Assembly: GCA_002899765.1 (NCBI GenBank)
Contig: PPDH01000026.1
Coordinates: 1 to 35,569 of the forward strand
Length of the DNA: 35,569 nucleotides
Direction: 5' to 3'
Origin: Sulfurimonas sp.
GTDB lineage: Bacteria; Campylobacterota; Campylobacteria; Campylobacterales; Sulfurimonadaceae
Shown: piece after piece, positions 1-35,569 of the stretch
Layout: the number at the start of each line of letters is the position of its first letter
Position numbering within the stretch: the stretch's first letter is position 1
Program-made: the position numbers and the translations under genes
Notes under the pieces: generated by a model
Seen by the model: the letters and a program-made list of their open reading frames with translations, nothing else
Database searches by the model: none
What the model was told of the DNA's origin: nothing

Positions 1-74
1 AAACTGAAAAATACATGTCAATAGATATGACAAATGCTGAGAGAATACCGCTACTACCGAATGTAACACTATAA
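1..74 (+). CDS. 3' end of an unidentified gene (partial)
   Basis: A plus-strand frame is open from the window edge (first complete codon at base 3) to a TAA at 72-74, giving about 23 residues ending IPLLPNVTL. The other plus frames stop earlier, and the minus strand shows no convincing coding here. The tail is too short to assign to a family. It converges on the pseudopilin gene that ends at 108. Confidence 0.4.
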   Translation, partial: TEKYMSIDMTNAERIPLLPNVTL

Positions 75-107
75 AATTAGGTGCGAAAGCTCAGCATGTA
101 ACATATA

Positions 108-533
108 CTACTTGCACTCACTCATTTTTATGTCGGCGGCCTCATCTTTGCCGCCCTCTTTTTTATCCGCTCCAAGAGAGATAATCTCTACTTTTGAGTC
201 GTAATTTATATAAATAAAAGCATTTCCCCATGAATCTTTTGGCAACTTTGCATCTTTAAAGTAACCGCTAGGTGCATAATTTGGATACTTGCTCTCATCA
301 GGATTTTTAACAAGCGCTTCCAACCCTTCTTCGGTAGAGGGGTAAATGCTGTTGTTCACTTTAAACATGTCAAGAGCGCCGTTGTAAATGCTCTTCATTT
401 GAACACAAACAAGATTTCTTTTTGCCTCTTCACCTTTTCCGGTAAGGCTTGGCATAACCATAGCAGCGAGTAGCCCTAAAATAACAATAACAATCATAAG
501 TTCTATTAGAGAAAAAGCTTTTCTAAAATACAT
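108..533 (-). CDS. gspG: GspG-like type II secretion major pseudopilin
   Basis: This 141-residue protein has a short basic leader, then the N-methylation motif FSLIELMIVIVILGLLAA. The prepilin peptidase would cut before F7, leaving F at +1 and the conserved Glu at +5. The residue before the cut is Ala rather than the usual Gly, which is tolerated in some pseudopilins. The helix leads into a small C-terminal domain with NPDESKYPNY and DSWGNAFIY, matching the GspG pattern (P-x-DxWGNxY). GspG subunits build the periplasmic pseudopilus that drives type II secretion. The gene starts 25 bp after pstS on the same strand, with AAAGG upstream of the ATG, so it may be read through from the phosphate promoter. 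No other secretion genes are visible here. The family call is firm; the partner system is unknown. Confidence 0.85.
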   Translation of the reverse strand: MYFRKAFSLIELMIVIVILGLLAAMVMPSLTGKGEEAKRNLVCVQMKSIYNGALDMFKVNNSIYPSTEEGLEALVKNPDESKYPNYAPSGYFKDAKLPKDSWGNAFIYINYDSKVEIISLGADKKEGGKDEAADIKMSECK

Positions 534-558
534 ACCAAACTACCTTTAATTTTAGTGA

Positions 559-1563
559 TTATTTAATATTGGCTGCCCAATACTCTCTAATCATATTTTT
601 AGTCTCTTGCGGAAGCGGGATATAACCTAATCTTTTAGCACTCTCGTCGCCGTTTTTAAAAGCGTACTCAAAGAACTCTAAGATTTTTTTGTTCATTTCA
701 GGCTTCTCTTTTGGAAGAAGTATAAACGTTGCCGCAACTATCGGGTATGAAGTATCGCCTGCTTGCAGAGCTAAAACAGAGTAGAAGTGATCCTCTTTTG
801 TCCAAGTAGCGTACTTTGCTGCAGCTTTGAAGTTCTCTTCCGTTGCTTTTACCCATTTGCCGCTTGCAGTTTTTAAAACAGCTGCACTTAGATTGTTTTT
901 CTCTTTGTATGCATTTTCGATATAACCTATAGAATAAGGAGTCTGCTTAATCATACTTGTCACACCTTCATTGCCTTTTCCGCCGATGCCAACAGCCCAG
1001 TCAACCGCTTTGCCTGTTCCAAATTTATCTTTCCAGTTTTTAGAACTTTTTGTCAAAAAGTATGTAAAGTTATACGTCGTACCCGATCCGTCTGAACGGT
1101 GAACTACCGTAATTTTTTGATTTGGAAGATTAAGACCTTTGTTATCAGCCATGATAGCCGGGTCGTTCCATGAGGTAATTTTTCCCGCAAAAATATCTGC
1201 AACCACTTCATTGCTAAGTTTTAGGGTCTCATCTGCAATCCCCTCTACATTAAATGCAACTACGATTGAACCGATAACTGCAGGAAACTGTAAAAGCTTC
1301 TCTTTTGATAGTTTTTTCATATCTAACGCTTCATCGGATGCACCGAAATCAACTACTCTTTTAGCAATTTGCTTGATTCCGCCGCCTGAACCGATTGACT
1401 GGTAGTTCACAAGATTATCTGTCTCTTTTTTGTAGTTAAATGCCCAGTCATAATAGAGTGGAGCCGGGAAAGTTGCTCCCGCCCCACTTATCTTATCGGA
1501 CGCGAACGAAGAACTAATTGACGCTGCACTCACTAAAGCAGCTAGAGCTAATTTCTTTAACAT
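559..1563 (-). CDS. pstS: PstS periplasmic phosphate-binding protein
   Basis: This 334-residue protein is the substrate-binding subunit of the high-affinity phosphate ABC importer. It has a Sec signal peptide (MLKK, a hydrophobic Ala/Leu stretch, cut near SFA-SDK), then the PstS hallmarks: GAGATFPAPLY, YQSIGSGGGI, DFGASDEAL and RSDGSGTTYNFTYFL. These Ser, Asp, Arg and Gly-Ser-Gly residues make the phosphate-binding loops in known PstS structures. The length is normal. It lies on the strand opposite pstCAB and is separated from them by a toxin-antitoxin cassette and ppk2, a split arrangement. A Pho-box-like repeat and a -10 box lie directly upstream. Confidence 0.97.
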   Translation of the reverse strand: MLKKLALAALVSAASISSSFASDKISGAGATFPAPLYYDWAFNYKKETDNLVNYQSIGSGGGIKQIAKRVVDFGASDEALDMKKLSKEKLLQFPAVIGSIVVAFNVEGIADETLKLSNEVVADIFAGKITSWNDPAIMADNKGLNLPNQKITVVHRSDGSGTTYNFTYFLTKSSKNWKDKFGTGKAVDWAVGIGGKGNEGVTSMIKQTPYSIGYIENAYKEKNNLSAAVLKTASGKWVKATEENFKAAAKYATWTKEDHFYSVLALQAGDTSYPIVAATFILLPKEKPEMNKKILEFFEYAFKNGDESAKRLGYIPLPQETKNMIREYWAANIK

Positions 1564-1590
1564 TTGTTTTCCTTTTTGAATGTTTGTGAA

Positions 1591-1624
1591 ATTATAATTG
1601 CTCCGTATTACAAGATGATTACAA
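1591..1624 (-). promoter_or_regulatory. Pho-box promoter of pstS
   Basis: Read on the minus strand, TTGTAAT occurs twice (1618-1624 and 1607-1613) separated by 4 bp. Then come exactly 10 bp and a perfect TATAAT at 1591-1596. A 7-4-7 direct repeat replacing the -35 element 10 bp before the -10 is the known architecture of PhoB-activated promoters in E. coli (consensus CTGTCAT repeats). That the regulator here is PhoB-like is an inference. Confidence 0.7.
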
Positions 1625-1656
1625 AAAATCTATTTACTTATATATTACTATTTATG

Positions 1657-1688
1657 TATAATCATTCATACAATTATATGAACAGGAG
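1657..1688 (+). promoter_or_regulatory. Promoter and candidate operator of the toxin-antitoxin operon
   Basis: A perfect TATAAT at 1657-1662 is followed by its inverse ATTATA at 1673-1678, an inverted repeat centred just after the -10 box. Ribbon-helix-helix antitoxins usually repress their own promoter through short palindromes placed like this. A clear ribosome binding site, AGGAG, is at 1684-1688, six bases before the ATG at 1695. The -10 and ribosome binding site are seen; the operator role is inferred. Confidence 0.45.
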
Positions 1689-1694
1689 TTAATT

Positions 1695-1922
1695 ATGCAC
1701 AAGATTAGAAGTACATTTACGATTTCTGATTTTATTATTGATGAGTTAAACAGCGTCTCAGAAGAACTTAACGAGAAAAAGTCCCACATAGTAGAAAAAG
1801 CTCTTAGCATGTACTTTGACGCACTTGATGAAAAACTCTCGGACAAAAGACTAAGAAACCTTGAAGACAAAGAAGAGAGGCTTATCCCTGCAGACGAAGT
1901 TTTTAAAGAGTTAGGATTGTAA
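1695..1922 (+). CDS. Ribbon-helix-helix antitoxin
   Basis: This 75-residue acidic protein begins with RSTFTISDFIIDELNSVSE, a beta strand followed by helices typical of the CopG/RelB-type ribbon-helix-helix fold. KKSHIVEKALSMYFD forms the second DNA-binding helix. The charged C-terminus (EERLIPADEVFKELGL) resembles the toxin-wrapping tail of RelB-like antitoxins. It would dimerise, bind its own promoter and neutralise the toxin encoded four bases downstream. Pair order, sizes and spacing all fit a type II toxin-antitoxin operon. The exact subfamily (RelB, ParD or CopG) cannot be settled by eye. Confidence 0.85.
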   Translation: MHKIRSTFTISDFIIDELNSVSEELNEKKSHIVEKALSMYFDALDEKLSDKRLRNLEDKEERLIPADEVFKELGL

Positions 1923-1926
1923 CTAC

Positions 1927-2187
1927 ATGTACGAGCTTCACTTTTTAAGCAGTGCAAAAAAAGAGTTCGCCAGACTTGATACGGTAGCTCAAAAAATCAT
2001 CAAAGAAAAACTCCTCCTCTTAGTAACAAACCCCGACATTTTAAAAAACAACATCAAAGCACTCAAAGGCGAATACAAAGGCAAATTTCGACTTCGCATA
2101 AACCAATACAGAGTTGTTTTTCAAGTAAAAGAAGATATTCTAGTAATAGTTGTTATCCGCGTTGGGCGTAGAAAAGAGGTTTATTAA
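1927..2187 (+). CDS. RelE/ParE-family toxin
   Basis: This 86-residue basic protein follows the antitoxin stop after four bases. Features of the RelE/ParE superfamily are visible: LSSAKKEFARLD at the N-terminus, a helical pair (QKIIKEKLLLLVTNP), IKALKGEYKGKFRLRINQYRVVFQV, and a final strand with VIRVGRRKEVY. The KGxFRLRxxxYRVVF and RRKEVY pattern is closest to RelE-type mRNA interferases (ribosome-dependent mRNA cleavage) rather than the gyrase-poisoning ParE toxins, but the two share a fold. The next gene's ATG sits 1 bp after this stop, so the three genes are probably co-transcribed. Confidence 0.85.
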   Translation: MYELHFLSSAKKEFARLDTVAQKIIKEKLLLLVTNPDILKNNIKALKGEYKGKFRLRINQYRVVFQVKEDILVIVVIRVGRRKEVY

Positions 2188-2188
2188 A

Positions 2189-3439
2189 ATGAGTACATGT
2201 AGTGTTTGTAATAAGGATTTTGAAGATGAATATTTTGATGTAGAGCAAAATAAGTGTATTTTGCATTGTGAAAAACATGAGAAAAATTATTGGTTTGCAA
2301 TAAATAAAAATAATAAAATAGAGTGGCATACAGATAAAGTAATCTTGTTTTGGAAAAAAATTAATAATGAAATTGAAGCTATAACTGATGCCAAAATAAA
2401 CAATATAGAAATTTCTGAAGAGATGATAAAAGAATATAACTATGAACATTTTAAATACAAATTTAAAAAAGTAATTTTTCCGATGTCAATACCTGATTCG
2501 CCTGATTATATATCATTCCATAAACTGAACTGTGATATAGATATCAACTTTATAGAATGTGAATTTTTATCTTTCGTTGATTTTAGTTTACTTAATAAAG
2601 CAAAAAATATAAATTTTAGTGAGTGTAAATTTTTCAGTAGCATAATATTTGAGAATATGAAATTTGATAATCAATTTTTTTTAGAAAGTTGTGTAGTACA
2701 CGATAATATGAATTTTGTTAATATAGTATTTACAAATATAACATCTTTTATGAATAGTGAATTTTATAAAGAATTAAATTTCATGCATTCAAGGTTTGAT
2801 GATTTGGCAATATTTAATGGATTAAAAGGTGGAACATTATTTTTAGGGAATACTTTTTTTAGAAAAGAAGCAAACTTTTTATCAATGAATATAGGAGTGC
2901 ATGATCGTGAGACTGCAAGAATTATAAAAAACTCTTTTGAACAACAAAACAATATCATAGAAGCAAATAAATTTTATGCATTGGAGATGAAAGAGCGAGA
3001 AAAAGAGCTTAACAAAGATATAAAAGAGGGTAAAAATATCTTTGAATGGCTGATATTTAAAGCACACGCAATAAGCTCAAACCATTCGCAAGATTGGCTT
3101 TTGGCACTGCTGTGGATATTGAATATTGCTTTTATATTTTCTATGTTTACATCAACTTTTCATCACAATAACATGTTAGCTTATATATCAATATTTATAG
3201 TTGTTATATCATCAACATTTAACAATACTTTATTAAAAATAGCTCTAGGCATAAATTTAATAATTGCTTCCATATTGTCTTATATATACCTTGATGTTAT
3301 AGCCGATAAAATAAACCCCTTTTCTATTATGACAAGCAAAGACCCTATCACTTTTGGGTTGTTGATGTTTAAAATAACTATAGCCTATCTTATCTACCAA
3401 TTTATAGTCTCCGTGCGACAAAATACACGAAGAAAGTGA
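2189..3439 (+). CDS. Zinc-ribbon, pentapeptide-repeat-like membrane protein
   Basis: I chose the ATG at 2189 (416 residues) because AGAGG at 2175-2179 precedes it and it begins one base after the toxin stop; an upstream in-frame ATG at 2150 lies inside the toxin. Residues 4-30 hold a putative zinc site (CxxC, C23, HC27, H30). Residues about 115-235 are a degenerate pentapeptide-type beta helix (repeated F-x-x-C-x-F and NF steps). Residues 238-275 contain the conserved-looking linker HDRETARIIKNSFEQQ and EANKFYALEMKERE. About four membrane segments follow (303-321, 329-346, 351-369, 386-406), then a basic tail SVRQNTRRK. The linker and tail resemble those of pentapeptide-repeat proteins that end in a channel-like membrane domain, but I see no K+ selectivity filter. 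The DNA is clearly more AT-rich than pstS or ppk2, suggesting transfer. Function unknown. Confidence 0.75.
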   Translation: MSTCSVCNKDFEDEYFDVEQNKCILHCEKHEKNYWFAINKNNKIEWHTDKVILFWKKINNEIEAITDAKINNIEISEEMIKEYNYEHFKYKFKKVIFPMSIPDSPDYISFHKLNCDIDINFIECEFLSFVDFSLLNKAKNINFSECKFFSSIIFENMKFDNQFFLESCVVHDNMNFVNIVFTNITSFMNSEFYKELNFMHSRFDDLAIFNGLKGGTLFLGNTFFRKEANFLSMNIGVHDRETARIIKNSFEQQNNIIEANKFYALEMKEREKELNKDIKEGKNIFEWLIFKAHAISSNHSQDWLLALLWILNIAFIFSMFTSTFHHNNMLAYISIFIVVISSTFNNTLLKIALGINLIIASILSYIYLDVIADKINPFSIMTSKDPITFGLLMFKITIAYLIYQFIVSVRQNTRRK

Positions 3440-3511
3440 TGCTATTTTGCCGCCGTTTATAAGGCGGTATGTAACTTATAAATCAGCTTTGAGAGATATT
3501 TGAGAGCTAAA

Positions 3512-4384
3512 CTACTCACCTTTGGATGAAAATTTAAATCGGCTCTCCATGGCTATGGTCTCATCTCTTCCGAATATAACAATATCTTTATCTACTTCAA
3601 TCTCGCTTGCGTCTATCTTGTTTGGGTACTCTACAAAATTTAAAATGTGCTTTATAGTGTTTATTCTTGCTTTTTTCTTGTTGTCACTTTTTACTACCGT
3701 CCATGGTGCGACATCTGTGTGCGTAGCGCTTAACATCATGTACTTCGCAAGAGCGTACGCATCCCAGAGCTGTTGGGCTTTAGCATCTACCTCGGAAAAT
3801 TTATACTGTTTTAAAGGGTCTTGTTCTCTTTTGGCAAATCTTTTTGCCTGCTCCTCTTTTGAGACGGAGAAGTAAAACTTGAAAATCTTTATATCCTCAT
3901 CTGCTATCATCTTCTCAAACTGCGGCGCATCTTTTAAAAATCTGTGATGTTCTCTCTCACTGCAAAATCCCATAACAGGCTCAACCATAGCTCTGTTATA
4001 CCAGCTTCTGTCAAAAAAGACTATCTCCCCCGCACTTGGCAGATGAGCCACATATCTTTGAAAATACCACTGAGTCACCTCTTGGTCGCTTGGCTTTGAG
4101 AGCGCTACGACTCTAGCGCCCCTCGGGTTGAGATGTTCTATGATTCTTTTGATTGTTCCGCCCTTGCCTGCCGCATCACGCCCCTCAAAAACCATAACAA
4201 CTTTAAGCCCTTGCTCTTTTACATGATTTTGAAATTTTAAGAGTTCTACTTGTAGTTTTTTTAACTCCTCTTCATAAAGAAGCGTCTCCTCTTTTACCCA
4301 TATACGGACTTTGCCTTCTTTGTCGAGACTTCTTCTATCTTTATCTGCCTCTCTTCTATCTTTTTTTAATCTTTTTTCATTCAT
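3512..4384 (-). CDS. ppk2: Polyphosphate kinase 2 (PPK2 family)
   Basis: This 290-residue cytoplasmic enzyme moves phosphate between polyphosphate and nucleotides, mainly making NTP from polyphosphate. The Walker A loop GRDAAGKGG is at residues 68-76, the characteristic FFDRSWYNRA motif at about 123-132, and KPSDQEVTQWYFQRY between them; these are diagnostic of one-domain PPK2. The highly charged first 30 residues (MNEKRLKKDRREADKDRR) are common in the family. It is transcribed away from pstC, with a shared 100-bp regulatory region that contains a Pho-box-like repeat. Its location ties polyphosphate use to phosphate uptake. Whether it prefers ADP or GDP cannot be read from the sequence. Confidence 0.95.
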   Translation of the reverse strand: MNEKRLKKDRREADKDRRSLDKEGKVRIWVKEETLLYEEELKKLQVELLKFQNHVKEQGLKVVMVFEGRDAAGKGGTIKRIIEHLNPRGARVVALSKPSDQEVTQWYFQRYVAHLPSAGEIVFFDRSWYNRAMVEPVMGFCSEREHHRFLKDAPQFEKMIADEDIKIFKFYFSVSKEEQAKRFAKREQDPLKQYKFSEVDAKAQQLWDAYALAKYMMLSATHTDVAPWTVVKSDNKKKARINTIKHILNFVEYPNKIDASEIEVDKDIVIFGRDETIAMESRFKFSSKGE

Positions 4385-4400
4385 AAAAATCCTTTATGTT

Positions 4401-4406
4401 ATTATA
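4401..4406 (-). promoter_or_regulatory. -10 element for ppk2
   Basis: A perfect TATAAT on the minus strand lies 17 bp upstream of the ppk2 ATG. No good -35 is visible; the place where one would lie overlaps the pstC Pho box, so the two divergent promoters may influence each other. Confidence 0.5.
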
Positions 4407-4424
4407 TTGCAAACTTACTCTTTT

Positions 4425-4458
4425 TCGTAACCTTTTTGTAATCTGCGTAACCTAAAAT
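4425..4458 (+). promoter_or_regulatory. Pho-box promoter of pstCAB-phoU
   Basis: TCGTAAC (4425-4431), a 4-bp spacer and TTGTAAT (4436-4442) form a 7-4-7 direct repeat. It is followed by exactly 10 bp and a TAAAAT -10 box at 4453-4458. The second half-site and all spacings are identical to those at pstS, which supports a shared regulator. A further CGTAACC at 4446-4452 may be an extra, out-of-phase half-site. The ribosome binding site GGGAG is at 4476-4480. Confidence 0.65.
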
Positions 4459-4487
4459 TCCAAACTTTAATTTTTGGGAGAGAGCAA

Positions 4488-5348
4488 TTGAGTGCTATTA
4501 TAGATAAAATTTTTGCAAATGCAACAAAATTTATAGCCATCGGCGTATTGCTTCTTGTTGCTTGGATTTTTACCGTACTTTTTGAACACTCGTTAGAATC
4601 CATAGAAGCTTTTGGCTTTAGTTTTTTAACCGAGACGAAATGGGCGCCGAATCTAGAGAAGTTTGGAGCACTCCCTGCTATCTACGGCTCCGTTGTTTCA
4701 ACATTTTTAGCAATGATTCTGGCTGTTCCCTTAGCTATCGGTGTTGCCATATTCTTGAGCGAAATCGCACATTCAAAGATTAAAACTCCCGTCGGTGTCT
4801 CCATAGAACTTTTAGCTGCAATCCCATCTGTTATATACGGAATGTGGGGGCTCTTTTACTTTGTTCCTATTATCCGCGATATATTCGGCGGTATCGGCAT
4901 CAGCATGTTAACGGCGGGAATTGTTCTATCTATTATGATACTTCCTTTTATGGCAGCAGTAACGCGTGATGCTATGAATACTACGCCCGACATACTTAAA
5001 GAGTCGGCTTACGCGTTAGGCGGAACTAAATGGGATGTCGTCAAAGATATCATCATTCCATATGCAAAAGCCGGGATTATCGGTTCGTTCATTTTAGCAC
5101 TCGGGCGCGCAATCGGCGAAACCATGGCAGTAACATTCGTAATGGGTAACGTACATAAAATCTCGGCAGATTTAACACAGCCCGCAACGTCGATTCCCGT
5201 AACATTGGCAAATGAGTTTGCAGAAGCAGACAGCGGGCTTTACTATTCGTCGTTATTTGAATTATCGCTTCTGTTATTGGTTATAAGTTTTACGATTATC
5301 TCGATAGCCAAATTTTACTTTTTGCGCAGAAAAAGGATTGGACAATGA
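4488..5348 (+). CDS. pstC: PstC phosphate ABC transporter permease
   Basis: This 286-residue inner-membrane permease is one half of the phosphate channel. It starts with TTG, supported by GGGAG eight bases upstream and the absence of a better start. A first membrane helix (about 12-31) leads to a periplasmic loop, then the typical permease helices. The coupling-helix region is ALGGTKWDVVKDIIIPYAKAGIIGSFILALGRAIGETMAV, the EAA-type loop that contacts PstB. The periplasmic segment FSFLTETKWAPNLEKFGALP is typical of PstC. The stop codon overlaps the pstA start (ATGA). Confidence 0.96.
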   Translation: MSAIIDKIFANATKFIAIGVLLLVAWIFTVLFEHSLESIEAFGFSFLTETKWAPNLEKFGALPAIYGSVVSTFLAMILAVPLAIGVAIFLSEIAHSKIKTPVGVSIELLAAIPSVIYGMWGLFYFVPIIRDIFGGIGISMLTAGIVLSIMILPFMAAVTRDAMNTTPDILKESAYALGGTKWDVVKDIIIPYAKAGIIGSFILALGRAIGETMAVTFVMGNVHKISADLTQPATSIPVTLANEFAEADSGLYYSSLFELSLLLLVISFTIISIAKFYFLRRKRIGQ

Positions 5349-6187
5349 CTCACACTCAAAAAAGAATCATAACAAACAAAATCGTAATGTTTCTCTCCAC
5401 GCTCTCTGCGCTTGTCGGGATAAGCTTTTTACTTTGGATACTTAGCATTTTAGTCATAAACGGCATAGATGCTCTAAGCATGACGATTTTTACAAACGGA
5501 GGAGCACCTCCTGGCAATGAAAACGGCGGGTTAAAACATGCTCTTATAGGTCAATTGATGCTTTTTGCGTATGCTTCACTTTTTGGCGTTCCTCTTGGAA
5601 TTTTAGCGGGAACATACCTGAGCGAGTACGGTCTTAAGTCAAAACTTGCAGAAACCATACGCGATATATCAGACATCATGATGTCTGCACCTTCCATCGT
5701 TATCGGTGCTTTTGTTTATGCAATAGTTGTCGCTCCGAGTGGACAATTTAGCGGCTGGGCAGGTTCTATAGCGCTTATGATTATAATGCTGCCGATAATT
5801 TTAAGAACAACGGATGATATGCTCCAGCTTGTCCCCTCTACTCTAAGAGAGGCTGCTTTTGCACTTGGAGCACCTAAATATAAAGTAATCATTCAAGTTG
5901 TTTACCGCGGCGCAAAAGCAGGTGTTTTAACAGGAGTTTTACTTGGAGTTGCCCGTGTTGCAGGAGAGACTGCTCCTCTGCTATTTACGTCGTTTAACGA
6001 TAACTTCTTAAACACCGACATGAGCCAGCCGATGGCTTCATTAACGGTTACAATGTATAACTATGCAACAAGTCCGTATGAGGATTGGCAGAAACTTGGG
6101 TGGGCGGCGGCATTTATACTAAGTATGTTTATTTTAACGCTCAACATACTCGGACGACTATTTTTATTGAAAAAAAGGGGTAAATAA
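5345..6187 (+). CDS. pstA: PstA phosphate ABC transporter permease
   Basis: This 280-residue partner permease has an N-terminal helix, a loop with [25 protein letters not shown] and five further helices. Its EAA loop reads [43 protein letters not shown]; the [11 protein letters not shown] ending is diagnostic of PstA rather than PstC. It overlaps pstC by 4 bp and pstB by 1 bp (TAATG), so the three are translationally coupled. Confidence 0.96.
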
Positions 6188-6972
6188 TGGCGACTATTGT
6201 CGATATAGCCACAGAAAAAGCACTGGAAGTTAAAAATTTTGAATTTACATACGCAGGTGCGGATGAGCCAAATATAAAAAAACTGACTATGCCTATTGCA
6301 AAACATAGCATAACCGCACTTATAGGACCATCAGGATGCGGCAAGACAACACTGCTTAGAAGTTTTAACCGTATGCATGACCTCTATCCGGGCAACAAAT
6401 ACGGCGGAGAAATTTTATTTAAAGATAGAAACATTTTGGGTTCAAAAGAGGATCTTATAAAACTTAGAACCCAGATTGGAATGATTTTTCAAAAACCTAC
6501 CGCATTTCCTATGAGCATATTTGACAATGTTGCTTACGGACTTAGGCTTCAAGGACTAAAAAACAAAACAGAACTTCAAGACAGAGTAGAAAAAGCGCTT
6601 CAAGATGCAGCCATTTGGCAGGAAGCAAAAGACAGACTAAGACATGACGCAAATGGACTCTCAGGCGGGCAACAACAGCGGCTCTGCATCGCAAGAGCTA
6701 TTGCAGTTGAACCAGAAGTGCTTCTTTTTGATGAGCCGACTTCAGCACTTGACCCGATTTCTACGGCGGGAATTGAAGAGCTGGTCGTTGAGTTAAGAAA
6801 GAGGGTTTCCATAATCATAGTTACCCATAACATGCAGCAAGCCGCACGTGTAAGTGACTATACGGGATTTATGTATTTGGGTGAACTCGTGGAGCTGGGT
6901 CGTACCGAAGAGTTATTTGTAACACCAAAAGAGAAACTAACAGAAGAGTACATTACCGGAAAATTCGGTTGA
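6187..6972 (+). CDS. pstB: PstB phosphate ABC transporter ATPase
   Basis: This 261-residue ATPase powers PstCA. The Walker A loop GPSGCGKTT is at residues 47-55, followed by [14 protein letters not shown], which is typical of PstB. The Q loop is in [11 protein letters not shown], the ABC signature LSGGQQQ at 158-164, Walker [13 protein letters not shown] at about 179-190, and the H-loop [18 protein letters not shown] is also the PstB form. All catalytic residues are present. It is the third gene of the pst operon, with phoU nine to fifteen bases downstream. Confidence 0.98.
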
Positions 6973-6987
6973 TAACAAAGGATGAAA

Positions 6988-7659
6988 ATGTTGAGTAAAT
7001 ATGATACAAAAATAAATAATATAAGAGAGAAAATATCTCAGCTTTTAAGCGACATAGCCTCGGCTGACGAACTATCTTTAGAAGCTTTTAAATTATCTGA
7101 TGCCGCTAAATTTAAAGAGGTAGAGACGAAACTTGATAAAATCGGTTTAAAAGGCGATGATATAGATAATGAGATTATAAAAACATTCGCACTCTATGGT
7201 CCTGAAGCAAAAGAGCTTAGATTTCTAGTAGCGTACCTAAAGATGACCAATGAAATCATCCGTATAGGAGAAGGCGTAAAAAAATATGCCCGCAGAATGA
7301 GTGAGCATACCAATTGCGGATGTGATATTGAACCTTTCAAACCGAGTATCCTGCTTCTTCACAAAAGCAGTGTAAATGCTCTAAAATATATCTTAGAGTG
7401 CTTTGATAAAAAAGAAGATTGTAACTATGAAGACAACTACAGAAAAGTTCTTGTTGAAGAGAGCATGAATGATGATCTTTTTGCAGTTTTAGAAAAAGAG
7501 ATACTAAGTAAAATCATTGATGAAAAAGAGCTATCAATCGATTATGTAAAAATACTGGGAAGTCTTAGAAAACTTGAGAGGTCGTGTGATAGAAGTGTTA
7601 ATATCGCCAATCTTATGATGTATGCACAACAAGGCGGAGAAATTAAACTTTTTAATTAA
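6988..7659 (+). CDS. phoU: PhoU-like phosphate signalling regulator
   Basis: This protein is all helical (223 residues from the ATG at 6988). I prefer that start to the ATG at 6982 because AAGG at 6978-6981 touches the earlier ATG but is six bases from the later one. PhoU features are the paired three-helix bundles with the acidic, metal-binding pattern around KLDKIGLKGDDIDNEIIKTFALYGPEAKELRFLVAYLKMTNEIIRIGEGVKKYARR and, near the C-terminus, LGSLRKLERSCDRSVNIANLMMY. PhoU links the Pst transporter to the PhoR-type sensor kinase and damps Pho signalling. No phoR or phoB is in the window. Confidence 0.9.
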   Translation: MLSKYDTKINNIREKISQLLSDIASADELSLEAFKLSDAAKFKEVETKLDKIGLKGDDIDNEIIKTFALYGPEAKELRFLVAYLKMTNEIIRIGEGVKKYARRMSEHTNCGCDIEPFKPSILLLHKSSVNALKYILECFDKKEDCNYEDNYRKVLVEESMNDDLFAVLEKEILSKIIDEKELSIDYVKILGSLRKLERSCDRSVNIANLMMYAQQGGEIKLFN

Positions 7660-7683
7660 TTTTAGAAGAAAAAATATCCAAAC

Positions 7684-7715
7684 TGCTTAAATTTTAAGCA
7701 ATCATTCTTTTTTTT
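7684..7715 (+). terminator. Probable terminator after phoU
   Basis: A 7-bp perfect stem (TGCTTAA / TTAAGCA, loop ATT, 7684-7700) is followed, seven bases later, by a run of eight T at 7708-7715. The stem is AT-rich and the gap to the T run is long, so termination may be partial. The T tract also lies upstream of the glnA promoter. Confidence 0.45.
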
Positions 7716-7731
7716 AAAAAAATAAATTAGG

Positions 7732-7737
7732 TATACT
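7732..7737 (+). promoter_or_regulatory. -10 element for glnA
   Basis: TATACT at 7732-7737, preceded by an A/T-rich stretch with no clear -35 (usual for sigma70 promoters in Campylobacterota), lies 30 bp before the glnA ATG. The ribosome binding site is AGGAGA, about nine bases before the ATG. Confidence 0.5.
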
Positions 7738-7767
7738 GTTATTTATAAAATTTAGGAGATAGAAGTA

Positions 7768-9198
7768 ATGGGAAAATTTGTTAACAGTATAGAAGAGTTT
7801 TTTACTTTTTGTGAGGAAAATGATGTTCAATTTGTAGATTTAAGATTTACGGACATTAAAGGTACTTGGCATCATGTAAGCTACAGAACGAGCGCAGTAA
7901 CAAGAGAAATACTTGAAAACGGTTTTCCGTTTGACGGCTCGTCTATAGATGCATGGCAACCGATTAACAGATCCGACATGATTTTAAAAGCAGATGTTCC
8001 TACGGCATTTTTGGATCCTTTTACAGCAGATCCTACCATCATCGTTTTTTGTGACGTTTATGACATATATAAAAACCGTATGTATGAGAGATGCCCGCGT
8101 TCTATCGCAAAAGCTGCACTAAAACATGCTGAATCTCTAGGTATTGCAGATGCTGCATATTTTGGACCTGAAAATGAATTTTTTGTTTTTGACAATATTC
8201 AATTTGTCGACAACCCTAATGAAGCAGGATACAAGATTGACACTGAAGAGGGTGAGTGGAACTCAAACACAAACTATGCAGACATGTACAACTCAGGTCA
8301 CAGACCTGGGAACAAAGGCGGTTACTTTCCTGTAGCTCCTACTGACAGCATGGTTGACTTAAGAGCTGAAATGATGTTGGTTTTAGAGCAAGTAGGTTTA
8401 GAGGTAATTCTCGGACATCATGAAGTTGCTCAGGGTCAAGGCGAAATCGGTATCGTATTCTCAGATATGATTACTGCGGCTGACAATGTTCAAAAACTAA
8501 AATATGTTATTAAAATGGTAGCGCACCTAAACGGTAAAACTGCTACATTTATGCAAAAACCTATATTTGGCGACAACGGTAACGGTATGCACGTACACCA
8601 ATCACTCTGGAAAGAGGGCAAAAACCTTTTCTATGAGAAAGGGAACTACGCTAACATAAGCGAAATGGCGCTTCACTACATCGGCGGTATCTTTAAACAT
8701 GCCCGCTCACTTGCGGCATTTACAAATCCTACGACAAACTCTTACAAGAGACTTATCCCTGGATTTGAAGCTCCTTCAATTTTGACATACTCTATGCAAA
8801 ACCGTTCGGCATCTTGCCGTATTCCTTACGGCTCGGGTGAAAAATCAACTCGTGTTGAGATGAGATTTCCAGACTCGACTGCATGCCCATACTTAGCGTT
8901 CTCTGCTATGATGATGGCAGGACTTGACGGTATAAAAAACAAAGATATCCCAATCGGTCCGATGGATGAGGATTTATTTGAACTTACTTTAGATGAGATT
9001 CGTGAAAAAGGTATACCTCAAATGCCGCACACACTTCGCGGTTCACTAGAGTCACTTATCCGTGATAACGATTTCTTAAAACCTGTATTTACGCAAGAAT
9101 TTATCAGCGCATACAAAGATTACAGATTTCAAAGAGACGTTTGGCCTGATGAGGGTCGTCCGACTGCTTATGAGTTTAAAACAACATACCAGTGTTAA
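7768..9198 (+). CDS. glnA: Glutamine synthetase type I
   Basis: This 476-residue enzyme makes glutamine from glutamate, ammonia and ATP and is the entry point for nitrogen. Recognisable blocks are FDGSSIDAW, the metal-binding [36 protein letters not shown] and the glutamate/ATP site [10 protein letters not shown] with RSASCRIP. The length fits the dodecameric GSI class. In E. coli GlnA the adenylylated tyrosine lies in NLYDL; the matching segment here is [10 protein letters not shown] with Phe at about residue 404. The enzyme therefore cannot be modified at that site. The gene stands alone with its own promoter and a downstream hairpin. Confidence 0.97.
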
Positions 9199-9216
9199 TC
9201 GGCTTTTAAACTTTAT

Positions 9217-9237
9217 ATCCCGCTTTTTTTGCGGGAT
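9217..9237 (+). terminator. Terminator-like hairpin after glnA
   Basis: A perfect 7-bp GC-rich stem, ATCCCGC / GCGGGAT, encloses a loop of seven T. The usual U tract after the stem is missing (TACCTCCCCTTTT follows), so this may be a weak terminator or a 3'-end stabilising hairpin. Confidence 0.5.
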
Positions 9238-9276
9238 TACCTCCCCTTTTAAAACAATCAAGTAACCAAATTTTGC

Positions 9277-9319
9277 TATAATTCGCTTCACAATAATAGT
9301 ATGTAAGAGTGCATTATTG
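9277..9319 (+). promoter_or_regulatory. leuA promoter and leader hairpin
   Basis: TTGCTATAAT places a perfect -10 at 9277-9282, so transcription should start near 9289. The leader contains a 7-bp inverted repeat, CAATAAT (9291-9297) and ATTATTG (9313-9319), with a 15-base loop. No leucine-rich leader peptide or T-box pattern is visible, so attenuation of the classical kind is not supported. The ribosome binding site is AAAGG, about six bases before the ATG at 9343. Confidence 0.45.
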
Positions 9320-9342
9320 AAATTCAAGTTTAAAGGTATATT

Positions 9343-11001
9343 ATGAAAAATATTCCAGAGGGGAAATATCGCCCATATTCAAAGATAGATTTGCAAAATA
9401 GAAAATGGCCTGACAATACAATAACAAAAGCTCCAAAATGGTGCAGTGTGGATTTGCGTGACGGCAATCAAGCACTTATAAACCCGATGGACATGACTAA
9501 AAAACTATCTCTCTTTGCACTCTTACTAAAAATCGGATTTAAAGAGATTGAGGTTGGTTTTCCATCCGCTTCTAAAGTAGAATTTGATTTTTTACGCCAC
9601 CTTGTTGATGAGTCGCTTATCCCTGATGACGTAACTATACAAGTCTTAGTTCAAGCAAGAGAGCATCTTATAGCTAAAACCTTTGAAGCGCTTAAAGGCG
9701 TAAAAAAAGCTACAGTGCATCTTTACAACTCAACGTCAACCGCTCAAAGAAAGATGGTTTTTCAAAAATCAAAAGAGGAGATTATCGCTCTTGCACTAGA
9801 GGGTGTTGATTTGGTCAAAAAGTATGAGAAAAAACATGACGGAGAGATATTTTTAGAGTATTCGCCTGAGAGTTTTACGGGAACCGAGCTTGAGTTTGCT
9901 GCAGAGATCTCCAATGCGGTAACGGCGAGATGGGGTATTGGCAGCAGCAGAAAAGTAATTATCAATCTTCCTGCAACGGTAGAGATGTCGACTCCAAATG
10001 TTTACGCAGACCAGATTGAGTGGATGAGCCAACATTTACATAACCGCGAAAATGTCATCATCTCAACGCATACTCATAACGACAGGGGAACAAGCGTAGC
10101 TGCAACGGAGTTAGCACTTTTAGCGGGTGCGGACAGAGTAGAAGGCACGCTTTTGTGTAACGGCGAGAGAACGGGAAATGTGGATATCATCACGCTTGCA
10201 CTTAACATGACAACGCAGGGTGTTGAGTCAAATCTTGACTTTAGCGATGTAAATGAAGTTTTAGATATTGTTGAGAGATGTACGGAGATAGAGACTCATG
10301 TACGCCACCCTTATGTCGGAGAACTTGTATATACGGCATTTTCAGGCTCACACCAAGACGCCATCAACAAAGGTTTGGCTTACAGAAAAGCTCACAATGA
10401 AGTTTTCTGGGAAGTCCCTTATCTGCCAATCGATCCTGAGGATGTCGGAAGAAGTTATGAGAGCATTATCCGCATCAATTCGCAATCGGGCAAAGGCGGT
10501 GTTGCTTATATACTGGAGAAAAATTTCGGTTATCAGCTTCCAAAAGCGATGCACCCCGAAGTAGGCAAACTTGTTCAAGACGTAAGCGATAAAAAAGGTC
10601 AAGAACTTACCGCGGAGGAGTTGTTTGAGATTTTTAACGAAAACTACTTCAAAGTAAAAGAGCATATTTCACTGATAGATTTTACGGTCTCTTCGATAAA
10701 AGGCGTCTCAAAATGCACTCTAACCTACTTCCATGAGGGTATAGAAATCGTAGCGGAGGGAGAGGGCAACGGACCTGTCGATGCATGCAAAGATGCTTTG
10801 ATGAAAAACTATAAAAATGAGTTTTCTATCAACTCATATTTTGAGCACTCTTTTGGAAACAAAAGCTCTGCAAAAGCTATAGCTTACATAGAGATAGAGA
10901 CAAAAGATACCCTCTCATGCTTTGGTGTCGGCGCAGACAACGACATAGCTACGGCTTCTGTAAAAGCGCTCTTTTGCGCATTAAACAGAGCGTTTCATTA
11001 G
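9343..11001 (+). CDS. leuA: 2-isopropylmalate synthase, long type
   Basis: This 552-residue enzyme catalyses the first committed step of leucine synthesis (2-oxoisovalerate plus acetyl-CoA). The catalytic TIM barrel shows WCSVDLRDGNQALINPMD at the start and the metal-binding ISTHTHNDRGTSVAATELALLAGADRVEGTLLCNGERTGNVD. Residues about 430-552 form the leucine-binding regulatory domain (FTVSSIKGVSKCTLTYFHEG and CFGVGADNDIATASVKALFCALNRA). The opening KYRPYSKIDLQNRKWPDNTITKAPKW and the length mark the long class known from yeast and actinobacteria. The roughly 510-residue class found in E. coli is different. It is monocistronic here, and a palindromic repeat begins 5 bp after its stop. Confidence 0.95.
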   Translation: MKNIPEGKYRPYSKIDLQNRKWPDNTITKAPKWCSVDLRDGNQALINPMDMTKKLSLFALLLKIGFKEIEVGFPSASKVEFDFLRHLVDESLIPDDVTIQVLVQAREHLIAKTFEALKGVKKATVHLYNSTSTAQRKMVFQKSKEEIIALALEGVDLVKKYEKKHDGEIFLEYSPESFTGTELEFAAEISNAVTARWGIGSSRKVIINLPATVEMSTPNVYADQIEWMSQHLHNRENVIISTHTHNDRGTSVAATELALLAGADRVEGTLLCNGERTGNVDIITLALNMTTQGVESNLDFSDVNEVLDIVERCTEIETHVRHPYVGELVYTAFSGSHQDAINKGLAYRKAHNEVFWEVPYLPIDPEDVGRSYESIIRINSQSGKGGVAYILEKNFGYQLPKAMHPEVGKLVQDVSDKKGQELTAEELFEIFNENYFKVKEHISLIDFTVSSIKGVSKCTLTYFHEGIEIVAEGEGNGPVDACKDALMKNYKNEFSINSYFEHSFGNKSSAKAIAYIEIETKDTLSCFGVGADNDIATASVKALFCALNRAFH

Positions 11002-11005
11002 AGTC

Positions 11006-11077
11006 TAGATTGCTTCGTCGGCTATGCCTCCTCGCAATGACGAAGGGTAGTCATTGCGAGCAAAGCGCGGCAATCTA
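11006..11077. repeat. Dispersed-type palindromic repeat
   Basis: The element has outer arms TAGATTGC (11006-11013) and GCAATCTA (11070-11077) and an inner perfect 11-bp stem CTCGCAATGAC / GTCATTGCGAG with an 8-base loop (11031-11060). The wording GTCATTGCGAG...CAAAGCGCGGCAATCT is that of a palindromic intergenic repeat that recurs in many unrelated bacterial genomes. It is seen once here, so its dispersal in this genome is an inference. It begins five bases after leuA and may protect or terminate the mRNA. Confidence 0.75.
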
Positions 11078-11083
11078 ATTTAG

Positions 11084-12247
11084 TCAAAACGACAAACTCC
11101 ACTTAAAAAAGTAACTGCTCTTATATGCTCCAAATTCACTATCACTTTTACCGCTAAGTATCTGTGCACCAAGAGTAAAAGTGTTGTAATCATTGAGAGT
11201 GTAGCTCAAACTAGGCGATATAAAGCGCGAATTTTTATCTGTGAAACTCTATATATAGAGCAGCGAAGCATCTAAAAAGAGGTTAAAAGTATAAGCAATA
11301 CTGACTCCGCTGTAAAAGTTTGAATTTAGCAGATTTGATAAAATATCCGAATTAAGATTTAAAAGCGTCTCTTCGTAAGTAAAATCTTTTGAGCTGTAAA
11401 TCGTCTCAAATACCAATGTGACACCGTTTACAAAACCGTACTCAGCGCCCACAATTCCTTGAAAAAACTCCACTTCATACTCTTGATTAAGGACATTAAA
11501 AATAGTACTTTTTATATATCCCGCTTCACTTCTTAACTCTACTCCCGTATCTGCAAGATTACCCTCTATCTCATAAGCAAACATCTTAGTTTTATCTGAG
11601 TAGACAATATTTACTCCGACATCGGCAAAACCGAGATACCCTTTATAGCCTCCTCTATACTTAAACTTTTTTTCTGAGTTTTGGCTTGCTACGAAAGTGA
11701 CATGTGAAGTATCGCTTAGGTATCTAACGTATGAGAGAGCACTTACTCCGTAAATCTCATCCGGCTCTATCGCGTAGCTGTTTTTTGGGTTAAATATATT
11801 TGTAGGCGTCCATATCCGCCCTACTCCCATGGAGATGTTTTGCAAACCTGCCACCGCTCTGTTTTTTGCATCCTCATAACCTACATAGGCTCTGTAGAGT
11901 TTTGCATACATTGCTCCATTGCCGTAATCTTTAAAATTTGTCTGCGTGCTAAAAGAAGTATCTGAGCGGGAATTTTTCAGGTACGCGAAATCGTTTGAGT
12001 CTGTGTAAGCGTCTCCAAAATAATTTACTCCGTCGCCGATTATGCTTCCAAAATAGCCCTCATGTGAATAATCCAAATAGAGTCTAAACCTATTATAGTT
12101 GTACTCTTCTCTTTTTGCTTGCAGTCCTATATTTGAACCTTGAGAGATTGTAATGTTCGTATTTGTCACTCTGTAATTAACATCGCCAAAGAGTACTACG
12201 CCAAAAAAGAGCAGAAGAAAAAGTACTTTTTTAGAGTTCATTGTCAT
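11084..12247 (-). pseudogene. Outer-membrane beta-barrel with an in-frame amber stop
   Basis: A signal peptide (MTMNSKKVLFLLLFFGVVLFG) is followed by alternating aromatic/polar strands typical of an outer-membrane barrel, for example YNYNRFRLYLDYSHEGYFGS and RAYVGYEDAKNRAVAGLQNISMG. Translation meets TAG at 11249-11251 after 332 codons (DASLLYI-stop). The same frame stays open for 54 more codons to TGA at 11084-11086 and clearly continues the barrel: SPSLSYTLNDYNTFTLGAQI, ending KWSLSF with the C-terminal Phe expected for BAM insertion. Intact, it would be 387 residues. It is the last gene of the LolA/FtsX/ATPase operon and overlaps the ATPase end by 17 bp. It is probably the outer-membrane partner, of a DUF1302-like kind; that family is a guess. 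The in-frame continuation is directly visible. Confidence 0.75.
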
Positions 12248-12911
12248 CCACTATTGCCCCGTCATTTAGCGTAACGATTCTTCTGACACTCTCCATAATA
12301 AGCTCATCATGTTAAGCAAAAAGAATACTTACTCCCTCTTTTTCGTTAAGCTCTCTCATCATGTTCATAAGAATTTTGGAGTTGTTGGAATCAAGATTTG
12401 CCGTCGGCTCGTCTGCTAAGATGATTTTTGGTTTCGCCGCAACTGCACGTGCGACTGCAACTCTTTGCTGCTGCCCTCCGCTTAGTGCATTTGGGAGCGA
12501 TTTGAGCTTATTGTCAATTTCTAGAAGCGTTGCAACTTCCAGAACTCTTTGCTTTATCTCTTTATCGCTAAAGCCGCGGAGTCTCATCACAAAACCTATA
12601 TTTTCCTCGACATTTAAAACCGGTATAAGGTTATATGCCTGAAAAACAAATCCCAACTCATTCAGTCTCAGTGTCGTGCGTGACTCCTCATCCAAAGAAC
12701 TTATCTCTTTGTCTTGAAGATATATCTTGCCGCTGTCGCAACTATCAAGCGCGCCTATTATATTTAAAAGCGTAGTTTTGCCACATCCAGAAGGACCGCC
12801 AAAAAGCGTAAACTCTCCCGCTTCTATACTAAGATTTATATCGCGAAGCGCATGAACCTCTCTTGGTTAACCCTTAAAAAAATACTTGTTTACATCTTGG
12901 AGTTTTATCAT
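12231..12911 (-). pseudogene. LolD/MacB-type ABC ATPase with two in-frame stops
   Basis: The frame from the ATG at 12909-12911 to the TAA at 12231-12233 would give 226 residues, the normal LolD length. It contains every ABC motif: Walker [12 protein letters not shown] loop VFQAYNLIPVLNVEENI, signature LSGGQQQR, Walker B IILADEPTANLD and H-loop FA-stop-HDELIME. Two stops break it. TAA at 12867-12869 is codon 15, between KYFFKG and PREVHALRDI. TAA at 12312-12314 sits just before the switch histidine. No start codon lies between the first stop and Walker A, so internal initiation would lose the ATP site. Both stops are one base from sense codons (for example GAA and TCA). Its ATG overlaps the upstream permease stop (ATGA). 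Confidence 0.85.
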
Positions 12912-14119
12912 TTCTCTGCCTTAATCACTTCTATGGGATTGAGTTTTTTTATCTTTCTTAGCGGGATAATTACACTAAATATGGACGCAGCCATAATCGC
13001 GCCCAAAGTGGTCGTAAAGTAAGAAGTTTTTATGGTGGCGTATATTACCGCCTCATAACCCCACGTCGCTAAAGCATCGGAAAATGCGCTTAAATCTATA
13101 CCGTAATGCTCAAGATAGGTAAGCAAAACGGCTCCTAAAAGCGCTCCGCTGAGATATCCTAGAACCCCGATAACTATAGACTCTAAAAATATCTGAATGG
13201 TTATATATTTGTAGTGCATGCCCACGCTTATCATGATTCCAAATTCGCGGACTCTGTCCAATATGGAGACATACATGACGCCGAAAATCCCTATGAATAC
13301 GACTCCCATAACTATTAGTAATGTTACCGAGTTAAATATAATCATCAAATCCTGCATCTGTTTTATCATAGGCTGCAACTCTAAAAAACTTTTGACATCA
13401 AGATTTGCAAATGCTATCTTAAGTTTGCCGTAAAGCTCTTTATCTTCGCCTCTGATAGCAATCTGCATAGCATTTTTGGAGTCGGTTCCTAGAAATTTAT
13501 GCAGCTGATTGATATCTATGAAAATAGCGCTGTTGTCAAGGGAGATATTTGTTGTCTGAACAATGGCTCTAACGTAAAGCGCTATAGAGTTTATCTCTCC
13601 TCTTATATCCTGTGTGGAAAAAACAACCTTTGAACCCACCCCGACTTTGAGTGTTTTTGCAAGTTCTATCCCTACGATAGCACCCTGTTTTTGCAAATCT
13701 ATACTGCCCTCTTTCAAAAACTCGCTAAACTTTCCAAAACGCTCCTCCTCTTGTAAATCTATGCCGACAACGGATGCAAACGATGATTTTCTCGCAGTTG
13801 AGAGAAGCCCTTCTGCTTTTACTCTTAAAACAACCGCTTGGGCGCCTTGCATATTCTCTATTTGTGCTTTTATTTCATCTGCATTTTTTATCATATATGC
13901 TAAATCTTTGTTTATTCTATACTCTTTTGCAAAGATGCTTATATCCCCGCTGTCACTTCTTTTGTTCTTATCTACCATGTTCTCGACCATGCCGTCGTAA
14001 ATACCTTCTATAGCAAGCATCATGCTCATGCTCACCGCAATCATGATGATAACTAGAAGTGTTCTGGAGCGTCTTAAAAATGAGTTTTTCCATGCCAGTT
14101 TTAGTATAAGCTTATACAT
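12908..14119 (-). CDS. FtsX/MacB-like ABC permease (second)
   Basis: This 403-residue inner-membrane protein is read from the ATG at 14117-14119, which has GAGG a few bases upstream; a TTG 15 bp earlier lies inside that ribosome binding site. It has the MacB/LolC layout: an N-terminal helix after KLAWKNSFLRRSRTLLVIIMIAVSMSMML, a periplasmic domain (about 45-270) and three C-terminal helices with VREFGIMISVGMHYKYITIQIFLESIVIGVLGY and IPLRKIKKLNPIEVIKAEK at the end. The last motif is the typical end of such permeases. It overlaps the first permease gene by 8 bp. It has no intact ATPase in this operon. Confidence 0.9.
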   Translation of the reverse strand: MYKLILKLAWKNSFLRRSRTLLVIIMIAVSMSMMLAIEGIYDGMVENMVDKNKRSDSGDISIFAKEYRINKDLAYMIKNADEIKAQIENMQGAQAVVLRVKAEGLLSTARKSSFASVVGIDLQEEERFGKFSEFLKEGSIDLQKQGAIVGIELAKTLKVGVGSKVVFSTQDIRGEINSIALYVRAIVQTTNISLDNSAIFIDINQLHKFLGTDSKNAMQIAIRGEDKELYGKLKIAFANLDVKSFLELQPMIKQMQDLMIIFNSVTLLIVMGVVFIGIFGVMYVSILDRVREFGIMISVGMHYKYITIQIFLESIVIGVLGYLSGALLGAVLLTYLEHYGIDLSAFSDALATWGYEAVIYATIKTSYFTTTLGAIMAASIFSVIIPLRKIKKLNPIEVIKAEK

Positions 14120-15332
14120 GTCTTGTCGCCTCAATCGGTCTAAATGAGTTTATGTACATGTAAGGGTACAAAATACTCAAAAAATTCAGCAGATAGATAA
14201 CTCCGACATTCCAACCGATAGTAAATAGATTATAATCAAATGTTATCTCATCTGAGACGATTCCGTAATCCTTGTACATGTCGGCAATCCCATCTATAAC
14301 GATAGGATTTATATTATAATAGTAACAGATATAAGCGGCAATCGGCGTTGCCAAAAGAGTTGCAAAGATAGAAAGCAGAGCAATTTCATAAAAAAGAAGC
14401 AAGAAAATATTTCTTTTTGAAAGCCCTATACAACGCAAAACACCAAACTCTTTTATACGCGAGCTGACATTTACAAAACCGTAAATCATAATCACAAAAA
14501 AGATTACAACCATAAACAAAGAGAGGGAGATATACCCAAAAACGGAATCAATTTCCATAATCTCAACCATACTCTTCATAAGCGTCTTCCATGTAAGAGA
14601 CTCTAGATTTTCATCATCAAGCATTGAGATGATTTGCTCATTTACCTTGTCTGCATCCTCTATATTTTTCAGCTTTAGAGTTATATAAGAAGCTCTATTT
14701 TTTGCATTCATCAACTCATCAAAATAACTTCTTGCAACAAACGAGGTACTTGAATCAAACTCAAACGAGCCTGTTTTAAATACTCCGCATACCCTAAGCA
14801 TATCAGCCGCAAAAGAGCCGTCACTTGCGCTTCCGATAAAAGCAACCTCATCGCCGATGCCGAGTTTTAGTTTTTTGAGCAGTTCTGCGCCCATGTAGAT
14901 ACAGTTTGCAGAGCCATCATCCAAAAAAGAACCCTCTATAAGTGCCGACTTAAGAGAGCTTAAAACTCTCTCCTTGTTTGGCTCTATTCCCGCTACCATA
15001 GAGGCAGCTGAGTACTCCTTGTTTGAGAGCAGGCCGTATGTCTCATACCTTGGACTGTACTCCTCAATAGCATCTATTTTTTCAAGTTTATCCGTAATGA
15101 CTTTAACGTCTTGTATAAGATATTCGTTGCCGCCGATATCGCGATAATCTTTACGATAAATCTCTATAGCGCCTGTATAGATTTTTAGCGAATTTTCAAG
15201 CATGGAGTTATGTGAACCGTCTTGCAGAGATATATAGAGTATAAAAAGCATCGTCGATACAAAGGTCAAAACAGCCGTTGCGATGGAGCGTCCTTTGTAA
15301 AAGAGAATGTTTTTAAGTGCAAGTTTAAACAT
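14112..15332 (-). CDS. FtsX/MacB-like ABC permease (first)
   Basis: This 406-residue protein has the same architecture as its neighbour: MFKLALKNILFYKGRSIATAVLTFVS at the N-terminus, a large periplasmic domain containing SPRYETYGLLSN and VCGVFKTGSFEFDSSTSFVARSYF, then three helices with SRIKEFGVLRCIGLSKRNIFLLLFYEIALLSIFA and the ending SFRPIEATRHV. The two permeases are paralogues and probably form a heterodimer like LolC/LolE. It follows the LolA-like gene after 11 bp. In the family such proteins are mechanotransmitters that extract lipids, lipoproteins or peptides from the inner membrane; the substrate here is unknown. Confidence 0.92.
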   Translation of the reverse strand: MFKLALKNILFYKGRSIATAVLTFVSTMLFILYISLQDGSHNSMLENSLKIYTGAIEIYRKDYRDIGGNEYLIQDVKVITDKLEKIDAIEEYSPRYETYGLLSNKEYSAASMVAGIEPNKERVLSSLKSALIEGSFLDDGSANCIYMGAELLKKLKLGIGDEVAFIGSASDGSFAADMLRVCGVFKTGSFEFDSSTSFVARSYFDELMNAKNRASYITLKLKNIEDADKVNEQIISMLDDENLESLTWKTLMKSMVEIMEIDSVFGYISLSLFMVVIFFVIMIYGFVNVSSRIKEFGVLRCIGLSKRNIFLLLFYEIALLSIFATLLATPIAAYICYYYNINPIVIDGIADMYKDYGIVSDEITFDYNLFTIGWNVGVIYLLNFLSILYPYMYINSFRPIEATRHV

Positions 15333-15343
15333 TTCTGCTCATC

Positions 15344-16072
15344 CTACTTTGAAAATCTCTTCAAGGCGCTTTTTGTAAAGTACTCTTCTGATATTTTCGT
15401 ATCATACTCAACCTCTTCTAAAATCATCTCCGTGTACCTGCCCTCAGTATCGCTTGATTGTACCATCCAGTAGGTCGGGATATAGTAATTGCCGACCTTT
15501 TTTACATCTTTATAGATAAAATATCTTACCTCTTTACCCTCTTCATCGTAAAATATATCTTTGTGAGATGTGTAGGTCGTAGTGTCTATATTAAGAGTGA
15601 TTTTTCCCCAGACCACGGGAGCATTCTCTTTTGGCGTAAGTTCAATTGTTACTACACTGCCCTCTCTTTTAATGATTTTTGGCTCATAATCCTCTACAAT
15701 CGAACTCTGTTTTACCATATCATCGTTTGTTATATCGCTTCCCATCCATTTTTGAAGCATCATGGAGGGCGGTATTTTTATGATTCTCTCTATCTTTGGA
15801 ACATACTGCCACATCTCTCTATCCAGACTCAAAAAGGTGATTCCTTCATCTTTTGGAGGATATATAATTTTTACAAAGCTCTTTTTTGTTCCCTGCGAAT
15901 AACTCTGCATCTTCATAACACGTTCGTGCCCCATAGAGACTATCTTCATGTTTAACTTCATATAGATATTTTTGCCTCTGAAGTTTTCATCAAGTTTTTT
16001 GATTATCTCATGCGCCTCATCACCAATGAGGTGCGCCATAAATATAAAAATAACTACAACAATCTTGCCCAT
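15344..16072 (-). CDS. LolA-like outer-membrane lipoprotein-sorting protein
   Basis: This 242-residue periplasmic protein has a signal peptide (MGKIVVVIFIFMAHLIG). It belongs to the LolA-like family that accompanies RND or MacB-type exporters (COG2834 type) rather than true LolA. The tell-tale motif is WQYVPKIERIIKIPPSMMLQKWMGSDITNDDMV, followed by VVWGKITLNID and VGNYYIPTYWMV strands of an open beta barrel with a lipid-binding cavity. It is first in the operon, with AAAGG six bases before its ATG. It would carry a hydrophobic cargo from the permeases to the outer-membrane protein. Confidence 0.9.
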   Translation of the reverse strand: MGKIVVVIFIFMAHLIGDEAHEIIKKLDENFRGKNIYMKLNMKIVSMGHERVMKMQSYSQGTKKSFVKIIYPPKDEGITFLSLDREMWQYVPKIERIIKIPPSMMLQKWMGSDITNDDMVKQSSIVEDYEPKIIKREGSVVTIELTPKENAPVVWGKITLNIDTTTYTSHKDIFYDEEGKEVRYFIYKDVKKVGNYYIPTYWMVQSSDTEGRYTEMILEEVEYDTKISEEYFTKSALKRFSK

Positions 16073-16152
16073 ATGCAGCCTTTTGGAAAATCTTCTCTAT
16101 TTTACTCTCTATTCTTTAAAAAATTTTTAAGGCTAACCCTAAAAAATTATGT

Positions 16153-16158
16153 TACAAT
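16153..16158 (+). promoter_or_regulatory. -10 element for the cytochrome gene
   Basis: TACAAT at 16153-16158 lies 28 bp before the ATG at 16187, and AAGGAG at 16174-16179 is a strong ribosome binding site. No clear -35 is visible. Confidence 0.4.
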
Positions 16159-16186
16159 CAATCATAACAAAATAAGGAGTTCTAAT

Positions 16187-16612
16187 ATGTTAAAAAAAAC
16201 AGCAGCTGTAAGTAGTTTACTAATTCTACTTTTTACCCCGCTTAGTGCATACGATCTCAAATCAAACATGATACAGCTTGGAGCAGAACTTGCCGAAGTT
16301 CAAAAGTCATTTATAGCCAGTGACCAGAAAGGTGTCGAAGTTTCTATTAAACGTTTTTCGCAACATGCGCAGGATTTATTGGGAAATAAAGAGAATTTTT
16401 CTGCAATGCTTCCAAAGGACAAAAAACATAAAGCAAATGAAGCCGTTATGAGCGCGCAAATCATAAGCCATAATGTTCAAATAATTTTGGATGCTATTGA
16501 AAACAAATACAATCAATCGGGAATAGTTCGCCGCGAAGAGTCCCAAAGAGCTTACACTTACATAGAACATGCCTGTTTTCGTTGTCACAACATAGTGCGC
16601 GATAAGTATTAA
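16187..16612 (+). CDS. Periplasmic cytochrome c'-like monohaem protein
   Basis: The 141-residue reading from the ATG at 16187 has AAGGAG upstream and a clear signal peptide (MLKKTAAVSSLLILLFTPLSA); the frame stays open further upstream, but that part lacks both. The body is helical, and the single haem motif CFRCH lies at residues 130-134, close to the C-terminus. That placement is typical of four-helix cytochromes c' and c556. Such proteins bind NO or act as small electron carriers; no partner is adjacent, so the role is open. It converges on pbp1A, with a hairpin between them. Confidence 0.8.
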   Translation: MLKKTAAVSSLLILLFTPLSAYDLKSNMIQLGAELAEVQKSFIASDQKGVEVSIKRFSQHAQDLLGNKENFSAMLPKDKKHKANEAVMSAQIISHNVQIILDAIENKYNQSGIVRREESQRAYTYIEHACFRCHNIVRDKY

Positions 16613-16622
16613 GCTTAGTTTT

Positions 16623-16652
16623 GAGATGCTGCTTTTAAAAAAGAAGCATCTC
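16623..16652. terminator. Hairpin between convergent cytochrome and pbp1A genes
   Basis: An 8-bp perfect stem GAGATGCT (16623-16630) / AGCATCTC (16645-16652) with a 14-base loop spans the pbp1A stop codon. T runs after the stem are short in both directions, so it may be a weak two-way terminator. Confidence 0.4.
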
Positions 16653-18635
16653 TTGAGAATTCACTTCCGCTTCTACACGGGGCGGTTTTGATATATCGCT
16701 AAAGATTTCTCTTTTACCGTTTATATTTACCTCCATAATTCCCTCAGGCACTGTAAACTCTCTTTGAATCTGCGGATATAGCTGTAATACATTTTCATAG
16801 TACATGGCAAATGCAGGTCCTGCAACTTTACCCCCTGTTTCACGTTTATACATTGGGGTATTATCATCATTTCCAAACCAAACAATAGTCTCTATACTCG
16901 GAGAATAACCCGCAAACCAAGCATCTACATTGTTATTTGTAGTTCCTGTTTTTCCGGCTAGTTCTATGCCGTTTACATCTGCATTTCTTCCCGTTCCTTT
17001 TTTTATAACATCTTGAAGAATAGTTGTCATGATATAAGCCTGCGTCTCATGAGTAATAAAACGGCTACGTTCTGTTTTTTCGTAAATCGTTGTTGAACCT
17101 TTGTCAATATATCGAATAAGATGCGGCTCAACTTGAATACCACCGTTTGCAAAAGAGGTATAATATTTTGCCAACTCCAAAGGTGAAAGAGTAATACTCC
17201 CTAGTGCAATAGATAAATCAGGAGGAAGATTGGCAATGCCAAATTTTTTAAACTCTTTTAAAAGCGCACTTAAGCCGATGTCATTGACAAGATTTATGGT
17301 AGCGAGATTTCTTGAGTGAATAAGCGCTTCTCTTAATGTTATAAGTCCTTTATAATTTTTCTCGTAGTTTTTTGGCTGCCATTTTAGCTCTTCTCCGTTT
17401 TTTTCATACGTATATGTTCTGGCGATATCAATCAGTTCCGTTGCTCCGGAATATCCCAAATCTACAGCGACCTGATATATAAAGGGCTTAAATGCAGAAC
17501 CTGGCTGTCGGCGCCCCTGAGTTGCTCTGTTATAAGAGCTTTTTTGATAATCGACACTTCCCACCAGTGCTAAAATATCTCCGGTTTTTGAATCCAATGA
17601 GATAAGCGCACCGTTTAGGAGTGAGGTATTTATATCTTGTTCAATTTCATAGTCTGGATTTGCAGCCAACATTTTTTTATCATTAGCTATATAGCCTTCA
17701 ATTCTCTTAACCGACATGTCATAAGCTTTTTTGAGTGAGTCTCTTGCCGCTTTTTGAAGTCTCATGTCTATTGTCGTATATATCTCGTACCCGCCGCTTT
17801 TTATATCATTTATGCCGAGTTCTGAGGATCTTCTTAGAACCTCATCTACAATAAAGGGTGCGTTGTTTTGTGTCAGAGTATCGTCAAAAACTTCCGGAGT
17901 CTCAAGCAGTGCATTGTTGTATGTCTCCTCATCTATCCATCCAAGAGCATACATTCTAGCTACTACACGGTTTGCCCTGCCCATCGAAATCTCATAGTTT
18001 TTTGTCTGTGCATAAGTACTTGGAGCCTTTGGGAGACCTACAAGTATTGCCATCTCTTTAAGAGTCAAATCATCAAGTTTTTTGTGAAAGTAGCCGTCCG
18101 CCGCCGTTTTTATCCCGTAATATCCATGTCCGAAATAGATCTCATTGAGATATCTCTCAAGAATCTCCTCTTTGCTCAAACTCAACTCAAGCTTTAGGGA
18201 ATAAATAAGCTCCTTAATTTTTCTAGAGAGCTTTTTTTCTCTGGTAAGCAGTCTGTTTTTTACCAACTGCTGCGTTATGGTACTAGCGCCCTCAACCAAT
18301 TTTCCCGCTTTGATATCTTTAATGATTGCTCTAAAAATTGCATCTACGTTTATGCCGGGATGTTCAAAAAAAGTGGTGTCTTCTATGGCTAAAAGGGCTT
18401 CTATAATCCGCGGCGGAATTTCGCCAAACTCTGCATAATATCTATGCTCATTTTCAAAAATATTGGCAATCTTCTCGCCGTTTTTATCATAAAATCTTGT
18501 CGTTAGGGATGGTTTATAGTTTTTGAGTGAAGATATATCGTACTCTTCCCCTACTAAAAAATAGCCAAGAACCAAAAATGGAGTTAAAAATCCAAGCAGA
18601 AGAAGCGTGAAAAATATATTTTTAACAATTTTCAT
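16635..18635 (-). CDS. pbp1A: Penicillin-binding protein 1A
   Basis: This 666-residue bifunctional peptidoglycan synthase has an N-terminal membrane anchor (about 8-28). The family-51 glycosyltransferase domain has catalytic Glu85 in IEDTTFFEHPG and EGASTITQQLVKN. The transpeptidase has its active serine at 380 in QPGSAFKP, SRN at 441-443 and KTG at 562-564. All catalytic motifs are present and the length is usual. It is the last gene of the operon that starts with alaS and overlaps the ATPase gene by 4 bp (ATGA). In C. jejuni, as I recall, the matching gene also follows alaS and maf. Confidence 0.96.
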   Translation of the reverse strand: MKIVKNIFFTLLLLGFLTPFLVLGYFLVGEEYDISSLKNYKPSLTTRFYDKNGEKIANIFENEHRYYAEFGEIPPRIIEALLAIEDTTFFEHPGINVDAIFRAIIKDIKAGKLVEGASTITQQLVKNRLLTREKKLSRKIKELIYSLKLELSLSKEEILERYLNEIYFGHGYYGIKTAADGYFHKKLDDLTLKEMAILVGLPKAPSTYAQTKNYEISMGRANRVVARMYALGWIDEETYNNALLETPEVFDDTLTQNNAPFIVDEVLRRSSELGINDIKSGGYEIYTTIDMRLQKAARDSLKKAYDMSVKRIEGYIANDKKMLAANPDYEIEQDINTSLLNGALISLDSKTGDILALVGSVDYQKSSYNRATQGRRQPGSAFKPFIYQVAVDLGYSGATELIDIARTYTYEKNGEELKWQPKNYEKNYKGLITLREALIHSRNLATINLVNDIGLSALLKEFKKFGIANLPPDLSIALGSITLSPLELAKYYTSFANGGIQVEPHLIRYIDKGSTTIYEKTERSRFITHETQAYIMTTILQDVIKKGTGRNADVNGIELAGKTGTTNNNVDAWFAGYSPSIETIVWFGNDDNTPMYKRETGGKVAGPAFAMYYENVLQLYPQIQREFTVPEGIMEVNINGKREIFSDISKPPRVEAEVNSQEMLLF

Positions 18636-19321
18636 ACTCTAAAACTACTGTTTGCAAAATTTGCATCGATTAAAACTTTTGTATATTCACTCTGCGGGTT
18701 TTGTAAAACATCTTGCATTTTTGCGCTCTCTACGACTTTTCCGTTTTTTATAACGCAGATATCTTCACATAAAATTTTAGCAGAATTCATGTCATGTGTC
18801 ACAAAAAGTATCTTAAAACCAAACTCCGCCTGCAAAGATTTTAAAAGATCTAAAATAACCACTCTATTTTTTGGATCAAGTGCGGTTGTAGGCTCATCAA
18901 GCAAAATAAGCTCAGGTTCATGGCTAAGTGCCATAGCAATTACCACTCTTTGAAGCTGTCCGCCGGAGAGCTCAGGCGGGAATCTCTCTAAAAGTTCTCT
19001 CTCAAGTCCGACCTGAGCAAAAAGATTTTGTACTTTTTGCTCAGGCACGAAAAACTGTTTTTTAATCTTTGTAAGAGGAGAGAGTGCCGTAAATGGATTT
19101 TGAGGTACAAAAGCCAAAGTTTTTCCTGCGACAAGCTCAAAATCACCCTTATATTGCAACTCCATCTCCATGTTATCTGGCAACATGTGAAGCAATGCCT
19201 TAATCGTCAAACTCTTTCCGCTTCCGCTCTGCCCGACTAGTGCGAGTGAAGAAGAGATGTTAAAAGCAATGTCAACGAGATTTTTTTTATCTATCGTTAT
19301 TCGCAGTTTCGTTATATTCAT
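18632..19321 (-). CDS. Orphan OppD/DppD-like ABC ATPase
   Basis: This 229-residue ATPase has Walker A GQSGSGKS (30-37), Q loop VPQNPFTALSPLTKI, signature LSGGQLQR (118-125), Walker B LILLDEPTTALDP and H-loop VTHDMNSA. The QNPFTALSPLTKI segment and the QNPQSEYTKVLI ending resemble the peptide/nickel importer ATPases (OppD, DppD, NikD). It is shorter than those (about 320), with no iron-sulphur or oligopeptide C-terminal extension. No permease or binding protein is nearby; it overlaps bioF and pbp1A by 4 bp each. Transport partner unknown. Confidence 0.85.
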   Translation of the reverse strand: MNITKLRITIDKKNLVDIAFNISSSLALVGQSGSGKSLTIKALLHMLPDNMEMELQYKGDFELVAGKTLAFVPQNPFTALSPLTKIKKQFFVPEQKVQNLFAQVGLERELLERFPPELSGGQLQRVVIAMALSHEPELILLDEPTTALDPKNRVVILDLLKSLQAEFGFKILFVTHDMNSAKILCEDICVIKNGKVVESAKMQDVLQNPQSEYTKVLIDANFANSSFRV

Positions 19322-20412
19322 TGTTTTATTTTAGCTAAATTTATACACAACTCTCTTAACGCATGACAACTCTCGCCCACTCTTGCTATAATACGTATTA
19401 TTGCCCTCTCAACAGTTGGCTGCCTAATTGCACCCACTTCAAAACCGAGATTTTTAAGCGCCTCGCGAATCTCCATAACTCTTTTGTTATTATCAATAAT
19501 AATGGGAACGATAAGACCATCCACCTTGACTCCCAACTCCTCATAAACAACTTTTTGGCGCTTTTGTATCTCACTCTTTAAAAGTTCTCTGTTTTGCAAA
19601 ATATATCTCAGTGCATTATGTGCCAAAAGCGTATCATAAAGAGAGAGCGAAGTGGCGTAGATAATCGGTTTTGCACGATTTATAAGATACTCGACAATGT
19701 GCGAAGAGGCGAGGATGAAAGCGCCGAAACTTCCATAAGCCTTTCCAAGCGTTCCCATCTTAATGTAATTTGGCTTGATGTCAATCTTATAGTAATCAAA
19801 AACTCCCATAAGGTTCTCTCCGATTACTCCGCTGCTATGCGCCTCATCCACTATCAAAAGGGCATCATATCTATCGCAAATCTCAAAAACCGCTCTATCA
19901 ACCAAATCGCCGTCCATTGAGTAGATGCCCTCAACCGCAACTATATTTCTTTTGGCGTCCGATGATTTTAAGAGTCCTTCAAGTTCCTGCATATTGTTAT
20001 GAGAGAAAAATGTTACATTTACGCTCTTTAGATTTGACGCAAGAACCCCTGAAGCATGGTATTTTTCATCCATAAAAAGCATATCCGAGCGTCTTACAAG
20101 AGCTTCAATAAGCGCTATATTTGCGTTAAAACCGCTCCCTAACACAACTGCGTCTTCAAAGCCGTTTGCCTCACATAAAGCCGTCTCAAAATCTTTATGA
20201 ATCTGATGATAACCGTTTACCAACAGTGAGGCTTTGGAGCTGTGAAGAGGCATCTCTGAGAGTGCTTGACATGTAAGTGTATGCAGCTCTTTTTTATGTG
20301 CAAGACCTAGATAGTCGTTTGAGGCAAAATCAAAATGTAGAGTGTCAACAACCTCTCTGCTTCTATATCTTTTAGATCTCTTAAGAGCTTCAAGCTCTTT
20401 TGTGTAGTACAT
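19318..20412 (-). CDS. bioF: BioF-like alpha-oxoamine synthase
   Basis: I chose the ATG at 20410-20412 (364 residues) because it overlaps the maf stop as TAATG; upstream codons lie inside maf. This fold-type I PLP enzyme shows FASNDYLGLAHK, VLGSGFNANIALIEAL, VDEAHSSGVIG at 188-198 and the PLP lysine K224 in MGTLGKAYGSFG, then AIRQPTVERAIIRI. The best match is 8-amino-7-oxononanoate synthase, which joins pimeloyl thioester and alanine in biotin synthesis. 2-amino-3-ketobutyrate CoA ligase has the same layout but is usually near 398 residues. No other biotin gene is in the window. Confidence 0.85.
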   Translation of the reverse strand: MYYTKELEALKRSKRYRSREVVDTLHFDFASNDYLGLAHKKELHTLTCQALSEMPLHSSKASLLVNGYHQIHKDFETALCEANGFEDAVVLGSGFNANIALIEALVRRSDMLFMDEKYHASGVLASNLKSVNVTFFSHNNMQELEGLLKSSDAKRNIVAVEGIYSMDGDLVDRAVFEICDRYDALLIVDEAHSSGVIGENLMGVFDYYKIDIKPNYIKMGTLGKAYGSFGAFILASSHIVEYLINRAKPIIYATSLSLYDTLLAHNALRYILQNRELLKSEIQKRQKVVYEELGVKVDGLIVPIIIDNNKRVMEIREALKNLGFEVGAIRQPTVERAIIRIIARVGESCHALRELCINLAKIKQ

Positions 20413-20957
20413 TATAAAAATCTCTGCAAAATCTCTGTATGTAATCCCATAGCAGTACTTTGGCTGCCCTCTACACTCTTGATATACTTTTTGCAAAAGC
20501 CCTCAACCATGCAGGCTCCTGCTTTGCCGCGCCACTCACCGCTTTGCAGATAGCTCTCGACATCGTCTAAATCAAACTCATCAAAAATATACTTTGTTGT
20601 AGAGATATCGATAATCTTCATCTTAAGTGATTGGTACATCATACATGTAATGATACTTGTAACGCTCCCGCTTTGCGTAAGCAGTATATTTCGTGCATCG
20701 TCAACGCATTTTGCTTTTCTGAGTATTTGTCCGCATGACGCGACCACGGTATCGGCAACCAAAAGAGGATACTCTTTATATCCAAAAGCCCTTACGTTTG
20801 CTTCAAATTTTCCCAATGTTGCCTGATATACAAAGTTTTTAGGAGAGCTTGCTATTATGCTATCTTCATCAAAATCTACACTCTCTTGAATGAAAGCGAC
20901 ACCTGCATCTCTAAGAAGTTTTGCGCGGGTTTGTGAAGAAGAAGCAAGTCTTAGCAT
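20412..20957 (-). CDS. maf: Maf nucleotide pyrophosphatase
   Basis: This 181-residue protein begins MLRLASSSQTRAKLLRDAG, the Maf nucleotide-binding loop (the usual SxSPRR is SSSQTR here). It continues with VADTVVASCGQILRKA, the conserved Asp of the active site, and VESYLQSGEWRGKAGACMVEG. Maf proteins hydrolyse dTTP, UTP or modified NTPs, preventing misincorporation, and have been linked to septum inhibition. It sits between the CopD-like gene (1-bp overlap) and bioF in the alaS operon. Confidence 0.92.
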   Translation of the reverse strand: MLRLASSSQTRAKLLRDAGVAFIQESVDFDEDSIIASSPKNFVYQATLGKFEANVRAFGYKEYPLLVADTVVASCGQILRKAKCVDDARNILLTQSGSVTSIITCMMYQSLKMKIIDISTTKYIFDEFDLDDVESYLQSGEWRGKAGACMVEGFCKKYIKSVEGSQSTAMGLHTEILQRFL

Positions 20958-21439
20958 TAGAGACTACTTGAGAGGAGTGTTCCTAAAAATATAGCGCTAA
21001 CCCCTAGGATAATATTGAGAGGAACCATAAATTTTCCGATAAGCTCTATCTGGTTTTTAGCACCTACCATGTTACCCTCATGCAACATTCTCTCGCCTCT
21101 GTTTCTTCTTAAAATCATAACGATGAGATTGATAAACATAACACTCCAAATACCCTCTTTGGCATGTGAGAGAGTAGAAAAATCGCTCTGAGAAAGACCG
21201 TATCCCTTTATCATAAAAACCGCCGTTACTATAAGAGTTATCACAAAAGGAAGCACTATATAAAAGAGTCTCTTTAGTGCATGAGCAATTCTCTCTAATC
21301 TTTTTTGCGGAGACTCTATCTCTAAAAACGAGTAGTGCGCCGCGTAACGCATAGCAATCATGCCGCCGACCCAAACAACCGCACTTATGACATGAAGAAA
21401 AACTATAATCGTTTTATGCTCTAAAAAGATATCCTGCAT
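20957..21439 (-). CDS. CopD-like four-helix membrane protein
   Basis: This 160-residue inner-membrane protein has four predicted helices: FLHVISAVVWVGGMIAM, LFYIVLPFVITLIVTAVFMI, EGIWSVMFINLIVMIL and FMVPLNIILGVSAIFLGTLL. The LHVISAVVWVGGM motif (His and Trp in helix 1) is shared by the CopD, HemJ and related putative haem- or metal-binding families. The substrate cannot be told from sequence. Start and stop overlap alaS and maf by one base each, so it is translated with them. Confidence 0.75.
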   Translation of the reverse strand: MQDIFLEHKTIIVFLHVISAVVWVGGMIAMRYAAHYSFLEIESPQKRLERIAHALKRLFYIVLPFVITLIVTAVFMIKGYGLSQSDFSTLSHAKEGIWSVMFINLIVMILRRNRGERMLHEGNMVGAKNQIELIGKFMVPLNIILGVSAIFLGTLLSSSL

Positions 21440-23988
21440 TATCCTAAAACCTCGGTTATATAAGCTTTTGCCTTCTCTTTGGCTTCGGAGATTTTAGAAA
21501 TATCTTTTCCGCCTGCTTGTGCAAAATCAGCCCTACCGCCTCCACCTCCGCCAAGGATAGGAGCTATATTTTTAATCCACTCTCCTGCTTTTGCATCCGC
21601 ACCTTTAACACCTGCGGCTATCAAGACTTTATCGCCCTTTACCTGAAATAGCATTGCGCATAATTTTTCGTTTTGGTTTTTAAGTTCGTCGATTTTCTCT
21701 TTGATATCGCCGCTTAAAAGTTCATCAACCACAACCGCTACGCCGTTTATCTCATCCGCTTTTATCTCTACATGTATGCTGTTTTGCGCCTCATGAAGTT
21801 CTGATTTTAGCTCGGATATACTCGACTTTAGTCTTGAGATTCCCGCCATTACGTCAAGATTTTTAACCTCGGCTTGTATCTCTTTTATAAGCACTCTCTG
21901 CTGCGCAAAATGATTATATGCAGCGTGCCCGCAGACCGCTTCAATACGTCTAACTCCCGCACTTACACCGCTCTCTTTTATGATTATAAACGAACCGATT
22001 GACGCCGTATTTTCAACGTGAACACCGCCGCAGAACTCAACGCTTGCACTGCCGAAACTCACAACCCTTACCTCGTCGCCGTACTTCTCGCCAAACTGCG
22101 CTTTCGCACCCGACTTTTTGGCATCTTCAATACTCATAACCTCGGTTTTACCGCCGATGCCGCGCATAATCTGCTCATTTACTCTTGTCTCTATCTCAAC
22201 AAGCTCTGCATGAGTGAGCGCTTTTGGATGAGAGAAGTCAAATCGAAGTCTTGTCGCTTCAACAAGCGAGCCTGCCTGAGAGATGTGCTCTCCCAAAACA
22301 TCAAAAAGCACTGCATGTAAAAGGTGTGTCGCGGAGTGATGCTTTGTTATTTCGCCTCTAGAGATATCCACAACCGCTTCAACCTCATCGTCGACTTTAA
22401 GCTCTTTTTGTACAATTATTTGAGAGAGATTAAGACCGAAAAACTTCTTTGTATCTTCTACTTTTGCATAGCCCTCAAGTTCGCCCATATCTCCGCACTG
22501 TCCGCCCGATTCTGCATAAAACGGTGTACTCTCTAAAAGTACCCAGCCGTTTGAACCTGCTGCAAGAGTGTCTGCATGATGATACTTATCATCCAAAAGT
22601 GCTAAAACTTTGCTTCTGTTTTTTGTACTCTCATAACCTACAAAAGTGTTCTCGCCGAACTTCTCTAAAAGCTCTTTAAAGTCTCCATGAACGGCTTCAT
22701 CCCCGCTGCCTTTCCAAGCAGCTTTTGCACGTGTGCGCTGCTGGCTCATCAGCTCCTCAAATGTAGCCGTGTCAAGTTTAAGATTTTTCTCTCTTAACAT
22801 ATCTTCGGTCAAATCAAGCGGGAAACCGAAAGTGTCGTCGAGCTTAAATGCAACCTCGCCGCTAAAGACCTCTTTTGTATTTTTAAGTTCTTCGTTAAAA
22901 AGCTCGATTCCCGATGCAATAGTTTTGAAAAATCTCGCCTCTTCAAGTTCTATCTGCTCTTTTACAATCTCTGCTTTTTGCGCTAAGTAGTCATACTCTC
23001 TGCCCATAATCGCTACAACGGTATCTACTAGTTTGTACATAAACGGCTCGCTAAATCCAAGCAGGTAACCATGTCTTACACCGCGGCGCAATATTCTGCG
23101 AAGTACGTAGCCACGACCTTCATTGGAGAAGTTTACACCCTGAGCAAGAAGAAAAAGTGCAGTTCTTATATGATCGGCTATAACTCTGTATGATGCGCCG
23201 CTTGCATATACATACTCTTTTGCTATGAGCTCTTCAATCTTTTTAATTATCGGCACAAACAAAGATGATGAGTAGTTGCTTGTAACGCCTTCGCTGATTG
23301 CAACAACACGCTCCAACCCCATACCGGTATCTATGGAAGGTTTTGGAAGAGGCGTTAGAGTACAGTCGCTGCTTCTCTCATACTGCATAAAAACAAGGTT
23401 CCAAATCTCTAAAAATCTGTCACCCTCGCCGCCCATGTAATCCTCAGAACCGCTAAAATTCTCCGCACCCTGATCAAAAAAGATTTCGCTGCATGGTCCG
23501 CACGGTCCAGTATCACCCATCTGCCAGAAGTTGTCTTTATCGCCAAGACGCATAATTCTCTCTTTGCTTACATGACGCATCCAAAGCTCTTCTGCCTCAT
23601 CGTCGCTCTCATGCACGGTAACCCAAAGCTTCTCTTTTGGAAATTTAAGAACCTCAGTTACAAACTCCCATGCATAATCAATTGCCTCTTCTTTGAAGTA
23701 ATTTCCAAAGCTAAAATTTCCAAGTATTTCAAAAAATGTGTGATGTCTTGCAGTATAGCCGACATTTTCCAAATCGTTATGTTTTCCGCCCGCACGGATA
23801 CATGTTTGACATGAAACTGCACGCGGATTTTGCGGAGCAGGTACTTCACCCGTAAATATAGACTTAAAAGGAACCATTCCGGCATTGTTAAAAAGCAGTG
23901 TTGCGTCATCGGGAACAAGCGGTGAACTCGCCACTCTATCATGATTTTTTGATTCAAAAAATCTTAAAAATTCTTCTCTAATATCCAT
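21439..23988 (-). CDS. alaS: Alanyl-tRNA synthetase
   Basis: This 849-residue enzyme shows the class II catalytic domain ([40 protein letters not shown]), the tRNA recognition region with [19 protein letters not shown], the editing domain with the zinc-type HHSATHLLH and FCGGVHV motifs, and a C-Ala domain ending [16 protein letters not shown]. All expected parts are present at near-normal length. It opens a six-gene operon, alaS, copD-like, maf, bioF, ABC ATPase, pbp1A, in which every junction overlaps. Confidence 0.98.
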
Positions 23989-24017
23989 AAACGTATCTCT
24001 TAGTATAAAATTGGGCG

Positions 24018-24023
24018 ATTATA
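24018..24023 (-). promoter_or_regulatory. -10 element for the alaS operon
   Basis: A perfect TATAAT on the minus strand, preceded by TTTTTAGA, lies 30 bp before the alaS ATG. AGAGA just before the ATG could be the ribosome binding site. Confidence 0.5.
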
Positions 24024-24073
24024 TCTAAAAACAGCACTGTAGCACTTTAAACACAGACTAGGTTTTAAAAAGC

Positions 24074-25489
24074 TCAACAAATTACGACACTTTTTATCTC
24101 ACTCATCTCTTCTATGGCAAAGCGCGGACCCTCACGTCCTACACCGCTGAGCTTTACTCCGCCGTATGGCTGAATATCAAAACGCAAAGTCGGCATGTCG
24201 TTTATGACTACCCCGCCAGCATCAAGCTCATAAATGGCACGTTTTGTCAGACTTAAATCATTTGTAAAGATTGAAAATTGAAGTCCGTACGGAGAGTTGT
24301 TTATGCGGGGGAGCGCATCGTCAAAACTCTCAACTTTGACCAAAGAGACAATCGGTGCAAAAACCTCTTCGCATACAATCGCCATATCATCACGAACATC
24401 CGTCATAACACACGGATAAAAAAGCCTTCCATCAACGCGTGGAGTAAGCATTGCCGTTGCTCCCTCCTCTATAGCACTCTCAACCCATCCCATAGCCCTT
24501 TTGCATGCCTCATCATCGATAAGCGGACCCATAAAAGTATCATCATCATACGGTGAGCCTACAACCAGCTTCTTTGTCTGCTGGGCCATCTTTTGCGCAA
24601 ATGCGTCATATATTTTTGCATTAACATAGATACGCTGCAGCGATATGCAGACCTGACCCGAGTTTACAAAAGCACCTATTGCACATCTTGAAGCCGCCAA
24701 ATCCAAATCTGCACTCTCGTCAATGTAGGTCGCCGCATTTCCGCCAAGCTCTAAAGAGACCTTTTTTATCCCGGCACTCTTTGCAATTATATTGCCCACG
24801 GGAACACTTCCCGTAAAACTTATAACACGAGGGATATCGCTTGAGACAAGCGCACCTCCCACCTCGGCATCGCCATAAACGACACTAAGTGCATCTTTTA
24901 GGGCATATTTGCTCTCGATAAATAGTTTTGCAAATTTATACGCGCTCAGGGGAGCTTCGGGAGTCGGTTTTAATACAACGGCATTTCCTGCCACTAAAGC
25001 GGGTGCGAGTTTATGCGCAACAAGATTGAGCGGAAAATTAAAGGGGGTAATTGCTACGACGACTCCTGCACTCTCACGCAAAAAAAAAGCAGTTGTCTTT
25101 TTTCCGCTTGACATGGCATCGGTGTTGATGGTCTCTCCATGCATCGTGCGCATCGTCTCTGCGCAAAGAGTTACGGTCTCAATACAGCGCTCCACCTCGA
25201 CTCTGGAAAATGCAATCGGTTTTCCCACCTCATCGGTAATGATTTTTGCCATATCCTCTTTTGTTTCTCTTAGCTTTTGCGCAACATCTAAAAGCCAGCT
25301 GCATCTCTGCGCAATCGTACTTTTTTTCGTCTCTTTTGAAGCCTCTTTAGCAATAAGTAGTGCTTTTTTTGCGTCATCCGCGTTACAAACCGCAGCCATT
25401 GATACAACCTCGCCGCTATATGGACTTAGCCTTTGTGTCAACTCTTGCCTTGATGTTTCTTGTGAGCCAAAATAGATATTTGCTACCAT
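24074..25489 (-). CDS. Aldehyde dehydrogenase family protein
   Basis: This 471-residue NAD(P)-dependent enzyme has the oxyanion Asn151 in ITPFNFPLNLV, NAD-binding KPTPEAPLSA and SFTGSVPVG, general base Glu247 in SLELGGNA and nucleophile Cys281 in NSGQVCISLQR. EEVFAPIVSLV and PYGGVKLSGVGREGPRFAIEEM close the protein. Context-free aldehyde dehydrogenases of this shape include lactaldehyde, glycolaldehyde and non-phosphorylating glyceraldehyde-3-phosphate types, and I cannot choose between them. It has its own promoter and a strong GGAGG, and no metabolic partner is adjacent. Confidence 0.9.
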   Translation of the reverse strand: MVANIYFGSQETSRQELTQRLSPYSGEVVSMAAVCNADDAKKALLIAKEASKETKKSTIAQRCSWLLDVAQKLRETKEDMAKIITDEVGKPIAFSRVEVERCIETVTLCAETMRTMHGETINTDAMSSGKKTTAFFLRESAGVVVAITPFNFPLNLVAHKLAPALVAGNAVVLKPTPEAPLSAYKFAKLFIESKYALKDALSVVYGDAEVGGALVSSDIPRVISFTGSVPVGNIIAKSAGIKKVSLELGGNAATYIDESADLDLAASRCAIGAFVNSGQVCISLQRIYVNAKIYDAFAQKMAQQTKKLVVGSPYDDDTFMGPLIDDEACKRAMGWVESAIEEGATAMLTPRVDGRLFYPCVMTDVRDDMAIVCEEVFAPIVSLVKVESFDDALPRINNSPYGLQFSIFTNDLSLTKRAIYELDAGGVVINDMPTLRFDIQPYGGVKLSGVGREGPRFAIEEMSEIKSVVIC

Positions 25490-25526
25490 AAAATCCTCCG
25501 AGACTCTTTCTATTTGTTTTTATGTT

Positions 25527-25534
25527 ATTATAGT
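25527..25534. promoter_or_regulatory. Overlapping divergent -10 elements
   Basis: TATAAT on the minus strand (25527-25532) serves the aldehyde dehydrogenase gene 38 bp downstream, and TATAGT on the plus strand (25529-25534) could serve the thioredoxin-like gene. The two overlap, so the promoters would exclude one another. Confidence 0.45.
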
Positions 25535-25567
25535 GTAAAAATAATTTCTGAGGCATTTACAAATAAA

Positions 25568-25963
25568 ATGAAATTTTTTATCCCCCTATTTTTACTACTC
25601 TCAACACTTTACGCTGGAGAGTTAAACTGGCTTAACAGTTATGATGAAGCACTAAAACAGGCTCAAGAAGAGAACAAAGGAGTTTATCTCTTTATCGGTG
25701 CAGATGTTTGCAGATGGTGTGAGAGGTTCAAAAAGCTCACTCTCTCAAAAAAAGAGGTTATAGATAAACTTGAAGAAGATTATGTGCTTTTGTACCTCTC
25801 AAGAGACAGACATCAAATACCAAAACATTTTGTAACCAAATGCGTACCTAGACACTATTTTTTAACCAAAGAGGGCAAAATAGTTTATGAAGATGTGGGA
25901 AGCAGAGAGGTCGAGGGATTTTTTTCTCTTATAGAAGAAGCAAATCTCAAAAAAGAGGACTAA
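25568..25963 (+). CDS. Periplasmic thioredoxin-fold protein
   Basis: The ATG at 25568 gives 131 residues with an ideal signal peptide (MKFFIPLFLLLSTLYAG). The possible TGAGG ribosome binding site is 14 bases away, longer than usual. The mature protein shows LNWLNSYDEALKQAQEENKGVYLFIGADVCRWCERF, with a CxxC (C48-R-W-C51) at the start of a helix, and CVPRHYFLTKEGKIVYEDVG, whose Pro precedes a strand like the cis-Pro of thioredoxins. It belongs to the thioredoxin_7/DUF255 kind. It probably reduces or senses disulphides in the periplasm. Its stop overlaps yraN by 4 bp, tail to tail. Confidence 0.8.
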   Translation: MKFFIPLFLLLSTLYAGELNWLNSYDEALKQAQEENKGVYLFIGADVCRWCERFKKLTLSKKEVIDKLEEDYVLLYLSRDRHQIPKHFVTKCVPRHYFLTKEGKIVYEDVGSREVEGFFSLIEEANLKKED

Positions 25964-26289
25964 AGTGTTATATTTTCTATAAACTCTACGCTTGTATCCA
26001 CTATGATTAAAGCATCAAAAACAAAATCTACATCCAAAGAGTTTTTTTTCATATAGACATGTGCCGTTTTTATAATTTTTGAGAGCTTGCTTTTTGTAAT
26101 ATTTAAAACCGCACTCTCATAATCTATTCCACTTTTTACTTCTATAAAATGTAAAACATTCTCTTTTGAGCCAACAATATCTATCTCGCCGAAACGGGAG
26201 TAAAAATTTCGCTCTATAATGCTAAATCCATTCTCTGCGAGAAATACACAAGCTCTATCCTCCGCTGCGTTTCCTTTGGCTCGGCTCAT
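25960..26289 (-). CDS. yraN: YraN family (UPF0102) nuclease-like protein
   Basis: This 109-residue protein shows GNAAEDRACVFLAENGFSIIERNFYSRFGEIDIVGSKENVLHFIEVKSG, which contains the E, D and ExK residues of the restriction-endonuclease-like fold. The family is conserved in bacteria, sits near translation or repair genes, and has no settled function. It directly abuts the stop of the formate-dehydrogenase-like gene. As I recall, it follows hom directly in C. jejuni. Confidence 0.92.
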   Translation of the reverse strand: MSRAKGNAAEDRACVFLAENGFSIIERNFYSRFGEIDIVGSKENVLHFIEVKSGIDYESAVLNITKSKLSKIIKTAHVYMKKNSLDVDFVFDALIIVDTSVEFIENITL

Positions 26290-28353
26290 CTACGTATTTA
26301 CTACTTCAACTTTTACAGACTTAAAAGCCGCCGTTAAAATAAGCTCATCACTCTCATCTCCAAAAAGTGCATTTATCTTAGAGTCTGCATAATGAAATGT
26401 CACAAAAAGTGCTTTTGGCTCTACTTTATCCGTAAATCTTACTTTAAGCGGTTTTGTCTGCCCGTTTTGTGTTTTTAAAATAACTCGCTCACTTCTAAAA
26501 TCATCCGCATCAGCGCTGTTTACAAGAAGAATATCCTCATCATATCTATCGACCAGACTAAGCGTCTGCTTTGTCTGAGCCGCATTGTTGTACATGGCAA
26601 TCGTCCTGCCGGTTGTCAAATAGTAATTTCGTTGTTTTTTCTCCACAATCTCTTGCACCATGTTGCGCAGTTTGTATTGATGGTAATTAAATTCTCCTAA
26701 ACCATCATCAGTTCTAAAATCAAGCTGATGTAAAATCGGTGTGTCTTCGGTATGAACAGGCCATTGAAGTCCGCGTTTACGGTGTCTTTGAAGCATTATA
26801 TAACTTGCTCCGCTAAAGCGGCGGTATGCCACTTCGCGAACCTCATCCCAAATCTCGTTTGAGTTTTTATAAGCACTTTTTCCGCCCATCTTATTATCAA
26901 GAAGCTGCAGAACTTCCCAATCATCAGGCAGGTCAGACTCTACAAGCGGCTGAGAGAGGTGAAGGCGGCGCATGGCATTTACATAAACTCCTGTTTTTTC
27001 ATACGCAGATTTTACGCCTATGACAATGTCGGCTTTTGAAGTTATATCTGTCATAAAAAGCTCTTGAACCATTACAAGCTCCAAGTTTTGTATGGCTCTA
27101 TCAACCTTGTTTATATTTGGATGGATATGCGTTAAATCCTCGCCGATATTTAAAACGGCTTTTACGCGCCCTTCTATCATCTCATCTACAAGCTGAGGAG
27201 TCATTAAACCCACCTCTTTTGGCTCTTGATAATCAGGATTGTAGTAAGGAAGCATCCCCATATCACATGCGCCCTGGACATTGTTCTGTCCGCGAAGCGG
27301 CATAAGTCCTGCTCCCGCTTTTCCTATATTGCCCGTCATAAGAGCTAGGTGCGTTATCGCCATAACTGCGTAAGAGCCGTCTAGATGTTCGGTGATTCCA
27401 AGCCCCCAAAATATCATAGAATTCTTAAGCGCATACTCCCTTGCTATCTTTGGAATCATCTTGCTAAGATTCTCGTAACCCTCAATTTGTTCAAAATATT
27501 TAGGATCGGCATAAGGGTCATTTAAAATTATCTGTTTAAACTCTTCAAAACCCTTTGTACGTTCGGCTATAAAACTCTCATCATAAAGTTCTTCACTTAT
27601 TATGACATGTGCGAGCATATTTAAAACAAGCAGATTTGCCTCGTAAGGCATAATCGCTTTGTATTTTGCAAAGCGGTGAAGCTTTATTTCACTAACATCA
27701 AAAACAGCCAGATTGTCATGTTTTTGTGCCATCTCTACAATGCGGTTGGCAATTATCGGATGCGCCTCTGTCGTATTTGAGCCTATAACTATCATAAACT
27801 CGCAGTTGTAGATGTCGTTGTAAGGGTTAGTTGCAGCGCCCTCCCCGATGGTGGTACGCATCCCTTTTAAACTCGGCGAATGACAGACTCTTGCACAATT
27901 ATCTACATGTGGAGAGTTTAAAGTGTGACGTGTAAATTTTTGAAAAAGATATACACTCTCGCACGAAGTTCTAGCCCCTCCGATGGAAGCTATGCTTTTA
28001 CGCCCGTATTTTGCCTGAATCTCTTTAAGTTTCATTGCTACGGCAGTAGTAGCAGCATCCAAATCACTCTCATACCAAACGTCGTCAAAATCTACTAACG
28101 ATGATGCTACAGCCTCTTTTATAGAAGGATTTTTCTCTAAAAAACTCTTCTTGATTCTCGGAATTCTAAGGCGCTCTTTTGAGTCGACAAAATCAAACCC
28201 GTACTTCCCTTTTATACAAAGCTTTCCCTGCGAAACCACGCCGTCTTTATGTGCAAAGATTTTTTGAATTTTATTATCTTTTACATGTGCGGCTATATCA
28301 CACCCCACTCCGCAGTATGTACATACGCTATCTATTGTTTGAATGTTTTCCAT
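26290..28353 (-). CDS. Formate-dehydrogenase-like molybdopterin oxidoreductase
   Basis: This 687-residue protein has an N-terminal 4Fe-4S site (C11, C14, C18, C46) and then the bis-MGD domain. NCARVCHSPS at 153-161 holds Cys157 followed by His158, the Cys-His pair characteristic of formate dehydrogenases; the Cys codon is TGT, so this is not a selenoprotein. Also visible are GSNTTEAHPI, the MGD segment ALMTGNIGKAGAGLMPLRGQNNVQGACDMG, and a C-terminal MopB domain with YYLTTGRTIAMYNNAAQT. The size fits a soluble FdhF/FdhA-like catalytic subunit without extra ferredoxin domains. No electron-transfer partner or Tat signal is evident, so it should be cytoplasmic with its partner elsewhere. No clear Shine-Dalgarno is visible. 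Cofactor and fold are firm; formate as substrate is likely. Confidence 0.85.
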   Translation of the reverse strand: MENIQTIDSVCTYCGVGCDIAAHVKDNKIQKIFAHKDGVVSQGKLCIKGKYGFDFVDSKERLRIPRIKKSFLEKNPSIKEAVASSLVDFDDVWYESDLDAATTAVAMKLKEIQAKYGRKSIASIGGARTSCESVYLFQKFTRHTLNSPHVDNCARVCHSPSLKGMRTTIGEGAATNPYNDIYNCEFMIVIGSNTTEAHPIIANRIVEMAQKHDNLAVFDVSEIKLHRFAKYKAIMPYEANLLVLNMLAHVIISEELYDESFIAERTKGFEEFKQIILNDPYADPKYFEQIEGYENLSKMIPKIAREYALKNSMIFWGLGITEHLDGSYAVMAITHLALMTGNIGKAGAGLMPLRGQNNVQGACDMGMLPYYNPDYQEPKEVGLMTPQLVDEMIEGRVKAVLNIGEDLTHIHPNINKVDRAIQNLELVMVQELFMTDITSKADIVIGVKSAYEKTGVYVNAMRRLHLSQPLVESDLPDDWEVLQLLDNKMGGKSAYKNSNEIWDEVREVAYRRFSGASYIMLQRHRKRGLQWPVHTEDTPILHQLDFRTDDGLGEFNYHQYKLRNMVQEIVEKKQRNYYLTTGRTIAMYNNAAQTKQTLSLVDRYDEDILLVNSADADDFRSERVILKTQNGQTKPLKVRFTDKVEPKALFVTFHYADSKINALFGDESDELILTAAFKSVKVEVVNT

Positions 28354-28393
28354 GACGTTTTTTAACTTTTTGATGATTTTTATATAGGTAATA

Positions 28394-29128
28394 TTAGCGA
28401 AAAAGATATTTAATAATCTTGTGTTTTAAAAACAACGGAAGATATTTAAACAGAAGGATTAAATAATAAAATCTTCTCGGAAAAGCGTAAAATCTTCTAT
28501 CTTTATCTATAGCTCTCTTTATTATTCCAGCCCCATCTTCAGTATCAAGTAAAAAAGGCATATAAAACTTGTTTTTATCTGTAAGTTCGCTTTTTACAAA
28601 ACCCGGAAGTATATTTAAAACCTTTATACCGTGTGGTTCATACTTATATCTTAGCCCCTCGGCGTAAGCATTTAAAGCTCTTTTGGATGAGCTGTATACT
28701 TTTGAGCTAGGCATTGAGAAGAGAGATGCCAAAGAGGAGATAAAGACTATTTTACCACTCTTTTTTTCTAAAAACTTAGGAAGAAGAACCTCTAATATAG
28801 CATGATTTGAGAGAACATTGACATCATAGAGTCTTTTAAACTCTTTAAAAGGGGTAATCTCTAACGAGTGCCCGAGAGAGACTCCTGCATTTAAGATAAC
28901 AATATCTACATCTGCTATCTCTCTTATCTTCTGCTGCAGCTTATCAAAGTCGGTTACGTCACAGACTATTATCTCTACTTTTTTTGCAAAGAAAGAAAGC
29001 TCTGTTTTGAGTTTTTGAAGTCTATCTTCTCTTCTGGCAAGCAGATAAAGTTCGTTGTCTTTAGTAGCATATAGTCTTGAGAGAGCTTTGCCTATGCCGC
29101 TGCTCGCACCCGTTATTAGGATTTTCAC
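28394..29128 (-). CDS. Short-chain dehydrogenase/reductase
   Basis: This 244-residue NAD(P)-binding enzyme has TGASSGIGKAL at residues 6-16, CDVTDFDKL for the cofactor pocket, NAG in LNAGVSLGH, the catalytic Ser in FISSLASL and YxxxK in VYSSSKRAL. It ends with a basic, hydrophobic tail (FYYLILLFKYLPLFLKHKIIKYL) that may lie on the membrane, as in YqjQ/DltE-like SDRs. The substrate is unknown. It starts five bases after hom and is followed after 40 bp by the formate-dehydrogenase-like gene. Confidence 0.85.
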   Translation of the reverse strand: MKILITGASSGIGKALSRLYATKDNELYLLARREDRLQKLKTELSFFAKKVEIIVCDVTDFDKLQQKIREIADVDIVILNAGVSLGHSLEITPFKEFKRLYDVNVLSNHAILEVLLPKFLEKKSGKIVFISSLASLFSMPSSKVYSSSKRALNAYAEGLRYKYEPHGIKVLNILPGFVKSELTDKNKFYMPFLLDTEDGAGIIKRAIDKDRRFYAFPRRFYYLILLFKYLPLFLKHKIIKYLFR

Positions 29129-29133
29129 CTTTT

Positions 29134-30393
29134 TTATACGATCCTGATCATAACAGGTCTAAAGTTCACAAACTCCAGTTTTTCAAGTGAATTTATAAGG
29201 TTTTGTATATCTCTCTCAAATGCGCAATGCGTGGAAATAAGGAGATTTGCACTCTCTTTTGAAGATGGCCGCTGCAGCATGGTCTCTACAGATATGTCGT
29301 TATCTTCAAACATTTTAGTCACTCTTGCCAAAACACCTTTTTTATCAGAGACGTTTATGCGCAGATAATACTTTGACTCAATATCAAGGGCTGGTTTTAA
29401 AACAAGCCCGCGCTCCATCGGTTTGTCAAATCCAAGCATCGGTTTGCTCTTTCCGCTTCTTGCTATATCGATAATATTTGCGACAACGGCACTTGCAGTA
29501 GCATCCCCGCCCGCACCGGGTCCATAGTAGAGAGTCTCTCCTACTTTATCACCGACAACGCTAATGCCGTTCATAACGCCGTCTATCTTTGCTATCATCT
29601 CATCTTTGCTTATCATACTAGCATGTACGCGAAGCTCCACCATGTTTGCATCTTTTTTTGCAATGCCTAAAAGTTTTATAGCATATCCAAACTCATTTGC
29701 AAACTCTACATCATCTTTTGATACGTTCTCAATCCCCTCAATCAAAATATCTTCAGGTTTTGCATCTATGCCGTAAGCGATACTTGCTAAAATCAAAAGC
29801 TTATGTGCCGCGTCATACCCGCCTACGTCAAAAGTTGGATCTGCCTCCGCATAACCTAATTCTTGTGCGTTTTTGAGGGCGTTAGCATAGCTCATGCCAT
29901 TTTGAATCATCTCAGTTAGCATATAGTTGCTTGTACCGTTCATAATTCCCTTGATAGACTCTATATGGTTTGCCGAGAGTCCGTCACGAAGAGCGTTGAT
30001 GATAGGGATACCGCCTGCAACGCTTGCTTCATACTCAAAAGCAATATCCTGCGCAATCTCTTGAAGTTCATAGCGGTGGTACGCTAAAAGCGCTTTGTTT
30101 GCAGTTACTACTGCTTTGCCTTTTCTTAGCGCACGTTTGACTATTTCAAAAGCTTCTTCAACACCGCCCATAAGTTCGACTACGATATCAATCTCATCAT
30201 CATTTAAAATATCATCGACATTGTTCGTCAACTTTATGTCTAAACCTCTATCCTTGTTTAGATTTTTTACTACTCCGCTTTTTACTACTATAGTAACTCC
30301 GGCACGAGCAGAAATCACATCGGCATTGTCTTTTAAAATTTGTGCTACACTCGTTCCAACAGTTCCAACGCCTATAATTCCTACTTTTATCAT
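29134..30393 (-). CDS. hom: Homoserine dehydrogenase
   Basis: This 419-residue enzyme reduces aspartate semialdehyde to homoserine, the branch to threonine and methionine. Features are the nucleotide loop GVIGVGTVGTSVA (written here as GIIGVGTVGTSV), ANKALLAYH, GGIPIINALRDGLSANHI, GTSNYMLTEM, GYAEADPTFDVGGYDAAHKL and a C-terminal ACT domain (about 345-419, beginning YLRINVSDKKGVLARVTKMF). Monofunctional with ACT is the usual Gram-positive and epsilonproteobacterial form. It lies downstream of the alaC-like gene and a structured spacer, and starts after AAAGGAATAGAA. Confidence 0.97.
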   Translation of the reverse strand: MIKVGIIGVGTVGTSVAQILKDNADVISARAGVTIVVKSGVVKNLNKDRGLDIKLTNNVDDILNDDEIDIVVELMGGVEEAFEIVKRALRKGKAVVTANKALLAYHRYELQEIAQDIAFEYEASVAGGIPIINALRDGLSANHIESIKGIMNGTSNYMLTEMIQNGMSYANALKNAQELGYAEADPTFDVGGYDAAHKLLILASIAYGIDAKPEDILIEGIENVSKDDVEFANEFGYAIKLLGIAKKDANMVELRVHASMISKDEMIAKIDGVMNGISVVGDKVGETLYYGPGAGGDATASAVVANIIDIARSGKSKPMLGFDKPMERGLVLKPALDIESKYYLRINVSDKKGVLARVTKMFEDNDISVETMLQRPSSKESANLLISTHCAFERDIQNLINSLEKLEFVNFRPVMIRIV

Positions 30394-30439
30394 TTCTATT
30401 CCTTTAATTTATTACATAAATTTAAGGGAACCCTTTTAT

Positions 30440-30558
30440 CCCCATCCTGTCACGATAGAGGAAGTATACCCTCAAGGGGTACCTCGATTCCTCTATCTAC
30501 GCTAACGCTTGGTTTCCTTCGGCAGAAAGCCCATCACACTAGTGTGATTATTTTTTTT
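30440..30558. repeat. Structured intergenic element between alaC and hom
   Basis: The 154-bp spacer holds a perfect 10-bp stem GATAGAGGAA (30454-30463) / TTCCTCTATC (30488-30497). Inside it is a smaller TACCC / GGGTA hairpin. Then comes a 16-bp perfect palindrome ATCACACTAGTGTGAT at 30533-30548, followed on the plus strand by TA and eight T. That ending is a good intrinsic terminator for a plus-strand transcript, yet no plus-strand gene is present. The element could be a small RNA, an mRNA leader of hom on the minus strand, or a dispersed repeat. The T run doubles as the last codons of the aminotransferase gene. Confidence 0.5.
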
Positions 30559-31765
30559 CTTCAAATTGTCTTAAAAACTCTTTTATATTACGTGCTGCTT
30601 GACGGATTCTGTTGTCGTTTTCTATAAGAGCTATACGGACATAACCCTCTCCAAACTCACCAAAACCGATGCCTGGAGCAACTGCTACACCAGCTTCTAC
30701 GAGCAGTCTTTTTGAGAACTCCAAACTTCCGAGATGTGCTACGCACTCAGGAAGTTTTGCCCAGACAAACATACTCGATTGATTTTTTCTGATGTGCCAG
30801 CCTGCCCTATCAAACGCCTCTAAAAGAATATCTTGACGATGCTCATATTTTGCAGTTATATCTCTAACACACTGCTGATCACCGTTAAGTGCTATGGTAG
30901 CCGCAACTTGAATAGGCGTAAACATACCGTAATCAAGCCATGATTTGATTTTTTGAAGTGCGCCGATAAGCTTTTTATTTCCGACAAAAAATCCTACACG
31001 CCATCCTGCCATGTTGTAGCTTTTTGAGAGCGTAAAAATCTCAACAGCCACATCTTTTGCTCCGGGAACACTCATGATAGAAGGAGTTACATAATCACCA
31101 AATGTTATGTCTCCGTATGCAATATCACTGATAACATAAAATCTAAGCTCTTTAGCAAGTGCCACAAGTCTCACATAGAAATCCTGCGTAACTGTTGCAG
31201 TTGTAGGGTTGTGAGGAAAATTCACCAAAACATATTTTGGTCTTGGTGAGCTCTCTTTGAAAACTTTTACAAGATCTTCAAAGAACTTATCTTCATCCAC
31301 CTTATAGTCTTCATCAAACTCTATTCCAAATTTTATGACGCTTCCACCAGCTAAAATAAATGCATACTCATGTATAGGATATGTCGGATCCGGCACAATA
31401 GTAACGTCACCTAGATTCGTTATGGCATATGCAAGATGTGCATAACCCTCTTTTGAGCCCATTGTTGCAACACACTCCGTCATAGAGTCCAAATCACAAT
31501 CATATCTTCTTTTATACCAATCGGCAATTGCACCTAAAAGCTTAGGAATACCTTTTGACGTTGAATACCCATGTGTCTTTGTTTTTTGTGCAGACTCAAT
31601 AAGTTTTTGTCTGATATGTTCAGGAGTATCTCCATCAGGATTTCCCATAGAAAAATCTATCACATCCGCGCCTGCTCTGCGTTCCGCCATCTTGAGCTCA
31701 TTTACCTCGGCAAAAACGTACTTCGGCAATCTTTTCATTCTATCAAATTGTATTTCGTCAAACAT
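30548..31765 (-). CDS. alaC: AlaC-type aminotransferase
   Basis: This 405-residue PLP enzyme of class I shows VIDFSMGNPDGDTPEHI, HGYSTSKGIPKL, VNFPHNPTTATV, the PLP-binding TLSKSYNMAGWRVGF (lysine in SKSYN) and YVRIALIENDNRIRQAARN. The GNPDG opening and the FDRMKRLPKYVFAEVNELK start are those of the glutamate-pyruvate aminotransferase AlaC, often annotated as LL-diaminopimelate or aspartate aminotransferase. Its place next to hom is found in several proteobacteria. It probably makes alanine and 2-oxoglutarate from pyruvate and glutamate. Confidence 0.85.
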   Translation of the reverse strand: MFDEIQFDRMKRLPKYVFAEVNELKMAERRAGADVIDFSMGNPDGDTPEHIRQKLIESAQKTKTHGYSTSKGIPKLLGAIADWYKRRYDCDLDSMTECVATMGSKEGYAHLAYAITNLGDVTIVPDPTYPIHEYAFILAGGSVIKFGIEFDEDYKVDEDKFFEDLVKVFKESSPRPKYVLVNFPHNPTTATVTQDFYVRLVALAKELRFYVISDIAYGDITFGDYVTPSIMSVPGAKDVAVEIFTLSKSYNMAGWRVGFFVGNKKLIGALQKIKSWLDYGMFTPIQVAATIALNGDQQCVRDITAKYEHRQDILLEAFDRAGWHIRKNQSSMFVWAKLPECVAHLGSLEFSKRLLVEAGVAVAPGIGFGEFGEGYVRIALIENDNRIRQAARNIKEFLRQFEEKK

Positions 31766-31821
31766 TAATATTCCTGCTTAAATTATTAACGACATTCTAT
31801 CGAAAAATTTTTATAATTTGT

Positions 31822-32142
31822 TTATTTCTTTATTGTTGGTTTTAAAACCAAATCATCTTTGATATTTTTAAGAGAGTATATATCCGAAATTTTTATATAG
31901 TGGGTATTTTCTCGCATTTCAAGTTTAAGGCGAGTTCTTTTTTCATCTATTTTAATAACACGCAATAACTTAAGAGATTTATCATAATAGGCTATATATG
32001 GATACCAATCGTTTCTACTAGAACTTGTTATCTCAATCTTATCTATTTTTGACACATCCAACCAATAAGAGTAGAGTGATCTTTTAAGTCTAAACTCCTC
32101 AGAATCTTCGAGTGTACTTATGTTTAATTTGGCATTTTTCAT
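31822..32142 (-). CDS. Small hypothetical protein
   Basis: The frame encodes 106 charged residues with no signal peptide or membrane segment. FRLKRSLYSYWLDVSKIDKIEI and YPYIAYYDKSLKLLRVIKIDEKRTRLKLEM suggest a small beta-rich fold. I recognise no family. The ribosome binding site is weak, and it lies 12 bp after the upstream periplasmic-protein gene on the same strand. It breaks the gene order I recall for C. jejuni, where nothing is placed here. Confidence 0.5.
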   Translation of the reverse strand: MKNAKLNISTLEDSEEFRLKRSLYSYWLDVSKIDKIEITSSSRNDWYPYIAYYDKSLKLLRVIKIDEKRTRLKLEMRENTHYIKISDIYSLKNIKDDLVLKPTIKK

Positions 32143-32154
32143 ATTAATGACATA

Positions 32155-32664
32155 TTACCAGTCACTATGTGTCTCTCTTATAATATCAACAATTTCACAG
32201 TTGCTCTTTTTTAATTCTTGGCTAAGAATAAGAGGATCTGCGGCGTATTCGGAGATAAGACTTATCTTCCAAATAAATTCTGATTCATTAAAGCTTGACT
32301 CTTTGGTTACATATCTATAATATCCTATATTCCTAAGTGAATCACTCATTATCTTTATAAAAAACAGAGGCGTTCCCTCTGTTTTAAAGCTTATATTTAT
32401 CTCACGCGGAGTCTTAAAAAAAAGGTTTAAAATACCATTGTCTTTTAACGTTTGAATAATTTTTACGGAATCTACTCTTCCCTCACTATTATAATAATCT
32501 TCTCTTGGAGAAAAAATAATATCTATATAAGCTCTATCTTTTACAAAAGTAGAAGGAGAAATAAAGCTTTTTATTTTTTGAGTTAAGAGGTCTTCTTTAT
32601 CTTTTAATTCAGCGGCATAAGAAAAAGAGAAAAACAGAGAAAAAAGTAAAAATATTTTTACCAT
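32155..32664 (-). CDS. Secreted protein of unknown function
   Basis: This 169-residue protein starts with a signal peptide (MVKIFLLFSLFFSFSYA-AELKDKED). The mature part is charged and has IDIIFSPREDYYNSEGRVDSVKIIQTLKDNG and REINISFKTEGTPLFFIKIMSDSLRNIGYYRY, which look like alternating strands and helices. I recognise no domain. Its ATG overlaps the RodZ-like stop by 7 bp, so the two are probably co-translated; the matching gene next to the RodZ-like gene in C. jejuni is also annotated, as I recall, as a periplasmic protein. Confidence 0.8.
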   Translation of the reverse strand: MVKIFLLFSLFFSFSYAAELKDKEDLLTQKIKSFISPSTFVKDRAYIDIIFSPREDYYNSEGRVDSVKIIQTLKDNGILNLFFKTPREINISFKTEGTPLFFIKIMSDSLRNIGYYRYVTKESSFNESEFIWKISLISEYAADPLILSQELKKSNCEIVDIIRETHSDW

Positions 32665-33455
32665 CCACTACCTCTGTTTAAACTCTTAAACTCCTCAAAA
32701 CTTATCTCTTTAAGTTCCGAATCAATATATGAAAATCTTATATTTTTCGGGTCTTTAAATTTAATTACCTCGCCGTTTATCTCTATATTTATATGTCCGT
32801 GTCCAAATGCCAGAAGCCAATTTTTTGTCGCATTTAGCTCAAATTCGTCTGAAAATACTTTTTGATACTTTTTGTAATCAGACAAATCAATATAACCCAG
32901 CCATACCTTTGCTTTTGGAACAATTTTAAATACTGTCGGCTTAATCTCTATCTCTTTGTCTACTTTTTCTACTTCAATCCCCGTTGCTTCTAGTAACCCG
33001 GTCTGCGTATAATTTTCATCTATTTTTGAGATATTTTCATCAACTTGAGCCATTATGATATCACTCTCAATTGTTTTATTAATTTCTACAACTTCAGTTT
33101 GAGGCGCTTTTGAAGCAAAATATAACAGTGTTAAAACAGCAGCAATAAGAGCCATGAATGTATATATAAGTCTTGTATTTCTTTTTTTCTTTGATGCCGT
33201 AAAAATTTTAACTTTTTTTCTGTTTTCAAAAAGAAGTGTATTGCTTTTGAAAAACTCTTTAGCTTTAGCTCTTAATTCACTCAAGTCAAGAGCATATTCT
33301 CTCTCAAGTATTGAAATAAACCCAAAAAGTTGAACACTGCTCATCTCCTCAAAATTCTCATTAAGCATCGCTTGAATATGTGTTCTTCCAATATGAGTGG
33401 CTTCATGAATTTTCTGCACACCGATACTTTTTAATTTTTCAAAATCATCACTCAT
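32658..33455 (-). CDS. RodZ-like helix-turn-helix membrane protein
   Basis: This 265-residue protein has a cytoplasmic helix-turn-helix-like region (residues 5-70, LKSIGVQKIHEATHIGRTHIQAMLNENFEEM), a lysine-rich stretch (82-93), one membrane helix (about 95-114) and a periplasmic domain ending in LAFGHGHINIEINGEVIKF, a small beta domain like that of RodZ. RodZ links MreB to the wall synthesis machinery and sets cell shape. The layout matches RodZ, but the helix-turn-helix is divergent, so a shape role is an inference. It overlaps rlmB by 8 bp and the periplasmic-protein gene by 7 bp. Confidence 0.75.
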   Translation of the reverse strand: MSDDFEKLKSIGVQKIHEATHIGRTHIQAMLNENFEEMSSVQLFGFISILEREYALDLSELRAKAKEFFKSNTLLFENRKKVKIFTASKKKRNTRLIYTFMALIAAVLTLLYFASKAPQTEVVEINKTIESDIIMAQVDENISKIDENYTQTGLLEATGIEVEKVDKEIEIKPTVFKIVPKAKVWLGYIDLSDYKKYQKVFSDEFELNATKNWLLAFGHGHINIEINGEVIKFKDPKNIRFSYIDSELKEISFEEFKSLNRGSGW

Positions 33456-34134
33456 ATTTTCTCATCCTATCCATCAAAATTGCTCCTGCCGCACTGACGT
33501 TTAAAGAGTCAAACTTATGCGCCATTTTTATACTTACGATTGCATCAAGCTTTGAGCTGACACGTGCAGCAAGTCCTTCGCCTTCACTTCCTAAAAAGAG
33601 GGCTCGTCTATTTTGAATCTTCATCTCTCTTATATCAGTGCCTCCCATATCTGCACCGTATGTAGTAAAGCCCGACATCTTTAAATCATTTAACACATCA
33701 TGAATATTTGTCTCTATGGCAAAAGGCATGTCAAAAAGCGCTCCTGTACTTGTTCTGGTAACCGCTTCAAGAGGAAGTGATTTTACGCCGCATGCGACAA
33801 CTGCATCAACACCGAGGGCATATGCGGTTCTGATAATTGCGCCGATGTTTCCGACATCACTTAATCCCGCAAGAACAAGAACAAAATCATAATTTAAAAA
33901 AGTCTTATAGTCATGCAAGACATACTCATCTATCTCTGCAAGTATTCCTTGATGAGAAGCGTTCTTACACATTTTACCGGCTGCATCAGAGGGTATTCTT
34001 TTTATCTCAAAGTCCATCTTCATAAGACGTGAGTACTCTTTTTTGTCCATCTCTTTTGCTAGATAAAGTGTTTTTATCTTTGCAGGATGATTGTTTATAA
34101 TATAGTTGATTGGTTGTTTTGCATAAATTAACAT
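33448..34134 (-). CDS. rlmB: 23S rRNA 2'-O-methyltransferase, RlmB/TrmH type
   Basis: This 228-residue SPOUT methyltransferase carries the three SpoU motifs: LVLAGLSDVGNIGAIIRTAYALGVDAVV (motif 1), ALFLGSEGEGLAARV (motif 2) and IKMAHKFDSLNVSAAGAILM (motif 3), which make the knotted SAM site. The N-terminal substrate-binding domain is short. RlmB modifies G2251 of 23S rRNA; TrmH-type tRNA enzymes have the same motifs, so the target is likely rather than proven. It lies in the rRNA-modification cluster with rsmI and rsmE. Confidence 0.88.
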   Translation of the reverse strand: MLIYAKQPINYIINNHPAKIKTLYLAKEMDKKEYSRLMKMDFEIKRIPSDAAGKMCKNASHQGILAEIDEYVLHDYKTFLNYDFVLVLAGLSDVGNIGAIIRTAYALGVDAVVACGVKSLPLEAVTRTSTGALFDMPFAIETNIHDVLNDLKMSGFTTYGADMGGTDIREMKIQNRRALFLGSEGEGLAARVSSKLDAIVSIKMAHKFDSLNVSAAGAILMDRMRKYE

Positions 34135-34172
34135 TTGAGCATTTTATCCAAAAAAATGGAAATAGTATATAT

Positions 34173-34988
34173 CTACAGCTTTAAGAGTCTATCATAACAG
34201 GCTTTTGTATTTTCACCTGTTATTTTAGAGATAAGCTTTGCCTGAACTTTTTTGGGCAAATCAAGTTCTAAAATATCATTTTGGCTTATAGCACTTGGAT
34301 TTTGTGCCTCAGCTGCACTGATTACAACAACCCACTCGCCACGTAGGTTCACATCAACTTTTTGTTTAATTTCCTCAGCAGTTCCAAAATAGTAGCGTTG
34401 ATACTTCTTTGTAAGCTCTTTTGCCAAAAAAATCTCTCTTGAAGGTTCAGCATGGGAGAGCTCGTTCAAGAGTTTCTCAAGTCTGTGCGGAGATTCATAA
34501 AGAACTGTTGTAAATCCACTGCCAAGAGCACCTTGAAGCGAAGCAGCCCTATCTTTACCTTTGTGCGGTAAAAATCCCCAAAAAAGCATCTTTGTCTCAA
34601 CAAACCCGCTTGCCACAAAAGCGGTTAGAAGCGCGTTGGCTCCCGGCAAAACATCATAAACAACTCCATTTTTTTGGCAATACCCGACAAGAGCTTGACC
34701 AGGGTCGCTGATTCCAGGCATTCCTGCATCACTGACATAAATAACATTTTGTTCAAAAAAAGATGGCTCAAGATTTGAGATAAACTCTTTTTCATTATGA
34801 GAATGAAGGGAGATAAAATTTTGTTCGGATTTAAAGGCGCTCTGATAACGCTCTTTGAGTATGTGGATAAGTTTTTTCGTAACGCGAGTATCTTCACATA
34901 AAAGTGTGTCGGCGCTGCTTAGAGCCTCGATGGCTCTAAGAGATATGTCGCCTATGTTTCCAATCGGTGTTGGAACAAGTGTAAGCAA
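34173..34988 (-). CDS. rsmI: 16S rRNA (C1402) 2'-O-methyltransferase
   Basis: This 271-residue tetrapyrrole-methylase-fold enzyme has LTLVPTPIGNIGDISLRAIEAL, LLCEDTRVTKKLI, SLHSHNE and VSDAGMPGISDPGQALV, all diagnostic of RsmI. It adds a ribose methyl to C1402 of 16S rRNA in the decoding centre. It ends with the variable C-terminal region found in most homologues. Twelve bases separate it from rpmE. Confidence 0.95.
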   Translation of the reverse strand: MLTLVPTPIGNIGDISLRAIEALSSADTLLCEDTRVTKKLIHILKERYQSAFKSEQNFISLHSHNEKEFISNLEPSFFEQNVIYVSDAGMPGISDPGQALVGYCQKNGVVYDVLPGANALLTAFVASGFVETKMLFWGFLPHKGKDRAASLQGALGSGFTTVLYESPHRLEKLLNELSHAEPSREIFLAKELTKKYQRYYFGTAEEIKQKVDVNLRGEWVVVISAAEAQNPSAISQNDILELDLPKKVQAKLISKITGENTKACYDRLLKL

Positions 34989-35000
34989 GAAAAATCTTGA

Positions 35001-35201
35001 TTATTTTTTTGCGTAACGCTGGTTGAATTTCTCAATTCTTCCTGCAGTATCTACCATTCTCTCAGAACCTGTAAAGAAAGGGTGACACTCATTACAGATG
35101 TCAATTCTCATCTCATCTTTTTGACTTAATGTCTCAAAAGTGTTTCCACATGCACAAGTTACAGTACATGTTACTAATTTCGGGTGGATATCTTTTTTCA
35201 T
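35001..35201 (-). CDS. rpmE: Ribosomal protein L31 (zinc-binding type)
   Basis: This 66-residue protein begins [22 protein letters not shown] and contains [16 protein letters not shown], the L31 signature. Cysteines at 12, 16, 18, 36 and 39 include a C+ (zinc-ligating) set, so it is the zinc form of L31, which can be exchanged for a Cys-less paralogue when zinc is low; no such paralogue is in view. It is a component of the large ribosomal subunit at the intersubunit bridge. AAAGG precedes its ATG. Confidence 0.96.
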
Positions 35202-35250
35202 TTTTTTACCTTTTGATACTCGTTTGCGTGCGAATATCTATATATTTTTT

Positions 35251-35272
35251 AAATCCGTATGGGTGCGGATTT
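35251..35272. terminator. Hairpin between rsmE and rpmE
   Basis: A perfect 7-bp stem AAATCCG / CGGATTT with an 8-base loop is followed by TT on the plus strand and by A-rich DNA on the minus strand. It may mark the end of rsmE mRNA or a regulatory leader of rpmE; termination is not clear. Confidence 0.35.
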
Positions 35273-35301
35273 TTAAGATTGCAATTATAGCTGAATTTAT
35301 C

Positions 35302-35569
35302 TTAAAGAAGTATTTTAGCTGCTATTGCCGCTACAGCGCTCTCTGATCTTAATACCATCGGCGTATCTAATCTAAATGTTTTTAAAGATGAAAGAATCTC
35401 TCTCTCTTTATCAGAAAATCCGCCTTCACACCCTATTAAAACTCTTTTTATGCCACTGTAGTCCTGCAGCGTATTTTGACAAAAATCAAATACATTTACA
35501 TCAGGAAACTTCGTTACAAACTCTTCTATGTTTTTATAGGTATCAAACTCTATATATGTACTTCTTCCA
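35302..35569 (-). CDS. rsmE: RsmE 16S rRNA m3U1498 methyltransferase, 3' end (partial)
   Basis: The minus-strand frame from the window edge to the TAA at 35302-35304 gives 88 residues. LIGCEGGFSDKEREIL is the RsmE form of the SPOUT motif (usually GPEGGFS, here with Cys), and VLRSESAVAAIAAKILL closes the SAM knot. The N-terminal part lies beyond the window. RsmE methylates U1498 in helix 44 of 16S rRNA. It completes the rlmB-rsmI-rpmE-rsmE cluster. Confidence 0.9.
   Translation of the reverse strand, partial: GRSTYIEFDTYKNIEEFVTKFPDVNVFDFCQNTLQDYSGIKRVLIGCEGGFSDKEREILSSLKTFRLDTPMVLRSESAVAAIAAKILL

Follow-up and report, generated by a model that had tools for sequence, protein, structure and literature searches.

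Three in-frame stop codons in a LolCDE-like export operon of a draft Sulfurimonas genome are most likely consensus errors

The last two genes of an export operon in a draft genome of Sulfurimonas sp. are interrupted by three in-frame stop codons. Because similar stops break many unrelated genes of the same genome, including genes that the cell needs, they are most likely assembly errors and not a sign of exporter loss. We assign a probability of roughly 84% to the reading that the three stops are consensus errors and belong to a set of wrong G:C to T:A bases scattered over the whole genome. The window, by which we mean the whole analysed stretch of 35,569 nucleotides, is one contig (C31) of the source genome (G000), which comprises 2,390,858 bases in 45 contigs with a completeness of 98.5% and a contamination of 3.1%. 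The genes of the operon and the three stops are as follows.

15344..16072, minus strand: gene of a LolA-like periplasmic protein, at the head of the operon, without internal stop (Pfam LolA_like, 8.6e-46)
14112..15332, minus strand: FtsX/MacB-type permease 1, without internal stop (Pfam FtsX, 1.9e-12; MacB_PCD, 4.3e-9)
12908..14134, minus strand: FtsX/MacB-type permease 2, without internal stop (Pfam FtsX, 1.5e-14; MacB_PCD, 1.1e-7)
12234..12911, minus strand: LolD/MacB-type ABC ATPase gene with two in-frame TAA codons (Pfam ABC_tran, 2.1e-32, stops read as X)
11084..12241, minus strand: outer-membrane beta-barrel-like gene (putative barrel), final gene of the operon, with one in-frame TAG codon
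12867..12869, minus strand: in-frame TAA, ATPase codon 15; Glu in nine close orthologues, one of them with Asp
12312..12314, minus strand: in-frame TAA, ATPase codon 200, immediately preceding the H-loop His; Ser in nine close orthologues
11249..11251, minus strand: in-frame TAG, barrel gene codon 331; Glu in nine close orthologues

The ATG of the ATPase gene at 12911 overlaps the 3′-end of the permease 2 gene. A LolA-like protein, FtsX-type permeases and an ABC ATPase occur together in this operon, which is the gene membership of a LolCDE-like system. The LolA-like protein, the two FtsX/MacB_PCD permeases, the LolD-like ATPase and the organization in a single operon are shared with LolCDE/MacB-type ABC exporters, which we take to be the class called “type VII”. 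Unlike these exporters, the operon ends with a barrel-like protein of its own, for which no Pfam family was found at an E-value of 0.001 (stop read as X), and its occurrence in the genus is patchy. In the living organism the operon most likely codes for a LolCDE-like exporter that is intact, with a LolA-like carrier, two permeases, an ATPase and the barrel, and a working transporter would be expected. Several variations of the gene order were seen in relatives. In G055 (L076:5140-5682) and G015 (L081:4774-5217), an additional small gene, similar in the two genomes, immediately precedes the ATPase gene; by eye, its start resembles a signal peptide. Permease 2 and the ATPase are about 1 to 5 kb apart in G015 and at the loci L107 and L108. 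A gene of 382-389 amino acids, membrane-protein-like by eye, is located between ATPase and barrel in G002 (L082:5777-6946) and G014 (L087:1496-2644), the latter genome also harboring a second, partial ATPase copy.

An earlier note, made from the sequence of the window, had described the three stops as nonsense codons without frameshift behind three intact upstream genes. Their coordinates and codons were borne out, and the genes of the LolA-like protein and of both permeases are indeed free of internal stops. The ATPase and barrel frames align with their relatives over the whole length, and an indel is not needed at any of the stops; the barrel frame, which begins at 12241, reaches its natural stop, ending at 11084, 54 sense codons beyond the TAG. 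The comparison with orthologues proposed in that note found the complete copies in relatives unbroken, with Glu or Asp, Ser, and Glu at the three positions. In the alignment, none of 18 ATPase copies from 17 relatives contains an internal stop, where a TAA at codon 222 of the G002 copy is not counted as internal since the copies of relatives end there also. Similarly, a stop at codon 4 in one relative's permease 2 alignment was taken to lie upstream of the true start. The barrel query matches 20 and the ATPase query, at a stricter cut-off, 18 of 99 genomes, the source genome counted in; of the barrel matches, two are contig-end fragments (G016 and G041) and one aligns in two pieces (G007). Nine named loci match the barrel, namely four from Sulfurimonas, two from Sulfurovum, and three labelled as “bacterium” or Epsilonproteobacteria. 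Position 35001 of the window was considered as a fourth stop and rejected, as it is the end of one gene before the next; the gene ending there, recognized by eye, is presumably that of ribosomal protein L31.

Further evidence comes from two other contigs of the genome. A search for stops flanked on either side by coding signal of a single frame, run with identical thresholds for all genomes, yielded 30 strong candidates from a 400 kb sample of the source genome (contigs C2 and C4), of which at least two look antisense, versus 4 in 400 kb of relatives (three in 200 kb of G038 and one in 200 kb of G031), of which at least one is a gene boundary. When the stops were read as X, an NCBIfam match crossed the stop in 17 of 20 read-through proteins, these being Icd, MgtE, FtsH, RuvA, LeuB, YchF, SdhA/FrdA, AckA, NifE, RbbA, CheB, an RND permease, SecA, MltD, Pta, Dxr, and FlgD. 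For FtsH, the RND permease, MltD and FlgD the matches are below the curated cut-off of NCBIfam, and for SecA the best family match is split while other family matches cross the stop. The three uncounted proteins are two histidine kinases, one of which has weaker matches that do span the stop (e.g. 368-707), and a frame whose NifD match begins past the stop. In alignments with solved structures, the residue facing the stop is Glu for Icd, Glu in the best match for AckA, and Ser for RuvA. The sdhA/frdA orthologue is also broken; related proteins are present elsewhere in the genome.

Six of the interrupted genes, secA, dxr, aspS, acnB, ychF and leuB, occur in a single copy with one internal stop. 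With the source genome included, matches were obtained in 58 (secA), 53 (dxr), 56 (aspS) and 55 (acnB) of 60 genomes, and in 28 (ychF) and 30 (leuB) of 31. Codon alignments of 30 taxa for secA, dxr, aspS and acnB have an internal stop within the aligned part in the source genome only. The searches with secA, acnB, ychF and leuB listed no internal stop for any relative, and those with dxr and aspS flag a stop inside for some relatives. SecA, AspRS and Dxr are essential, and a cell in which all of them are truncated would not grow. Stops thus occur in unrelated genes, in essential single-copy genes among them, and more often than in close relatives examined by an identical method, which supports the assembly or base-call problem that the earlier note had listed among its explanations. 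By a simple test, no frame shift was found in 74 orthologues.

The stops also have a uniform base-change spectrum. The comparison was made with G004 and G011, the closest relatives of the source genome by SecA and AspRS; G011 is a complete genome whose open frames served as queries, so that it is without stops by construction, and G004, not being a query, is the free control. In 150 orthologues of G011, 32 stops were found at codon 12 or later, and at 25 of these both sisters hold Glu, Ser or Gly. The other seven were not counted as clear: at five the sisters disagree, with G004 also having a stop at one of these places, one is near the start codon, and one is at a shared Cys codon near the gene end. 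Strict scoring, i.e. an identical codon in both sisters, left 11 stops, and all 11 are G:C to T:A changes, a class that makes up 0.318 of the exposed sites (p = 3e-6). No strict stop was found for G004 in the orthologue set, only one non-strict stop near a start codon. In a set of 22,730 codons, stops stand in place of Glu in 11 cases, of Ser in four and of Gly in two, and none was found where the sisters share Gln, Lys, Leu, Tyr, Arg, Trp or Cys. The three stops of the window fit the same class, one of them with an extra silent change from the codon held by most close relatives. No target motif was seen by eye in 24 stop contexts.

How such errors could have arisen is suggested by the spectrum. 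Oxidative damage or a similar error in the template or library might have introduced the changes, G:C to T:A being the class that results from oxidised guanine, and too few template molecules or reads may have left the damage error standing in the consensus. In the sections of Cooley and Wright (2024; PMC11017572) drawn on here, an excess of internal stops is given as a mark of assembly error, low-quality reads are described to raise mainly internal stops rather than frame shifts, and metagenome-assembled genomes are said not to have been assessed. Our genome resembles the spurious pseudogenes of these sections in the excess of internal stops over unrelated genes, in the clean relatives and in showing internal stops instead of frame shifts. 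It differs in that its stops represent one base-change class, whereas these sections describe no spectrum. Artefacts of G>T type from oxidised guanine are characterized, in the part of PMC12390751 used here, as strand-asymmetric mismatches in sequencing reads. The change class and an origin outside the living cell would be common to both cases; unlike those read-level mismatches, the errors proposed here would have reached the consensus. If so, mining this genome would yield false pseudogenes and false losses in nitrogen fixation, TCA enzymes, isoprenoid synthesis and the exporter, and the one-class spectrum suggests a screen for assemblies with this type of damage, in which internal stops are sorted by the codon of the relatives.

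Random error would hit sense codons as well, and missense changes of the class are indeed seen. Changes from Gly to Val or Cys and from Arg to Leu amount to eight in the source genome, versus none in G011 and one in G004. At invariant residues of the window genes, the G:C to T:A class accounts for 10 of 32 unique single-base changes, compared with 28 of 228 in 12 relatives. In four core genes, 10 unique changes were found at residues invariant in relatives, six of them in the class and two of those six being stops. A lean to the class in these four genes is common to G030 (6/12 departures) and G005 (5/10), which counts against error. Seven core genes were picked for holding stops, so that their missense counts are biased; the orthologue set of contig C4 is free of this bias. 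On contig C2, however, missense changes are fewer than random error of the class predicts: under a common rate 4.0 stops, 6.7 radical and 13.7 moderate changes are expected, and the observed numbers are 9, 5 and 8 (p = 0.007). The combination of C2 and C4 gives p = 0.007 too, and C4 alone fits (p = 0.38). Part of the misfit of C2 is explained by the choice of this stretch around known stops, which inflates the stop count. At conserved codons the source genome has 8 stops and 25 missense changes of the class, with 25 missense changes in G011 and 19 in G004, i.e. no missense excess. A strict-context test for the effect of the bases after the changed G, low in power, found changes at 3 of 652 stop sites and 21 of 4176 missense sites, with 33/4477 and 12/3944 for missense sites in the sisters. 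Two further findings count against the error reading: the two copies agree fully in each of four duplicated tRNA gene pairs, and the assembly otherwise looks good (45 contigs, 98.5% complete), which is unusual for low depth.

In the 400 kb sample of this assembly, six of eight short N runs share the same two flanks (L117:8166, L119:11984, L122:4389, L124:1150, L125:2649, L125:5061), as if a repeated element had been omitted at scaffold joins. The window holds no copy of one of these flanks.

Instead of consensus errors, the stops could be true genomic mutations of a mutator lineage whose changes are of the G:C to T:A type and whose sequenced population or clone is laden with nonsense alleles. 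We consider this unlikely, although it ranks first among the alternatives. True MutY (match of 1.7e-73 or better) is present in 22 of 37 genus members searched. It was not found in G000, where the best match is 3.1e-23, nor in G004, G011, G020 and G031, G011 and G031 being single-contig genomes; the weaker matches are probably endonuclease III relatives. All 11 strict stops being G:C to T:A is what such a lineage would produce, and the stronger rise of stops than of radical and moderate changes also speaks for it. However, the class shows no rise among synonymous and conservative changes in the source genome, and the sister G004 lacks MutY as well yet has no strict stop. Furthermore, secA, aspS and dxr are present once each, and growing cells cannot become fixed for null alleles of them. 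As the sole cause, MutY loss was rejected, since both G004, the free control, and G011 are also without it.

Even less probable is a real and recent inactivation of the exporter, in which loss of the ATPase relaxed selection on the barrel, which then decayed too, much as the earlier note had put forward. The operon can be lost: the barrel query, with matches in about a fifth of the genomes, gave none in G004 and G011, and in G041 an apparent deletion leaves the lolA-like gene abutting the terminal part of the barrel gene (L092:1-400, at a contig end). The grouping of three stops within 1620 bases of one operon, called unusual in that note, is indeed so within the window (p = 0.006 for three random points). 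For a genome with such a stop density this does not hold. With the stop densities measured on C4 and C2, some 3.5 to 8 stops would be expected per window, a slight overestimate because stops were taken from 150 orthologues and codons from the 132 with G004 too. Three stops are hence not above the genome average, and with about 67 windows of this size in the genome one such cluster is unremarkable. Similar stops are moreover present in many other genes, the essential secA, aspS and dxr among them. Neither the ATPase nor the barrel gene shows relaxed selection on the source lineage. With stops masked and the optimizer limited to 60 iterations, dN/dS was 0.053 against a background of 0.061 for the ATPase (likelihood-ratio test, p = 0.71) and 0.124 against 0.115 for the barrel (p = 0.77). 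Both genes are under ordinary purifying selection and do not evolve as pseudogenes. The same analysis of the upstream genes, proposed in the earlier note, placed lolA (0.055) and permease 2 (0.105) at background and found only permease 1 (14112-15332) raised on this lineage (0.200 vs 0.087, p = 8e-4). Operon-specific decay was rejected by the stop scan of C2 and C4 together with dN/dS.

To an equally small degree we credit the idea that the stops are real and that a MutY-less Sulfurimonas lineage tolerates hundreds of G:C to T:A nonsense codons, in excess of the corresponding missense changes and in single-copy essential genes too, through novel reading or repair. Tolerated stops would be compatible with the excess of stops over missense changes in C2, with the unraised missense count at conserved codons and with the missing MutY. 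If reads confirmed them, against expectation, this would be a striking nonsense tolerance.

Recoding or efficient readthrough, by which the stops would be translated and the genes functional, is the least probable explanation of all: conserved sequence and purifying selection past the stops would fit it, but TAA stands at both Glu and Ser positions and TGA at Gly, readthrough should presumably not favour Glu, Ser and Gly, the 22,730-codon set has no stop at the other shared residues named above, and no tRNA with a stop anticodon is among the 40 found, a set that is incomplete in that Ala and Ile tRNAs were not seen. Six tRNA genes of the source genome lie within 0.9 kb of contig C5 (C5:3896-4761, L101), and those for Val and Asp have identical second copies.
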